Below, one piece after another: positions 1-64,000 of a DNA stretch of 64,000 nt. Position numbers and translations under genes: made by a program. The notes under the pieces are model-generated. The model was not told the DNA's origin. It worked only from the letters and a program-made list of their open reading frames with translations, and searched no databases. The stretch spans positions 1-64,000 of the forward strand of contig JAIRPK010000001.1 of NCBI GenBank assembly GCA_031257015.1, written 5' to 3'. Position 1 is the stretch's first letter; each line of letters opens with the position of its first letter. Source of the stretch: Tannerellaceae bacterium. GTDB lineage: Bacteria; Bacteroidota; Bacteroidia; Bacteroidales; Tannerellaceae.

Positions 1-790
1 ATCACCCCCCAAAAAACACCCATAAAAACACCAAAAACACAAACATAAAACACCCCAAAAACACACCCCTCAAACACAAAAACACAAACAATAAACAAAC
101 AAAAAACCATCCAATACACAAATAAAAAAACACCCAAAACACCAACAACACACCAGCCAATACCAACACAAAAACACAAACAACACCCTCCAAACCACTC
201 AAACAAAACAACCCCATAAACACAAACCATCAAAATACCAGCACACAAACACAATAAAACCCCAGCCCCAGCCAACATAAATAACCAATAACAACCACCA
301 TAAACACCAATAACCAGGCAACAAAAAAACCAATAACAACCATCATAAACACCCAAAAACACCCCCAAAAACAACAGCCATCCAAACAAAACACACACCC
401 AAAACCAAACCTCAAAACACCAGTATACACAACAATAAAAAACCAGCAATCCAGCCAAAACAAAGAACCCACGCCAACCAAAATACCCCCACCATCACAG
501 CAAACAAAAACAAACAATACAAACCAGCATCCCACCAATATCCCATCCAAGACAAACACCCCAAACCAACCAACATAAAAAACACATAACACCCAATAAA
601 ACAATCCCAAACCAGCCCCCAAAATCCCCCACCCCAACCAAAATAAAAAAGCCATACCAAACAAGATCCTCCACCCATATCAGCCACCAAAAAAACGCCA
701 ACCAAAACAATAAAACCCCCAAATACCAAACAAAAACCACACGCCACACAACCCCAAAAACAAACAACTCCCCACCCAGTCGCCAAACCA
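1..790. other. Extremely A/C-biased noncoding low-complexity region
   Basis: The plus strand is almost only A and C: I count 4 G in the first 300 bases, and T is also rare. There is one internal near-duplication, where the text around 287-306 recurs around 331-352. Long open frames exist on the minus strand but encode only runs of Val, Phe, Leu, Cys, Gly and Trp with no recognisable family, so I do not call genes. The direction of the bias (C and A on plus, G and T on minus) matches the milder C>G skew elsewhere in the window. It may therefore be unconstrained DNA shaped by replication-strand mutation bias (inference). Confidence 0.7.
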
Positions 791-818
791 TCTACCACCC
801 GATTAACGAACCCCATAC

Positions 819-903
819 CGCCCAGTCGACGAACCGCCAACCCACGAGTTGGCGCACCGCAAACCGGCGAGTTGGCACACCGCCAACCCGTGAGTTGGCG
901 ACA
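819..903. repeat. Three 23-bp palindromic tandem repeats
   Basis: The units are 23 nt long. The first and third hold perfect 7-bp inverted repeats, CGCCAAC-n6-GTTGGCG, at 835-854 and 881-900; the middle unit is an imperfect version. A more degenerate unit precedes them from about 819. They could form DNA or RNA hairpins. There is no poly-T next to them, so they do not look like simple terminators. Confidence 0.8.
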
Positions 904-1290
904 CATCACCCGTCCATCTACACAACGCACAACCAGGCAATAGCGCCCCCACCACCCCCACAACATCACCCAACCATACAAAACACCCACCCCGCCTTGC
1001 CAAATCCAATAGCCAAAATCTTCACAAACCACACTCCTCGCGAGAATTGCCCATCATATATGTATATCAACAAATAGACAACACAATTCCACCTGTCCGC
1101 CATAATAAACAGCCGACAGACAGAGACAACTGTAAAAACAACCTGTTATTTATATATATAGATAAATAACAAGCGCAAGCAAAATAATTTAATATTCAGG
1201 AAAGAATCAGGAATGAACGCCCCCCGACGACGCCGGAATAACGAAAGCAATGTAAAGCATGAACGCAGAACGAAACACAGTTTATACAAA
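904..1290. other. Gene-free stretch with an AT-rich hairpin
   Basis: I see no gene here. Positions 1145-1170 form a perfect 9-bp inverted repeat, GTTATTTAT and ATAAATAAC, with an 8-nt loop. It lies about 120 bp beyond the stop of the minus-strand dipeptidase gene and could be a weak terminator for that operon (inference). Confidence 0.45.
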
Positions 1291-1959
1291 TCACTCAATC
1301 ACCCGGTAATCCCGCCTGGCCACATTCCGCGAGCAAGCATTAAAATGCCACCACTCATATATTATAGTGGTAAAGCCGGCCTCCCTCATTATACCCCTGA
1401 GCAAACGCCGATTCAAGTAAGCCTCATGCGATATTTTACCGGTATTCAGCAAATAATCCTCATTATTAATATGCGCCTCCTCGCCAAAGAAATCAAAGGC
1501 CGTTCCCATATCGAGCAGCCTGCCCGACGGGTCAACAATCGTTATATCGACAGCCATCCCATAGTTATGCAACCCACCGCCATTAGCCGGATTACTCACA
1601 TAATTAACCTTAGCAGTCCTTTTCACTAGATCCCACATTTGACGCTGTACAAACATGGGACGAGCAGCATCATATACAAGCAGGCGATAACCCTTTCTCC
1701 TGTTTTTCAACAAGTCGGAAGCCTTCAAAAGCTTGTTCGCGGCATCCGGGTGCAACCATACGGAAGTCAGTCCACGATAAACCGCCCTGCCCATAAAATT
1801 ATCATCAGTCGCATATTTAAAATCCGCCATCAGCGAAGAATCCATACGCGAGACATTTACCATTCCATGTGAAGAGAGATACAAATCCAGTTCATCCGTC
1901 TGTGCCTGTGCAAGAAAAACGGAAAGCGCCAAGGCCGCCAGACAGTATAGTTTTTTCAT
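1291..1959 (-). CDS. D-alanyl-D-alanine dipeptidase, M15D (VanX/DdpX-like), exported
   Basis: A 222-residue protein with an N-terminal signal peptide (about residues 1-19, AQAQ cleavage region). The M15 zinc-peptidase signatures are intact: HNYGMAVD supplies His131 and Asp138, and EWWHF supplies Glu202 and His205; Arg100 in DAARP matches the VanX family Arg. The family cleaves D-Ala-D-Ala, so in the periplasm it would trim or salvage peptidoglycan-derived dipeptide. It follows murI by a single base at the end of the envelope operon, which supports a wall-related role. A vancomycin-resistance role is unlikely because no vanH or vanA is near. Confidence 0.88.
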   Translation of the reverse strand: MKKLYCLAALALSVFLAQAQTDELDLYLSSHGMVNVSRMDSSLMADFKYATDDNFMGRAVYRGLTSVWLHPDAANKLLKASDLLKNRRKGYRLLVYDAARPMFVQRQMWDLVKRTAKVNYVSNPANGGGLHNYGMAVDITIVDPSGRLLDMGTAFDFFGEEAHINNEDYLLNTGKISHEAYLNRRLLRGIMREAGFTTIIYEWWHFNACSRNVARRDYRVIE

Positions 1960-1960
1960 A

Positions 1961-2791
1961 TCATTCCAGCGTAATTTGTTCCGCAGCCACGTTACAGCCG
2001 AGAAAAAAGGAAGCAGCCTCGGTGAATTTGTCCACGGATTCAGTCGTCAGAAAGCGTGAAAGGCTCTGTTTCTCCAGCCGTTTTTCGATTTCCGGATGGC
2101 GTTTGAGATAATCTTTCAAGCTCATTGCAACACATTCTTCCTGTGAGAAGAGGTTGACGCCCGACGTCAGATGACGTTTGATTTGCCTGATCAGTAAAGG
2201 ATAATGCGTACAACCGAGTATCAACGTGTCGATTTGGCGATCTTTCGCCATGATGCTGTCTATGTGTTTTTTTACAAAATAGTCGCCTCCCGGAGTATCA
2301 AACTCATTGTTTTCCACCAACGGCACCCACATTGGGCAAGCCTCGCCCGTCACATGTATATGTGGAAACAAGTTCGATATTTCGATCGTATAAGATTCGG
2401 AAGAGATAGTCCCCGCCGTTCCGAGAACGCCGACATGCTTGCTGCGGCTAATAGCATCAATTCCCTCGACAGTCGGTCGAATCACTCCCAGGACTCGCCT
2501 CGTCATATCGAACATCGGCAAATCCCTCTGCTGAATAGTTCTAAGGGCCTTAGCCGAAGCAGTATTACAACCGAGAATAACCAGTCTGCACCCTTCATCA
2601 AACAGACGTAAGACCGCCTGCCGCGTAAAACGATAAACCAGCTCGAAGGAGCGTGAGCCGTAAGGAGCACGGGCGTTATCGCCCATGTAAACGTAATTAT
2701 ATAAAGGAAGGACTTGCTTAATCTTGTTAAAGATAGTAAGTCCTCCATAACCGGAATCAAATATTCCGATAGCTCCGCCGGAAGTATTCAC
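1961..2791 (-). CDS. murI: Glutamate racemase
   Basis: Makes D-glutamate for the second position of the peptidoglycan stem peptide, in the cytoplasm. The start is taken as GTG at 2791, four bases after the stop of the upstream OmpH gene; it places the conserved IFDSGYGGL motif at residue 10, whereas the longer open frame would add about 40 non-homologous residues inside ompH. The length is then 276 residues, normal for the family. Asp12 and the two catalytic cysteines, Cys75 (GCNTASA) and Cys194 (GCTHYPLL), are present. It is co-transcribed with the OmpH genes upstream and the D-Ala-D-Ala dipeptidase downstream. Confidence 0.93.
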   Translation of the reverse strand: MNTSGGAIGIFDSGYGGLTIFNKIKQVLPLYNYVYMGDNARAPYGSRSFELVYRFTRQAVLRLFDEGCRLVILGCNTASAKALRTIQQRDLPMFDMTRRVLGVIRPTVEGIDAISRSKHVGVLGTAGTISSESYTIEISNLFPHIHVTGEACPMWVPLVENNEFDTPGGDYFVKKHIDSIMAKDRQIDTLILGCTHYPLLIRQIKRHLTSGVNLFSQEECVAMSLKDYLKRHPEIEKRLEKQSLSRFLTTESVDKFTEAASFFLGCNVAAEQITLE

Positions 2792-2795
2792 ATGT

Positions 2796-3302
2796 TTATT
2801 TAATACCGAGCTTGGTTTTGACCAGAGGTGTAACGTCAACGGCAGAGTTGCCTGTATAGAGATAGAGTCCCGGCTCCATATTAACGATATAGGTAAGCCC
2901 CTTTTCGTCGCCAATTTCTTTGATGGCTTTCAGTACTTTTTCTTGAACAGGCTGGATGAGTTTTTGTTGTTTTTCCGGGACATCTTTTTGAGCAAGTTCG
3001 TACAGACTGTTCATGCGTTCTTGAATGTCTTGAATGTCTTGCTGCCGCCTTAATTTAATGTTTTCAGTAAGCGAATCCTGCTGCGCGATATAGTCGGCAT
3101 ACTTCTTTTGATACTCGCTTTGCATAGTTTCCAATTCCTTCTGATACTCCTCCTTTATTTTAGCCATTTCCTTTTCAATATTTGATATTTCAGGCATAGC
3201 CAATAACACCTCTTGAAAATTCACATGAGCGATTTTAATTTCTTGAGCCTGCAAGAGTCCAAATGGAAGAATCACGAACAATGAAATAATTAGCTTCTTC
3301 AT
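2796..3302 (-). CDS. OmpH/Skp family periplasmic chaperone (second copy)
   Basis: A 168-residue protein with a signal peptide (MKKLIISLFVI...LQAQ) followed by the Skp-like region: a beta segment (IKIAHVNFQEVL), then a long charged coiled coil rich in Glu, Lys and Gln (about residues 40-125), then a closing beta segment. Skp family members hold unfolded outer-membrane proteins in the periplasm and hand them to BamA, which is encoded two genes upstream. A Bacteroidota -7 box lies 43-50 bases upstream of the start, so it may also be transcribed on its own. Confidence 0.88.
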   Translation of the reverse strand: MKKLIISLFVILPFGLLQAQEIKIAHVNFQEVLLAMPEISNIEKEMAKIKEEYQKELETMQSEYQKKYADYIAQQDSLTENIKLRRQQDIQDIQERMNSLYELAQKDVPEKQQKLIQPVQEKVLKAIKEIGDEKGLTYIVNMEPGLYLYTGNSAVDVTPLVKTKLGIK

Positions 3303-3344
3303 CTTATATAAATTAATTTATTAATAATCGTTTTTTCAATACTA

Positions 3345-3352
3345 CAAAATTA
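3345..3352 (-). promoter_or_regulatory. Candidate -7 box for the second ompH gene
   Basis: Minus-strand TAATTTTG fits the Bacteroidota -7 consensus TAnnTTTG. It sits between the two ompH genes, 43 bases upstream of the ATG. The -33 element is not clear. Confidence 0.45.
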
Positions 3353-3357
3353 AACAG

Positions 3358-3873
3358 TTATTTTGAATAGCCTAATTTTCGCAGGACTTCGTTGCTTATA
3401 TCAATCTTTGGGGAAGCAAAGATTATACTAGCTGCGGAAGCTCTGTCGAGGACAACTTGATAATTATTATTCTCGGCAATTTCCTTTACGACTGTGTATA
3501 TTTCATCCTGAATAGGCTTCATTAGACTTTCTCTTTTTTTGTAGAGTTCACCTTCTGGCCCAAAGTATTTGCGTTTTAATTCTTGGGCAGCCTGTTCTTT
3601 TTTTACTATTTCTTCTTCGCGTTTATTTTTCATCTCCGGAGATAAAAATACCAGTTCACTTTGATATGTTTTATACATATTTTGAGCTTCCTGTTGGATA
3701 GCTTCCACTTCGTTTTGCCATTTTTGAGAGACTTGATTCAGCTGTTCATTTGTCATCTCATAAGCAGGAATATTCTTTAATATATACTCCATGTCTATCA
3801 ATGCAAACTTCTGTGCATTCATAGATAAAGAAATGAGAAGAAAGAGGGTTGACATTAAAATAATCTTTTTCAT
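3358..3873 (-). CDS. OmpH/Skp family periplasmic chaperone (first copy)
   Basis: A 171-residue protein starting at MKKIILMSTLF; the open frame extends upstream into bamA but the signal peptide fixes this start. After cleavage near MNAQ the protein has the Skp layout: FALIDMEYIL, a central Lys/Glu/Gln-rich coiled coil, and a C-terminal segment IVFASPKIDIS-like. It is a diverged paralogue of the next gene. Placement 37 bp after bamA is the usual Bacteroidota arrangement and supports a role in outer-membrane protein assembly. Confidence 0.88.
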   Translation of the reverse strand: MKKIILMSTLFLLISLSMNAQKFALIDMEYILKNIPAYEMTNEQLNQVSQKWQNEVEAIQQEAQNMYKTYQSELVFLSPEMKNKREEEIVKKEQAAQELKRKYFGPEGELYKKRESLMKPIQDEIYTVVKEIAENNNYQVVLDRASAASIIFASPKIDISNEVLRKLGYSK

Positions 3874-3910
3874 AATCTTTATTATTTTTATTTTTCCAAT
3901 ATAATTATAC

Positions 3911-6601
3911 TTAAAACTCTTGGCCGAGAATGAAATGAAAATGACTTCCTCCTCTTTTGGTGGAATAATCTGGCACATCAAAACCATAAGCCCAATCAAT
4001 TCCCATCAGCCCTATCATGGGCAGGAATATTCTCACGCCCACACCCGCCGAACGTTTCAACGCTAACGGATTGAACAGTTTCAGTTCCGGCCAAGCATTT
4101 CCTGCTTCGACAAATACAAGTCCAAAAATTGTAGAGGAAGGCTCAAGCAAAAACGGATAACGCAACTCCATACTCAAACGCGAGTAAGCATATCCGGCAG
4201 GCGCTCCATTACCTGCAAGACCACCGTTTTCATAGCCACGCAACCCGATAGTTTCAGTTCCATAAGTGGAAGAATAGCCACTCATGCCGTCTCCTCCCAC
4301 ATAGAATGTTTCAAAAGGAGATCTTTTGTATTTATTGTAAGAACCAAGAAATCCATATTCCACACGTGTCATTAAGACTGGCGTACGCTTAACCGTTTCC
4401 ATTGGCAGAAGCGGAGAGAATACTTTGGCTTTAAACTTCCACTTATGATACTCTAGCATTCTATACTTAATTTGATTGCCTGCTTCGGAATTTTCCAGCG
4501 CAGCATAATCCTTACCATCAAACAATGAATAAGGCGGAGTTGCACTTACTGAAAATGAAAATTGCGAACCTCGACGAGTATATAGTGGATTGTCTATTGA
4601 ACTGCGTTGGAGAAGAAGCTCAACATTAACATTATGGCTCTGACCATTCGTAAAGCCAACATAATAATAAGACGACATATCCCAGTTACGCAACATATAC
4701 AACTGATAATTCAACGAAGCCATAAACTGGAAATAATCGTCTGGCCAATTCAAGCGTTTGCCATAACCAACTGATGCCCCTATCACCATCATATATTTAT
4801 TAGGATCATATGCCAATTCTATATTATTATAATAACTCGAACTATTATAGCCGCTACCATAATAACCTGAATAATAAGGATCATAGTATCCTGAATTACT
4901 ATACATATTACTAAAGTAACTGTTACTATATCCAGTTTGCTTAGAGAAATAAGCACTTACACTCAAAGCGTTCGGGCGTTTTCCTCCAAACCAAGGATCC
5001 ATGAAAGATATACTGTACATCTGATAATAGCGTCCATTGGTTTGTCCACTCAACGTTAACGTTTGTCCTTCGCCTTGAGGTATGATACCACCTTTATACG
5101 TACTCGGATTCAAAAAATTCTTAACAGAAAAGTTAGTAAACTTCAAACTTAACCGCCCGATAATACCTGATTGGCCCCATCCTGCAGAAAACTCCACTTG
5201 ATCATTAGCTTTGGACACCAACGGGAATTGAATATCAACCGTTCCATTTTCAGGATTCGGCACTGGGACTGGATTTAGGTTTTCAGGATCGAAATGTCCC
5301 ATCTGCGCCAATTCGCGAACCGAGCGAATTAAAGCCTCGCGATTAAACAGCTCTCCCGGCTTAACGCGAAGTTCTCGTCTGATAATATCCTCATACAAGC
5401 GGTCATTACCTTCGATAATAATACGATTGATCGTAGCTTGCGGCCCTTCTTGAACACGGATCTCTAGCGAAATAGAATCATTCTCTGCCTCTATTTCAAC
5501 CGGATCCGCATTGAAAAACAAATAACCGTGATTCATATAGACATTCGCTACAGCATCATCATTGGAAAACAAATGCTCGTTCAACTTTTTTTGATTATAT
5601 ACATCCCCCGATTTCATTTGCAGCAACATTTCCAGCAACTCAGTTGAATAATGCGTATTCCCAACGAAAGTAATGTTCTTCAAATAATACTTCCGCCCCT
5701 CATCAACGGTGAGATATATGGCGACCTTTTTCTCGTTCAAGCTCACGATACTATCTGAAATCAAGGTCGCATCTCTGTATCCAAATTCATTATACTTACT
5801 GATGATGTTCGACTTATCCTTATCATATTCCTCAGACGTAAACTTTTTCGTGCTAAACATTTCCAAAATACTTGTCTTAAATCTGCGCTTGAGCGAAAAC
5901 GTCTCGTTGGTTTTCTTCATCGCCTTTTTCAACTGCATATCAGTCAAAGCACTGTTGCCGATAAATATGATCTGGTCTATTTTGGTTTTCTCGTTCTTAT
6001 CTATGCGAATGTCCACGATAACTTCACCCTCATGCGCCAAATCATCCTTTTGAATAATATCAACATCTACGTTTTTAAAACCTTTAGCGTCAAAATATTT
6101 TTTGATAAGCGTCTTTGCTCTGTCAACAATATTAGGTGTCATTTGGTAGCCTTTCCTGAATCCCAATCGAGCCTCAAGTTCTTCCCGTTCACCTTTCTTT
6201 ATTCCACTATAATTAACTTGCGAGATACGTGGACGTTGCTTTAACTTTATTTCAAGCCAAATCTGATTGCCATCAATTTTCGTCGCAAGTATTTGCGGGT
6301 CATAGAATAAACCATGGCGATCGATGCGCTTAATTGCACCCGTAATCTCCTCGCCAGGCACCGTAACCATATCCCCAACAGATAAACCTGTGATACCAAT
6401 GATAGTAAAATCTTCATACTGTTCCTTCTTCACCCCTGACACAGTTATCCCTGCAATCTGATATTTCTTGGGCGTAAGCGAGTATGAAATAACCGGAACT
6501 GGCAGTTGCTGTTCCACCTTAGTTGTATCAACTACTTCCTGCGCAACAGCTTCAAAAACAAAGCACACGGGAATAATAAACATTAGGACTTTCTTATACA
6601 T
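3911..6601 (-). CDS. bamA: Outer membrane protein assembly factor BamA (Omp85)
   Basis: An 896-residue essential insertase that folds beta-barrel proteins into the outer membrane. It has a signal peptide, then a chain of POTRA repeats (about residues 45-465) and a C-terminal 16-strand Omp85 barrel ending in aromatic LGQEF, the typical C-terminal signal. An extracellular loop around residues 555-590 is rich in Tyr, Ser, Gly and Asn, an insertion longer than in proteobacterial BamA. It follows uppS by 21 bp and precedes two OmpH chaperones in one minus-strand operon. Confidence 0.95.
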   Translation of the reverse strand: MYKKVLMFIIPVCFVFEAVAQEVVDTTKVEQQLPVPVISYSLTPKKYQIAGITVSGVKKEQYEDFTIIGITGLSVGDMVTVPGEEITGAIKRIDRHGLFYDPQILATKIDGNQIWLEIKLKQRPRISQVNYSGIKKGEREELEARLGFRKGYQMTPNIVDRAKTLIKKYFDAKGFKNVDVDIIQKDDLAHEGEVIVDIRIDKNEKTKIDQIIFIGNSALTDMQLKKAMKKTNETFSLKRRFKTSILEMFSTKKFTSEEYDKDKSNIISKYNEFGYRDATLISDSIVSLNEKKVAIYLTVDEGRKYYLKNITFVGNTHYSTELLEMLLQMKSGDVYNQKKLNEHLFSNDDAVANVYMNHGYLFFNADPVEIEAENDSISLEIRVQEGPQATINRIIIEGNDRLYEDIIRRELRVKPGELFNREALIRSVRELAQMGHFDPENLNPVPVPNPENGTVDIQFPLVSKANDQVEFSAGWGQSGIIGRLSLKFTNFSVKNFLNPSTYKGGIIPQGEGQTLTLSGQTNGRYYQMYSISFMDPWFGGKRPNALSVSAYFSKQTGYSNSYFSNMYSNSGYYDPYYSGYYGSGYNSSSYYNNIELAYDPNKYMMVIGASVGYGKRLNWPDDYFQFMASLNYQLYMLRNWDMSSYYYVGFTNGQSHNVNVELLLQRSSIDNPLYTRRGSQFSFSVSATPPYSLFDGKDYAALENSEAGNQIKYRMLEYHKWKFKAKVFSPLLPMETVKRTPVLMTRVEYGFLGSYNKYKRSPFETFYVGGDGMSGYSSTYGTETIGLRGYENGGLAGNGAPAGYAYSRLSMELRYPFLLEPSSTIFGLVFVEAGNAWPELKLFNPLALKRSAGVGVRIFLPMIGLMGIDWAYGFDVPDYSTKRGGSHFHFILGQEF

Positions 6602-6622
6602 ATATTATTATGCTATGTTTCG

Positions 6623-7366
6623 TTATAAGTTTAATTGCTCGCTCGTTCTGCCGAAACGTCTTTCGCGCTGCTGGTAATATAATATCGCTTCATATAGATT
6701 CTCTTCTCTGAAATCTGGCCAAAAAGCATCTGTAAAATATAATTCCGAGTACGAGATCTGCCATAAGAGAAAGTTACTCAACCTCTTCTCCCCCCCCGTC
6801 CGCACCAAGAGGTCTGGATCCGGCATGTTCCTGGTCGTCAGATGCGCCGCGATCGTAGCCTCATTTATATCGGCAATATTCAGATTACCGTCAATCACCT
6901 CTGCGACTAATTGCCGGGCCGCTTCGGTAATCTCCCACCGCGATGAATAACTCAGGGCAAGTACAAGAGTAGTCCCGGTATTTGCCGACGTTTTCCTTAT
7001 GCAATCCATCAACGTCTTGTAAGCCGCCTCCGGCAACAAATCAACTTTGCCTATTACCATGAGTCTTACATTATTCTTCATCAAGTCCGCCGTTTCCCTT
7101 TCGATTGCGATCACAAGCAACTCCATCAATGCTTTCACTTCTGCTTCCGGACGCTTCCAGTTCTCGTTAGAGAAAGTATAAACCGTTAAGTAAGGCAAGC
7201 CTATTGCCGTTGCTGCCTCGACGACCTTGCGGACGGATACGACACCCTCCTCGTGACCGAAACACCTGTCAAGGCCTCGCGCCTTAGCCCATCGTCCGTT
7301 GCCGTCCATAATGATAGCAACATGCCGCGGTATCGGACTTTTTTTTATTTCTTCAATTAATGACAT
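6623..7366 (-). CDS. uppS: Undecaprenyl diphosphate synthase (cis-prenyltransferase)
   Basis: A 247-residue enzyme that condenses isopentenyl diphosphate onto farnesyl diphosphate to make the C55 lipid carrier for peptidoglycan and surface glycans. The motif [13 protein letters not shown] (Asp21) binds the diphosphate, SNENWKRP and the late [15 protein letters not shown] and DFWP-like motifs are all present. Length is normal. It lies 15 bp after the DUF6089 gene and just before bamA, a conserved Bacteroidota envelope order. Confidence 0.95.
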
Positions 7367-7381
7367 TCGTTAGTATTCGTT

Positions 7382-8086
7382 TTAATCCGAAAGACTTCTA
7401 TTGTTACATGTTCCACATCGCAGGCCAAAATCCCATGTGACGGAAATCAAAAGTAAGGAATACCAATCCTGGTTCTTCAATCTGCTTCCGCTAATCCTGT
7501 ATGGATTATCAAGCATGGCATTGCTGTCATCCGTCGCATCCAAATCATCTCCAAACAACTTGCGCATGGAAAATTCACATCCCAAATTAATCCGGCTCAA
7601 CACCTTATACTTCAACCCCACTCCTGCAGGAATATTCACACCCGCAAAAGTCCTGGCCGAACCAGGCGCCACAGTCAAACCTAAGCCCAAGAGCACATAC
7701 GGCGTAAACCGCCGCGCATTAATATAGGCAAATTTGTCGCTATACGGGAAGAAATTAAACTCCAGCTGACCACCGGCCTCAAACAAATTCCTGCGAAAAG
7801 AAGCCTGAGCATTGCCGGGGAAGACATTTTCCAATCCCCGCGTCGTTCCCGACACTTGTCCCCAGATCAAGCCGGTCTTCACCGCCCATCTGAAGTTAGG
7901 ATTATATCTGAACACTCCCCCCAGCGCCGGATTCATTGCTTTGAAGAGTGCATTTTTATTCACGTCACCCATATAAAACGCTCCGCCGACTGCTCCGCCT
8001 ATTTCATATTTATATTCCTGCGCATTGAGCTGTGAAAACAATGCCAGCATCGGAAAAAACAAGAGTATTTGCTTGTGAGACCCCAT
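7382..8086 (-). CDS. DUF6089 family outer-membrane beta-barrel protein
   Basis: A 234-residue protein with signal peptide (cleavage near LNAQ) and alternating beta strands with many aromatic and Gly residues (GGAVGGAFYMGDVN, VLLGLGLTVAPG), typical of a small 8-stranded barrel. The DUF6089 family is found in Bacteroidota next to uppS and bamA; its biochemical role is not established to my knowledge. The C-terminus carries two Cys (CGTC). Operon position suggests a part in envelope biogenesis (inference). Confidence 0.8.
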   Translation of the reverse strand: MGSHKQILLFFPMLALFSQLNAQEYKYEIGGAVGGAFYMGDVNKNALFKAMNPALGGVFRYNPNFRWAVKTGLIWGQVSGTTRGLENVFPGNAQASFRRNLFEAGGQLEFNFFPYSDKFAYINARRFTPYVLLGLGLTVAPGSARTFAGVNIPAGVGLKYKVLSRINLGCEFSMRKLFGDDLDATDDSNAMLDNPYRISGSRLKNQDWYSLLLISVTWDFGLRCGTCNNRSLSD

Positions 8087-8098
8087 CCGAAGATTCGC

Positions 8099-9487
8099 TT
8101 ACTTCTCCTTGTCGAAGCCCAGACGGAAGATTCGCCCACGCCAGATTTCGTCCGTATGGGACACATCCTTCAGCGTTTTCCCTCCGAACATATATATATA
8201 ATTATATGAGTCTGTCGCAATGGAAGAATACCCCCTGCCGGCGTAATCACCGGGAAAGAGAATCAGAGAATCGTTCGCAGCCCAGGTAATTCCATTGTCC
8301 TTGGAGAAGTATATATCCTTTAGCCCCGCCCCATTCTTGTCCAGACCTCCAAGAAGGAAAAACTTTCCGTCATAGACCGTCAGCGCGGCTCCTTCACGTT
8401 CGCTGAAGTCCGCCCTTCCGCTGCGGGAGAGCAAAGCCCATTGCAAAGCGTCTGACGTTGCCCAAACCGTATTCGTCGGCTTATTGTTTTTATCCAACCC
8501 TGTGGCAATCATCAGGTATTCAAAACCAAGGCGCTCGTAAGCGACACTGCCGAAAGCTCTGCGGGGGAATCCGTCCGGCACCGCCTCGCCCTTTGTCCAT
8601 TGGCCATCTTCGGTCATGCCTGCAAAAGATAAGCCGGCATCGGCCTCAATAATTGCGGCAAGCACCGCCGACTTGTTCCTGTCCGCCTTCAAGGCTCCGA
8701 GCAGGGTCACGATCTTCGGCGTATTTTCAACAAGCTTCCAGTTCTTTCCATCTGATGATGAATATAATTGTCCCTGAGCAACGTTACCCGACGCGGAAAT
8801 CTGCAGCCCGTCAGTAACAGCGGCGTACAAGCAACCTCCGAAAGATGAGATTTGCGCGAGGTTCGCCTGCAACGGCAATCCGTTCACCGTTACCTCTGCC
8901 CATTCATTGATGTTTACTGACGTAAACAGACGCACTGCGTTATTAGTCTTTTGAAACATCAGCCATTCGCCGTTAAATTCAACGACCTTCTCGTCCACGG
9001 CAGCAATGCCCGTAACAGGTGAAACCAAGCGAGTCCACGCCAGCGAATCCGGTTGCACCTGATGTATATTAATGTAAGCCTTGTAAACTTTCTTGTTGAA
9101 GCCGTCGTAGGCATAAACGGTGAACTGCACCGGTTTGGAAAAATTCAACGAATCGGTTCCGTTCCATGCGACAGCGGAATCTCCCACTGCTTCTTGAAGA
9201 ACCTTCACGCCCGCGGTATATCCCCCCCGATAAGTCATGGAGCAGATCACCTTCTCGACTTTCGTTCCGTAAGGAAGGGAGTCATAATTAAATATGGTTC
9301 CGTTTATTTGGTCTATGGTGAAGCTCACGTTTTTAAGATAGGCAGCCGAATCGTGCGAGAGAACAAACGTGGCAATTTGCGCATCCTTGTACAACGTCAA
9401 ATCGGCTTCTTCGCTCCCACCCAAACATGATGTCATCAACATAGCGACGAATCCGTTCATTAAAAATAATATTAAGTATTTCTTCAT
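8099..9487 (-). CDS. DUF6242 lipoprotein with kelch/sialidase-like propeller
   Basis: A 462-residue lipoprotein (lipobox TSC at Cys21 followed by Leu-Gly-Gly). An N-terminal beta domain of about 120 residues is followed by a repeat-rich propeller region with SSDGKNW, TSDALQW and SKDNGITW motifs resembling BNR/kelch blades. The family is conserved at the head of the uppS-bamA cluster in Bacteroidales. Function is unknown. It has its own promoter-like box 35-42 bp upstream and leads the operon, 12 bp before DUF6089. Confidence 0.8.
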   Translation of the reverse strand: MKKYLILFLMNGFVAMLMTSCLGGSEEADLTLYKDAQIATFVLSHDSAAYLKNVSFTIDQINGTIFNYDSLPYGTKVEKVICSMTYRGGYTAGVKVLQEAVGDSAVAWNGTDSLNFSKPVQFTVYAYDGFNKKVYKAYINIHQVQPDSLAWTRLVSPVTGIAAVDEKVVEFNGEWLMFQKTNNAVRLFTSVNINEWAEVTVNGLPLQANLAQISSFGGCLYAAVTDGLQISASGNVAQGQLYSSSDGKNWKLVENTPKIVTLLGALKADRNKSAVLAAIIEADAGLSFAGMTEDGQWTKGEAVPDGFPRRAFGSVAYERLGFEYLMIATGLDKNNKPTNTVWATSDALQWALLSRSGRADFSEREGAALTVYDGKFFLLGGLDKNGAGLKDIYFSKDNGITWAANDSLILFPGDYAGRGYSSIATDSYNYIYMFGGKTLKDVSHTDEIWRGRIFRLGFDKEK

Positions 9488-9521
9488 CTTATCCTTACAA
9501 GATTGATTTTCTATTGGGAAG

Positions 9522-9529
9522 CAAATGTA
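9522..9529 (-). promoter_or_regulatory. Candidate -7 box for the DUF6242-bamA operon
   Basis: Minus-strand TACATTTG matches TAnnTTTG, 35-42 bases upstream of the first ATG of the envelope operon. Confidence 0.5.
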
Positions 9530-9577
9530 GAAACATTTTTCTACAAACTATCGCCAAGCCAAATATTTATAATTGTT

Positions 9578-10567
9578 TCACATTTGAGACATTAACTTCG
9601 GCGCCGGCACGCCGTCATTCAAGTAGATGGGCGCCGTCTCCGCCTGCCATTCATCGTAAAGTTCCTCGTCGATAAAGGAGTTCAGCAGCGCCGCCCCACC
9701 CTCGACGAGAAGAGACATCAACTTCCGCTCATACAGTTCGGACAGGACGCGCCTCAACACTCCGGCGCCAAAATCCACCCGGATATACTCGACATTCGCT
9801 GTGCCCTTCCGCTCACATTCGGTAAAGACCAGCGTCGGCACCTTTCCGTCCATCAGATGATAATCCTGCGGAATGATCAATCGCCTGTCCATGACGACCC
9901 TTGTCGGCGAGTCGCCGCTCCACGACCTGACGGTCAGCGAGGGATTGTCAAGCATCGCAGTTCTTGTGCCGACCATTATCGCCGCCACCTCAGCCCGTTT
10001 TTTATGCACCCTCTGCAACATTGCCGGCGAGGAAAGCCTTGCAGGCAATTGCGCGACGCTCTCCCGGTGGCGGTCGATGAACCCGTCGGCGCTCTGCGCC
10101 CATTTCAGATAAACATATGGCCTCTTGCGCATGTAAAACGTCATAAACTCCTTGTTCAGCTCCTCCGCCTCCTCGCGCAAAACACCCGTCACAACCTCGA
10201 CGGCATTGGCACGCAATATCTCTATGCCCTTTCCGGCGACGTCAGGGAAAGGATCGATGCACGCGACGACCACCCGCGGAATCCCCATCTTCAAGATCAA
10301 GTCCGTACATGGCGGCGTCTTCCCATGATGCGAGCAAGGCTCCAGATTAACGTACAGCGTGGCCTCGCGCAACAAGGCAGCGTCCCTCACGGCATTAACC
10401 GCATTCACCTCGGCATGAGCGTCGCCAAACCTGCGATGAAACCCCTCGCCGATGATGCGCCCGTTGCGCACCAGCACAGCCCCCACCATCGGATTCGGGT
10501 TCACCTTTCCCGCTCCGCAACTCGCCAGCTCCATGCAGCGATACATATACTTGTCTTCTATTTCCAT
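9578..10567 (-). CDS. ribD: Bifunctional riboflavin biosynthesis deaminase/reductase
   Basis: A 329-residue cytoplasmic enzyme that deaminates the pyrimidine formed by GTP cyclohydrolase II and then reduces its ribosyl group. The N-terminal deaminase zinc site is intact (HAEVNAV and PCSHHGKTPPC); the C-terminal half is a RibD_C reductase (VGTRTAMLDNPSLTVR, LLVEGGAALLNSF). I chose MEIEDKYM at 10567 because the family begins with this deaminase helix and a -7 box lies just upstream; the open frame runs on into repeat DNA. It stands alone, not with other rib genes. Confidence 0.92.
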   Translation of the reverse strand: MEIEDKYMYRCMELASCGAGKVNPNPMVGAVLVRNGRIIGEGFHRRFGDAHAEVNAVNAVRDAALLREATLYVNLEPCSHHGKTPPCTDLILKMGIPRVVVACIDPFPDVAGKGIEILRANAVEVVTGVLREEAEELNKEFMTFYMRKRPYVYLKWAQSADGFIDRHRESVAQLPARLSSPAMLQRVHKKRAEVAAIMVGTRTAMLDNPSLTVRSWSGDSPTRVVMDRRLIIPQDYHLMDGKVPTLVFTECERKGTANVEYIRVDFGAGVLRRVLSELYERKLMSLLVEGGAALLNSFIDEELYDEWQAETAPIYLNDGVPAPKLMSQM

Positions 10568-10592
10568 ACACATTATATTATAATAAACATTG

Positions 10593-10600
10593 CAAATATA
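10593..10600 (-). promoter_or_regulatory. Candidate -7 box for ribD
   Basis: Minus-strand TATATTTG fits TAnnTTTG, 26-33 bases upstream of the chosen ribD ATG. It borders the repeat element that begins at about 10610. Confidence 0.5.
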
Positions 10601-10609
10601 AAACCATCG

Positions 10610-11640
10610 CCGGAAATGCCGGGACACTTTGTCACATGTCAAAACAATGAAAGGAAGGCGAAAAGACATAAAGTCGCGAAACATCAATCTTCAAACACTC
10701 CCACTAATACCGACAGCCTCCAACATTCATTACACCGTATCAACCGGCAGATGCAATACAAAGAACATGGCTCCCCTGCCCTGTTCGGGGACTTCAACGA
10801 CGTCCGGCTTTCTGTTCATTTCACATCCGTTATTAATCATGATTTATAACAAAATGCTCATCCCGATTTGCAGGAAGCCTTTGCAATAATCACAAAGTCT
10901 GTCCGAAAATGCCGGAACACTTTGTCACATGTCAAAACAATGAAAGGAAGGCGAAAAGGCATAAAGTCGCGAAACATCAATCTTCAAACACTCCCACTAA
11001 TGCCGACAGCCTCCAACATTCATAACCGCGTACCAACCGGCAGATGCAATACAAAGAACATGGCTCCCCTGCCATGTTCGGGGACTTCAACGACGTCCGG
11101 CTTACGGTTCATTTTACACCTGCAATTCATCATGATTTACGACAAAATGCTCATCCCGGTTCGCCGAAAGCCTTTGTCAGAGATCAAAACCTTCACGGAA
11201 ACCTGGAAAATGGTTTTGTCATAGATCATGACCGTTTCCGGGACTTGGAAAACGGTTTTGTCGTAGATCATGACCATTCCCGGAAACCGGAAAATGCTTT
11301 TGTCGTAGATCATGACCATTCCAGAAAACTGGAAAATGCTTTTGTCATAGATCAAAACCATTCCCGGAACCTGGAAAATGGTCTTGTCATAGATCAAAAC
11401 CATTCTCGGAAACCGAAAAACGGTTTTGTCATAGATCATGACCATTTTCTGAACCTGAATGATGGTTTTGTCATAAAACATGGCTAATCGCGGCTGCAAA
11501 ATGAACCGAAAGTCGAACGCCTTCGTGTTCCCTGAAAATGAGAGGATAACCGCGTGCCCGGCGCTGCATTTGCCAGCCTGTTCGGGATTATGAATGTTGC
11601 AGGTCTTCGACATCCGGTGTAACGTGGAATTATTCATGCT
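10610..11640. repeat. Compound repeat element: two direct arms, a 42-bp array, one inverted arm
   Basis: The region lies between the divergent genes ribD and DUF2007. Two direct copies of a unit of about 274 bp (10610-10883 and 10903-11176) align without gaps at a 293-bp offset. They run into an array of 42-bp units (11163-11486). On the far side, about 11487-11640, the same arm recurs in inverted orientation: its reverse complement shares CAACATTCATAATCCCG and TTTATGACAAAAC with the related locus at 34.2 kb. The array is thus bracketed by inverted arms, like a transposon skeleton but with no transposase. Both strands show long open frames, which follow from the period being a multiple of three. 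Confidence 0.85.
11163..11486. repeat. 42-bp tandem array, seven units and a partial one
   Basis: Full units start at 11163, 11205, 11247, 11289, 11331, 11373 and 11415 with no indels; a partial unit ends with TTTTGTCATAAAACATGG. Each unit holds TTTTGTCATAGATCAT or a close variant, with an inner dyad GTCAT-AGATC-ATGAC and outer arms around GGAAAATGGT and ACCATTCCC, so each can fold back on itself. Variation among units is by substitution only. Confidence 0.9.
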
Positions 11641-11796
11641 GCATGACGCCGTATATTCACGGTTGAAATTGAGTATCACGTTCGCCGGCAAAATCCCCAT
11701 TCCCAATTCCCCATAGCCGGCTTCCAATCACAAGCTCCTCATGGCATTTTCCAAATATTCTTTTTATTTTTACACACCATAATAAAAAATACGAAT

Positions 11797-12057
11797 ATGA
11801 ATCTAAACGAAGAACGAATAGTCGAAATAGCCCGCTTTACTCATCCATCCGCCGCACAGATACTTGTAACCATTCTCCAGTCCGAAGGCATCAACTGTTA
11901 TTTACGCAATGCTTTTTCCTCCCAGATTCTCGGCGGCTACGCCGACATTGGCGGCAGTCGCCTCGAAGTGTTGGAGAGCGACAGCGCACGTGCGATAGAA
12001 ATCGCCCAGGACAGCGGCTACGGAAAATACCTTATCCGGCACGACGATGGACATTGA
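11797..12057 (+). CDS. DUF2007 family small protein
   Basis: An 86-residue protein matching the DUF2007 (putative signal-transducing protein) layout: an N-terminal strand IVEIARFTHPSAAQILVTILQSEGI that resembles PII-like folds, then LRN and a C-terminal DSARAIEIAQDSGY. No catalytic motif is visible. Its last 11 bases overlap the start of the kinase-RapZ gene, so the two are translationally coupled. Function is unknown. Confidence 0.8.
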   Translation: MNLNEERIVEIARFTHPSAAQILVTILQSEGINCYLRNAFSSQILGGYADIGGSRLEVLESDSARAIEIAQDSGYGKYLIRHDDGH

Positions 12058-13480
12058 AGCATTAAGCAATCTCTACCGCCTCCACACAAGCACGAACGCC
12101 GACAATGTCAAAGAACTCCCCTTCTCCGGTTCCAACCGCAGATACTTTCGCATCATGGGCGCCGGCGGCAGTTTGATAGGCGTTAACGGCACCTCGGCTG
12201 ATGAGAACAAAGCCTTCATCTACCTGGCGCGTCACTTTCGTAATAAAGGCCTCCCCGTGCCCGAAATATTCATCCACACGGACAATCTGCTCTCCTATCT
12301 GCAAGAAGATCTGGGCGACACACTCCTCTTCGACGCCATATCCAAGGGGAGGAAGAGCCACGTTTTCGACGAGCGCGAACGCATGTTATTGCGCAAAACG
12401 ATCGCCATTCTCCCTTCCATTCAGGTGAGCGGCGCAGAGGGCCTCAACTTCAACTGCTGCTACCCGCAGACGGAATTTAACCAGCGCACGGTTCTCTGGG
12501 ATTTGAATTACTTCAAATACTGCTTCCTCAAAGCCGTCGAGCTGGAGTTTCAGGAAGACCGGCTGGAGGACGACTTCCAGCGCATGCGCGACGAATTGTT
12601 GACAGAGCCAGCCGCGACCTTCTTCTACCGCGACTTCCAATCCCGCAACGTCATGATCAAGGATGAATCGCCATGGTTTATAGACTTTCAGGGCGGACGC
12701 CGCGGCCCGATATACTACGACGTAGCCTCGTTCCTCTGGCAAGCCAAAGCCAACTTCACCGACGAGCTTCGTAACGAACTCATAGAGGAATACATCCTTT
12801 CGCTGAACAAATTCATGCCGATCGACGGGAATAAATTCCGCCGTCGCTTGCGCCATTTCGTACTCTTCCGCATCCTCCAGACTCTCGGCGCCTACGGGTT
12901 CCGCGGCTACTTCGAGAAAAAGCCCCACTTCATACAAAGCGTGCCTTACGCGATTAAGAACCTCCGTTCGTTGCTGCGCGAGGAGTTCGCCGAATATCCC
13001 TACCTGTGCTCGCTATTAACCGAGCTTGTCAACCTGAAGCAATTCGCCGACGATTTGCAGAAAAATACATTAGAGATCAAGGTCATCAGTTTCGCCTACA
13101 AGAAAGGAATCCCTGAAGATTCTACCGGCAACGGCGGCGGCTTCGTCTTCGACTGTCGCGCGATTAATAATCCAGGCAAATACGAATGGTATCACCCGTT
13201 CACGGGCTTGGACGAACCCGTCATAAGGTTCTTGGAGGACGACGGCGAGATCACCCAGTTCCTCGAACACGTCTATACACTCGTCGGCGCGACCGTTCGC
13301 CGCTATTTAGACCGCGGATTCACCAATCTTATGGTCAGCTTCGGCTGCACAGGCGGTCAGCACCGCTCAGTGTATTCCGCCCAGCACCTGGCGGAGCATT
13401 TGCACGCCAACTTCGGCGTAAAAATTCATTTGGTACACAGAGAACAAAACGTAGAACAAATATTTGACTCTATAATATGA
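12047..13480 (+). CDS. APH-fold sugar kinase fused to a RapZ C-terminal domain
   Basis: 477 residues. Residues 1-335 form an aminoglycoside-phosphotransferase-like kinase: YRDFQSRN (Asp196 as catalytic base) and IDFQGG (Asp213 as metal ligand). Residues about 343-477 match the C-terminal domain of RapZ, including VISFAYKKGIP, FVFDCRAINNP, TGLDEPV and the hallmark GCTGGQHRSVY. In E. coli that domain binds glucosamine-6-phosphate. The gene overlaps a MurU-like nucleotidyltransferase by 4 bases, the pairing known for AmgK/MurU, which convert MurNAc to UDP-MurNAc in wall recycling. I infer an amino-sugar anomeric kinase; the added domain may sense or bind an amino sugar phosphate. The substrate is not proven by sequence. 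Confidence 0.8.
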   Translation: MDIEALSNLYRLHTSTNADNVKELPFSGSNRRYFRIMGAGGSLIGVNGTSADENKAFIYLARHFRNKGLPVPEIFIHTDNLLSYLQEDLGDTLLFDAISKGRKSHVFDERERMLLRKTIAILPSIQVSGAEGLNFNCCYPQTEFNQRTVLWDLNYFKYCFLKAVELEFQEDRLEDDFQRMRDELLTEPAATFFYRDFQSRNVMIKDESPWFIDFQGGRRGPIYYDVASFLWQAKANFTDELRNELIEEYILSLNKFMPIDGNKFRRRLRHFVLFRILQTLGAYGFRGYFEKKPHFIQSVPYAIKNLRSLLREEFAEYPYLCSLLTELVNLKQFADDLQKNTLEIKVISFAYKKGIPEDSTGNGGGFVFDCRAINNPGKYEWYHPFTGLDEPVIRFLEDDGEITQFLEHVYTLVGATVRRYLDRGFTNLMVSFGCTGGQHRSVYSAQHLAEHLHANFGVKIHLVHREQNVEQIFDSII

Positions 13481-14238
13481 AAGCCATCATTTTCGCAGCC
13501 GGTCTCGGCACCCGCCTGAAACCCCTGACCAACGCCATCCCCAAAGCCCTCGTTCCATTAAACGGCAAGCCCATGCTTGAGCATATCATCGTAAAGCTAA
13601 AAGAAGCCGGATGCCACGACATAGTCATCAACATTCACCACCTTGGGCAACTGATCATTGACTTTTTGAAAGCCAACGACAATTTCGGCCTCACGATCCA
13701 TATCTCCGACGAGCGCAAATATCTGCTGGACACAGGTGGCGGCCTCAAGCAAGCCTCCAAGTTCCTGGACGGCAAATCCCCCTTCATCGCGCACAACGTT
13801 GACATTCTAAGCGATGTTGATCTTCGCGCCTTTTACTCCGCCCACAAGCCCGACGCCATGGCGACCCTCCTCACAAGCAAGCGCGAAACCACTCGCCGCC
13901 TGTTGTTCGACAAAAAGAACAATCTCCGCGGCTGGCAGGACAAAAAGACCGGCGAAGTCAAATCCTACTACCGCGACTTTGACCCCAGTCTGTACATCGA
14001 GCACGCTTTTGGCGGCATACACATAATCTCCCCCAATATATTTAACGAGATGGACGATTGGACAGGCAAGTTTTCAATCATCGACTTCTATCTCTCCGCC
14101 TGCGGCAAGAACAAGATCAATCCCTGGCCAGCCCCGGAAGTAACAATATTCGACATCGGCTCCCCCGAATCCCTCTCCCAAGCCGAACGCTGGTTAAGCG
14201 CGAAAAACGCGAACAATGACAAAAGCCGGGAGGAGTAA
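13477..14238 (+). CDS. Sugar-1-phosphate nucleotidyltransferase, MurU-like
   Basis: 253 residues. The N-terminal signature AIIFAAGLGTRLKPLT binds the nucleotide, KALVPLNGKPMLEHI follows, and HNVDILSD supplies a metal-binding Asp. The size and motif set fit single-domain uridylyltransferases such as MurU rather than longer GlmU or RfbA. It begins at ATGA, overlapping the stop of the kinase gene, which implies coupled translation and sequential steps: phosphorylation at C1, then UMP transfer. A role in peptidoglycan sugar recycling is an inference from this pairing; other hexose-1-phosphates are possible. Confidence 0.78.
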   Translation: MKAIIFAAGLGTRLKPLTNAIPKALVPLNGKPMLEHIIVKLKEAGCHDIVINIHHLGQLIIDFLKANDNFGLTIHISDERKYLLDTGGGLKQASKFLDGKSPFIAHNVDILSDVDLRAFYSAHKPDAMATLLTSKRETTRRLLFDKKNNLRGWQDKKTGEVKSYYRDFDPSLYIEHAFGGIHIISPNIFNEMDDWTGKFSIIDFYLSACGKNKINPWPAPEVTIFDIGSPESLSQAERWLSAKNANNDKSREE

Positions 14239-14630
14239 AAATCTCCCGGCGACAACAATCCCCATCTCCTATTCAACATCACTCCCTCGAACATTCTCCT
14301 CCTCAGAAGATCGCCAACCTTTAAAGACAAGATCGCGCATCCCTGCACGCTTACGTCCAATTCCAAACAATCCGAATCAAACTCCTCAACACCGTCTTTG
14401 GCCTCCATTACACATAGCGAAGAATTGAAATCATAACAGGCAAGGCCATTTACACAAGCTATTGACAAGTAATAAAATATTGTTGAAATAAAGCAGCAAG
14501 AAAAACTCTTTCATTTGACGTCATCATTTCAATTTATCCGCGAACATATATTACATTTTCCTCGCAGAAATAACTAATATCATAGCTTTCATATTGCTGC
14601 TACTAAAACTCATAAACAAGCTAAAAGCCA

Positions 14631-14719
14631 TCCCCCTTCCATTTTGATTATTATCAACTCGATGTTCCGCGTTCAACACCCCAAACATGAACTTGTGATA
14701 ATCAAAATGGAAGAGGGAA
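14631..14719. repeat. About 90-bp imperfect palindrome
   Basis: Arms 14631-14672 and 14679-14719 share TTCCATTTTGATTAT and continue with substitutions to the centre, leaving a loop of only about 6 nt. It lies between convergent genes and could act as a transcription barrier, or be a remnant of a small inverted-repeat element. Confidence 0.75.
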
Positions 14720-14782
14720 AAGCTTCAGCGCAGTTTGTTGAGTTTGGTGGGGAACGAGATCCTCTCCATATATAAAAAAGAG

Positions 14783-14820
14783 GAAAAAAGACCGGGAGAC
14801 TCACGCCCCCACGGCCTTTC
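14783..14820 (-). terminator. Rho-independent terminator of the giant T9SS cargo gene
   Basis: On the minus strand, AAAGGCCG and CGGTCTTT pair through a stem of about ten pairs with one bulge, followed by a T run. It lies 37-74 bases after the stop at 14857. Confidence 0.65.
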
Positions 14821-14856
14821 CACTACAACTACAAACTACTATATGACAAATACTAA

Positions 14857-17800
14857 CTATTTTAACATAACCTTTTCAATAAATATTTCGTCTCCAATTT
14901 TCACCTTAACAATGTAAAGGCGACGATTCGGAAGAGAAACCAATCGTTCAGTTACATTCATTCTATCATCTTTATAAACCAATTGGCCAAGCATATTGCG
15001 TATTTCCACGCTCTGAATGAGTTCAGCGGCATTAGCGCGTATAAGGATTCCTGCATCCGTCGAGCCGACAGTAATAACAGATTGCAGCTTCATTTTATGA
15101 TGTGCGCCCTCAATGCCCACTCCCCGACCGGTATAATGTAGTTCTAAAGTGAAGCGGTTATTGATTTCGCCAGCCTTAGCAGCGACGAAAGTGTAAGTGG
15201 GTGTAATACTTATGTCTATTCGCTTGTTGAGTTGATGGTCAACAAGAACTACATCATGTCCAAATGTCTCCTGATTGGCAAATGACAAAGTGACTTCGCC
15301 GGCAGAAGCAGCCAATACTCCCATTTTAAGGGGATTCATATTGAACTGTCCATCGCTGTTGATAGCCAAGGCCGTGTTCGATGCAGAAAACGTATAAACA
15401 GCAAGATTCGTTTCATTAAAGACAAGTAGCGGCATGTCCTCCCTGTCTACACCAGCAGTTGCTCCAGGTGAATATAGCAAAGCAGCATAGGCTTGACGAT
15501 CACCCTGCGTCACTTTGATATTCAATATCCCACCTTTAGTTACCGCTGAACGTAGTTTATAAGAATCCGCAGGTTTAACAGTAGTGAAAGCAGGAGATAT
15601 TACAAGATTAGAATATCCACTTCTACAAGACACAAAGAAAGATTGCAAAGGCGGAATAAATTTATCTGTTGATCTATTGAAACCAGCAGTCCCGGATGCA
15701 GCAACATAGCGATTCCCGTCAGTAAGAGCCAAAGCAGTGAATCCATCCTTCGGGTCTCCACTCCAAGTGTAAAATCCTGAATTAATCACATTGCTATTGG
15801 CCGCATAGAACTTGTCGAAATCCAAATAAGCCATATAAGGGTTCACCACTTGCATCATAGTAACACCTGAAGGAGTAAGACCTTGTCCACTTACAACTGG
15901 AAGATTATAAGTCCCCGAAGAATTTCTCACCAGTCCATTGGTTATGAATTTAGAACCTTTCTGCCGCGTAATGGGAGAATTGGGGTATTGTCCCCATTGT
16001 GGGAAGCACAAAAGACTGTCTTTAGAATATGTAGTGCTGACAACTTTAAGATTGAATGCTCGACCAAGCTCAAGTGATTGGTTTAGCGATCCAAATGTAG
16101 CAGTAAGCATATTGGAAGCTATGGCTCCCGCCCCTCCAGAAGGCAGTGGCCCAGGATTCGATTGTTGGAAGAAATTCATATAGACATCTCCCCGCTGTAT
16201 TAATCCGCTTTTGCGATAGAAATAGTCACCGGAATATACGCCAGTTAGAGGAGCTGACCACATAAGGAAACGATCACGTTCAGCGGGTTTGAGTTTTATC
16301 TCTACGGCTGCGCTGTCGTAACTAAGGAGATGAGGGTTTTTGAGCATTGCCCTGTCTTTCATAAGTATCGCAGCACAATAAGCGCTATCAGATTCGAGAA
16401 CTGGAAAATTATCGACAACAGAGGGGATAGTCACATTTACACATCGAGTAGGCGCATACAAAGCAGGACTTTCAGAAACAACGTTATTAGATTCGTGCAC
16501 CTCCACCCAGTTGAGCGGATTGTTCCAAACGGAATCTATTTGTCCTGTCCAGCGCATTTTTGCAACGTTGTTAGTGCCGGAGTTGGCCATTGCAACCGTA
16601 AAATCACCCTTTGGGAAATTCCCTCTGTGGGTGTTTAGAGGTTCTATTTGGTAGGTAACGCTGTTCGTCATAGCCGGTAAGGTGATATTGTCAGTTGGGT
16701 TTCCTGCCAAAGCAGCCCCCTGGTACCAGTTGAAATTAACGCCCGACTGATGGACAAGTTCTACTTTATGCGTCTTGCCATAGCAATCGGCAGCTCTGTT
16801 TTTGTCTTCCAATACATATATATATACCCATGCGGAAGTTGGCATATTCCCAAAGTCAATTTGATAGCGGAAAGAGTCAATTTGTTGCGACAGAGGTTTA
16901 CCGTTGTTAATGTAAATAAGTTTACTGTTTTGTCCACTGCCTGTTACACTCAAATCTCCCGCTTTCGGCAAATCACCGGTTTTCAGAACAGAGTCTTTAA
17001 GAGAGAAAGCGCCGGGGGAAAACCCAGGAGGCAAAACGTCATTTTTAAGAAGGTCTATTTCCACTGCACGATATTTTTGCACAGTTGCAGTATCTCTGTT
17101 CAGGCTAGCGCAGTCTTTGTTCCGGATTTCTACATATTTACGGGCACAACAGTTGGATTGCGCATTTGGAGTTGACGTAGTTACGATAAGAAGATAGAAA
17201 CCAGGGTCAGATACCATACCATTGGGACTGGGGTATGGCAGTGAATACTTCCCAGCAGTAGAACTTGGACTGTTAAAACTGATTGGATTTCCGACCGGAT
17301 TCCACATGGAATTATTTCTCGGATCACCGTTTGCATCCTGCTTATACCATTGCGCATTAAGAGGGCCGGCAAATGAATTTACAGAATTGTCAAAAAAGCC
17401 TTCCAATTTAAATGAACTGTTTTTACAGATAGTCGTGTCTGTCCTTGTTCCAAAGTCTCCTATCTCCACTTTAGGAAGTCCGCAAAGACGTATTTCTATA
17501 TCGTCTAATCCGAAGTCGTTGCCTTGTGCAGTAATTCCTTCGCCGGCATTAATGATTTTCAATACGAGCGACGTGTGTCCCGATGGCACGGGAATAGAAA
17601 ATCCGTATTGTTTCCATCCGTAATTGGTAGATGGGTTAAGATTCGCTTCCGGTTCAATCGGGCCGGTATAGTATTTTGCAAGGACATTATTATTAGTGTC
17701 TTCTATTACGAACTGCAACATAGGCCTGTCATGAACCGGCGATGCGTTAGCTTTACACAGGTTAATGATCCACGCGGTAAAGTAGAGTTCCATTCCGGAG

Positions 17801-20463
17801 CATTGGAGGTTGTCTATACGTTTTCTAAAAAACTGCCCTGCATCGTTTGTTGCATCAGCGGCGAGGAAGTAGCCGAGCTTCTGGCCGGGATTAGTATGGT
17901 CGCGATGTCGTTCCCATTGGTGCCCTGAAGGTACTGGTAGCTCTTTGACTAAAGCATACTTTCCATGTCCACTAACGTTTGGTTCATATTGGTATGATAG
18001 TTCGCTCTGGCGAGCTGGAGTTCCGGGGGAAACATCCGGATCTGTCGAATTATTGCCTCCAAAGTCATCTTTGAAAAGCAAGGTGCCCTGTGTCATACAT
18101 GGAGAGTTTATCGTTCCGCCGCAATTCAGGTTATTGCTGCCAGGCCCGATAAGGTCTACTTTTATGCGAGGGAAACGCCAGTTGTAAGCTTTGACGTATG
18201 GTTCTACATACCATGAACCAATATCATCGGCTACGGGAAAACCGGGGTCGGCGGGGTTTCCAGTAGTAGTAACATGATGTTGTTGCAGGGAGGCAGCGCT
18301 TACTTGTTCATTCTTCCAAACCACCAGACTGTCGAATGGATTTGTATTTTGCTTAACTCCGCCACCTGATGGTTGTGGAATCTCATTTCCTGGTGCCGTT
18401 TTGTACCAGGAATACTCTACTCCTGCTGTTGGCCCTAATTTCATAACAACTCTGGCTCCAGGGCAAGCATAATATTTCTGCAAAGTCAGACCTGTGATAA
18501 AAACCATAAAGTCATGCGTTTGCTGGCAATTGTTTGCATTGACAGCAAATACAGTATAACGGAGTATTGCAAAGTCAGAGCCATTGAGTTGGTATGTACG
18601 TGCAGGAACGGTGAACGAATTTGTTGAAGTAGCAAGGCTAACTGTCGATGTGGGTAAGCCTGATATATTGCTACCGCCGGGAGTTATATCCGTAACGGTA
18701 TAATAGGCGGATACTGCCGTATTAGTAATACCGGGAGTATTTACATACGTATAAGTACGGGGAGAGACAGTGACTGTGGTACCTCCCAAGCTAATGTTCG
18801 GATCTCCTGAAGGAGGATTAAGTTGAAATCGGGAGCAAGTAGAAAGCTTGGCAATACTGGCGAAACCTGCTCCTTGTCCATCATGACTTGAAGATACTGT
18901 CGAGCCGGTAGCAAAGAATCCGTCTTTTAGTCCGGCCATTTTTGGACTGGTGCCGTAGGGAAAGTCAGCGCCGGAATACACAGTTGGAAGCGTATTCCCT
19001 GAAGCGTCTTCTATTAATCCATACATTTTATATGTATCATTTTTATCGTCAAAATCTCCTCCCCCTAAGAGAGCGCCGCCACTACTATTATTCTGCCATA
19101 CGCCGCCGGATGTATAAAAGCCACCCTTCTTTGCAAGAACACGCTTGGCTCCAAAATAATATTTGTTAGTATTTGTAGCATTATAAGGAACCGGCAGTCT
19201 ATATGGTGCATAATACGCATACTCTGTAAAGCCTGTCTGATAGAGATTCGACAATAATAAGGGAGTAGTCAAACTGGGCGATTTAACTTTAAACATGGCA
19301 GTTCCATACTGAGGATACTCCAGGTATTCCTCCCTTAAGCGTGTCCCTATGAAATAATGACCGGCGCTATGACCGGGAGAGACCGAATAACCACCGGGCT
19401 CACTTTTCATTGCGTTATTGCGGCCCTTAATATCAGCTTGAACCGCAGCGGGAGTAGTAGAGGCAGCACGGAGGTTATCCAGCATAAGCTCTATGCTGTT
19501 CGTGTTAAAGCCGCTAAGTCCGGAGTTGTTGAATATACTTGTATTAATTATAAACATATAGTCGCGGGTAACGGCAATAAATTCCGTATCTGAAACTTTA
19601 AACAGTTCCTTTATGCTTCTGTACATGGCAGAAGTCGTATTAAATACATTCTTAAACGCTTCATATTTATCCTCATTATTATTTAAGTTTATATCAATAA
19701 AGTTGGTAGACGTATTGTAAGTATATCTTCTCAGTAAAGTCTCTCCTTTACGCATCGTGTTATTCCGATCCGCATCGTTGTCTACAACACCGGCTGTTGC
19801 ATCACCATTGACTGGCCAACTAATCGCATTCTTATCACAACCGGAGATAATGAACTGATTTCCTACCTGCCATCCATCGCTTGGATACCTTCCCCGAACA
19901 AGCTCCTCGCGCTGCATTTGTCCACTAGCGCTAAACTTGACAATCCAGATTCCATCAGACAATTCAGGCCCTCTGGTACATCTGTCAATTGTATTATTAG
20001 GAAATTGATACCAATTACCCTTTCTATCACCAGCAAATTCGCATTTCCACGGCTTTGCGGTGTTGTCTGTTATTTGTCCAAAGGCCAAATAACCTCCATC
20101 AGGAGTTTTGAATCCAAAGCGGAAATGAGCAGTAACTTCGGCAGGCGCCCTGTTATCTACAACTTGATTCCCACCTACATATTTAACTGGCTTCTGCTTA
20201 ATCTCGCGAATAACATTACCTGATTCGTCTATCTCAATAAGCAAAGCCTCCTTTTTATTTCCCGGAGCGTCTGAACTTATCCATGTTTGTCCGGCAGCGA
20301 TATAAGTTCCGTGCATTGTCGGTTTAATGCTACGTATAAGCCCTCGTCCGTATGTTTTTTTCCATACCGCATCCAAGTTTGTCATTGGGTGCTGGGCATA
20401 AGCAACTGCTTGCATTGCAAATAGCGCTAATATGGCTAAAGCCACTTTCATAAGTAATTTCAT
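14857..20463 (-). CDS. Giant secreted protein with T9SS type-A C-terminal sorting domain
   Basis: 1868 residues with a signal peptide (cleavage near AYAQ). The N-terminal half is a repetitive beta region (YIAAGQTW, GGYLAFGQ, GFFATGST) resembling large Bacteroidota adhesin-like proteins. Ig-like strands follow, then a galactose-binding-like domain (about residues 800-1020, starting LLFKDDFGG and ending LDDIEIRLCG). The last 80 residues form a T9SS sorting tail (VEIRNMLGQLVYK, YIVKVKIG, ending EKVMLK). It should cross the outer membrane through T9SS and be attached or released at the surface. No enzyme motif is seen. It is monocistronic, with a leader of almost 400 nt. Confidence 0.85.
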   Translation of the reverse strand: MKLLMKVALAILALFAMQAVAYAQHPMTNLDAVWKKTYGRGLIRSIKPTMHGTYIAAGQTWISSDAPGNKKEALLIEIDESGNVIREIKQKPVKYVGGNQVVDNRAPAEVTAHFRFGFKTPDGGYLAFGQITDNTAKPWKCEFAGDRKGNWYQFPNNTIDRCTRGPELSDGIWIVKFSASGQMQREELVRGRYPSDGWQVGNQFIISGCDKNAISWPVNGDATAGVVDNDADRNNTMRKGETLLRRYTYNTSTNFIDINLNNNEDKYEAFKNVFNTTSAMYRSIKELFKVSDTEFIAVTRDYMFIINTSIFNNSGLSGFNTNSIELMLDNLRAASTTPAAVQADIKGRNNAMKSEPGGYSVSPGHSAGHYFIGTRLREEYLEYPQYGTAMFKVKSPSLTTPLLLSNLYQTGFTEYAYYAPYRLPVPYNATNTNKYYFGAKRVLAKKGGFYTSGGVWQNNSSGGALLGGGDFDDKNDTYKMYGLIEDASGNTLPTVYSGADFPYGTSPKMAGLKDGFFATGSTVSSSHDGQGAGFASIAKLSTCSRFQLNPPSGDPNISLGGTTVTVSPRTYTYVNTPGITNTAVSAYYTVTDITPGGSNISGLPTSTVSLATSTNSFTVPARTYQLNGSDFAILRYTVFAVNANNCQQTHDFMVFITGLTLQKYYACPGARVVMKLGPTAGVEYSWYKTAPGNEIPQPSGGGVKQNTNPFDSLVVWKNEQVSAASLQQHHVTTTGNPADPGFPVADDIGSWYVEPYVKAYNWRFPRIKVDLIGPGSNNLNCGGTINSPCMTQGTLLFKDDFGGNNSTDPDVSPGTPARQSELSYQYEPNVSGHGKYALVKELPVPSGHQWERHRDHTNPGQKLGYFLAADATNDAGQFFRKRIDNLQCSGMELYFTAWIINLCKANASPVHDRPMLQFVIEDTNNNVLAKYYTGPIEPEANLNPSTNYGWKQYGFSIPVPSGHTSLVLKIINAGEGITAQGNDFGLDDIEIRLCGLPKVEIGDFGTRTDTTICKNSSFKLEGFFDNSVNSFAGPLNAQWYKQDANGDPRNNSMWNPVGNPISFNSPSSTAGKYSLPYPSPNGMVSDPGFYLLIVTTSTPNAQSNCCARKYVEIRNKDCASLNRDTATVQKYRAVEIDLLKNDVLPPGFSPGAFSLKDSVLKTGDLPKAGDLSVTGSGQNSKLIYINNGKPLSQQIDSFRYQIDFGNMPTSAWVYIYVLEDKNRAADCYGKTHKVELVHQSGVNFNWYQGAALAGNPTDNITLPAMTNSVTYQIEPLNTHRGNFPKGDFTVAMANSGTNNVAKMRWTGQIDSVWNNPLNWVEVHESNNVVSESPALYAPTRCVNVTIPSVVDNFPVLESDSAYCAAILMKDRAMLKNPHLLSYDSAAVEIKLKPAERDRFLMWSAPLTGVYSGDYFYRKSGLIQRGDVYMNFFQQSNPGPLPSGGAGAIASNMLTATFGSLNQSLELGRAFNLKVVSTTYSKDSLLCFPQWGQYPNSPITRQKGSKFITNGLVRNSSGTYNLPVVSGQGLTPSGVTMMQVVNPYMAYLDFDKFYAANSNVINSGFYTWSGDPKDGFTALALTDGNRYVAASGTAGFNRSTDKFIPPLQSFFVSCRSGYSNLVISPAFTTVKPADSYKLRSAVTKGGILNIKVTQGDRQAYAALLYSPGATAGVDREDMPLLVFNETNLAVYTFSASNTALAINSDGQFNMNPLKMGVLAASAGEVTLSFANQETFGHDVVLVDHQLNKRIDISITPTYTFVAAKAGEINNRFTLELHYTGRGVGIEGAHHKMKLQSVITVGSTDAGILIRANAAELIQSVEIRNMLGQLVYKDDRMNVTERLVSLPNRRLYIVKVKIGDEIFIEKVMLK

Positions 20464-20571
20464 GTTTCTGTTTTTTTTATTTTTTTATAGTTAGTCTGTA
20501 AAATAAAATTGCTTTAAGTATCGAGCGCCAACATGTTCCTGAAGAGAAAAAAATAGGTTCGGTTTCAAAAT

Positions 20572-20592
20572 CCTTCCGACGGTTACGGAAGG
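20572..20592. promoter_or_regulatory. Perfect hairpin in the leader of the giant T9SS gene
   Basis: CCTTCCG-n7-CGGAAGG is a perfect 7-bp inverted repeat about 110 bp upstream of the ATG, inside the predicted 5' leader. It could be an RNA hairpin or an operator. Confidence 0.5.
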
Positions 20593-20855
20593 GTTCAACA
20601 ATCTGTTCGTCTATTCTGTTGGATTACCATGAAGGTGTAGGATACATCTATTTATTAAATATTAATACTCTGCAAATTCATAAAACATATTTAAATGCTT
20701 TACGCGACAAAAAAGCCAGTGAATGTAAGCAAGTTTGTGCAAAGTAGAAGTCACAGTGGCAAATGCTATATGTAAAATATTTCTGTTCATTTTGTCGAGT
20801 AAGGTAGTAATACATGGATTCATTATTTTAAATATATTTTCATTTAATTGGCGGA

Positions 20856-20863
20856 CAAAAGTA
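20856..20863 (-). promoter_or_regulatory. Candidate -7 box for the giant T9SS gene
   Basis: Minus-strand TACTTTTG fits TAnnTTTG. It would give a leader of about 385 nt, unusually long for this window. Confidence 0.45.
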
Positions 20864-21522
20864 GTAAATAAAATTATATCAACAATAATAAATACCGTGA
20901 AAAGCTAAAAATTAATTTCAAACAACAAAGATAAGAGACCTGAAAAATAGCCGTCAATCCCTCCCAACAAGCCTGTCCACAAGCATTTAGAACAAACATA
21001 AGCCCAGCAAACAGAGATTAATTCAACCGCTATACAACCAATAAATACATTAAACAATTATTTCAAATAAATATGCAAATCCAACATCAAACACAGCCAA
21101 ATATCCCCAATATATCAAGCGCCACCGCCCATATATTCCCATTCATAATGATAAAGAATTAAGACAAATAAAAATGACAAAGCATATAAAATAAATAAAT
21201 AAGAAATCAATGACAATTTCGACATTTATGATTGCAAATTTCCACGTCCTCTTCCTCTAGAACCCAAAACAATCGCGTTTGATTTGTCTTCAATAATTGT
21301 GGAATATGTACACGATTAAGCAAAACCATAAACATATTAGCCATTAAGCCTTATCATAATTCCCGAACAACAAATCCAGCAATCTGCCCACAGCGGCATA
21401 TTTGTATTCCATCGTGCGGAATATGTTTAAGCAAAAACATCTCCTTAATCTCCAAATCTAGGCCATTCCGGCATCTACCCTTCGAGCCAGGCCACAAATT
21501 GACATAAGGAATCTAAAAAAAC
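20864..21522. other. AT-rich divergent intergenic region without a recognised feature
   Basis: Between the promoters of the giant T9SS gene and the aminopeptidase gene. I see no gene, tandem array or RNA signature here; the DNA is AT-rich with many short A runs. Confidence 0.5.
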
Positions 21523-21530
21523 TACCTTTG
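21523..21530 (+). promoter_or_regulatory. Candidate promoter of the aminopeptidase P gene
   Basis: TACCTTTG fits TAnnTTTG, 26-33 bases upstream of the ATG. A TTGAC at 21499 may be the -33 element. Confidence 0.55.
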
Positions 21531-21555
21531 CGGCATCTAAAAAATATTTATCACA

Positions 21556-23346
21556 ATGTCAACAATTTATAAAGAAAGAATCGCAAGCCTGCGAGACATA
21601 ATGTCCCGGCAGAACGTCGCGGCCTGCATCATTCCCAGCTCCGACGCTCACATGAGCGAATATACGCCCGACCGCTGGAAAACACGGCAATGGCTATCCG
21701 GCTTCACCGGCTCGGCAGGAACAATTGTCGTCACCCTGCGCAAAGCCGGATTATGGACAGACTCCCGGTATTTCCTCCAAGCCGGCGAACAACTGAAAGG
21801 AAGCGGAATCGACCTGTACAAGCTAGCCATAAGCGGCACTCCCCCCATCGAAGACTTCCTGACCACAGAACTGGAATCCGGCGAAACAGTCGCCATTGAC
21901 GGCAATGTTTTCAGCGCCGCAAACGCAGAATCCCTTACAGAAAAGCTAGCCGGAAAAGGAATAAAACTAAACACCGCCATTGACCTCCCCGGCATTATAT
22001 GGAACGACAGACCCCCCATACCCTCCAACGCCATATTCGAACTGCCCGTCAAACTCTGCGGCTTCACCGTCCGCGAGAAATTGTCCGCCATCAACAGCCT
22101 GCTGCGTAACGCCGGAGCCGACGGCCTGCTGCTCTGCGCCCTCGATGAAATCGCCTGGACGTTCAACATACGCGGGAACGACGTCGATTATAACCCCGTT
22201 GCAATCGCCTACGCCTACATATCCGAAAAGGAAAGCATCCTCTTCATCAACCCCGAAAAGCTAACAGCCGAAACCGCCGCCCACCTCGACCGCGAAGGCG
22301 TAATCACCGCCGTATACGACCGGACAGCCGCCTGGCTCTCCGCCCTGCCAAGCAACTCGACCCTCTTCATCGACAGGCAGAAAACCAACGTCGGCCTCTT
22401 CAACGCCATTCCCGCAACATGCAAAATCGTTGAAGGCCATACGCCCGCCAATCGCCTCAAATGCAGAAAAAACACAGTCGAAATAGAAGGCTTCCGGAAC
22501 GCCCTGCTTAAAGACGGCATCGCCCTCGTGCGCTTCTACATCTGGCTGGAAAAACAACTGTCCGCCGGAGAGCGGCTAACGGAAATCAGCATCGCCCGAA
22601 AACTCTCCGCCTTCCGCTCCGAACAACCGCTTTACATCTCCGACAGTTTCGCAACAATATGCGGCTACGGGGCGCACGGAGCCATCGTCCATTACAGCGC
22701 AACACCGGAAACCGACGCCGAGATAAAACCCGAAGGCATCCTCCTGATGGATTCCGGCGCACAATACCTGGACGGCACAACCGACATAACCCGCACCATC
22801 GCCCTCGGCACGCCCACCGAAAAGATGAAGTCCGACTTCACAAGAGTTCTTCAAGGCCATATACGCCTGGCTCTCGCCAGATTCCCCGAAGGCACGCGAG
22901 GCTCGCAGCTCGACATCCTCGCCCGAAAAGCCCTCTGGGACGCCGGCATCAACTACCTCCACGGCACCGGTCACGGCATCGGCCATTGCCTCAACGTCCA
23001 CGAAGGCCCTCAAAGCATCCGCATGGAGGAAAACCCCTTCCCCATCCAGGCAGGCATGGTCATGAGCAACGAACCCGGCCTCTACCGCACCGGCGAATAC
23101 GGCATCAGAACGGAAAACATGATACTCGCCAAGGCAGACGTCGAAACCGAATTTGGAAAATTCCTCACCTTCGAGACATTAACCCTCTGCCCCATCGACA
23201 CCACCCTCATCGACGCCTCAATGCTCTCCGCCGACGAACTGTCATGGCTAAACGACTACCATCGCAAGGTTTACAGCGCTCTCGCCCCCCATCTCGACAC
23301 AACAGAGCAGGAATGGCTAAAGAAAAAAACATCTTCAAGCCTGTAA
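21556..23346 (+). CDS. Xaa-Pro aminopeptidase (M24B), long three-domain form
   Basis: 596 residues, the long form with two creatinase-like N-domains (about 1-160 and 160-310) and a C-terminal pita-bread catalytic domain. The metal-binding residues are visible in MDSGAQYLDGTTDITRT (two Asp), GTGHGIGHCLNVHEGP (His), SNEPGLYRTGEYGIRTEN (two Glu). It removes N-terminal residues that precede proline, in the cytoplasm, as there is no signal peptide. The coding strand is markedly C-rich, like its neighbours. The protein likely stands alone as a transcription unit. Confidence 0.92.
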   Translation: MSTIYKERIASLRDIMSRQNVAACIIPSSDAHMSEYTPDRWKTRQWLSGFTGSAGTIVVTLRKAGLWTDSRYFLQAGEQLKGSGIDLYKLAISGTPPIEDFLTTELESGETVAIDGNVFSAANAESLTEKLAGKGIKLNTAIDLPGIIWNDRPPIPSNAIFELPVKLCGFTVREKLSAINSLLRNAGADGLLLCALDEIAWTFNIRGNDVDYNPVAIAYAYISEKESILFINPEKLTAETAAHLDREGVITAVYDRTAAWLSALPSNSTLFIDRQKTNVGLFNAIPATCKIVEGHTPANRLKCRKNTVEIEGFRNALLKDGIALVRFYIWLEKQLSAGERLTEISIARKLSAFRSEQPLYISDSFATICGYGAHGAIVHYSATPETDAEIKPEGILLMDSGAQYLDGTTDITRTIALGTPTEKMKSDFTRVLQGHIRLALARFPEGTRGSQLDILARKALWDAGINYLHGTGHGIGHCLNVHEGPQSIRMEENPFPIQAGMVMSNEPGLYRTGEYGIRTENMILAKADVETEFGKFLTFETLTLCPIDTTLIDASMLSADELSWLNDYHRKVYSALAPHLDTTEQEWLKKKTSSSL

Positions 23347-23355
23347 AAGCCAGAC

Positions 23356-23415
23356 TTTTCCGGACTTGCAACAAAGACAAAATCATAGTTCCCCCTATTT
23401 AATAAACATTTTAGC
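23356..23415 (+). repeat. Dispersed ~60-bp 3'-end repeat, copy 1
   Basis: Text from TTTTCCGGACTTGCAACA to AATAAACATTTT resembles the copy at 46571-46630 in order and spacing (CAACA-AGACAAAA core). It begins just after the stop of the aminopeptidase gene. Confidence 0.55.
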
Positions 23416-23481
23416 AACAGAACACAACGAAAAAAAAGCAAATCACATAACCCCCCATACATTATATAATAATATATACAA

Positions 23482-23994
23482 ATGGCACTAATAAAAACAG
23501 TAAGAGGCTTTACCCCCATCATCGGGCAAGACACCTACCTTGCCGAAACCGCCGTCATCATCGGCGACGTCATCATCGGCGAAGGCTGCAGCATCTGGTT
23601 CGGAGCCATACTCCGCGGCGACGTCAATTCCATCCGCATCGGCAACGGCGTCAACATCCAGGACGGCTCCGTCCTCCACACCCTGTACGAAAAATCCGTA
23701 GTCGAAATCGGCGACAACGTATCCATCGGGCATAATGTCGTCCTCCACGGCGCAAAAGTCTGCGACGGCGCCCTGGTCGGCATGGGCGCCGTTGTCCTCG
23801 ACAATGCCGTTGTCGGCGAAGGCGCCATAGTAGCCGCCGGTTCCGTCGTGCTCGGCAACACCATCATCGAACCCGGCAGCATCTACGCCGGCGTCCCCGC
23901 CAAGTTCGTCAAGACCGTCGACCCCACCCAGGCCATAGAGATAAACGAAAAGATAGCACGTAACTATCGCCTCTACTCCTCCTGGTATAAATAA
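23482..23994 (+). CDS. Gamma-carbonic anhydrase family hexapeptide protein
   Basis: 170 residues of left-handed beta helix built from hexapeptide repeats (VIIGDVIIGEGCSIWFGAIL, VNIQDGSVLH). The family zinc ligands are His residues in LHTLYE, IGHNVVLHG. The layout matches YrdA/PaaY/gamma-CA proteins, trimeric cytoplasmic enzymes with carbonic anhydrase or thioesterase-related activity. A strong terminator follows directly. Substrate cannot be read from sequence. Confidence 0.88.
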   Translation: MALIKTVRGFTPIIGQDTYLAETAVIIGDVIIGEGCSIWFGAILRGDVNSIRIGNGVNIQDGSVLHTLYEKSVVEIGDNVSIGHNVVLHGAKVCDGALVGMGAVVLDNAVVGEGAIVAAGSVVLGNTIIEPGSIYAGVPAKFVKTVDPTQAIEINEKIARNYRLYSSWYK

Positions 23995-24030
23995 AAAGAG
24001 GAGCGTTACATCGCTCCTCCTTTTTTTAAT
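23994..24030 (+). terminator. Rho-independent terminator after the gamma-CA gene
   Basis: GAGGAGCG-TTACAT-CGCTCCTC is a perfect 8-bp stem followed by a seven-base T run. An A run on the other side makes it possibly bidirectional for the convergent DUF2167 gene. Confidence 0.9.
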
Positions 24031-24125
24031 TCCCATTCGTATCAATCCGTGAAATTCGCTGATAGCCATTCTGCATTTACGAACTTCCAATAATTCAGCA
24101 ATTACTGGAAGTTCACTTAAACTAA

Positions 24126-25121
24126 TCACTGTTTCTTCTCCGAATCATCCGAAGACTTGTCCTCTTCCACCTCAACCTCCTCAAAATCCGAGTCCACCTC
24201 CGCATCCTCTGCAACAAGTTCCTCGCCCTCCTCATAAGGCTGTTCAACATTCTTTTTCTTCAAATTCCTGGCCGCAAAAAAACCAATAACAAGCAGGACG
24301 ACAATCGCAATAACTTTCCACGATTCACGAATAAAATTCTCAAAGCTCCACACATGCAAAACCTTCCCCGCGACAAGCCCGGCGATAGTCCACAAAGCAA
24401 CCTGGTCTCTCTCCGGATTAAAATCCGCATACCTGTTACCCTCCGTAAACTCCACCATATTTAGCACCGCCGGCAAATCGCGCCTCACGCCCCCCAGTTC
24501 GGAAATCGGAGCAATCGCATTAAGCATCAGCACCCCCTTTCTCCCCAGCAGCCTTATATTATAATTAAGAATCTTCTCATCCTCATCGTCGAACTTCAGT
24601 TCCTTAGCCCAGTGCAACGTCTTCCTGTCCGAATCATAATACGGCTTTACAGCCCATCCCAGCAGCTCCATCGACGAATACCCCCGTTTTTTTCGCTCCT
24701 CATTCCCCCCTGCAATATCCGCCTTCATATCCTCCAGCAGCACATCATAGTCAATCCTGTCCGCATCCCCGTCCTTAACATAGCCAATATCCTCAAACTC
24801 TATGTTAAAAACATAACCGTCGAAATCCGTCGCCTCCTGCCCCTCCGGCAGAATGAAGCCCAGCGTCATGCCCTCATAAGCCGGATTTCCCCAGTACTCC
24901 GTCAGCACCATCTCCGCCTGCACGGCATCCAGATACTTAAACCCCTTCGGCAGGACGATCCTCGCCATTCCATCTTTAAGAGTAATGACCCCATGCTGAT
25001 AAATAAAAGAATCAACCCGCCCCACAGTATCAGTAAGAGCATTGCCGGCCGCCCCGTCCTTCTGTGCAAAAGAGACCGAAACAAACAAAGTTGCCGCAAC
25101 CGTAAGTAAAAATCTATTCAT
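24126..25121 (-). CDS. DUF2167 membrane protein
   Basis: 331 residues with signal peptide (SVSFAQ), a DUF2167 domain (about residues 30-260, with LPKGFKYLDAVQAEMVLTEYWGN and SMELLGWAVKPYYD), one transmembrane helix near residues 268-286 (VIAIVVLLVIGFFAA) and a very acidic tail of about 45 residues. The family is found in diverse bacteria; its function is not known to me. It is transcribed away from gyrB, with the 21-bp array between them. Confidence 0.82.
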   Translation of the reverse strand: MNRFLLTVAATLFVSVSFAQKDGAAGNALTDTVGRVDSFIYQHGVITLKDGMARIVLPKGFKYLDAVQAEMVLTEYWGNPAYEGMTLGFILPEGQEATDFDGYVFNIEFEDIGYVKDGDADRIDYDVLLEDMKADIAGGNEERKKRGYSSMELLGWAVKPYYDSDRKTLHWAKELKFDDEDEKILNYNIRLLGRKGVLMLNAIAPISELGGVRRDLPAVLNMVEFTEGNRYADFNPERDQVALWTIAGLVAGKVLHVWSFENFIRESWKVIAIVVLLVIGFFAARNLKKKNVEQPYEEGEELVAEDAEVDSDFEEVEVEEDKSSDDSEKKQ

Positions 25122-25160
25122 GTCGTTTTATGTTATTTGGAAAATAAAATTTTATAGCCG

Positions 25161-25168
25161 CAAAAGTA
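25161..25168 (-). promoter_or_regulatory. Candidate -7 box for the DUF2167 gene
   Basis: Minus-strand TACTTTTG fits TAnnTTTG, 40-47 bases upstream of the ATG. Confidence 0.5.
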
Positions 25169-25191
25169 GTAAATCAGACAAAAAAGCCTAG

Positions 25192-27642
<2,451 letters not shown>

Positions 27643-27798
27643 TAAAAGAGAAAAAGAAAAAAGCGAAGCCGCGACAAGACGATGAGCTTGCTGAAATCCA
27701 CAGAAAGCTCTTGTTAAAATCAATAGCGCACATTTACTGTCCCCTGCAACGTTAATCAAAAAACACCCTCATGAGCAACTGGACAATCCGGAGCAATT

Positions 27799-29601
27799 AT
27801 GAATCCTTATACACAGCAATTCAGTAAAGCCAATTTACTGAAAACAGCAGACCACCACTCAACAAACGACGCTCCCCCCCTCATCGGCATATCCGCCAAT
27901 CACAGCGACGGACAATCCTGCATAAAAGACATATACGTCCAATCTGTGCTCATTGCCGGCGGTGCGCCAGTGCTCATCCCCGTCATAACCGACATTCAAG
28001 CCCTCAATGCAATTGTTGCCCGTCTGGACGGAATACTGTTTAGCGGCGGCGGCGACCTCAATCCCTTAATTTTTGGCGAAGAGCCTGTCCCAGAGCTTCA
28101 GGATGTTGACCCATTCCGCGACGAATACGACCTGAAGCTCCTGCACCTCGCCTTTGAGCGGCAAATCCCTATCCTGGGTATATGCCGCGGCCACCAGTTA
28201 ATCAATGCAGCTTTCGGCGGCACGCTTTACCAAGACATACATTCTCAGCACAATCAACCGTCATTAAAGCATAGCCAGAATATGGCACGGGAATTTCCCT
28301 CACATACAGTGACGCTCCCCGTCGAATCTCGCCTTCGCTCCATTATTCAAGGCGACAAGCTATGCGTAAACTCCATCCACCACCAGGCCGTTAAAGACCT
28401 CGCCCCCGGATTCATTGCAACAGCCATATCCCCCGACGGTATAAACGAAGCGCTGGAGCATCCCGAATATTCTATTCTCAGCGTCCAGTGGCATCCCGAA
28501 GGAATGGCGCCAAAAGGGAACCCTCAAATGCTCTCAATTTTCCGCCACCTCGTACAGGAAGCAACACTATTTGCCGAAGCAAAGAGAATCCACCGCGAAA
28601 TAGTAACCATCGACATGCACACTGACGTCCCTATGATATATTCAGGCGACTTCGACATATCGAAACGAATCGGCGGAACATTCAATCCTCCCTTCACCGA
28701 AAGCAAAGTCAACCTCCCCCTAATGGAGGCAGGAATGTTGGACGCTACATTCATGGCCGCTTATATTCCCCAAAAAGAACGTACCGAAGACGGATACGCC
28801 GCCTCATGGAAACGAACTCTCAAAAAACTTACTCAGCTTGCCCGTCAAGAACAAATCAATCCCGCCCAAGTAGGAATCGCCAAAACGGCAGAAGATCTGT
28901 TACGCCTTAAAAAAGAAGGACGTAAATCCATCTTTCTCTGCGTAGAAAACGGCTATGCAATAGGTAAAGACATTGAACGCATAGCAATCTTAAAGCAAGC
29001 CGGCGTTTCATACATCACTCTCTGCCACAACGGCGACAATGACATCTGCGACTCCTCCGCCGGCAATCAGGAATGGAACGGTCTAAGCCCCTTTGGAAGT
29101 GAAGTCGTACACGAAATGAATCGTCAGGGAATAATTATTGACGTATCTCACGCCTCCGAAGCAACTGTTTCAGCCGTTCTCAAAGAAAGTTGCGCCCCCA
29201 TCATCGCATCCCATTCCTCCGCACGCACCCTCTGCAATCACCGCCGCAACCTAAATGACGAACAGATAAAAGCCATCGCCGAAAAAGGCGGCCTTATATG
29301 CGTATGCCTCTACACCTCATTCATCAAAGAAAACAGCGGCGGAACAGGATCCCCCGAAGCCACCCTGAGCGAAGCCATCCGCCACATTAACCATATTGTT
29401 AACCTGGTCGGAATAGACCACGTCGGGATTGGCTCCGACTTCGACGGCGGCGGCGAATTAATTGGCTGCAAGTCATCAAACGAATTAATAAACATAACCG
29501 TTCGCCTACTAAAAGAAAGCTACTCTCAAGATGCTCTGCGCAAACTATGGGGAGGAAATCTCCTCCGCGTAATGCAAACCGTCCAGGCCCTGGCCAGATA
29601 A
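27799..29601 (+). CDS. Fused C26 gamma-glutamyl hydrolase and M19 dipeptidase, cytoplasmic copy
   Basis: 600 residues with two catalytic domains. Residues 25-250 are a class-I glutamine-amidotransferase-like peptidase C26 (PuuD family): nucleophile Cys129 in GICRGHQLIN, and His and Glu in VQWHPEG. Residues about 258-600 are a renal-dipeptidase (M19) barrel: HTD, ENGYAIGKD, DVSHASE, SHSSART and IGSDFDGGG supply the binuclear metal site. No signal peptide is present, unlike the paralogue at 30895. The first domain should open a gamma-glutamyl bond and the second a dipeptide, so a gamma-glutamyl tripeptide could be fully degraded (inference). Confidence 0.88.
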   Translation: MNPYTQQFSKANLLKTADHHSTNDAPPLIGISANHSDGQSCIKDIYVQSVLIAGGAPVLIPVITDIQALNAIVARLDGILFSGGGDLNPLIFGEEPVPELQDVDPFRDEYDLKLLHLAFERQIPILGICRGHQLINAAFGGTLYQDIHSQHNQPSLKHSQNMAREFPSHTVTLPVESRLRSIIQGDKLCVNSIHHQAVKDLAPGFIATAISPDGINEALEHPEYSILSVQWHPEGMAPKGNPQMLSIFRHLVQEATLFAEAKRIHREIVTIDMHTDVPMIYSGDFDISKRIGGTFNPPFTESKVNLPLMEAGMLDATFMAAYIPQKERTEDGYAASWKRTLKKLTQLARQEQINPAQVGIAKTAEDLLRLKKEGRKSIFLCVENGYAIGKDIERIAILKQAGVSYITLCHNGDNDICDSSAGNQEWNGLSPFGSEVVHEMNRQGIIIDVSHASEATVSAVLKESCAPIIASHSSARTLCNHRRNLNDEQIKAIAEKGGLICVCLYTSFIKENSGGTGSPEATLSEAIRHINHIVNLVGIDHVGIGSDFDGGGELIGCKSSNELINITVRLLKESYSQDALRKLWGGNLLRVMQTVQALAR

Positions 29602-29636
29602 TAGCTATTATTTCAGATCCCTAAACTAATAATGCA

Positions 29637-30872
29637 ATGAAAAAGGAACACCCACACAAATCAACCATTCTATATCAAACATATCTGTTCCGCCAGCTCA
29701 CACTCTACTATTGCTTATACGCAAATACCTTAATACTGACCGGATGCGGCGAGAAAAAGCGCCACATTGATGATTTAGTAACCATCGACCTTGGCACAAC
29801 ATATCCCAAATTGGACATCCACCTTCAAGACTTCATGGATATAGAGTACATCCCGCTGGACAATAGCGACGAATTCCTTTGCCAGGGCAAGGTACGCGCC
29901 ATCGACAATAACATCATTGTTGTAACAAACCGGAATGACGACGGCGACATATTCATATTCGACCACACAGGCAAAGGCATAAAGAAAATAAACCGAAAGG
30001 GACAAGGAACAGGAGAATACACACAAATTTTGAATATTCTGCTGGATAAGGAACACGATGAATTACTCGTCGTCATGCACAAACGCTTCCTTGTATATGA
30101 CATGAATGGAATATTCAAGCGCAGCCTCAAATACATGGACAATGCCTATTACTACGATATGTACAATTACGACCGGGACAACTGGATATGCTACATTACC
30201 TACCATTTAGATGATAACATAACTGAAGAACACCATGCGTTCAGCATAATATCCAAGCATGACGGAAGCATCAACAGGGAAATTCCGATCTGGACAAAAA
30301 GCATCAGGACGCCAGTAATGTCAATCAATTACGTAAATATATCCGATACGCAGATATCAGAACCAGTAACCGTAGTCCCCAACGTCCGCACGATTGTTCC
30401 CGACCATGCCGGCTGGATACTTCAGAACATGTCGTCCGATACAATATTCAGATACTCGCCGGAGAAAACCCTCGTCCCCATACTGACCAGAACTCCATCA
30501 ATACATGACATGCAGCCAGAGGTATTCCTCTTCCCTCGCAATATCACCGACCGGTATATCTTCATTGAGACAATAAAGAAAGAATGGAATATAAGCAAGA
30601 TGAGCGGCTTCCCTACAACCGCATTGGCATATGACCGCAAAGAGAATGGCATATACGAATATGAGATATACAATGACGATTATGATAATAGCAAAATATC
30701 TATGGCCACCCAGCCTGTAAATGAAGAAATAGCAACATATCATGTATATGAAGCGCACAAGCTTGTTGAGGCCTGTGCAAATGGGCAACTCAAAGGCAAA
30801 TTACAAGAAATCGCCTACACTCTCAATGAGGAAGACAACCCTATAATCATGCTTATCAAACACAAGAAATAA
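29637..30872 (+). CDS. 6-bladed beta-propeller lipoprotein
   Basis: 411 residues. A hydrophobic N-terminus ends in a lipobox, LILTGCGEKK (Cys about residue 38). The body fits the Bacteroidota 6-bladed beta-propeller family (DUF4934/BF3164-like): YIPLDNSDEFLCQGKVRAIDNNIIV, FIFDHTGKGIKKINRKGQGTGEYTQI. Such proteins are surface or periplasmic and of unknown ligand. It sits between the two C26-M19 fusion genes with short gaps (35 and 22 bp), so all three probably form one transcript and act on the same substrate. Confidence 0.8.
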   Translation: MKKEHPHKSTILYQTYLFRQLTLYYCLYANTLILTGCGEKKRHIDDLVTIDLGTTYPKLDIHLQDFMDIEYIPLDNSDEFLCQGKVRAIDNNIIVVTNRNDDGDIFIFDHTGKGIKKINRKGQGTGEYTQILNILLDKEHDELLVVMHKRFLVYDMNGIFKRSLKYMDNAYYYDMYNYDRDNWICYITYHLDDNITEEHHAFSIISKHDGSINREIPIWTKSIRTPVMSINYVNISDTQISEPVTVVPNVRTIVPDHAGWILQNMSSDTIFRYSPEKTLVPILTRTPSIHDMQPEVFLFPRNITDRYIFIETIKKEWNISKMSGFPTTALAYDRKENGIYEYEIYNDDYDNSKISMATQPVNEEIATYHVYEAHKLVEACANGQLKGKLQEIAYTLNEEDNPIIMLIKHKK

Positions 30873-30894
30873 TAAATCCACCTATTAATATTAT

Positions 30895-32730
30895 ATGCGA
30901 ACATTCATCATCATTACTCTCTCCCTCTTTTCCATTATCGCAGGCAATACGCAATCCCCCTCAACAACCATCCCCAATCTAAATAAACTCAAAGCCAGCA
31001 TTGACTCCGCCGAGACAAATCTACGTGCCAAGCGCCCTCCCCTCATCGGGATCTCCGTCACGCGCACAGCCGAGGGTAACTCCAGTCTGGGAGCCAGCTA
31101 CACCAACGCTATTCTCAAGGCCGGCGGCGCACCCGTACTCATTCCAGCCACCACCGACGGCATCGTCCTGCAACAAATTATAGAACAGCTCGACGGCATT
31201 CTCATGACCGGAGGAGAAGACATCAATCCGTTATGGTACAACGAAACCCCCATCCCACAGCTTGGAACCGTCGATCCACTCCGCGACATCTACGACATTA
31301 AACTCCTGAAATTAGCCGGCGACCGTAATATTCCCACTCTCGGCATCTGCCGCGGCATGCAAATGATAAACGTTGCCTTCGGCGGCTCTCTATACCAGGA
31401 CATTGCATCGCAACGCGAACAGAAAACCATTAAGCACGTACAGCAAATGCCTAAGGAATATCCATCTCACACCATAACCCCCATCGGCGGCACACAATTA
31501 TCCTCCATCATCGGCGAAGGCGCAAGCGGAGTAAACTCATTCCACCATCAGGCCGTAAAGACCCTCGCTCCCGGATTCCGTCCATCCGCCATTTCCTCCG
31601 ACAGCATCATCGAAGCAATCGAAGCCTGGCCAAACCACCCCATCCTCGCCGTTCAATGGCATCCGGAAGGACAGGCTGGCGGGGGCGACACAACCATGCT
31701 CAAGCTATTCTCCTTCCTCGTCGGCAAAGCCGATACATTCCGCATGGCAAAAGAAATACACCGGCGCATCCTCTCCATCGACACACATACCGACACTCCG
31801 CACCAGTTCCGCCGCCAAGGCTTCGACCTCAGCGCCAGGAAGAACAACCGCGTAAACCTCCCCAAGATGTACGAAGGCAAACTCGACGCCGTATATCTTG
31901 CAGCCTTCATCAGCCAAGGCCCACGCGACGACGCTTCACTCCTGCGGGCTGTCAGCCGGATAGATTCACTCATTGACGGCATCTACGCCCAAGTCGAGAA
32001 GAACGCCGACCTCTGCGCCATAGCCACAACCGCCGCCGATCTGTCCCGAATTAAGCAAGAAGGCAAGAAAGCCATCTTCATCGGCATCGAAAACGGCTAC
32101 GGCATAGGCAAAGACCTCGGCAACATCGCCCGCTTCAAAGCCAGAGGCGTCACATACATCACACTTTGCCATTCTTACGACAACGACATCTGCGACACCT
32201 CCACACACAGCAAAAAAGAATGGGGCGGACTAAGCCCATTCGGCGAAGAAGCAGTCCGCGAGATGAACCGCCAAGGCATCCTCGTCGATCTTTCACATGC
32301 AGCGGAAAGCACCTTTTGGGATGTGATGAAACTCACCACTGCGCCAGTTATCTGCTCCCACTCCTCCGCCCGCGCCCTGTGCAACAACGACCGCAACCTT
32401 ACCGACGATCAGTTACGCGCAGTTGCAGCCAATGGCGGCGTAGTCCAAGTTTGCCTGCTCGACGAATATATCAATCCCGATTATAAGGCCGCTGCCCTGC
32501 TTGATGCCATCGACCATATAGAACATATCGCCGGCGTCGCCGGTATTGACCATGTCGGCATCGGCAGCGACTTTGACGGCGGCGGCGGCTTTGCCGGACT
32601 TGAAGCCCATAACGACATGCTCCAAATAACCGTCAAACTGCTTGAGCGGGGATACGCCGAAGAAAACATTGCCAAAATCTGGGGCGGCAACTTCCTCCGC
32701 GTCCTCAACGCTGCATCCTCAAAAAAATAA
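30895..32730 (+). CDS. Fused C26 gamma-glutamyl hydrolase and M19 dipeptidase, exported copy
   Basis: 611 residues. It has an N-terminal signal peptide (MRTFIIITLSLFSIIAGNTQ), unlike its paralogue at 27799, so it should work in the periplasm or at the outer membrane. The C26 domain has Cys152 in GICRGMQMIN and VQWHPEG; the M19 domain has HTD, ENGYGIGKD, DLSHAAE, SHSSARA and IGSDFDGGG. All metal and nucleophile positions are intact in both domains. The two fusions are clearly homologous along their whole length, a tandem duplication with split localisation. The stop lies 3 bp before the RNase H start. Confidence 0.88.
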   Translation: MRTFIIITLSLFSIIAGNTQSPSTTIPNLNKLKASIDSAETNLRAKRPPLIGISVTRTAEGNSSLGASYTNAILKAGGAPVLIPATTDGIVLQQIIEQLDGILMTGGEDINPLWYNETPIPQLGTVDPLRDIYDIKLLKLAGDRNIPTLGICRGMQMINVAFGGSLYQDIASQREQKTIKHVQQMPKEYPSHTITPIGGTQLSSIIGEGASGVNSFHHQAVKTLAPGFRPSAISSDSIIEAIEAWPNHPILAVQWHPEGQAGGGDTTMLKLFSFLVGKADTFRMAKEIHRRILSIDTHTDTPHQFRRQGFDLSARKNNRVNLPKMYEGKLDAVYLAAFISQGPRDDASLLRAVSRIDSLIDGIYAQVEKNADLCAIATTAADLSRIKQEGKKAIFIGIENGYGIGKDLGNIARFKARGVTYITLCHSYDNDICDTSTHSKKEWGGLSPFGEEAVREMNRQGILVDLSHAAESTFWDVMKLTTAPVICSHSSARALCNNDRNLTDDQLRAVAANGGVVQVCLLDEYINPDYKAAALLDAIDHIEHIAGVAGIDHVGIGSDFDGGGGFAGLEAHNDMLQITVKLLERGYAEENIAKIWGGNFLRVLNAASSKK

Positions 32731-32733
32731 ACC

Positions 32734-33372
32734 ATGAAACAAGGCGCGAACAGGAAATACTACGTCGTATGGCAAGGCCGCAATGCAGGCGTCTTCGATA
32801 ACTGGAACGACTGCAAGACACAAATTGACGGTTACGACAACGCCAAATACAAGTCATTCCCCACAAGAGCCGAAGCCGTCAAAGCCTTTGAAGACGGCCA
32901 CAACAAGCATCTCCGCAACCACAACTTCCACGCATCCCCGGCGAAGAAACAGCCCGTCGCCGCCCGGCCCGAACCCGTCAGCCTGGCCGTCGATGCAGCC
33001 TGCAGCGGCAACCCCGGCGTAATGGAATACCGCGGTGTCCTCACCACAAACGGCAAGGAAATCTTCCGCATGGGGCCGTTCCCCCAAGGCACCAATAACA
33101 TAGGCGAATTTCTCGCCCTGGTGCACGGCCTCGCCATACTCAAGCAGCAAAACAGCCCAATGCCGATATACTCCGACAGTGTCAACGCCATCAAATGGGT
33201 GACGAACAAGAAATGCAAGACCCAGCTGAAACAAAACACCATCAACGCCCCCGTCTTCGACCTCATCGAAAGAGCCGAGAAATGGTTGCACTCCAACACC
33301 TATACCACCCCAATCCTCAAATGGGAGACCGCCTCATGGGGGGAAATCCCCGCCGACTTCGGACGCAAATAA
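32734..33372 (+). CDS. rnhA: Ribonuclease H with viroplasmin-type RNA-binding N-domain
   Basis: 212 residues. The N-terminal 50 residues (YYVVWQGRNAGVFDNWNDCKTQIDGYDNAKYKSF) are the caulimovirus viroplasmin/RNase H1 hybrid-binding domain. The C-terminal RNase H fold has the catalytic carboxylates: Asp in VDAACSGNPG, Glu in NNIGEFLALVHGL, Asp in YSDSVNAIKWV. It cleaves RNA in RNA-DNA hybrids such as R-loops and primers. It starts 3 bp after the fusion hydrolase and is followed at 12 bp by recO, likely one transcript. Confidence 0.92.
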   Translation: MKQGANRKYYVVWQGRNAGVFDNWNDCKTQIDGYDNAKYKSFPTRAEAVKAFEDGHNKHLRNHNFHASPAKKQPVAARPEPVSLAVDAACSGNPGVMEYRGVLTTNGKEIFRMGPFPQGTNNIGEFLALVHGLAILKQQNSPMPIYSDSVNAIKWVTNKKCKTQLKQNTINAPVFDLIERAEKWLHSNTYTTPILKWETASWGEIPADFGRK

Positions 33373-33384
33373 TCCAGCTGCAAC

Positions 33385-34113
33385 ATGCTCTGCAAAACGC
33401 GAGGCATCGTCCTGCACACTCAAGCGTATAACGACGCATACAATATTATCCACATATACGCTGAAGAGCTGGGTAAAGCCGCCTTCATGAACCCCGCGGG
33501 CAAAGGCGGCAAACAGAAAACAAACCGCAAGCTCTTCCTTCCCCTCAGCCTTCACGACATGGAGATCGAATGGACGGACAACCGCGACATCCATCGCATC
33601 CGCGAAACCCGTCTCAGTCCACCGCTTCACAACATATACTCCAATCCCGTCAAAAACGCCATCACCCTCTTCCTCGCCGAGTTCATCTGGCGACTAATCA
33701 AAGAAAGCGCCCCCGACCGCCCCCTCTTCAGCTGGCTGTTCAACTCCATATCCCTCCTCGAAAGCGCCGACCGCGGCACAGCCAACTTCCATATCGCCTG
33801 CCTGATCAATCTGCTGCCCTACGCAGGCCTCCAGCCCCAGGCCTCCACCTACCGCGCCGGCAGCCGCTTCGACATGCGCAACGGCATATTCGTCCCCCAG
33901 CCCCCGCCGCACAGCGACTGGCTCGACATTCGCGAAAGCCATGCCCTCGTCAGCCTCCTGCGCATCAACTACAACAACATGTCGCTCTACGCCTTCTCCC
34001 GTAACGAGCGCACGCTTATCCTCAGCAAAATCATCAACTACTATCGCCTTCACCTCCCCCACATCCCCGAACTAAAATCCCTCCCGATCCTCCAAACCCT
34101 CTTCGCCGAATGA
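33385..34113 (+). CDS. recO: DNA repair protein RecO
   Basis: 242 residues. The N-terminal OB fold is recognisable (KTRGIVLHTQAYNDAYNIIHIYAEELGKAAFM), as is the helical C-half (NPVKNAITLFLAEFIWRLIKE, LLPYAGLQPQ). RecO anneals single strands and loads RecA onto SSB-coated DNA with RecR. The four-Cys zinc finger present in some RecO proteins is absent, as usual in Bacteroidota. It closes the cluster; the repeat element begins about 45 bp later. Confidence 0.9.
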   Translation: MLCKTRGIVLHTQAYNDAYNIIHIYAEELGKAAFMNPAGKGGKQKTNRKLFLPLSLHDMEIEWTDNRDIHRIRETRLSPPLHNIYSNPVKNAITLFLAEFIWRLIKESAPDRPLFSWLFNSISLLESADRGTANFHIACLINLLPYAGLQPQASTYRAGSRFDMRNGIFVPQPPPHSDWLDIRESHALVSLLRINYNNMSLYAFSRNERTLILSKIINYYRLHLPHIPELKSLPILQTLFAE

Positions 34114-34156
34114 ATAAAGATCGGAAAGTTGAGAAGCAGGAATTTGAAATCCATTC

Positions 34157-34600
34157 GTAAAAAGGCGAAGTCGCAAAACATAAACTAGCCCCAAACTTCA
34201 CCAGCGTCGAAGGCGTTCAACATTCATAATCCCGGACAATCCGGCAAGTGCAGTACATGGAACGCGACACTCCCCCGCCATCCGGGAAGAGCTAAGGCCT
34301 TCAACGTCCTGTTCATTTTCCTTTCGCCAAGACCCATATTTTATGACAAAACCTCCACCGGAAGTCGGAAAATGGTTTTGTCGTCGATCAAAACCTTCCC
34401 CGAAAGTCGGAAAATGGTTTTGTCATCGATCAAGACCATTTGACGAACTCAAAACATAGTTTTGTCATAAAACATGGAAAATAATGAGTGGAAAAAGAAG
34501 CAGATGTTGAACATCACCGACATTGGAAATAACGGATTCAAATCCATGCTGCAAGCCTTTGCCCCCTGTCCGGCCAGGCGGAATATCTTTCCCTGGAAAG
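34157..34600. repeat. Second locus of the compound repeat element
   Basis: The left arm (34157-34351) shares in order CAACATTCATAATCCCGGAC, GCAGTACATGGAACGCGACA, TTCAACGTCCTGTTCATTTT and TTTATGACAAAAC with the arms at 10.6-11.6 kb. Two full 42-bp units follow (34368-34451), then an inverted end GTTTTGTCATAAAACATGG and a diverged inverted arm whose reverse complement aligns with TTCAAC...TTC...TTTTATGACAAAAC. The organisation is the same as at the first locus, with fewer units. No believable gene lies between recO and the DUF4290 gene. Confidence 0.78.
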
Positions 34601-34797
34601 GGAAGCTTCGGAAAAGTCAAACGACAGTTAATCTTTCGATCAAGGAGTTCGTCTTCCGGAAATTTTGAATGATGTTTGGCAACACAGTGGTCTCCCGTGA
34701 AATACTTAAATACAAAGTCGAGAACCGGAATATGCGCCATAATTTGCAGTAGACGGCGCTACTCAGCCTGCGGAAGCCGCCAACCGGCAGAAATTCC
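34601..34797. other. Intergenic remainder before the DUF4290 operon
   Basis: No gene or clear repeat is visible here. Short open frames on either strand show no family resemblance. Confidence 0.5.
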
Positions 34798-34805
34798 TAT
34801 CTTTG
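34798..34805 (+). promoter_or_regulatory. Candidate -7 box for DUF4290-murA-rimM
   Basis: TATCTTTG fits TAnnTTTG, 21-28 bases upstream of the chosen ATG at 34826, which helps decide that start. Confidence 0.5.
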
Positions 34806-34825
34806 TAACAAATAATAATGTAAAT

Positions 34826-35452
34826 ATGAAGTATAATAGTGAATTAAAGCGTTTGATATTACCGGAATATGGGAGAAACATTCATAATATGGTTGATTTT
34901 TGCCTGTCGTTGCCGAATAAGGCAGCTCGTCAGCGTTGCGCCCTATCCATAATCAGCACAATGGGAAATCTTTTCCCTCACTTAAGAGACAGGAGCGATT
35001 ATAAAAATGTTTTGTGGGATCATCTGGCCATCATGGCCGATTTTAAGCTTGATATAGACTATCCCTGTGAAGTTATCCGCAAGGAGGACTTGTATAGCAA
35101 GCCGCCGACTATCCCCTACGGCGATTTGGGCTTCACGTACAGGCACTACGGCAAGCTCACCGAGAAAATGATAGAAGTGGCAATAGGAATGCCCGAAGGC
35201 GAGGAGCGAAACAGACTGATATTCATGCTCGCCAACTTCATGAAACGCTCATTTGTAACCTGGAACAAGGACACGGTTGAGAACACAAAAATATTGAACG
35301 ACTTGTACGACCTCTCGCACGGTAAAATCCGCCTGACGGAGAACGAGATCTCTCTCATTGATAGCCAGGAAGTCATAACGCAGGCCAGCGAGGGCGCCAT
35401 ATCCTCCCCTCAGCCCGTAAAGAAGAAAAAGAAGAAGAACAAGAATAAATGA
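34826..35452 (+). CDS. DUF4290 family protein
   Basis: 208 residues starting MKYNSELKRLILPEYGRNIHNMV; an upstream ATG in the same frame lies before the promoter box and adds unrelated residues. The DUF4290 family is a helical Bacteroidota protein found beside murA and rimM, as here. The C-terminus is a lysine-rich tail (KKKKKKNKNK) that may bind RNA or membranes (inference). Its stop overlaps the murA start by four bases (ATGA). No catalytic motif is visible and its role is unknown. Confidence 0.85.
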   Translation: MKYNSELKRLILPEYGRNIHNMVDFCLSLPNKAARQRCALSIISTMGNLFPHLRDRSDYKNVLWDHLAIMADFKLDIDYPCEVIRKEDLYSKPPTIPYGDLGFTYRHYGKLTEKMIEVAIGMPEGEERNRLIFMLANFMKRSFVTWNKDTVENTKILNDLYDLSHGKIRLTENEISLIDSQEVITQASEGAISSPQPVKKKKKKNKNK

Positions 35453-36753
35453 GTTCTTTTGTCATAGAGGGCAACTGCCGGCTTAAAGGAGAAATCACTC
35501 CGCAAGGCGCAAAGAACGAAGCGCTCGAAGTTATCTGCGCCACGCTACTTACTGCTGATAAAGTACTTGTACATAACGTCCCTGACATTTTAGACGTAAA
35601 CACGCTCATTGAGCTTCTCCGCGAAATGAACGTTAAAGTTGAGCGCCTGCATGATAATTCCTATTCTTTTCAGGCCGATGATGTTGACCTGAACTATCTC
35701 CAGACAGATCAATTTATACGCAAATGCGCCGCGCTTCGTGGTGCCGTCATGATAGCCGGGCCTCTTGCCGCCCGCTTTGGCAAAGCCGTCATCCCCAGGC
35801 CTGGCGGCGACAAGATAGGTCGAAGACGCCTTGATACTCATTTTGCCGGAATCCAAAAACTCGGCGCTTCCGTCAATTACTGTGGACAACGTGGTATTTA
35901 CACACTTGAAAGCCGCCGGCTGAAAGGCTCTTATATGCTTCTCGACGAAGCCTCCGTCACCGGGACGGCAAATATTCTCATGGCCTCCTCGCTCGCCGAC
36001 GGAACAACGACTATCTATAACGCCGCCTGCGAGCCATACATTCAGCAGCTGTGCTCCATGCTAAACAAAATGGGGGCACGCATAACCGGAATTGGCTCTA
36101 ATCTGTTAAACATCGAGGGTGTCGAATCTCTCCGTGGCACCGAGCACTCCATCCTTCCCGATATGGTAGAAGTGGGCAGCTTCATAGGCATGGCAGCAAT
36201 GACCGAATCCGATATAACAATAAAGAATACGGCTTACGACAGGCTCGGCATCATCCCGGAAGCCTTCAGGCGATTGGGCATAACGGTCGAAAAGCATGGG
36301 GATGACATTCATATCCCTCCTCACGACCATTATGAAATTGAAACATTCTTTGACGGTTCGATCATGACTATCGCTGACGCTCCATGGCCTGGATTGACCC
36401 CTGACTTGCTAAGCGTCTTACTTGTCGTTGCCACTCAGGCAGCAGGCAGTGTCCTCATTCACCAGAAGATGTTTGAAAGCCGCCTCTTCTTTGTAGATAA
36501 ATTAATTGACATGGGAGCGCAAATCATCTTATGCGACCCTCACCGGGCAACAGTTATTGGTCTTGGCAAACGCTTCCCGCTTCGTGGGGCAACAATGACA
36601 TCGCCGGACATACGCGCCGGAATTGCTCTCCTCATCGCAGCCATGAGCGCCGACGGTACAAGCCGTATCCATAATATTGAGCAAATCGACCGCGGGTATC
36701 AAGATATTGACAAGCGGTTAAATCATATCGGCGCACGTATAACCAGATTATAA
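35449..36753 (+). CDS. murA: UDP-N-acetylglucosamine 1-carboxyvinyltransferase with Asp at the Cys115 position
   Basis: 434 residues; first committed step of peptidoglycan synthesis, transfer of enolpyruvate from PEP to UDP-GlcNAc. The family motifs are present (GAKNEALEVICATLLT, GRRRLDTH, DEASVTGTANILMA, DMVEVGSFIG). The active-site loop reads RPGGDKIG: Asp121 (codon at 35809) replaces the Cys that is Cys115 in E. coli. Asp enzymes are active but do not react with fosfomycin, so intrinsic resistance is expected. The overlap with DUF4290 and the 4-bp gap to rimM show an operon. Confidence 0.95.
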   Translation: MSSFVIEGNCRLKGEITPQGAKNEALEVICATLLTADKVLVHNVPDILDVNTLIELLREMNVKVERLHDNSYSFQADDVDLNYLQTDQFIRKCAALRGAVMIAGPLAARFGKAVIPRPGGDKIGRRRLDTHFAGIQKLGASVNYCGQRGIYTLESRRLKGSYMLLDEASVTGTANILMASSLADGTTTIYNAACEPYIQQLCSMLNKMGARITGIGSNLLNIEGVESLRGTEHSILPDMVEVGSFIGMAAMTESDITIKNTAYDRLGIIPEAFRRLGITVEKHGDDIHIPPHDHYEIETFFDGSIMTIADAPWPGLTPDLLSVLLVVATQAAGSVLIHQKMFESRLFFVDKLIDMGAQIILCDPHRATVIGLGKRFPLRGATMTSPDIRAGIALLIAAMSADGTSRIHNIEQIDRGYQDIDKRLNHIGARITRL

Positions 36754-36757
36754 TTTC

Positions 36758-37309
36758 ATGATAAGCAAAGATGATATTCAGAATGTCGGCGTCTTCGTCA
36801 AGCCGCACGGCATAAAGGGAGAAATCTCGCTCCTCGCCTCCTGTGAAATAGAAGATATTCCTGGTGATGATCCTTATATTATATGTGAAATCAACGGTAT
36901 ATGCGTGCCTTTTTTCATAGAAAGTCATCGGCATAAATCCTCCAATGTCCATCTGTTCAAGTTCGCCGGCATCGACAGCGAAGCGGCTGCACGCAAATTA
37001 TCCGGCAAAGAAGCTTACCTGCCGGCAGAAGGAATCGCGGACATCCTGCCAGATGCCGGCAAGTGGAACGCCTTCATCGGATACTTCATTATTGACAAAG
37101 AAGGAAACAATGTCGGAACGTTAACCGCAATAGACTCTTCAACGATAAATATTCTATTGTCTGTGAACAATAACGGCGAGGAAATACTTATCCCCGCCGT
37201 GGAAGAATGGCTCGTCAAAATAGACCGGAACAATAAGCAACTGACTTTCTCTCTCCCCGACGGCCTTCTTAACATTGCCGACTTGCCCGATCCATTCGAC
37301 GAGGAATAA
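36758..37309 (+). CDS. rimM: Ribosome maturation factor RimM
   Basis: 183 residues. The N-terminal RimM domain (IQNVGVFVKPHGIKGEISLLA) is followed by a PRC-barrel (FIGYFIIDKEGNNVGTLTAI, EILIPAVEEWLVKIDRNNKQL). It helps 16S rRNA processing and 30S head assembly. It starts 4 bp after murA. The usual trmD and rpsP neighbours are absent; the DUF4290-murA-rimM order is common in Bacteroidales. Confidence 0.92.
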   Translation: MISKDDIQNVGVFVKPHGIKGEISLLASCEIEDIPGDDPYIICEINGICVPFFIESHRHKSSNVHLFKFAGIDSEAAARKLSGKEAYLPAEGIADILPDAGKWNAFIGYFIIDKEGNNVGTLTAIDSSTINILLSVNNNGEEILIPAVEEWLVKIDRNNKQLTFSLPDGLLNIADLPDPFDEE

Positions 37310-37360
37310 ACCCTAATTATTCCTGAAACTTAATGACCGTCGGGCAGGAGTATTTTATAC

Positions 37361-39229
37361 TCATTCCTCGTAATCTATCCAGACTTTCATTTGCCCGGCT
37401 TCACGATTGTCCCATGAATAATAGGGGATGAAGCTTATTTCCCGCTCGCCCGTTTTTGCCTTTATCTCTACGATGCCGTTGAGCTTTTCGGTAAATTCTG
37501 CAAAGAAGGCAGCGGAAGAACGAAGCTTGATGCTGTCAAAATCAATCCTGTTATCGACTTCCTCCATGCAATAGACGAGGGGACCTCTCTGAACGGCACG
37601 CTTGCCGATGTCTTCCTTCACTCTCGGATCGGCAGCGACGACCTCGACAGGCATGTCAAGGGAAAGATTTATCCTGTCGCCGGCCTTCCATTCACGGTTG
37701 ATGACGGCATATCCATGATCAATGAGCGGATGAACTTCCTCGTTGTTGATATTTATCTTCCATGATTTGTTCCATGACGGAATACGGAGGTTGACAGCCC
37801 CTTTCATCCTGCCGGAAGATACGCTCGCGAAGGAAATTTGGACATCGCCATCCCACGGATACCGGGTTTCCATCTTCAGATTGACTTTCTTCCCGTTTAT
37901 TTCAACATCGGCGGAGCTTCCGATATAAAGATTTACATATATCGCATCAGCAGAGACGCCGTAAACATAATTCCCGATGGACGGAAGGAAGCGAGAAATT
38001 TGACTTGGACAACAGGCGCATCCGTACCACTCCTGCCTGTGGTGATTTCCATGAGAAGCCAATGGATTAACATAGAAAAAGCGGTCGCCCGGAAGGGAAA
38101 TGCCGGCCAAAGCGCCATTGTAGACAGATCGCTCGATAATGTCAACATATTTGGCATCGGCAGTTAGCTGATTCATCCTCAAATTCCAGTAAGCCATGCC
38201 GACAGAAGCGCAGGTTTCGCAATAAGCATCATAATTAGGCAAATCATAGTCCTCCGTAAAGCCCTCGTTATGACGGGAAGAACCAATGCCGCCGGTTATA
38301 TACATATTTCTCAGTGTAACATCGTCCCAAAGCCTGTTCATAGCCTCGACATAGCCGGTATCATTCCGTAGCGCGGCCACGTCAGCCATGCCGCAGTACA
38401 AATACATGGCGCGAACGGCATGTCCGGCAATATCGCTCATGTCACGGACAGGCCTGTCGTCCTGATAATACTCCGGATTCCAGTTCCTGGCATCGCCGTC
38501 GCCCTTGCTTCCATGCCCGTGCCCGCGCTCTTCGAGAAGCCAGTGAGAAAAATCAAGATAGCGGACGTCGCCAGTCTCACGATAAAGCTTGACAAGAGCA
38601 AGCTCGATTTCCTCGTGTCCGGGAACCCAGTCTTTTTTGCCGGCGCCGAAGGTATTAATCAAATGATCAGCCATACGAACAGCAACGTCGAGAATCTTTC
38701 GCTTGCCCGTCGCATGAAAATATGCAACGGCAGCCTCGATCAAATGCCCGGCGCAGTACATCTCGTGCATGTCCATGTTATGCCAGCGATTTTCCAGTCC
38801 CGTAAGCGTATAATAAGTATTAATATACCCGTCCGGCTGTTGCGCTGCGGCAAATTTGTCGATCCATTCGTCGGCCTTCCTCTCCAGCGTCCCGTCAGGA
38901 TTGTTCGCAAGCGTATAGGCTATGCCCTCAAGAGCTTTATAGACGTCCGAATCATCGAAAAATATTCCCGAATGTTCTCCTGTGCCGATGGCAGCGTTCT
39001 CGAAGTTCCTTATTCGCCCGGTTTTGTTTTCGATCTGGTCGATGCAGACAGACAAAGTCGTTGTCGCATGACTTTTCAGACGCGGCGCCCAGAAATTATC
39101 GACAATCTTCACGTGCGAGAAATCAACCGCCTCTATTTTCTTCAGGCCGCCCTTATTCACCACCTCGTTCCCGCAGCTCGAAACAGCAAGGGAGAGGACA
39201 AAAAGATAAAAAATTGATTTTTGTATCAT
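37361..39229 (-). CDS. GH127 family beta-L-arabinofuranosidase-like lipoprotein
   Basis: 622 residues with a lipobox (VSSCGNE, Cys19). The (alpha/alpha)6 barrel of DUF1680/GH127 is clear (DSDVYKALEGIAYTLA, HEMYCAGHLIEAAVAYF, HNEGFTEDYDLPNYDAYCETCASVGM). Glu338, Cys340 and the Cys pair 406-407 in GCACCPSQ match the zinc-thiolate site of family members that hydrolyse beta-L-arabinofuranosides with a Cys nucleophile. As a lipoprotein it should act on plant-derived glycans in the periplasm or on the cell surface. No SusC/D pair is beside it, so its polysaccharide locus, if any, is elsewhere. Confidence 0.87.
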   Translation of the reverse strand: MIQKSIFYLFVLSLAVSSCGNEVVNKGGLKKIEAVDFSHVKIVDNFWAPRLKSHATTTLSVCIDQIENKTGRIRNFENAAIGTGEHSGIFFDDSDVYKALEGIAYTLANNPDGTLERKADEWIDKFAAAQQPDGYINTYYTLTGLENRWHNMDMHEMYCAGHLIEAAVAYFHATGKRKILDVAVRMADHLINTFGAGKKDWVPGHEEIELALVKLYRETGDVRYLDFSHWLLEERGHGHGSKGDGDARNWNPEYYQDDRPVRDMSDIAGHAVRAMYLYCGMADVAALRNDTGYVEAMNRLWDDVTLRNMYITGGIGSSRHNEGFTEDYDLPNYDAYCETCASVGMAYWNLRMNQLTADAKYVDIIERSVYNGALAGISLPGDRFFYVNPLASHGNHHRQEWYGCACCPSQISRFLPSIGNYVYGVSADAIYVNLYIGSSADVEINGKKVNLKMETRYPWDGDVQISFASVSSGRMKGAVNLRIPSWNKSWKININNEEVHPLIDHGYAVINREWKAGDRINLSLDMPVEVVAADPRVKEDIGKRAVQRGPLVYCMEEVDNRIDFDSIKLRSSAAFFAEFTEKLNGIVEIKAKTGEREISFIPYYSWDNREAGQMKVWIDYEE

Positions 39230-39341
39230 GGTAATGAGTTTATAAGAGTATTAAATTTAATCCCTCACGAAGATATTATATTCCGTGGAATGAAAAATAA
39301 TGTGTTGAAACTGAATAAATCGGCGCCGAACCTATTGCCTT

Positions 39342-40007
39342 TCAAAATAAGAACCGGCAGGAGGTCTGAATGATGTTCGCCTTGCGAGTTCCGGAGATGG
39401 CGTACTTCGGCTCGACCATATAGCCGAGATAAACAGAATGACGTTGCCTTATCCTGTATTCCATTCCAGCAGCGATGCGATCCTTGTAATGACTGGGAAT
39501 CCGCTCGGTAAAAACCCTGTTAAACAGTTCAATCCGCATATAAGGATTAAGCGGCAGAGTGGGAATTTCGTATTTAACACTGAACCGGTTTCGCATCACC
39601 CAATCGCTGTTGGCGGGATAATTTTCCTCCACGTCAACTTGAAGGCGCGGACGCCAGCCTAGGGAAAACCGCCTGTATTTATACGAAAATGGAAGATTGA
39701 ACATATAACGGTTGTAATGATTAAAAATATTTCCGGGAATATCCTTTTCAGCGATCCGTTCGTATCCGACGCCTATTTTCATATACCTGTTGAGACTGTA
39801 ACTTGCATCAACGCCTCCGACGAGCTGGTCGGTTTGCCTCATATTATTTTTCCGGCGATACTCGACCTCCGCGCCCAGCCTCCATTTATTCGTCAGGCTG
39901 ATGTCCGCGCCAATATTTGTCCATATTCCCCAGTCGGAAGTTTGCGAGAGAGCCGGGATGCAGACAGAGAGAAAGATGACAGTTAAAATGTAGCTTTTGA
40001 TCTTCAT
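39342..40007 (-). CDS. DUF2490 outer-membrane protein
   Basis: 221 residues with signal peptide (cleavage near ALSQ) and the DUF2490 pattern: WGIWTNIGADISLTNKWRLGAEVEYRRKNN, YKYRRFSLGWRPRLQVDVEENY. Alternating aromatic strands and a final Phe (SCRFLF) fit a small beta barrel of the outer membrane. Function is unknown. It is transcribed away from prs, with the 420-bp palindromic array between their promoters. Confidence 0.85.
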   Translation of the reverse strand: MKIKSYILTVIFLSVCIPALSQTSDWGIWTNIGADISLTNKWRLGAEVEYRRKNNMRQTDQLVGGVDASYSLNRYMKIGVGYERIAEKDIPGNIFNHYNRYMFNLPFSYKYRRFSLGWRPRLQVDVEENYPANSDWVMRNRFSVKYEIPTLPLNPYMRIELFNRVFTERIPSHYKDRIAAGMEYRIRQRHSVYLGYMVEPKYAISGTRKANIIQTSCRFLF

Positions 40008-40045
40008 ACTGGATTATATTAATTACCTATAATTTAAGTCGGGTG

Positions 40046-40053
40046 CAAATTTA
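40046..40053 (-). promoter_or_regulatory. Candidate -7 box for the DUF2490 gene
   Basis: Minus-strand TAAATTTG fits TAnnTTTG, 39-46 bases upstream of the ATG. Confidence 0.5.
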
Positions 40054-40105
40054 TGAAATCTGAATGACAGAAAAGATCACAACAAAATTTATGCAAACAC
40101 CTTCA

Positions 40106-40546
40106 TCACATGTCCAGACACGTAACGAACATCTCTAGACATGTGACGAACGTCTTTAAACACGTAATGAACGTCTCTAGACATGTGACTTACGTCTTTA
40201 AACATGTAACGAACGTCTCTAGACATGTGACTTACGTCTTTAAAGACGTGAAGAACATCTCTAGACATGTGGCGAACGTCTTTAAAGATGTGAAGAACGT
40301 CTCTAGACATGTGACGAACGTCTTTAAAGACGTAATGAACATCTCTAGACATGTGGAGAACGTCTTTAAAGACGTAATGAACGTCTCTTGACATGTGGAG
40401 AACGTCTTTAAAGACGTAACGAACGTCTCTTGACATGTGACTTACGTCTTTAAAGATGTGACGAACGTCTCTAGACATGTGGAGAACGTCTTTAAAGACG
40501 TGACGAACGTCTCTTGACATGTGGAGAACGTCTTTAAACATGTAGC
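40106..40546. repeat. Alternating 21+21-bp palindromic array between DUF2490 and prs
   Basis: Twenty consecutive 21-nt half-units from 40127 to 40546 with no indel, plus a degenerate one at 40106-40126. Odd half-units carry GAACGTCTCTAGACATGTGAC-like text. Even half-units carry ACGTCTTTAAAGACGT, a perfect 16-bp palindrome, or a close variant. The odd and even types alternate strictly, giving a 42-bp period. Because of the palindromes both strands encode similar peptides (VFKDV), and the open frames of 93 and 150 codons are a by-product of the period. Confidence 0.95.
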
Positions 40547-40652
40547 AAGAGCGTCAAGAAAAAATTTCCGCCCCCGATTTCATTTTTTTACTTTGGCAAA
40601 ACTTATCGCACTCATGTAAAGCATCTCCTCTGAAGTTGAGAAATCTTTTTCC

Positions 40653-40660
40653 TAATTTTG
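40653..40660 (+). promoter_or_regulatory. Candidate -7 box for prs
   Basis: TAATTTTG fits TAnnTTTG, 25-32 bases upstream of the prs ATG and about 105 bp after the palindromic array ends. Confidence 0.5.
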
Positions 40661-40684
40661 CGCCATCCAAATTCACATTAAATA

Positions 40685-41629
40685 ATGAATAAAACAATCC
40701 CTTTCCTGGTTTTTTCAGGCACACATTCCCGCTATCTGGCCGAAAAGATATGCGAATGTTTAGACTGTCCCCTAGGACAAATGAACATACAGCATTATTC
40801 AGACGGTGAGTTTTCCGTATCATACGAAGAGTCAATCCGTGGGCGTCACGTGTTCCTCGTTCAGTCGACTCCCCCCCCCTCCGACAATCTCATGGAGCTG
40901 CTCTTGATGATTGATGCAGCCAAGCGAGCATCAGCGCATTCGATCATCGCCGTCATTCCCTACTTCGGTTGGGCGCGTCAGGACAAAAAAGACAAGCCTC
41001 GCATATCTCTCGGCGCAAAGCTGATTGCCGACATGCTGAGCAAGGCAGGCGTCAACCGTGTGATAACGATGGATCTCCACGCCGACCAGATACAAGGATT
41101 CTTCAACGTTCCTGTCGATCATTTGTACGCCTCGTCAGTCTTCGTTGATCATATCCGGACATCTTTTCCTACCGACAATTTGGTAATTGCCACTCCAGAC
41201 ACTGGCGGCACAAAGCGAGCAAACAGTTACGCCAAGTATCTGAACCTGCCGATGGTTATCTGTTACAAGTCGCGCGAGGTTGCCAACGAAATTTCCGACA
41301 TGCGGATAGTAGGCAACGTCTCCGGCCTTGACGTTCTGCTTGTCGATGACATTGTTGACACCGCTGGGACAATCACCAAAGCTGCGGAATTGATGATGAA
41401 CAACAATGCGAAATCCGTCCGCGCCATTGCCAGCCATTGCATCATGTCCGATCCAGCCTCCAGCCTTATAGATAAATCTCCGCTAAGCGAAATTATCTTC
41501 ACCGATTCCATTCCTTACAGGAAAGACTGCAAGAAGGTCAAGTTCGTCTCCATTGCCGACATGTTTGCCAAAGCTATACGCCGCGTTTATTACAATGAAT
41601 CAATAAGCTCGCTATACGTAATTAAATAA
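40685..41629 (+). CDS. prs: Ribose-phosphate pyrophosphokinase
   Basis: 314 residues. Makes PRPP from ribose-5-phosphate and ATP for nucleotide, His, Trp and NAD synthesis. The flexible ATP loop (PYFGWARQDKK), the catalytic-metal region (MDLHADQIQGFF) and the PRPP-binding loop (DVLLVDDIVDTAGTI) are intact. It appears monocistronic, ending at a shared terminator. Length and motifs are those of class I enzymes. Confidence 0.95.
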   Translation: MNKTIPFLVFSGTHSRYLAEKICECLDCPLGQMNIQHYSDGEFSVSYEESIRGRHVFLVQSTPPPSDNLMELLLMIDAAKRASAHSIIAVIPYFGWARQDKKDKPRISLGAKLIADMLSKAGVNRVITMDLHADQIQGFFNVPVDHLYASSVFVDHIRTSFPTDNLVIATPDTGGTKRANSYAKYLNLPMVICYKSREVANEISDMRIVGNVSGLDVLLVDDIVDTAGTITKAAELMMNNNAKSVRAIASHCIMSDPASSLIDKSPLSEIIFTDSIPYRKDCKKVKFVSIADMFAKAIRRVYYNESISSLYVIK

Positions 41630-41676
41630 TAATATTCATGCAGTCAGGTTCTCTGCCAGGCAAGAGTGCAGAGACA

Positions 41677-41715
41677 AAAAAGAGGCGTTCGATGTGAGCG
41701 CCTCTTTTATTTTTT
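41677..41715. terminator. Bidirectional terminator between prs and the beta-barrel gene
   Basis: AGAGGCG-n10-GCGCCTCT-like stem flanked by an A run on the left and a T run on the right. It can end prs on plus and the convergent gene on minus. Confidence 0.88.
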
Positions 41716-41731
41716 CAACTTCTGGAGTAGA

Positions 41732-42403
41732 TTATAAGAAAGGGATAAGCCAAGTTAGCTTTCCATATATAACCTGGCTGGAAGATTGCGGGAAATAGTC
41801 GGCTTTTCTGTTTCCGAACAAGTCTCCCAAAGCATAATAATACCGTCCTTCCAATTGCAGTATGCCAATTGCAGTACGCAGTTCGATTCCCGGACCTCCG
41901 CAGAGTCCCCATGCAAAGGATTTCTCCACAGGCATGTTCCACTGTTCAGAAGTATATGCAGGTTGCGTAACTGGCGGAGGCGAAGCGATAACGTTTTCAG
42001 TCGTCTTTTCATTCAGCAGGAATCCAATCTTTGGTCCAAGATTCACAAAGAACCTGACCTGCTTGTTTCCGAAATAAATATGAGTGAGAACAGGGATGTC
42101 AAGAAAATGAAGACGCCTTATATATGAATATTTAGCATCGTCAAAAAGTTCGCTCCATCCCTGCTGCGAATAATTCACTTCAGCCTGCAAGCCGAGGTTT
42201 TTCTCCGTAATCCACCGCAGTGTTCCTCCAAAGTGGTATCCCGTCAATTGCTTCTGTTGCACTTTGGGTACAAAGGAAACAGTCGATATTCCCATGCCAA
42301 AAGAGGCTCCGAAAGAGAGTTCCTGCTTGAAGCGATTCTGCTGTGCATTGCCGAAAACATTGGCGGCGCAGAGGATAATGCTGATGAAGACGATTTTTTT
42401 CAT
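41732..42403 (-). CDS. Outer-membrane beta-barrel protein (PorT-like fold)
   Basis: 223 residues from MKKIVFISIILC, chosen because it begins a signal peptide and its A overlaps the stop of the upstream gene (TAATG). Strands such as FGASFGMGISTVSF, GYHFGGTLRWIT, LGLQAEVNYSQQGW and FVNLGPKIGFLLNE fit the OMP_b-brl_2/PorT-like family of eight-stranded barrels. True PorT is a T9SS component, but this resemblance is general and I do not claim identity. Coupling to the LysM/PBP gene suggests a joint envelope role. Confidence 0.78.
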   Translation of the reverse strand: MKKIVFISIILCAANVFGNAQQNRFKQELSFGASFGMGISTVSFVPKVQQKQLTGYHFGGTLRWITEKNLGLQAEVNYSQQGWSELFDDAKYSYIRRLHFLDIPVLTHIYFGNKQVRFFVNLGPKIGFLLNEKTTENVIASPPPVTQPAYTSEQWNMPVEKSFAWGLCGGPGIELRTAIGILQLEGRYYYALGDLFGNRKADYFPQSSSQVIYGKLTWLIPFL

Positions 42404-44193
42404 TATCGAATTTCCTGCCATTGTATTTTTGAGTTTTCCTTATTGAAATGAATAATAAAGAAGCCTGTATTTATGAACCCTCCCCAATTATTTACACGCT
42501 TGAAGCGGAAAGATATTTGCAGTCCTTTAGTATTCAGTCTGTCAAGATAGCTTTCAAAGGATAATCCGTAGCGCCTGATGGCATCGAGGAAGAAAATGCC
42601 GGTGTCGAAGCCCAGTATTCCGAATTTAGGATAGCCGTTGAGTGTTTTTCCGTATGTAATTCTGAACTTGGTTTGGAGCCTGTTTACCGAACTTGCATTA
42701 TTGTCAGCATAGAAGCTGCTATATATATACGTATTAAAAGCAAAAAGGTCATTAAGATTATCACGTATATAGCCCAGCCATTCAGGATAGCCGAAAAGAG
42801 TAATTTGTGCGTCCGGCATTTTTTCGGAGAGAGTGCGTAAAGCCGGTTTAATTTTATTCAGACAAGCTGTTTTGGCCGACATTGGGATAACGACATTGGG
42901 TCTATCCTTGCGCAATAGTCTTTCCATATCGCTGTAAAAGTTCTCCGCATTATACGGAACGTCGCGGAAAAATACATTGTGTTGGGAGAACTCTTGTTTG
43001 GCAAGGCCGACAAATTCAAGTTTGTCATCAGGATCTCTTGTATCCACAAAAATGATGTTATAGTCCTTGAAAAGCGTATAAACGGTGAAAGCAGCCTGTG
43101 CGAGAAGGTAGTGATGCGGAGTGTTGACTTGAAAAATATTAGCATTGGCACGCACTTCATCATTTTTGGACGTAAACGGGATGACGTATTTAATTTGATT
43201 GCGGAGTGAGAAAGTAGCGATGGCGTCTATTTGCTCATTATCTACGCCTCCGATGATTAAGTGGGCCTCTCCCATAAATTTTTCCTTCAGGACTTCGTTC
43301 AGCTTCTTTGCTCCATATCCTACATCCCTGACGGTAAGTTTTACTGAGAGGCCGTTCCTTTGCAAACTGTCAATAGCCAGCAGAAGACCTTCGTAGTATT
43401 CGACAAAGCGGGCGACGTTAGGCGATGCAGGCTGCTCGTCAATATTGAAAGGCAGAAGCAAGGCCAATTTAATCGTATCCACTTTATTCATTTTTCCTAA
43501 AGTATTAAGAAGAGCATTCGCGTCGTTTTCGTTCTGCCGTGAGTAAACGGCAGATGACGAAAGTTCCTTTACGGGAATACGAATAGTCATGCCCTCTTTC
43601 AACCCTTTTTTAAGTTCCGGATTGACATCCAGAAGTACTGATTCCGTCACTTCATATTTACGAGTGATATTAAATAACGTTTCGCGTTTTTTTACCTTAT
43701 ACTCCATGTATTTAATCTCGGCAGTTCTTTCTGTCGTCGATTCTTTTTTTACAAGGTTAATTGGAACACGAATGTTTTTTCCAATCTGAAAAGTAGATAC
43801 ACTAAGACCCGGATTCGCCTCCATAATATCTTCCGCTCTCACCTGATATTTTTGAGAGAGAGAAAAAAGCGTTTCCTTTCCTTGTATCGTGTGATAGATA
43901 TAGACCTCTTTACTTTCAAAATCCGTTGGTTTACCCTGTGGTATTTTAAGTTGTTGTCCAACTTTTATTACCTCATTGCTTCCCGGATTAAGGCGATAAA
44001 TTGTAGCAGTATCGACATCGTATGTTTTAGTGATGGAATAAACGGTCTCTCCGCGTTCGACCGTGTGGTAAAATAAAAAATTATCCTGAGCATTATTGCT
44101 CACAGCTTGTTGCCTATTGTTTCCTTGCGCATGGAGTATTGAAGCGTGGAAGCTCGTTAAGGCCAACAATAAATATGCAATAGTCTTATTCAT
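42403..44193 (-). CDS. LysM repeats fused to a type-1 periplasmic-binding-protein domain
   Basis: 596 residues. The start is MNKTIAYLLL (signal peptide to LHAQ); the open frame extends upstream past the promoter. Three LysM repeats follow (YHTVERGETVYSITKTYDV, YHTIQGKETLFSLSQKYQV, YKVKKRETLFNITRKYEV), which bind peptidoglycan glycan strands. From about residue 225 comes a periplasmic binding protein type 1 fold (IKLALLLPFNIDEQ, LIIGGVDNEQIDAIATFS, NVVIPMSAKTACL) like LivK or LpoA. By analogy with LpoA it may link wall binding to regulation of synthesis (inference). Confidence 0.82.
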   Translation of the reverse strand: MNKTIAYLLLALTSFHASILHAQGNNRQQAVSNNAQDNFLFYHTVERGETVYSITKTYDVDTATIYRLNPGSNEVIKVGQQLKIPQGKPTDFESKEVYIYHTIQGKETLFSLSQKYQVRAEDIMEANPGLSVSTFQIGKNIRVPINLVKKESTTERTAEIKYMEYKVKKRETLFNITRKYEVTESVLLDVNPELKKGLKEGMTIRIPVKELSSSAVYSRQNENDANALLNTLGKMNKVDTIKLALLLPFNIDEQPASPNVARFVEYYEGLLLAIDSLQRNGLSVKLTVRDVGYGAKKLNEVLKEKFMGEAHLIIGGVDNEQIDAIATFSLRNQIKYVIPFTSKNDEVRANANIFQVNTPHHYLLAQAAFTVYTLFKDYNIIFVDTRDPDDKLEFVGLAKQEFSQHNVFFRDVPYNAENFYSDMERLLRKDRPNVVIPMSAKTACLNKIKPALRTLSEKMPDAQITLFGYPEWLGYIRDNLNDLFAFNTYIYSSFYADNNASSVNRLQTKFRITYGKTLNGYPKFGILGFDTGIFFLDAIRRYGLSFESYLDRLNTKGLQISFRFKRVNNWGGFINTGFFIIHFNKENSKIQWQEIR

Positions 44194-44223
44194 TGAAATT
44201 GTAACATTGAAGATTTTATTTAC

Positions 44224-44231
44224 GCAAAGAT
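44224..44231 (-). promoter_or_regulatory. Candidate -7 box for the LysM/PBP operon
   Basis: Minus-strand TATCTTTG fits TAnnTTTG, 31-38 bases upstream of the chosen ATG; the longer upstream frame would start before it. Confidence 0.5.
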
Positions 44232-44283
44232 AATGTTTGTTGGTATTAAATACTAATTTTGAAAGCGAATTTAAAAGTATAAT

Positions 44284-45624
44284 ATGCCGATAACAATTAA
44301 TAGAAAATTCACATTCGGAGTGGCCATGTTTTTCCACTCTTTTATTATTATAGCACAATATACCATCACCGGCGGAGGGTCCAACTGTCCCCTTTTAGCA
44401 TTGGACGATACGCCGAATCGCTTACAGATATGGCTTGTTTATGGAACAGAGAATACAAGCTTAGAATACGCCTCCAATTCCTCTTCCCATACATGGAAAC
44501 GTTACCGGACAAAAGCGCTGGAAGCCGAAACACTAACAGGAGCCGAACAAGCAGGAACAACATCAACACTGCACGGAATAGAAGAAGGATACGGATATTT
44601 CGTTGAAGAAGAAGGCCTTCTCCCAAGATATATATGGATAATAGATTACAGCCGATATGCCTTCTCCATACAAAGCCTTAGCATATTAAACAACGGCGAC
44701 CCATGCAATGAATTATTGCTAGACGGAGAACTTACAAATCCACCACTGTTTTATTACACTCCACTCGGCCTGCAAAGAGAATTAAAACGCTCGTTTGAAA
44801 TCACCTTTAACACAATGGAATGGTCAGCAGAAAATAAATTATTTACACAAAAAACAATCACAAAAACAATAGAAGGAAATCCACTCGGCCAATCCCTTAC
44901 CCCTCCACTTTGTGATACGGAAATCACCCTGAGCGGCGACATGTTCGCTCGTCATTTCAACATCGAAAATACAATGCGCACAGAAACATTCCAGGCCATT
45001 GCCATCGAAGCGCACATAGACACAATTGTCACCAACATGGCCGGCCCCAACATGATAGACGGAAAATCCACTGGCTATTCCGGCCCCTTATATATACAAT
45101 TCCGCCCCTTAGCCAATGAACCAGCCGCCAATTGGTACAGATGGACAATCTGCCATTCGGCAAAAGCCGAGAAAAAAGATACAATAAGAGCCTCAACCGT
45201 CCGGGAAATGGATTATACATTCAACAATTCAGGCAATTATACCATTATTCTCGAAGTCAGCGACCGCACTCGCCGATGCAGCCGTACAGACTCCATCTCA
45301 ATCACCATCAGCGAATCCTATCTAAGCGTCCCCAACGCCTTCACACCAGGCGTATCTCCGGGTGTAAACGACATATTCAAAGTCGCATACAAATCCCTGA
45401 TACACTTCAAAGGATGGATATTTAACCGCTGGGGAACCGAACTGTTTCAATGGACAGACCCCGCACAAGGCTGGGATGGAAAGAAAAACGGAAAATACGT
45501 CCCCCCCGGCGTTTACTTTTACATAATTGAAGCCCAAGGCTCGGACGGTAAAAATTATCTCGAAAAAGGACATATTAATATAATAAGATCAAAAAATGTA
45601 CACACCCAAATCACTGAACAATAA
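44284..45624 (+). CDS. Secreted protein with gliding-motility/T9SS type-B C-terminal domain
   Basis: 446 residues with an N-terminal signal peptide (a start at Met15 is also possible). A PKD-like segment (about residues 280-340, NNSGNYTIILEVSDRTRRCSRTDSI) precedes the C-terminal domain VPNAFTPGVSPGVNDIFKV, WIFNRWGTELFQWTDPAQGWDGKKNGKYVPPGVYFYIIEA, the hallmark of CHU_C type-B T9SS sorting domains. It should be exported by T9SS. The last 29 bases overlap the start of the lytic transglycosylase gene. Confidence 0.87.
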   Translation: MPITINRKFTFGVAMFFHSFIIIAQYTITGGGSNCPLLALDDTPNRLQIWLVYGTENTSLEYASNSSSHTWKRYRTKALEAETLTGAEQAGTTSTLHGIEEGYGYFVEEEGLLPRYIWIIDYSRYAFSIQSLSILNNGDPCNELLLDGELTNPPLFYYTPLGLQRELKRSFEITFNTMEWSAENKLFTQKTITKTIEGNPLGQSLTPPLCDTEITLSGDMFARHFNIENTMRTETFQAIAIEAHIDTIVTNMAGPNMIDGKSTGYSGPLYIQFRPLANEPAANWYRWTICHSAKAEKKDTIRASTVREMDYTFNNSGNYTIILEVSDRTRRCSRTDSISITISESYLSVPNAFTPGVSPGVNDIFKVAYKSLIHFKGWIFNRWGTELFQWTDPAQGWDGKKNGKYVPPGVYFYIIEAQGSDGKNYLEKGHINIIRSKNVHTQITEQ

Positions 45625-46555
45625 GCATCTCATATTAGTCGCTATCCTCGGACTTGTAACAGCCATAGCCTTCGTATCTCTCGGTTCCAACGATTCAAAA
45701 ACAGCGCTGGAGCATGAACATGAAACAGAGCAAAAACGCTCATCTGTTCATCCATTCACAGTCTCCCCTGATATACCATCCCAAATATCCTTTTGCGGAC
45801 AAACCATCGACCTCAGTCGATATGACCGTCACGAAGGATTCGATCGCGAACTCAGCAGTTTCACCTATCTCCATTCAACCACCTTACTGCTTTTCAAGCG
45901 TGCCAATAGATACTTCCCCATCATCGAACCCATACTTAAAAAAAACGGCATCCCCGACGACTTCAAATACCTGGCCGTCATCGAAAGCCATTTAGACCCC
46001 AAAGCCAGCTCTCCCGTCCGCGCCACTGGAATGTGGCAATTCATGGAAGGCACAGCAAGACAATACGGTCTAATCATCAACGCCACGGTTGACGAACGTA
46101 GCCACGTGGAAAAATCTACCCTCGCCGCCTGCAAATATCTTAAAGCCGCATATTCCAAATACGGAGACTGGATGACCGTAGCCTCATCCTACAATGCAGG
46201 AATGGGACGCATCAGCGGAGAACAAAACCACCAGAACGTCGAAAGCGCCCTTGACATGTGGCTTGTTGACGAAACCCTTCGCTATCCTTACCGCATACTT
46301 GCCATCAAACTAATATTTGAAGACCCAGTCAAATACGGATTCATCCTTACCCCCAAAAACCTCTACAAACCAATCAGAACAAAAGAAATAAGCGTCAGCT
46401 CCGACATCCCCGACCTCGCCGAATTTGCCAAAAGCCAAAACATAACATATGCAGATCTCAAACGCTTCAACCCATGGCTTAAAGAGCGCAAACTAATCGT
46501 CGCCGGGAATAAGTACACCATCCAAATACCGGAAGAAGAAGAGATGTACTATTAA
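45596..46555 (+). CDS. Membrane-anchored lytic transglycosylase (MltD/SLT-like)
   Basis: 319 residues. One N-terminal hydrophobic segment (LILVAILGLVTAIAFVSLG) anchors or exports it. The SLT (GH23) domain spans about residues 100-235, with catalytic Glu130 in AVIESHLDPKASSPVRATGMWQF and the AYSKYGDWMTVASSYNAGMG motif. A C-terminal segment (DIPDLAEFAKSQNITYADLKRFNPWL) is a weak LysM. It cuts peptidoglycan glycan strands to 1,6-anhydro products. The start overlaps the upstream T9SS cargo by 29 bases, suggesting coupled expression. Confidence 0.88.
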   Translation: MYTPKSLNNKHLILVAILGLVTAIAFVSLGSNDSKTALEHEHETEQKRSSVHPFTVSPDIPSQISFCGQTIDLSRYDRHEGFDRELSSFTYLHSTTLLLFKRANRYFPIIEPILKKNGIPDDFKYLAVIESHLDPKASSPVRATGMWQFMEGTARQYGLIINATVDERSHVEKSTLAACKYLKAAYSKYGDWMTVASSYNAGMGRISGEQNHQNVESALDMWLVDETLRYPYRILAIKLIFEDPVKYGFILTPKNLYKPIRTKEISVSSDIPDLAEFAKSQNITYADLKRFNPWLKERKLIVAGNKYTIQIPEEEEMYY

Positions 46556-46881
46556 TTATCAGAACTTTCTAAAGGGGACTTCTAAAAATTATATTTTCCC
46601 AGATTTACAACAGAGACAAAAACGGAATTTACTTTAGTAAATGAACATTTCGTCGAAGAAGTATAGCTAAAAAAAACAATTTTTAGAAATCCCCTTAAAA
46701 ATGTTTTTTTCAAAACTTGCATCAAAAGCAAAACAAAGAAAAGAAGCCATCGGCTACATCTCCCCATACAAACCTGCAGTTGGCCAGAAAAGCATAACCT
46801 GAAAAAAAATCACATTTTAGAAGTTTCCTATAAATAATCCCCTAGCCCGAAAGCAAAAGCATACTTCACAAATACAAAGTC
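46556..46881. other. Gene-free region packed with dispersed repeat copies
   Basis: No gene. It contains a 125-bp inverted-repeat unit (46572-46696), a partial direct copy from about 46697, and a probable inverted copy near 46800-46840, all related to the repeat that follows nnr. Confidence 0.6.
46572..46696. repeat. 125-bp element with 19-bp imperfect terminal inverted repeats
   Basis: AAGGGGACTTCTAAAAATT at 46572-46590 and AATTTTTAGAAATCCCCTT at 46678-46696 pair at 18 of 19 positions. In the middle ATTTACT-TT-AGTAAAT forms a small perfect hairpin. The structure resembles a miniature inverted-repeat element; I see no clear target-site duplication. Confidence 0.72.
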
Positions 46882-48432
46882 ATGATAAAAATATTCACTA
46901 ACGAACAATTAAAAGAAATAGACAAATACACAATTGCCAACGAACCTATTCAGGCAATTGACCTCATCGAGCGAGCAGCACAAGCCTTCGTCAGCGAATT
47001 TCTCCTCCGCTACAATCCAAACAGCCACCTCATCATCTTTGCCGGACAAGGCAACAACGGAGCCGACGCACTAGCCATCGCCAGGCTATTGATAGAAAAT
47101 AGAACCTTCAATATCGAAATATTCCTATTCAACCCCCACCCCGGTAAAATCTCACCAGAGTGTGAACTCAGCAGGCAAAAGCTGTTAGAAGCACTCCGCG
47201 ACAGACAAATATCCGGAAGCAAAAACCAAATCTTCAACGAAGTCAGTGGAGGCAATTTCTTCCCCCCTCTGCTCAAAAAAGGCAACATTGTCATCGACGG
47301 CCTCTTCGGTTCAGGCCTTAACCGCCCCCTGCAAGGAGGCTTCGCCGCCATAGTAAAATACATCAACGCCTCTGAAGCAACCATCCTTTCCATCGACATT
47401 CCCTCCGGCCTCATGGGAGAAGACAACAGCGATAACATACCCGAAGCCATAATCCGTGCAAACCTCACGCTCACCTTCGGCTTCCCAAAACTCTCCTTCC
47501 TCCTTTCCGACACAGGCGTGTATGCAGGCAAATGGAAAACTCTTGATATAGGTTTGCATCCCACAGTCATCAAAAATATGTCAACTCCCTTCACTCAGAC
47601 AACCGAAGAAGACGCCGCCAGCATGATTCTCCACCGCCCCAAATTCAGTCACAAAGGCACTTTCGGCCATGCCCTACTCATCGCCGGAAGTCGTGGAAAG
47701 CTCGGTGCCGCCCTCCTCGCCGCCCAAGCATGTTTAAAAAGCGGAGCCGGACTGCTGACCACCCACATCCCGACTTGCGGAGAATACATACTGCAAACCT
47801 CCTTCCCCGAAACCATGCTAAGCCTCGACCACAATAAAGAATACATCACATCCATGCCGAACACAGCCCCCTTCGCAGCAGTCGGCGCCGGGCCAGGCTT
47901 AGGACAAAACAGCGAGACGGCAACAGCTTTAAAAGCTATGTTACAAGCAATTAACTGCCCGCTAGTTCTCGACGCTGACGCCCTGAACATAATCGCCGCC
48001 CATTCGCTTATGCCCCGCGTTCCTGCATACAGCATCCTCACCCCACATGCAAAAGAATTTGACCGTCTGTGCAAAAATGAAAGCGCAAGTAGCTACGAAC
48101 GCCTCGAAAAAGCCCTCACCTTCGCTATGGAGCACGCCGTCGTCCTCGTCCTTAAAGGCCCATACACCGCCGTATGCACCCCCGACGGCGAGGTGCTCTT
48201 CAACAGCAGCGGAAATTCAGGCCTCGCCACCGCCGGGAGCGGCGACGTACTGACTGGCATTATCCTCGGCCTCCTCACATCAGGCTACCAGCCAGAAACA
48301 GCCGCCGTCCTCGGCGTATTCATCCACGGAATGGCCGGCGATATAGCCACAGCCTCCGTCTCCGAAGAATCCCTCATCGCCTCGGACATCATAAACAACC
48401 TTGGAAAAACATTCAAACAATTAAAAATATAG
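46882..48432 (+). CDS. nnr: Bifunctional NAD(P)H-hydrate epimerase / ADP-dependent dehydratase
   Basis: 516 residues. The N-terminal YjeF_N domain (FAGQGNNGADALAIARLL, VIDGLFGSGLNRPL) epimerises hydrated NAD(P)H; the C-terminal ribokinase-like CARKD domain (SHKGTFGHALLIAGSRGKLGAALL, NSSGNSGLATAGSGDVLTGII) dehydrates it. Together they repair damaged nicotinamide cofactors in the cytoplasm. Two-domain fusion and length are usual for bacteria. A copy of the dispersed repeat begins at its stop. Confidence 0.94.
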   Translation: MIKIFTNEQLKEIDKYTIANEPIQAIDLIERAAQAFVSEFLLRYNPNSHLIIFAGQGNNGADALAIARLLIENRTFNIEIFLFNPHPGKISPECELSRQKLLEALRDRQISGSKNQIFNEVSGGNFFPPLLKKGNIVIDGLFGSGLNRPLQGGFAAIVKYINASEATILSIDIPSGLMGEDNSDNIPEAIIRANLTLTFGFPKLSFLLSDTGVYAGKWKTLDIGLHPTVIKNMSTPFTQTTEEDAASMILHRPKFSHKGTFGHALLIAGSRGKLGAALLAAQACLKSGAGLLTTHIPTCGEYILQTSFPETMLSLDHNKEYITSMPNTAPFAAVGAGPGLGQNSETATALKAMLQAINCPLVLDADALNIIAAHSLMPRVPAYSILTPHAKEFDRLCKNESASSYERLEKALTFAMEHAVVLVLKGPYTAVCTPDGEVLFNSSGNSGLATAGSGDVLTGIILGLLTSGYQPETAAVLGVFIHGMAGDIATASVSEESLIASDIINNLGKTFKQLKI

Positions 48433-48489
48433 GAAACTTCTAAAAATTAGATTCTTCAAAGCTTGCAACATTAGCGAACAAGCATTTTC
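48430..48489 (+). repeat. Dispersed ~60-bp 3'-end repeat, copy at the nnr stop
   Basis: Starts at the nnr stop codon. It aligns without gaps to 46571-46630: ACTTCTAAAAATTA, then TTGCAACA, then a C/A-rich tail. Confidence 0.68.
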
Positions 48490-48609
48490 AGATATATTTC
48501 AAAAATCCTCTGTAATTCCCCTCTTTCCTGGAAATAACCCTGATAAATAAGCAAGCATATAAAATAAATAAAAAACAATCCACTAACAATCAATAAACAG
48601 AAACAAAAC

Positions 48610-49482
48610 ATGCAATATTACGAATGTCTTTTCAGCGCCGATTTCGCATCATGCGAACAACCGGAAGAATATCAGGAAACAATCTACGATATCCTCGCCG
48701 CCGAACTGGGCGAAATCGGCTTTGATAGTTTCACCCAAACCCCGGAAGGATTAAACGCCTATATCCACGAAAACCTATACGACGCCACGCAAATACAATC
48801 CCAATTGGAAAATTTCCCTCTCGAAGGCGTAACGATCCATTTCGATGCTCACCCGATGGAAAACCGCAACTGGAACGAAGAATGGGAACGCAATTATTTC
48901 CAGCCCGTGCGCATCGGTAGCGACTGCATCATCCACGCCAGCTTCCACAGCATCGAACCCGGCTATACATACAATATAATAATTGACCCCAAAATGTCCT
49001 TCGGAACAGGCAACCACGAAACGACCCACCTCATGCTCACCGAACTACTCACCCTCGACCTGACAGGAAAAAACATCCTCGACATGGGTTGTGGTAGCGG
49101 CATCCTAGCTATCCTCGCCTCCATGAAAAACGCCGCCCACGTCACAGCCATCGACATCGACGAATGGGCATACACAAACACCAAAGAAAACGCTGCCCTG
49201 AACAGCGCCAATATAGAAACCCACCTCGGCGGCGCCTCACTCCTCCACTCATTGGCACCCTTCGACATCATCCTGGCCAACATCAACCGCAACATTCTCC
49301 TCAACGACATCCACCTGTACACACCCGCCCTGAATCCCGGCGGACTCCTCCTCGTCAGCGGATTCTATGCCAACGACATTCCATCAATCGCCGACGAAAG
49401 CACCGCCAACGGCCTAACGCTTGTCTCCCACACAGAAAAAAACAATTGGGTCGCCGTAAAATTCATGAAATCACAGTCATAA
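48610..49482 (+). CDS. prmA: Ribosomal protein L11 methyltransferase
   Basis: 290 residues. The N-terminal domain that recognises L11 (FDAHPMENRNWNEEWERNYFQPVRIG) is followed by the Rossmann methyltransferase with the SAM loop NILDMGCGSGILAI and the ILANINRN motif. It trimethylates L11 using S-adenosylmethionine. The ATG follows a 170-bp gap after nnr. Length and motifs are normal. Confidence 0.94.
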   Translation: MQYYECLFSADFASCEQPEEYQETIYDILAAELGEIGFDSFTQTPEGLNAYIHENLYDATQIQSQLENFPLEGVTIHFDAHPMENRNWNEEWERNYFQPVRIGSDCIIHASFHSIEPGYTYNIIIDPKMSFGTGNHETTHLMLTELLTLDLTGKNILDMGCGSGILAILASMKNAAHVTAIDIDEWAYTNTKENAALNSANIETHLGGASLLHSLAPFDIILANINRNILLNDIHLYTPALNPGGLLLVSGFYANDIPSIADESTANGLTLVSHTEKNNWVAVKFMKSQS

Positions 49483-49879
49483 GTCGAAAGACAGCAGAAC
49501 TCAAAATGCTCTCCAATGACTGTCCCTTCATTGTAGATCCCCGGCTCCCCCTCATCTTCCCTGTCTATTCCACCTCTCCAGTAAAGACATATAATAGAAT
49601 CCTCCTGGAAATCAGAATCCTTAAAACATATTAGAAATCTAGCCCCGCGACCTGCAACGGAAGCAACTGAAAATACTACATAGATTGCGAAACAATCACA
49701 GCATAAATGTTTTTAATTGGAAAATAATCATACACTATTCCCAAGGCTTAATTATAAATTAGCAGAAAGCAAGTGTAAACAAATATCAATCACTAAATAA
49801 TCAGAAAATAAATATTTTCAATAAGAAAACAATCATTATAAAGTCTAAAAATCAAGGGTTCAATTCATAGTCATAAAAA
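49483..49879. other. Gene-free stretch between prmA and the intron remnant
   Basis: No gene recognised. Positions about 49615-49670 weakly resemble the dispersed 3'-end repeat (CTGCAACGGAAGCAAC). The remainder is AT-rich. Confidence 0.5.
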
Positions 49880-49924
49880 TCGAGTAGGAGAAACGGGATT
49901 AATTCCCGTTTCGACCTCTCACAT

Positions 49925-49953
49925 CGCCGTACATGCCGTCCGGCATACGGCAG
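49925..49953 (-). ncRNA. Group II intron domain V
   Basis: A hairpin of the size and shape of domain V: outer stem of seven pairs, a two-base bulge on one side, inner four-pair stem and a four-base loop. It lies between the maturase stop and the intron 3' end, where domain V must be. Confidence 0.68.
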
Positions 49954-49961
49954 TTCCCTAA

Positions 49962-50830
49962 TTAACCTTTGAACATAGGATGATCGTACATCTTAAGAGA
50001 CCGATAACCGGCACGCAGCAGTTGCGCATCAGATAATGCTTCATGCACAGTAGGATGTGCCGCCATACGCCAGTACATCTTGCGGCAAAAGGCAGCCATC
50101 CTGACACGATTCTCATCCGGGACGAGTTTCTTCAGATTACGGTAGCGAGTTCGTACTCGTTTCCAGGACTTCCAAATACACATCCGAATGCGTCGCCGAA
50201 GCCAACTGTCCCAATCTTTTATCCTGCTGCGAAGCCCAGCTAACTTAAAGTAGTTGAGCCAACCACGGATATACCAAGCAAGACACTATTTACGATACTG
50301 GTAGTTCCAGCCATTATTGCAGCTGGTCAGTTCACGTATTCTGGTCTTCATCTTACTGATTCTCTCGCTGTGAATGCAGAATTGGCATTTGCATTTGCTA
50401 CGACCAAAAGCGTAAGACAGGAATTTGATATCGCGCCTGCAGGCTACTTTTGTCTTCTCACTGTTAACTTTCAAAAAGAGTTTCTTTTCGATGAATGGAA
50501 TTAGATTATCAAATATGCGAACGGCCGAACGGCAGCTCTTGTAAAAGATTACCAAATCATCCGCATAACGGACAAAGCGGTGTCCACGTCTGTCCAGTTT
50601 GTTAAGCACAATGTTGCCCAACAGTGGACTAAGGGGGCCTCCCTGCGCGGATGGACTCTGTCAATTCATCCTTGTGACGGCAACGATACGGAAGCAGTTC
50701 TTCCACCTCCATTCTGTCTATTCTGTCTATGCCGCCACTACCCTTGTTTCTTTTCACTTGTTTACGGCAGATTCGAGTGTGAAAGAATGTATTCCAACAG
50801 GCTGTCACGTTCCTGTTCCGTTTTCAGCTA
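49962..50830 (-). pseudogene. Broken group II intron reverse transcriptase/maturase
   Basis: Minus-strand pieces in order: LLEYILSHSNL, after a frameshift RKQVKRNKGSGGIDRI and VEELLPYRCRHKDELTESIRAG (N-terminal RT0/RT1 region), then a jump to AQGGPLSPLLGNIVLNKLD, RRGHRFVRYADDLVIF (RT5 catalytic motif), and after an in-frame amber codon at 50286-50288 the X/maturase domain (YIRGWLNYFKLAG, WKSWKRVRTRYRNL). About 150 codons covering RT2-RT4 are missing between IRAG and QGG. Deletion, stop and frameshifts together exclude a working enzyme. Confidence 0.82.
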
Positions 50831-51460
50831 TCCCCATGAAAGTCTGCATACCGCTCATTGCACCGACTGGTCGGACAGGTGTTCCATGTTCTGCTTTCTT
50901 CCTTCCATTAGGTAACTTTCATTTATCTTGCTTAATTAGAGTTCTGCCCTTCTCATGCCAACTCGTGATACGGTATTTATGGCGTCTGCTGACTTCTCAC
51001 GATAAATACTGTTTCAACCGCTTGATTTACAATAAACCAAACGTCCATGAGACCTCCCGGTTATAAACGACTACTTTCATTTCATGTGCTCTCTGACTCT
51101 ACTACTCATGGATTCGGATAGTTATTGGACTTCGCTTTGTTTTACAAGCTCGTCCTCCATAATTCAGGCTTATAGTCAGTTTCTGTTCGTGGAGCCGAAA
51201 CCTTGCCTCCCGCTTCCTTCAGATTCCATCTCGCAGTGGACTCCCTTGCTTTCGGCTAACAATTTCCATTATCAGGAATCGATCGGGACTTAAAACCTAT
51301 AGCTGTTACCCGTGCCGGGCGAACAAAAATACCTCCCCCCCCTGATATGTGCGAGAGACATTCATAAAACTTAACTATTATTCCAAATCACAAAACAAGT
51401 AACGACTTCCAGTAGTTTGAAAAACGAGACAAAGACACAAAATCAAGACCATGCAAAAAG

Positions 51461-52483
51461 CTACACTTTCAGTCTATTAAATGTTTTTTTTCCAAGGACA
51501 TAAAATTCCCAAAGAATACTCCGTCTGAAAATTCCCGGAGCCTGGCTGCAAACCGCCCTCTGCAAATTCTTTTTCCTCACAGTCTTATAATCATTCTTCA
51601 CAGAGGAAAACGCTCGTCTAGCGCTGAAGACAGCAGCAGCATCCCCCCAATTCCCTTCGAGGAAGAATTTAAGAGCAGCAAAAATATCCAGCCAGAAACG
51701 GACAAATAATACATATTTCAAATCCTCCGAAGGTACATTCTTATAAACCATCAACAAATTATTACGAAAATTTAGGAAGGTTTTACGAGGATTAGCAACA
51801 TCTAGCGTCGCTCCTCCCTTATGCAGCACATACGAAGCCGGCTCACAGGCAATGCGGTATCCCCGGCAACGCAAACGCCAACAAAAATCCACCTCCTCCT
51901 GATGCGCAAAGAAATATTCATCCAATCCACCCTCATTGCGGTAAACATTCGTCCTGACGAAGAGACAGGCACCTGTCGCCCAGACAATATCCGCTAGGTT
52001 GTCATACTGCCCACAGTCACGCTCTACAAACCCGAACAACCGGCCTCGACAGAAAGGATAACCGAAACGGTCAATATACCCTCCAGCAGCTCCTGCATAT
52101 TCAAAATAATCCGGATTTTTCCAAGAGCGGACCTTCGGTTGCACACAAGCGATGTCCGCACACGTATCCAGCAGTTCCAGCAGAGGCTCAAGCCATTTCG
52201 GACCGACCTCGACATCATTATTAAGCAAAACGGAGTAAGGCGTAGCAATATCCTTCATTGCCAAATTATAGCCGGCAGCAAAACCATGATTGCGGTCGAA
52301 CTTCATAATAGCCACCGAAGGGAAATTCTCCTTCAGGAAAGCCAGCGAATTATCCGTCGAGCCATTATCAGCCACAATAATATCAGCCAGTTCCTCCGGC
52401 GAATGTTCAATGACGGAAGGCAGGAAAGTTTGCAGCATTTCCCTGCCATTCCAGTTTAAAATTATGATACTAACTTTTTTCAT
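51461..52483 (-). CDS. Family 2 glycosyltransferase
   Basis: 340 residues with a GT-A fold: VSIIILNWNGREMLQTFLPSVIEHS, VADNGSTDNSLAFLKENFP, then LLNNDVEVGPKWLEPLL, where Asp of NND takes the metal-binding DXD role, and a later HQEEVDFCWRLRCRGYR motif. It is a cytoplasmic enzyme that likely adds rhamnose or another sugar to a lipid-linked surface glycan (substrate inferred only from family). It is downstream of the LpxL-like gene, with a long homopolymer tract in the gap. Confidence 0.9.
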   Translation of the reverse strand: MKKVSIIILNWNGREMLQTFLPSVIEHSPEELADIIVADNGSTDNSLAFLKENFPSVAIMKFDRNHGFAAGYNLAMKDIATPYSVLLNNDVEVGPKWLEPLLELLDTCADIACVQPKVRSWKNPDYFEYAGAAGGYIDRFGYPFCRGRLFGFVERDCGQYDNLADIVWATGACLFVRTNVYRNEGGLDEYFFAHQEEVDFCWRLRCRGYRIACEPASYVLHKGGATLDVANPRKTFLNFRNNLLMVYKNVPSEDLKYVLFVRFWLDIFAALKFFLEGNWGDAAAVFSARRAFSSVKNDYKTVRKKNLQRAVCSQAPGIFRRSILWEFYVLGKKTFNRLKV

Positions 52484-52492
52484 ATTCGATTA

Positions 52493-52515
52493 TTTTTTTT
52501 TTGGGGGGGGGGGGG
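52493..52515. repeat. T10-G13 homopolymer tract upstream of the glycosyltransferase
   Basis: Ten T followed by thirteen G on plus (C13-A10 on the coding strand), ending 10 bases before the GT2 ATG. Such runs are prone to slippage and could alter expression. Confidence 0.85.
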
Positions 52516-52579
52516 ATTTATTTAAATTAAGTTTATCGAGAGATGCGAGACAAAAAGGAGAGTGCCAAGGAAATGATTA

Positions 52580-53464
52580 TCAGGCCTCCTCTTTGGCATA
52601 TTTCCATCTCTTATGCGTCCAGAGCCAATATGCAGGGTCTCGCAGTATATTAGCTTCCATCAATCGTGCATACCGTTCGGTTATCCAGAAATCAGGCGTC
52701 AAAAGCGGTTCGTCCGTAATAAGACTGAACGTCACGGCATATCGCCCCCTCTCCTTTTTCCTTATATCAAGGAATAGAAGCGGGATATTCAACTTTTTCG
52801 CGATTCGCTCAGCTCCGTTCAGGAAAGGCGATTGTTGATTGAGGAAAGAAGTCCAGTAATTAATATTCCCCATACTTGGCGTCTGGTCGGCAAGTAAGAC
52901 CACTGCTGAGCGTGTTCCGTTCTGTTTCAGTTTGACAATATCCCTGAAAGTATTTTTCTTTTCTATCCCCCTCGCACCGAACCTAGTACGAAGTTTGATA
53001 AAAAGCCTGTCAAAGGACTTGCTTTTAAGCGAGCGATAAATCTGATAAATACAAGCATCCTCAAAGAAGCTGTTTCCGGCAGTAAACCACTCCCAGTTGC
53101 CATAATGCCCCATCAGCATAATTACGCATGTATGCCCCTTCCTCATAAGTTCATCGACAAGTTCAGGATTTTCGATACACGCCCTATCCTTAATCTCATT
53201 CAGTGATATGCTGCCCAGCTTAATCGTCTCGACTATATAATCAGCCAAATGATGATAAAACCTCTGCTCCAGACGCTCACGTTCCTCATCCGGCATATCA
53301 GGGAAAGCCCCCAGCATGTTTCTACGAACAACCTTCAGGCGATAAGAAGCCATCCGGTACAACACAAAATACAACACTGACGACAACCGATAAAGCGCGG
53401 ATAAAGGCAAAAAAGCCAGAAACTTTATGCACGCATATAATAAAAAATAAAAAACAGTCGCCAT
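52580..53464 (-). CDS. LpxL/HtrB-family lysophospholipid/lipid A acyltransferase
   Basis: 294 residues with an N-terminal hydrophobic anchor (residues 5-40) and the acyltransferase HX4E motif GHYGNWE (His120, Glu125), then LLADQTPS-like and PFLNGAERIAKKLNIPLLF segments of the lipid A late acyltransferase family. It should transfer a secondary acyl chain to lipid A at the inner membrane. It starts 1 bp after the mtaB stop, so they are co-transcribed. Confidence 0.9.
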   Translation of the reverse strand: MATVFYFLLYACIKFLAFLPLSALYRLSSVLYFVLYRMASYRLKVVRRNMLGAFPDMPDEERERLEQRFYHHLADYIVETIKLGSISLNEIKDRACIENPELVDELMRKGHTCVIMLMGHYGNWEWFTAGNSFFEDACIYQIYRSLKSKSFDRLFIKLRTRFGARGIEKKNTFRDIVKLKQNGTRSAVVLLADQTPSMGNINYWTSFLNQQSPFLNGAERIAKKLNIPLLFLDIRKKERGRYAVTFSLITDEPLLTPDFWITERYARLMEANILRDPAYWLWTHKRWKYAKEEA

Positions 53465-53465
53465 C

Positions 53466-54776
53466 TCACCGTCCGATTAGTGCATCCCTCTGCGTGTTCC
53501 ATCCGTCAAGCACAACAGGGGATATATGATTAATAAAAGCCTCGTCATAAGGCACTTCAACTTTAATATAATTAGCCGTAAACCCGTGCATGAAATCCCC
53601 ATGCCTGGCATGTTCAAAAAGAACGTCCACATGACATCCGATATTCCTCTCATAAAAAGAAGCAAGCTTCCTTTCCGACAAATCAAGCAGCCGCTTGCTT
53701 CTAGTCTGCTTGATTTGCGGCGAAACGACAGTATTAATCTTCAATGCCTGCGTTCCATCGCGTTCAGAATAGGTAAAGACATGCAACTGCGATACATCTA
53801 CGGCATAAAGAAAGCGATAGGTCTGTTCAAACAATTCCTCCGTCTCCCCCCTCATGCCGACGATTACATCAACTCCGATAAAAGCTTCCGGCATTTTTCG
53901 GCGAATACGCTCCACCTTGTTGCGAAAAAGCTCCGTATCATACCTCCTTCTCATCAGCCGAAGGATTTCATCACTCCCACTTTGAAGCGGAATATGAAAA
54001 TGAGGAGCAAAGCGACGCGCCGAGGCGACGAAATCAATTATTTCATCAGTAATTAAATTAGGCTCAATAGAAGAAATCCGATACCGTTCGATACCATTAA
54101 CAGTATCCAAGGCATGAAGAAGATTGATAAAAGATTCGCCCGTCGTCCGTCCAAAATCGCCAATATTAACACCGGTAAGCACAATCTCCTTCCCCCCTTC
54201 CGTTGCCGCAAGTTCAGCCTGGCGAACCAGAGAGTCTATTGTTCCATTCCTGCTCCTCCCCCTGGCCATCGGGATAGTGCAATAAGAACAAAAATAATCG
54301 CATCCATCCTGCACCTTGAGGAAATATCGCGTCCTGTCACCTGATGAGCATGAGGGGATAAACCTTTGCATATCCCGCGTTGCAGAAGTAACAATCGCCC
54401 CCTTCTTCATTTCCCCGATATTATTTAAGTGAACAAGCACCTCGTCCTTTTGTCCATTACCGAGAACGAGGTCAACCCCTTCAATACCCGCGACCTCCTC
54501 CGGTTTAAGCTGCGCATAACATCCGGTAGCAATAATAAAAGCTCCCGGATTATCCTTGGCAATTCGCCTTATCGCCTGCCTGCACTTTTTATCGGCAAGT
54601 TCAGTAACCGAGCATGTATTAATAAGGCAAATATCCGCCTTTTCGCCCATCCTTGCTTTCCGAATACCATGCTCTCCCAGCAGACGTCCGATTGCAGAAG
54701 TTTCCGCAAAATTCAACTTGCATCCCAGCGTATAGTATGCAGCGACTTTATTCTCAAAAACAGTAGAATCTATCAT
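53466..54776 (-). CDS. mtaB: tRNA t6A37 methylthiotransferase MtaB
   Basis: 436 residues. The N-terminal UPF0004 domain carries Cys19, Cys55 and Cys86 for one Fe-S cluster; the radical-SAM motif CDYFCSYC carries Cys159, Cys163 and Cys166; a TRAM-like tail follows (NIGCHVDVLFEHARHGDFMHGFTANYIKVEVPY). It adds a methylthio group to t6A37 in tRNAs that read ANN codons. It heads the mtaB-acyltransferase-GT2 cluster. Confidence 0.92.
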   Translation of the reverse strand: MIDSTVFENKVAAYYTLGCKLNFAETSAIGRLLGEHGIRKARMGEKADICLINTCSVTELADKKCRQAIRRIAKDNPGAFIIATGCYAQLKPEEVAGIEGVDLVLGNGQKDEVLVHLNNIGEMKKGAIVTSATRDMQRFIPSCSSGDRTRYFLKVQDGCDYFCSYCTIPMARGRSRNGTIDSLVRQAELAATEGGKEIVLTGVNIGDFGRTTGESFINLLHALDTVNGIERYRISSIEPNLITDEIIDFVASARRFAPHFHIPLQSGSDEILRLMRRRYDTELFRNKVERIRRKMPEAFIGVDVIVGMRGETEELFEQTYRFLYAVDVSQLHVFTYSERDGTQALKINTVVSPQIKQTRSKRLLDLSERKLASFYERNIGCHVDVLFEHARHGDFMHGFTANYIKVEVPYDEAFINHISPVVLDGWNTQRDALIGR

Positions 54777-54814
54777 TTACAGGGTATTTTCTTTCATTAT
54801 TATCATATGTAGAA

Positions 54815-54822
54815 CAAATATA
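54815..54822 (-). promoter_or_regulatory. Candidate -7 box for mtaB
   Basis: Minus-strand TATATTTG fits TAnnTTTG, 39-46 bases upstream of the ATG. Confidence 0.5.
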
Positions 54823-55134
54823 AAGTTTTTCACCAAGGCGATGGAGGAGAGCATTAAGGTCAGGCAGGAGTATTATTTTAAGTATCACACAATATTGATT
54901 TTCAAAAACGCATAAATGCCGGATTCCCAAAGACAGAAACCCGGCATCTCTTAATATATGATTATATTAAAATTATTAGCTTTTCCCAAAGAGCTGCCGC
55001 TCGTATATATCTTTAGCCATGGTCTTTGTTTGTCTGATAGTTAACTTTATTCTTTCAGGACAAATTCTATGATGGCTTCACAGAAAGCGAAAATACGGCA
55101 TTACTTTTTTGCCATATAAATCCTGAAATGCTGT
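54823..55134. other. Gene-free stretch downstream of the five-gene operon
   Basis: No gene is seen. A hairpin with stem ATGCCGG/CCGGCAT lies at about 54917-54945, followed on minus by a T-rich stretch; it may be a weak terminator. Confidence 0.5.
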
Positions 55135-55170
55135 GATTCTCCGAGCCTCACGCCGGACGCTCGGAGAATC
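55135..55170 (-). terminator. Perfect 12-bp hairpin after the DUF6850 gene
   Basis: GATTCTCCGAGC-n12-GCTCGGAGAATC is a perfect 12-bp stem, 27 bases past the DUF6850 stop. It lacks a T run, so it could be a 3'-end stabiliser rather than a classical terminator. Confidence 0.6.
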
Positions 55171-55196
55171 TCCAGACATTCTTAAAGACTGAATTT

Positions 55197-56756
55197 TTAA
55201 TAATTACAACCAATCGAAATCAGCAAAAAAGAGCGGTGATCAAAATTAAAATCGGCTGTTTTCCGATAATTCAACGCACCTTTTACATACAGATTCGCCC
55301 TGTCCTTATCCCGTACTTTCTGCGAATACATTGCATTACACCCCAGGAAATAATAATCGGAAATCAGGTAATTCAAATCATTTTGCTCCATTTCCGTAAC
55401 AATCTTATAATCCGCATGATTCCCGGCGTAGGAATAGCCGCCCGAAAGATTCATATTATATCCCGCCTCTGCGCCGAGCAATAATCTCCGCGACAATACA
55501 TCCGAGCGATATGCCGTAATCTTGCCATTGATGTTTAACATCAGATTTTCGGCCTTTTTGAAGGAATACGGCAAGATATATTCATCATTTTTCTTCATAT
55601 AATATACTCCGGCGCCGGCTTTCCATTTATATTCCTTGCCGCGGTTGGCCGTAAAAGTATAGTCAAGAGTTGCCGTTTCGTTTTGATAAGCAGAGCGAAC
55701 GTTGGAATGTAGAATTAGCCATCCCTGATTAGTCGTATTCCGTTTCACATACTGAATACCGTTGATATTGCCATACGTGTAAGCAGCCTGCAAAAGATGC
55801 GATACTTTGTTTCCCGTCAAATTAAGCACGGCATTACCATTCCATCCGTTTTCCCTGACTGTTCCGAATCTTTCCGGAGTAGTAAAAGAAAACACGGCAT
55901 CTTCCACCCTTGATGAATATCCGCCCGAAAGGAAAAGATTAACTGCCTTCCGGTTGAAATTATATTGCAAGCTTCCGCCAAGTTTATCGCCAGTATAATT
56001 GACGGTTTTCCCCGTTCCAATATTTTCTACCGCCGTTCCCAGACCATATAATTCATAATAAATCTGATAATCGCTTACGTTGACCAGCGACGGCGAAGAA
56101 TTTTCTTTCAAATTGCCATATTCCAGATTCAGCCCAAAGCGGTGCTCCTCTGCCGGAGAAAACACCAGGCCAGGCTTCAGGTCAAGGGCATAAAACATAT
56201 TCAACGTTCGCGGATCGCGCTGCTTCGCCGCCTGAGCCACCCTGTAAATGCCATCCAATCCTATCGAAAGAGAATTACTCAACGGAATTGCCGTCTTGAA
56301 CTGCATATTGTAAAGCTGATTATTCCAGTCGCTCACATTCAGGTCAGCAGTATAATACGGCATTCCGCGAAAAGGATCAATGATGGAAGAATTGAAATTA
56401 GCCCCCCGAACGGCATCGTTCCGGTATTCAAAGCTTCCCCACACATAAATCCTGTCAACATAAACGCCACCCTCGGCAGAGAAATTCAGAATCCTCCCTT
56501 TTTCTCCCTGCTGCGGACGATGGAAATCACCCTCAACAGAATTTAGCGACACATCAAACACGCTATACTGCACCGGATTGTCCAATAAAATTCCAGCCGC
56601 ATTGGAAGCCCGTCCCCAAAGATTTTCGCTTTTCATCCGCTCCAACGCCGCCGGAGAGTTCTCAATTTCCTGCGCCGTCGCCGGGTTTGGCATCAGCATT
56701 GCCGCCATCGCCAGGGTGGCCAACGTCTTGTAATATTTGTTATTTTCCATCTTCAT
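55197..56756 (-). CDS. DUF6850 family outer-membrane beta-barrel protein
   Basis: 519 residues with signal peptide (NPATAQ). The body is a continuous series of aromatic beta strands (VYVDRIYVWGSFEYRNDAV, HRFGLNLEYGNLKENSSP, LLGAEAGYNMNLSGGYSYAG) ending in SIGCNY, typical of a large outer-membrane barrel. The DUF6850 family occurs next to a TonB receptor and a DUF4876 lipoprotein in Bacteroidota. It starts one base after the DUF4876 stop. Function unknown; likely a partner channel or surface scaffold of the receptor (inference). Confidence 0.82.
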   Translation of the reverse strand: MKMENNKYYKTLATLAMAAMLMPNPATAQEIENSPAALERMKSENLWGRASNAAGILLDNPVQYSVFDVSLNSVEGDFHRPQQGEKGRILNFSAEGGVYVDRIYVWGSFEYRNDAVRGANFNSSIIDPFRGMPYYTADLNVSDWNNQLYNMQFKTAIPLSNSLSIGLDGIYRVAQAAKQRDPRTLNMFYALDLKPGLVFSPAEEHRFGLNLEYGNLKENSSPSLVNVSDYQIYYELYGLGTAVENIGTGKTVNYTGDKLGGSLQYNFNRKAVNLFLSGGYSSRVEDAVFSFTTPERFGTVRENGWNGNAVLNLTGNKVSHLLQAAYTYGNINGIQYVKRNTTNQGWLILHSNVRSAYQNETATLDYTFTANRGKEYKWKAGAGVYYMKKNDEYILPYSFKKAENLMLNINGKITAYRSDVLSRRLLLGAEAGYNMNLSGGYSYAGNHADYKIVTEMEQNDLNYLISDYYFLGCNAMYSQKVRDKDRANLYVKGALNYRKTADFNFDHRSFLLISIGCNY

Positions 56757-57998
56757 TTATTTTAATGTATGATTCCAGCTCGGCATTTTTGAATTGTAGC
56801 GACGAAACTGCGGGATGAGATTTCGGTCGAAATCCGCCGTGCTGTTGTTCGTATCCTGCAATATCGGCGTCCCGTCGGGATTTTGCCCCAAACACTTTCT
56901 GGCAACGCTTTGCCCGATGTAAGTATCGCCAACCGAAGTAATGCCGGCATCCAGCAGCGCAGGCATCCGTTTATACTGCGCCTTGGCATCATTATCGACC
57001 GCCTCCACGCCATCAAGGACATATTTTACCGGTATTTTCCCATAAACGGAAGAGCCTCCGGTCAGGTTTTTGGTCTGCATCTCCGGGTCGTTAACCGGAT
57101 CGTAAGCATCTCCCGCCGGCACGCGGAATATTACATACGCTCCGCCGAAGACCGAAGTTAAATACTGCGGCATGCTTCCCATCCCCGCCTGTCCGTTGTA
57201 AAAAACATGCTGCATGTCAAAAGCCGGCTGATCGGGGAAATTGGCATTGTTCATATTAAACTCAAATTCGGAAGAGAAGCAGTTGATCGGCGAGTTCGGA
57301 TTATAAATCTCCAGCTGGTGATTAGCGGCAAACTGCGATATGACGAACGATTCGCCCGGCGCCAGCGGATAATCCGTTCCCTTTCCGGGAATTTTCCAAA
57401 TCCTGTCGGCATATACAAACTTGTTGGCGTCCGATTGCGGCCATTCGGGGAGCGTTGCCGTCGCTGCGACCGGATAAAGATTGGCAAAATAAAGGCCGTC
57501 GAGGAAAATCACGTCCAGCGAATTGTTATATATTTCATAAAACTGGTCGCGGAACCAATTCGTGCTGCTCGGCGTTTTCGATCCGCAATAATAGATTTCC
57601 TTAAAGATCAACGGCTTTACATTCACTCCATCCGCCGGAATACGAATCTCCTCTCCATTTGTCAGCAATGCTCTTTTTTCAAGCGCACCACTCATAAGGA
57701 AAGATTCGCCGGCAGCATCGTCAGCCCGCCCCGAAATCAATATATCGTATATTCCAGGAATGAGGCTGTCAATAAGAAGACCGTTTTCAAACGGCTTTTC
57801 GATAACTATTCCTTCGTCATAATTGTTTAAGGAAACTTTCAGGTTGGAGAAATCCGAAAGACCTGCGACCGAGAAATCGGCTTTAATATTAATACCAATG
57901 TATTCAACCTTTTTTGCCTTCGCCGCATCGTCAAAAGCGGTGCAGGCCTGGAGCGCATATACTGCAAAAAGCATTAGCGCTGTTTTATAGTAATTCAT
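56757..57998 (-). CDS. DUF4876 family lipoprotein
   Basis: 413 residues with lipobox ALQACTAFD (Cys19). An N-terminal beta domain (about residues 35-135) resembles a carboxypeptidase-regulatory-like or Ig fold (LKVSLNNYDEGIVIEKPFENGLLIDSLIPGIYDILISG). The remainder, starting IFKEIYYCGSKTPSSTNWFRDQFYEIYNN, resembles lamin-tail-like domains (FIVISQ-like, YNNSLDVIFLDGLYFAN). It lies directly before DUF6850 and after the TonB receptor, so it is probably the surface lipoprotein of the uptake system. The ligand is unknown. Confidence 0.82.
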   Translation of the reverse strand: MNYYKTALMLFAVYALQACTAFDDAAKAKKVEYIGINIKADFSVAGLSDFSNLKVSLNNYDEGIVIEKPFENGLLIDSLIPGIYDILISGRADDAAGESFLMSGALEKRALLTNGEEIRIPADGVNVKPLIFKEIYYCGSKTPSSTNWFRDQFYEIYNNSLDVIFLDGLYFANLYPVAATATLPEWPQSDANKFVYADRIWKIPGKGTDYPLAPGESFVISQFAANHQLEIYNPNSPINCFSSEFEFNMNNANFPDQPAFDMQHVFYNGQAGMGSMPQYLTSVFGGAYVIFRVPAGDAYDPVNDPEMQTKNLTGGSSVYGKIPVKYVLDGVEAVDNDAKAQYKRMPALLDAGITSVGDTYIGQSVARKCLGQNPDGTPILQDTNNSTADFDRNLIPQFRRYNSKMPSWNHTLK

Positions 57999-58102
57999 TT
58001 TAATGTCTGTTTAATTAATTATTGTTGCTGTTGCCAGCTAAACATTTGGGATTTTCAAGTTCTTAGCGCCATGTTAGGCTCTTTAAAATAGCAAAACGAA
58101 AC

Positions 58103-58162
58103 TTTCAGAGCTAGCTCGCAAACTTCCGGAGCTAGCTCGCACGCTTCCGGAGCTAGTAATAG
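58103..58162. repeat. 21-bp palindromic repeat inside the TonB operon
   Basis: Three units of 21 nt (58103, 58124, 58145; the last partial). The first two contain GAGCTAGCTC, a perfect 10-bp palindrome, at 58108-58117 and 58129-58138. They lie in the 216-bp gap between the receptor stop and the DUF4876 start. Confidence 0.85.
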
Positions 58163-58214
58163 TTCTGATGTTCATAATTCTGTTTGCTTGCTTCATGTGC
58201 CATTCACGTTTTAA

Positions 58215-61019
58215 TTATTTGATAGTTACAGCCAGTTCTACTCCAAACGTAAACAGTCCGCTGTTTCCCGTGCGATAAGAGCCAGGAGTTCGTCTGGATT
58301 CCGAGACGGGGTAGCTGCGAAACATGTTGTTGGCAAAAAATGAGAGCCGCGCCAGGCTTCCGACTTCCTTCGTCAGGTTGATATTAAAGCAAAAGACAGG
58401 GTCGGCGGTTTCTTTGATTGCAAGTTTGTCGTTGGTATTCATCAGCAAGGACTTGAATTCATCTTCGTTGCTTTTCGCCGGATCGAAATCGTAAGTTTTG
58501 CCGTCGTTGACCGATATGTATTTTTCCGGCGCGGAAGTATTGCCGATGTCATACCAGTCGGCGTTGCGCCAGATGGTTTGTCCGGTGAGCGTAACCACAA
58601 AGCCGAGTTCGGGAATGTTGTGCGTAATTCTTAATGCAGTGGAGAGGCGCTCGTAAGTATGCTTATACAATCCCGGCTCATAGAGTGCGACATGCGTTCT
58701 GTCGGTAAGCGATGCCGGACTTGGGTCATAGAAATAATATCCCTTGTCATAGCTTTTGGTCGTCAGCCATGCGCCATTGACGGAGAAGGCCGTTCTTATT
58801 GCGTGGAAGCGACCGAGATTCAAGTCAAACTCCAGTCCGTCCGTATGCGTGACCATGTTATTGCCCGGCGCATTGTAGGCAGAGAGGACGGGAGATGTGC
58901 CCGCCAATTTAAAATGCTCTCCTTCGCGAATGTATGCCTTGTAGATAAAAGGGCTGAATGAGGCGGTTGTATAGCCAAGCGAGTATCCATTATCCAGGCG
59001 GTCGCGGAAAGCGGTCACGTTCAGTTTAGCCCTTTTAATATTCAGGTCAAAGCCTATTTCGCTTCTTTTGTTTTTTGCTATTTCAAGATTATCGGCCTTT
59101 ACGTCCAGGACGCGGGTTGTAGTCATGAAAACACGTTCGTCGGCGGGAATATTTTCATTCGTCAACTCATTAATATTAATGTATTCAAAGTAGGCACGCT
59201 CAGGATAAAGGTAGAGCAGTGCCGGCGCCTTGGCTGTAATTCCAATCCCGCCTCTTACGGCGAGCATGTCTGGCAACAAATCAAAGGAGATGTTTATTCG
59301 CGGCGAGAAGGCGTCTTTCACGACGGAAATATAATCATAGCGCAGTCCGGCCTGTATTCTTAGAGCGCGTTCGCCGATGTTGAGCGTAAGATTGTCTTCC
59401 ACAAAGACTCCTGTTTGGCGTATGGCCGGAATATCGCTGAATTTGCGTGTTCGGAAAGAGGCGTTGAGCGCCGAGAGGTTGCGGTATGGCGGCGCTGTCG
59501 GGTCGAATGTTTTTCCTTTGCCGAAGTTTTTGTCCAGCTTAAAATCAGCGCCAATTAAGAAGCGGTTGGCGAGGATTCCCGTCTTCCTGTAAAAATTAAA
59601 TACTCCTTTTCCGAAAAGATTAAACTCCCGTCCCTCAATATTATATTTCCCGAAATAAGCCGAAGGCAGATAGATGGCATAATTTGCGGCATCGGCGGGG
59701 GAGATATTTGTAACAGGCAGTCCGTGTTCGTCGTATATGTGCGTATTTGGCTTGTTCGAGAGAATGGCTCCGTCGGTCGTGGTCATGGAAAAAGGAGCGT
59801 TGGCGGAGGAATAATTTTCCTGCGAATAGCTGTCTTTTGCCACATATCCGGAGGAAAGGGTATAGACAAAGCTCTTAAACGTTTCGCTGTTTTTAGGCGT
59901 AAATATTCCATTGGAATTAATTCTCAATCCACGTTCTTCCCCGTTGCTGGCCCGTCGATAGAGGTTGTCGTCCGGATTTTCGGATTGCTTGTCGCGTCCG
60001 TAAATCAAGTCGAGCGACGTTTTGGTGCTCCATTTATTATCAGCCGTCAGGTTGGAGTAGGTGACTTTGGCTGTTGAGCGTTGATAATAACGGTAGGCGG
60101 ATACCGGGTCATTAATATTATGGGCAAAATTCAAGCCTGCATTCAGCGTTCCGTTTTTTCCGTCAGCTCCAATCATGAATCCTTTTCCTGCAGAGGCTTC
60201 GTAGACGTTACGATTAGCTCGCGCCGTTACTCGCAAAGGCTCCACTCCTGCCTTGGAAGTAATCATAACAACGCCCGACGTTACGTCCCCGTATTGCACG
60301 GAGGGAATACCGTTAACTATTTCGATTGCTTCGATATTGTCTGTCGACAAAGTTCTCAAGTCGATTCCGCCGGCGGGAGAGGCTCCTGTTGTAAGCGGCG
60401 CCGTTGCTCCGGCCACGGTAGGATTGAAAGCCTGGAGATTGGCATTGTTCGAGATTGGCATTCCGTCCGATACGACAGATACTCCAAAGGCGTTCATATC
60501 ATTTTCGGAAGCCGTTCGGATATTTACGCGACTTGCGTAGCTCAAGCTGCGCTCCTGGATTAATCCGCCCGGCAATAGCGAAAGCACATCCGCGATACTG
60601 TTGGCCTGCAGATGCTCCATGGCTTTTTTTGAAATCTGCGAGGCGTTAGATAGGCCGGCTTTTTTTTGTTCGGCCGTTACGACTATTTCCTCCAGCCTGA
60701 AGTTGTCATCTTCAAGGATGAAGGATAAGTCAAGATCTTTATTCACTTCTATCACCTTATTTATCGTTGCCTTGGCCAGGCATTTGATTGTAATCCCCGT
60801 CTTTCCTTCCGGCACGTTTGGAAATTCAAACTGTCCGTCAGGATTAGTGTAGGCAACCATTGAGTAATCGTTCAGCCAGACCATTGCAAAAGCGAGCGGC
60901 ACATTTTTCCCGCTGCCATCCGGCTCCCAAACCATTCCGGAAACTTTATGCGTGCTTTGCGCATAAGCCATGTACGAGCATGTAAAAAATATACATAGCC
61001 CGATTTTTAATCTATTCAT
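58215..61019 (-). CDS. TonB-dependent outer-membrane receptor
   Basis: 934 residues with signal peptide (MAYAQS). An N-terminal carboxypeptidase-D regulatory-like domain (about 22-105) is followed by a plug domain (LEEIVVTAEQKKAGLSNASQISKKAMEHLQANSIADVLSLLPGG, then TDNIEAIEIVNGIPSVQYGDVTSGVVMITSK) and a 22-strand barrel that ends with FTFGVELAVTIK. It is not a SusC with SusD partner; the neighbours are DUF4876 and DUF6850. It imports an unknown ligand with energy from TonB. The ATG lies 6 bp after the permease stop. Confidence 0.9.
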   Translation of the reverse strand: MNRLKIGLCIFFTCSYMAYAQSTHKVSGMVWEPDGSGKNVPLAFAMVWLNDYSMVAYTNPDGQFEFPNVPEGKTGITIKCLAKATINKVIEVNKDLDLSFILEDDNFRLEEIVVTAEQKKAGLSNASQISKKAMEHLQANSIADVLSLLPGGLIQERSLSYASRVNIRTASENDMNAFGVSVVSDGMPISNNANLQAFNPTVAGATAPLTTGASPAGGIDLRTLSTDNIEAIEIVNGIPSVQYGDVTSGVVMITSKAGVEPLRVTARANRNVYEASAGKGFMIGADGKNGTLNAGLNFAHNINDPVSAYRYYQRSTAKVTYSNLTADNKWSTKTSLDLIYGRDKQSENPDDNLYRRASNGEERGLRINSNGIFTPKNSETFKSFVYTLSSGYVAKDSYSQENYSSANAPFSMTTTDGAILSNKPNTHIYDEHGLPVTNISPADAANYAIYLPSAYFGKYNIEGREFNLFGKGVFNFYRKTGILANRFLIGADFKLDKNFGKGKTFDPTAPPYRNLSALNASFRTRKFSDIPAIRQTGVFVEDNLTLNIGERALRIQAGLRYDYISVVKDAFSPRINISFDLLPDMLAVRGGIGITAKAPALLYLYPERAYFEYININELTNENIPADERVFMTTTRVLDVKADNLEIAKNKRSEIGFDLNIKRAKLNVTAFRDRLDNGYSLGYTTASFSPFIYKAYIREGEHFKLAGTSPVLSAYNAPGNNMVTHTDGLEFDLNLGRFHAIRTAFSVNGAWLTTKSYDKGYYFYDPSPASLTDRTHVALYEPGLYKHTYERLSTALRITHNIPELGFVVTLTGQTIWRNADWYDIGNTSAPEKYISVNDGKTYDFDPAKSNEDEFKSLLMNTNDKLAIKETADPVFCFNINLTKEVGSLARLSFFANNMFRSYPVSESRRTPGSYRTGNSGLFTFGVELAVTIK

Positions 61020-61025
61020 AATGTT

Positions 61026-62330
61026 TTATTTATTTATACTTTGACTTTTACTAATTATGTATGTCATCAATCCAACGCCTATATTCAGCAATCCCAATAA
61101 GCTCTCCTCCGTTTTGGTGATAACGGCAAAAACAATCATCCATAAAGAGGCCGCGATAAAAATCACCTGGAAGAGCGGGAAGAAGGGAGAGCGAAAAGAA
61201 TATCCTCCCTCTTTTTTATATCTCAAAACAAATACGCCTGTTACGACCAGTAGGGAAGAAACGGTTAGCAGTACGCCGCAATAAATCATAATTTGCTCGA
61301 AAGTCCCTGTTATAATCAAGAACGCGCTTATAATTCCCTGCAGCATCAAAGCTTTCACCGGAATTTCATTTCCCTTTTGTCGAAAAAAGCGCCACAAGCC
61401 ATATTCAGCCGCAATGCCCGCCGTCACTCTTGAGCCAATCCATACCATTGCGCTTATTCCCGATATAAGCAAAAGGGAAATAGCGCCGCCAAATATCGAA
61501 GCGGCTTTTACTCCAATAATATGCTCCATCGCAATCGCGCCGACATCCAGCCGTCCCGTTAATTCAGCCGCCGGCACATGCTTCAAAAAAACATATTGCA
61601 TCAAAGTGTAAAGAACAGTAACAATCACTGCCCCTCCAACCAATGCAACCGGCAATGCTTTCACGGGATTCTTAAATTCCTCGGTTATATATGCAGCAGC
61701 ATTCCATCCCGAATAGGAATAAGAAACATAAATCAGACTTACGGCAAAAGCCGTCGAAAATATTTCCCTGCAATAATCATGTCCGAAACTAACAGGCGTT
61801 CCGCCGGCTGAAGGCATAAAAATTCCAGCACAAAGAATGGAGATGATTAATAAAATCTTGAATACCGTAAAAATATTCTGGAACCGGGAACTGACCTTCA
61901 AATCCCGACAATGAAAAGCCGTCACAACAGCCAGCAACCCAACAGCAATTAATTTATGACAGTCCGTCTGCACCGGCAAATATTCCGTAAATGCAATCGC
62001 AGCAATAGCAATAGGCGCGGCAAAGCCCACCGTCAAAGAAATCCATCCGGAAACATATCCGATTACGGGATGATAAATATGAGAAAGAAAGGCATATTCG
62101 CCCCCCGATTTTCGGATAACAGAGCCGACTTCCGCATAACTGAACGCACCCGACAAAGCCAATATGCCTCCGAAAACCCATAAGGAGAGAATAACCGCCG
62201 TATTCCCAAGCTTATCCAGTTGAAAACCCAGCGTTGTAAAAACACCTGTCCCGATCATATTCGCAACAACAATGGAAATTCCGGTAAAGACGCTTATTTT
62301 ATTTTTCGTCCCCTTTCCGCTCTCAGACAT
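61026..62330 (-). CDS. APC-family amino acid permease
   Basis: 434 residues, mostly about 12 transmembrane helices. The family signatures are visible in TM1 (ISVFTGISIVVANMIGTGVFTTLG) and the following LSLWVFGGILALSGAFSYAEVG; VSYSYSGWNAAAYITEEFKNPVKALPVAL is the conserved TM6 region. It belongs to the amino acid-polyamine-organocation superfamily and sits in the inner membrane. The gene begins by overlapping the lipoprotein stop (TAATG), so it is coupled to it. Substrate is unknown, but its position suggests it carries a product of the TonB system inward. Confidence 0.88.
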   Translation of the reverse strand: MSESGKGTKNKISVFTGISIVVANMIGTGVFTTLGFQLDKLGNTAVILSLWVFGGILALSGAFSYAEVGSVIRKSGGEYAFLSHIYHPVIGYVSGWISLTVGFAAPIAIAAIAFTEYLPVQTDCHKLIAVGLLAVVTAFHCRDLKVSSRFQNIFTVFKILLIISILCAGIFMPSAGGTPVSFGHDYCREIFSTAFAVSLIYVSYSYSGWNAAAYITEEFKNPVKALPVALVGGAVIVTVLYTLMQYVFLKHVPAAELTGRLDVGAIAMEHIIGVKAASIFGGAISLLLISGISAMVWIGSRVTAGIAAEYGLWRFFRQKGNEIPVKALMLQGIISAFLIITGTFEQIMIYCGVLLTVSSLLVVTGVFVLRYKKEGGYSFRSPFFPLFQVIFIAASLWMIVFAVITKTEESLLGLLNIGVGLMTYIISKSQSINK

Positions 62331-63166
62331 TATTTATTAAAGTCTTTAAGCAGTTTATAAGCCTGCACCGAACTGTCCGGATTCAAATAATTCGACCTCA
62401 CCTTTTTATATTGCTCCAACACATTAGCAGCCTTATAATATAAAACGGAATCCACTTCCGCCGTCGGCTTCGCCTCTTTTGGATAAGCATATACAAAATA
62501 GCCGTCATCCGCCGAATAAACCGGAATCTGGAAGAAGTTTCTTTCAACAAACTGCTTGGTCCGATCATGGGTTTGAAACGCCCTGACAAAGAAATCAACA
62601 GCATAATCAGGATAACCAAATAAATACCCATATCCACGCAGACGCTCATAACGATCCGAAAATTCAACAGTATTCACCACCACCGCCGGATCAGTTCCCG
62701 GCACAAGTCCAAACTGCCCGAAGAAATTCTCCCTTTCCTTCAAAAGACTGTCCAAAGCGCTGATGCGCAAAACGCTGATCTGAATCATCCGCCTGCCGGA
62801 GCTGCCCGGCGCCGCATAAGGAAGCATCACAACCTTAATATCAGGAATCTGAATATGATTAATTGCCTCCTGCACCATACGGATTCTATCCAGATAAGCG
62901 CCATGTTTCTCCCTGGTCAATATCTCGCCGCTCACCTTCAAGGACGTATCCGTATTAGCAACAGGAAAAGACAAATTAATCAGCGAACTCATCGGCTTCA
63001 CATTGCCTAATAAAGTATATAACGCCTCATGATCAAGCCCATGCTGCAAAACCGAATCAATGAAAAAACACGAGTAGCGGTCGGCGACCGGCGGTGTAAA
63101 ACCTTTTCTTACAGAACAGGAAATCAAAGCAAAAACAGACAAAGAAATAATTAAAAAACGTTTCAT
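62330..63166 (-). CDS. Lipoprotein of unknown family
   Basis: 278 residues with lipobox ALISCSVRK (Cys17). I do not recognise the domain. The body mixes helices and strands without obvious catalytic motif (GFTPPVADRYSCFFIDSVLQHG, YGYLFGYPDYAVDFFVRAFQTHD, IPVYSADDGYFVYAYPKEA). It is the first gene of the five-gene operon and is translationally coupled to the permease, so it may bind the same substrate or assist it in the periplasm (inference). Confidence 0.7.
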   Translation of the reverse strand: MKRFLIISLSVFALISCSVRKGFTPPVADRYSCFFIDSVLQHGLDHEALYTLLGNVKPMSSLINLSFPVANTDTSLKVSGEILTREKHGAYLDRIRMVQEAINHIQIPDIKVVMLPYAAPGSSGRRMIQISVLRISALDSLLKERENFFGQFGLVPGTDPAVVVNTVEFSDRYERLRGYGYLFGYPDYAVDFFVRAFQTHDRTKQFVERNFFQIPVYSADDGYFVYAYPKEAKPTAEVDSVLYYKAANVLEQYKKVRSNYLNPDSSVQAYKLLKDFNK

Positions 63167-63192
63167 TTTAATATAATTTATTTTTGAAGCCG

Positions 63193-63200
63193 CAAAGGTA
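63193..63200 (-). promoter_or_regulatory. Candidate -7 box for the five-gene operon
   Basis: Minus-strand TACCTTTG fits TAnnTTTG, 27-34 bases upstream of the lipoprotein ATG. All five genes follow on the same strand without another clear promoter, except possibly in the 216-bp gap holding the palindromic repeat. Confidence 0.55.
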
Positions 63201-63307
63201 GAAGCGCCGCACTCGCCTCACAATAGCCGAAAATGAGGATTTATAATAAGCATATAGCCATTTATAGTTAGATTCCGTCCGGAATTTGAATACCCCCAAC
63301 TAATTAG

Positions 63308-63315
63308 TACATTTG
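63308..63315 (+). promoter_or_regulatory. Candidate -7 box for kduI
   Basis: TACATTTG fits TAnnTTTG, 45-52 bases upstream of the kduI ATG. Confidence 0.5.
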
Positions 63316-63359
63316 CCCACCAAGTCAATATTATTATTTCAAAAAACAATCATCCCGAC

Positions 63360-64000
63360 ATGAAAACAAATTATGAATTACGATATGCCGCACATCCCGC
63401 CGATGTAAAGCATTACGACACCTCCCGTCTCCGCCGGGAGCACCTTATTGAAAACATCTTCGTCCCCGACGAGGTCAACATGGTCTATACCCTCTACGAC
63501 CGCCTCATTGTCGGCGGAGCCATGCCCGTCACAGAAGCCCTGCCGCTCGAAAGTATTGAACCTCTAAAATCCGATTTCTTCCTCTCGCGCCGGGAAATCG
63601 GCATATATAACACAGGCGGCGAAGGAACAGTCACAGTAGATGGTAACACATTCGTCCTCGGCTACAAAGAAGCCCTCTATCTCGGCTCAGGCAACCGCCC
63701 CGTTAAATTCTCAAGCAACGATTCCCGTCGCCCTGCCAGGTTCTACTTCAACTCCGCCGTTGCCCACCGTAATTTCCCCGACAGGAAAATCACCAAGGCC
63801 GACGCAATCATAGCCGAAATGGGAACAATGGAAAGCTCCAACCACAGAACGATAAACAAAATGCTTGTCTCCCAAGTCCTCCCCACCTGCCAGCTCCAGA
63901 TGGGCATGACCGAACTCAAGCCCGGCAGCGTATGGAACACCATGCCCGCCCATATCCATACCCGCCGCATGGAAGCCTACTTCTACTTCGAGCTGCCCGA
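63360..64000 (+). CDS. kduI: 5-keto-4-deoxyuronate isomerase, cut by the window end
   Basis: 213 residues are visible before the window ends in frame. The sequence begins MKTNYELRYAAHPADVKHYDT and has the KduI cupin pattern: REIGIYNTGGEGTVTVDG, then NHRTINKMLV, and MPAHIHTRRMEAYFYFELP with the zinc-ligand His and Glu. KduI interconverts 5-keto-4-deoxyuronate and 3-deoxy-hexulosonate in pectin or uronan breakdown. kduD and further pathway genes may follow outside the window. It is transcribed away from the five-gene operon. Confidence 0.93.
   Translation, partial: MKTNYELRYAAHPADVKHYDTSRLRREHLIENIFVPDEVNMVYTLYDRLIVGGAMPVTEALPLESIEPLKSDFFLSRREIGIYNTGGEGTVTVDGNTFVLGYKEALYLGSGNRPVKFSSNDSRRPARFYFNSAVAHRNFPDRKITKADAIIAEMGTMESSNHRTINKMLVSQVLPTCQLQMGMTELKPGSVWNTMPAHIHTRRMEAYFYFELP

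Follow-up and report, generated by a model that had tools for sequence, protein, structure and literature searches.

The 64,000 nucleotides analyzed here (the window) are positions 1 to 64,000 of contig JAIRPK010000001.1 from a Tannerellaceae bacterium (GCA_031257015.1), a MAG of 3.12 Mb in 73 contigs that is 93% complete. Parabacteroides and other Bacteroidales are the closest named relatives, with 60-73% identity for the one protein compared, which is encoded beside the element. The element itself, at 10610-11670, lies between divergent genes: a minus-strand gene, which we take from its sequence to be ribD, and a small plus-strand gene at 11797. It consists of an array of 42-bp units bracketed by arms in inverted orientation (Table 1).

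Table 1. Repeat arrays in the window and the arms that flank two of them
Feature	Positions	Strand	Remarks
Left arm, outer direct copy	10610-10883	+	92% gap-free match to 10903-11176; duplicated arrangement recurs at C49
Left arm, inner direct copy	10903-11176	+	Abuts the array; common to C49 and C33
Array, 7.2 units of 42 bp, two imperfect dyads per unit about 21 bp apart	11173-11475	+	Units co-linear and gap-free with C49 and C33
Right arm, inverted relative to left arm (about 68%)	11476-11670	-	88% to C49 right arm, 83% to C33 right arm
Second, short family copy: left arm	34206-34346	+	Match to family arm
Second copy: 42-bp array (about 2-3 units) and right arm	34347-34512	+	
Unrelated family, 10 units; 42-bp unit of two 21-bp dyads (ACGTCTTTAAAGACGT / GTCTCTAGAC)	40108-40540		Between divergent genes
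Two adjoining 21-bp arrays	25325-25550		Units differ
Short 21-bp array, GAGCTAGCTC dyad family	58099-58156		Dyad also in L061, L057 and L066
23-bp dyad array (CGCCAAC..GTTGGCG)	833-900		Family with L039 11102

An earlier note on this DNA had described two gap-free direct copies of the left arm, an array of seven units, and, beyond the array, an arm in inverted orientation; all three are present. The direct copies are 274 nt each at an offset of 293, the array keeps its register throughout, and the left-arm sequence recurs inverted at 68-69% over 118-153 bp. The motifs said to mark both array edges were only partly found at this copy: the right edge is exactly GTTTTGTCATAAA, but the left edge reads TTTACGACAAAAT, and in the outer left-arm copy it is TTTATAACAAAAT. 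The exact pair TTTATGACAAAAC / GTTTTGTCATAAA is present at the second copy, at about 34341-34475. Likewise, the 42-bp unit, which had been called palindromic, does contain dyads but is not one palindrome: the dyads are GGTTTTG..CAAAACC or GTCAT..ATGAC, plus ATTYCCGGAA..GGAAAAT. The suggestion that the direct copies reflect a recent duplication is not established; a duplicated left arm is also found at contig C49, with an offset of 252 bp. Chance is excluded as the source of the structure, since the unit core occurs 12 times in the window where 0.08 matches would be expected and the element folds strongly as single-stranded DNA (z = -4.7).

Does the element occur elsewhere? The earlier note had staked its reading in advance on further genomic copies, to be sought by blastn. 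At least 10 loci of the family were found in the same genome, with no match in 40 relatives and none in plasmid or phage records; a plasmid or phage origin was rejected on the latter result. The left and right arms, about 190-220 bp, are inverted copies of each other and are shared between family loci. The copies in the window and on contigs C49 and C33 can be aligned over about 490 bp, spanning all seven units plus the right arm, without a single gap, and their arms are 76-91% identical. Hence, copying took in the entire element; the arrays did not expand independently from site to site. No transposase lies within the element. With at least 10 loci, inverted arms, and three gap-free full copies, the idea of a nonautonomous, transposon-like element with an array as its core has held up. 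The units run head-to-tail without the unique spacers of a CRISPR array, which removes that candidate, as the earlier note had seen. No target site duplication or clean terminal inverted repeat (TIR) was found at the family loci, and the outer arm ends are not sharply defined. The only DDE_Tnp_1 match in the genome is on contig C19, away from the family, and it is overlapped by no ORF that reaches 150 aa, opens with a common start codon, and closes inside the locus examined.

Other arrays lie within the window. The family of the array at 40108-40540 has many loci in its own genome and none in the 40 relatives. The contig start (1-620) is A/C-rich and G-poor, with weak 23/46-bp periodicity (CCCAAAAAACACCC...), and may be a decayed array or a product of the assembly edge. 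Separately, 29002-29455 and 32146-32587 belong to neighboring paralogous genes with 72-79% DNA identity over segments.

We counted arrays in 787 kb of the genome, chosen partly for the 42-bp armed family, and in a further 400 kb chosen regardless of it (contigs C25, C37, C2, and C11) with all periods from 12 to 60 allowed. In the 787 kb, Tandem Repeats Finder returned 117 arrays that were 60 bp or longer, nearly all intergenic. The 105 clear ones group into 18 families with several loci each and about 24 units seen at a single locus (clustering thresholds of.68-.76 against a null similarity of.42-.45), and the genome holds about 40 sequence-distinct units. In the held-out 400 kb, all 40 clean arrays had a period of 21-23 (18 arrays) or 41-46 (22 arrays), and none had a period of 24-40 or 47-60; five weaker arrays included periods of 14, 15, 20, and 27. 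Since periods of 31-32 bp (three helical turns) and 52-53 bp (five turns) are missing, the basic module is about two turns long, and units of the 41-46 class hold two such modules. A unit of this wider class carries either a single dyad, in about 21-23 bp, or two that alternate, in 41-46 bp. Shared arms are confined to families of 41-43 bp, and there appear to be two modes, armed MITE-like arrays and naked arrays.

Extrapolated from about 10 per 100 kb, the total for the genome would be some 300-310 arrays. Many contigs begin or end inside near-identical 21-bp arrays (for example, L035:1, L042:1, L051:1, L055 end, L061 end, L062:1, and L067:1), so the assembly probably breaks there and the number and length of arrays are underestimated. 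Of divergent gaps 39% hold arrays, of tandem gaps 32%, and of convergent gaps 19%, the divergent excess being weak. Tandem arrays of long units also occur outside the 21/42-bp rule, at L033 8108-9268 (390 bp), L061 1-916 (263 bp), and L034 12266-13068 (176 bp). To the right of the arrays at L028 (C45) and L026 (C46) stands a palindrome-like GGCACGAAG..TTAATT..GCTTCGTGCC, possibly a dispersed REP-like hairpin.

Within arrays, identity was.889 for dyads against.837 for linkers (p=4e-6), a difference replicated in the held-out 400 kb (.907 against.823, p=4e-4). Between loci of one family, dyads were 89% identical and linkers 70%; for the CAGTCG..CGACTG family the values were 100% and 59%. Compensatory double changes in the dyads were rare, and mismatches showed no excess of G.T over A.C (95:74, p=.12), which speaks against RNA hairpins kept by wobble pairing. 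On these two grounds, it seems to be the sequence of the dyads that is conserved rather than a fold or RNA pairing. Taken alone, 33-40% of individual units were significantly palindromic at p<.05, so most were not.

Composite stacks of arrays (L061 11141-11837, L057 9622-10081, and L066 10145-10687) contain different 21-bp cores with a similar linker. The core changes along a stack (CACCGGTG, then GAGCTAGCTC, then CGGCGCACGCGACG), whereas linker and 21-bp spacing largely persist; in L061 the first of these junctions is exactly 21 bp and the following one is irregular. At a junction, hybrid dyads join halves of two cores (for example, CACC to AGCTC and GAGCT to GGTG). Shared linkers may permit homologous recombination between arrays, which could explain the stacks without any function.

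Arrays of 21-23 bp number 8.3 per 100 kb in this genome, 4.2-4.6 in the same genus, 2.9 in the same family, and 3.8 at named Bacteroidales loci, against 0-1.7 in other Bacteroidota and 1.0 in Escherichia coli, the control samples outside the order being small (400 kb and 100 kb). None of the few 21-23-bp matches outside Bacteroidales was palindromic. Within the order, palindromes were overrepresented among units of the 21-23 class, of which 25-27% were palindromic at p<.05, and among those of the 41-46 class, where 67% were but which comprised only 3 arrays per set; Bacteroidales arrays of other periods showed no enrichment of palindromic units. The pattern appears to run through the whole order. 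The arrays of this genome are mostly private to it. One 21-bp array is found at the same site, downstream of the next gene after 12047-13480 of the window, in three sister species (neighboring protein 93-94% identical): it has 4.6 units in one, 21.7 in another, and at least 6.6 in the third, where it reaches the sequence end; none was found at the corresponding place in the next species. Hence, unit number changes in place while the period stays constant. A comparison of orthologous slots across ribD/DUF2007 gave no information, as gene order there is not conserved.

We tentatively favor, with somewhat less than even confidence, a reading in which the 42-bp element is a MITE-like member of a wider Bacteroidales class of dyad minisatellites whose dyads are putative protein sites on a phased platform. 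A dimeric DNA-binding protein would recognize each dyad by its sequence, and spacing of about two turns would set neighboring dimers on nearly the same face of the helix. An array could then bind dimers cooperatively and act locally, near genes, as an architectural or regulatory platform. Armed families would presumably depend on a transposase supplied in trans, and slippage or unequal crossing-over would alter unit number. Several results count against this reading: periods of 22 and 23 depart from whole multiples of 10.5, most single units are not significantly palindromic, the divergent-gap excess is weak, and for the 42-bp armed family there is no target site duplication, clean TIR, Bacteroides-type promoter, or Y1 transposase to be found and just one DDE_Tnp_1 match in the genome.

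Could the arrays instead be selfish minisatellites without function? This is the main rival to an operator array, and quite possible. Palindromic units of about 21 nt would form hairpins on the lagging strand, leading to slippage by whole units and hairpin-templated correction of half-sites, and the period would be set by the hairpin or the replication machinery rather than by a protein. The private arrays and the varying unit number at one site fit this well, as do the strong single-strand folding and the half-site variants seen on both sides of the dyads in array units. It accounts less readily for dyad sequence that is kept between separate loci with few compensatory changes, or for narrow period classes across about 40 unrelated units.

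A function at the RNA level, with transcribed arrays serving as hairpin mRNA stabilizers, terminators, or small RNAs, is improbable. The element does fold as RNA (z = -3.9), and segments of BrickBuilt, a repeat element of Porphyromonas gingivalis, showed bidirectional promoter activity (PMC4596501). The dyad mismatches and scarce compensatory changes described above argue otherwise, however, and arrays are rarer in convergent gaps. Rfam gave no match in the element and only a subthreshold one elsewhere, and the Bacteroides-type -33/-7 promoter motif (TTTG..TAnnTTTG) is absent from 10 family copies. That the array encodes 14-residue protein repeats (minus-strand ORF 11137-11727, YDKTIFQVPGMVLI) is very unlikely: the unit length of 42 is a multiple of 3 and the window copy keeps the frame open, but substitutions fall evenly over codon positions (30/23/23 and 35/29/32) and the long ORF is broken in C33, so the element is noncoding, and sister families have periods of 22, 23, 41, 43, 44, and 46. 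Equally hard to credit are REP/BIME-type palindromes moved by RAYT, a Y1 transposase, for although the arrays are intergenic, palindromic, dispersed, and clustered, their periods are fixed at 21-23 and 41-46 and no PF01797 protein is present in the assembly (about 93% complete).

The earlier note knew of no named element of this type. However, BrickBuilt and MITEPgRS (MITE464) of P. gingivalis share its design (PMC4596501), and the element is real and MITE-like but of an already known kind. BrickBuilt has a 23-nt array with a leader and a tail, 19 copies, all intergenic, no internal transposase, and predicted long stem-loops; MITEPgRS has tandem repeats of 41 nt, and its flanks are repetitive as well (PMC4596501). 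Going by these published descriptions, our element resembles BrickBuilt in having a spacer-free array core within a dispersed, multicopy, intergenic element without transposase and conserved flanking segments common to its copies (here, the arms). It differs in its 42-bp two-dyad unit, its mutually inverted arms, the many families in one genome, and the lack of a GAGACCTTTGCA-type TIR at the 42-bp armed loci. Exact matches to GAGACYNTTGCA, an IS5-type TIR, occur only on contigs C25, C37, C40, and C67 and at none of those loci. The 41-nt repeats of MITEPgRS, again as published, come close to the armed 41-43-bp families, but its TIR (GAGACTGTTGCA) was not found at the 42-bp armed loci. A close form of it, GAGACTTTTGCA, lies within the unit of another 42-bp family (C40:10635-10940 and C67:490-711; 42-bp arrays at L241 1099-1531 on C40 and L242 353-807 on C67, with this sequence in the unit, resemble the IS5-family terminal repeat of P. 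gingivalis MITEs there), and its resemblance there to an IS5-type TIR may be coincidence. Repeats of 41, 23, and 22 nt are known from P. gingivalis W83 (PMC4596501), and these periods fall within the classes found here.

Two further systems invite comparison. Clustering and dispersal of intergenic palindromes recall REP/BIME with RAYT, whereas the strict two-turn spacing does not, nor does the lack of a Y1 transposase. Iteron arrays of replication origins consist of helically phased direct repeats, about 20-22 bp long, that a protein binds. The arrays here would share that repeat length, phasing, and protein binding but differ in occupying hundreds of chromosomal loci, in their many unrelated sequences, and in their dyad units. 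A literature search, mainly of papers outside subscription, found none describing an order-wide pattern. We regard it as possible, though on balance rather doubtful, that Bacteroidales carry a previously undescribed, order-wide system of dyad arrays with two-turn spacing and many specificities per genome, acting as cooperative platforms for a family of architectural or regulatory proteins.

The interest of these findings lies in the period rule and the conservation of the dyads rather than in a single element. If both hold, some Bacteroidales would carry a hidden protein-binding layer of DNA in about one-third of their longer intergenic gaps, and the two orphan elements of P. gingivalis would no longer be isolated cases but instances of something general. 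Bacteroidales are a major gut order with genetic tools, and the binding model is directly testable there. Even if nonfunctional, the arrays would be a clean case of minisatellites with a narrowly fixed unit length.
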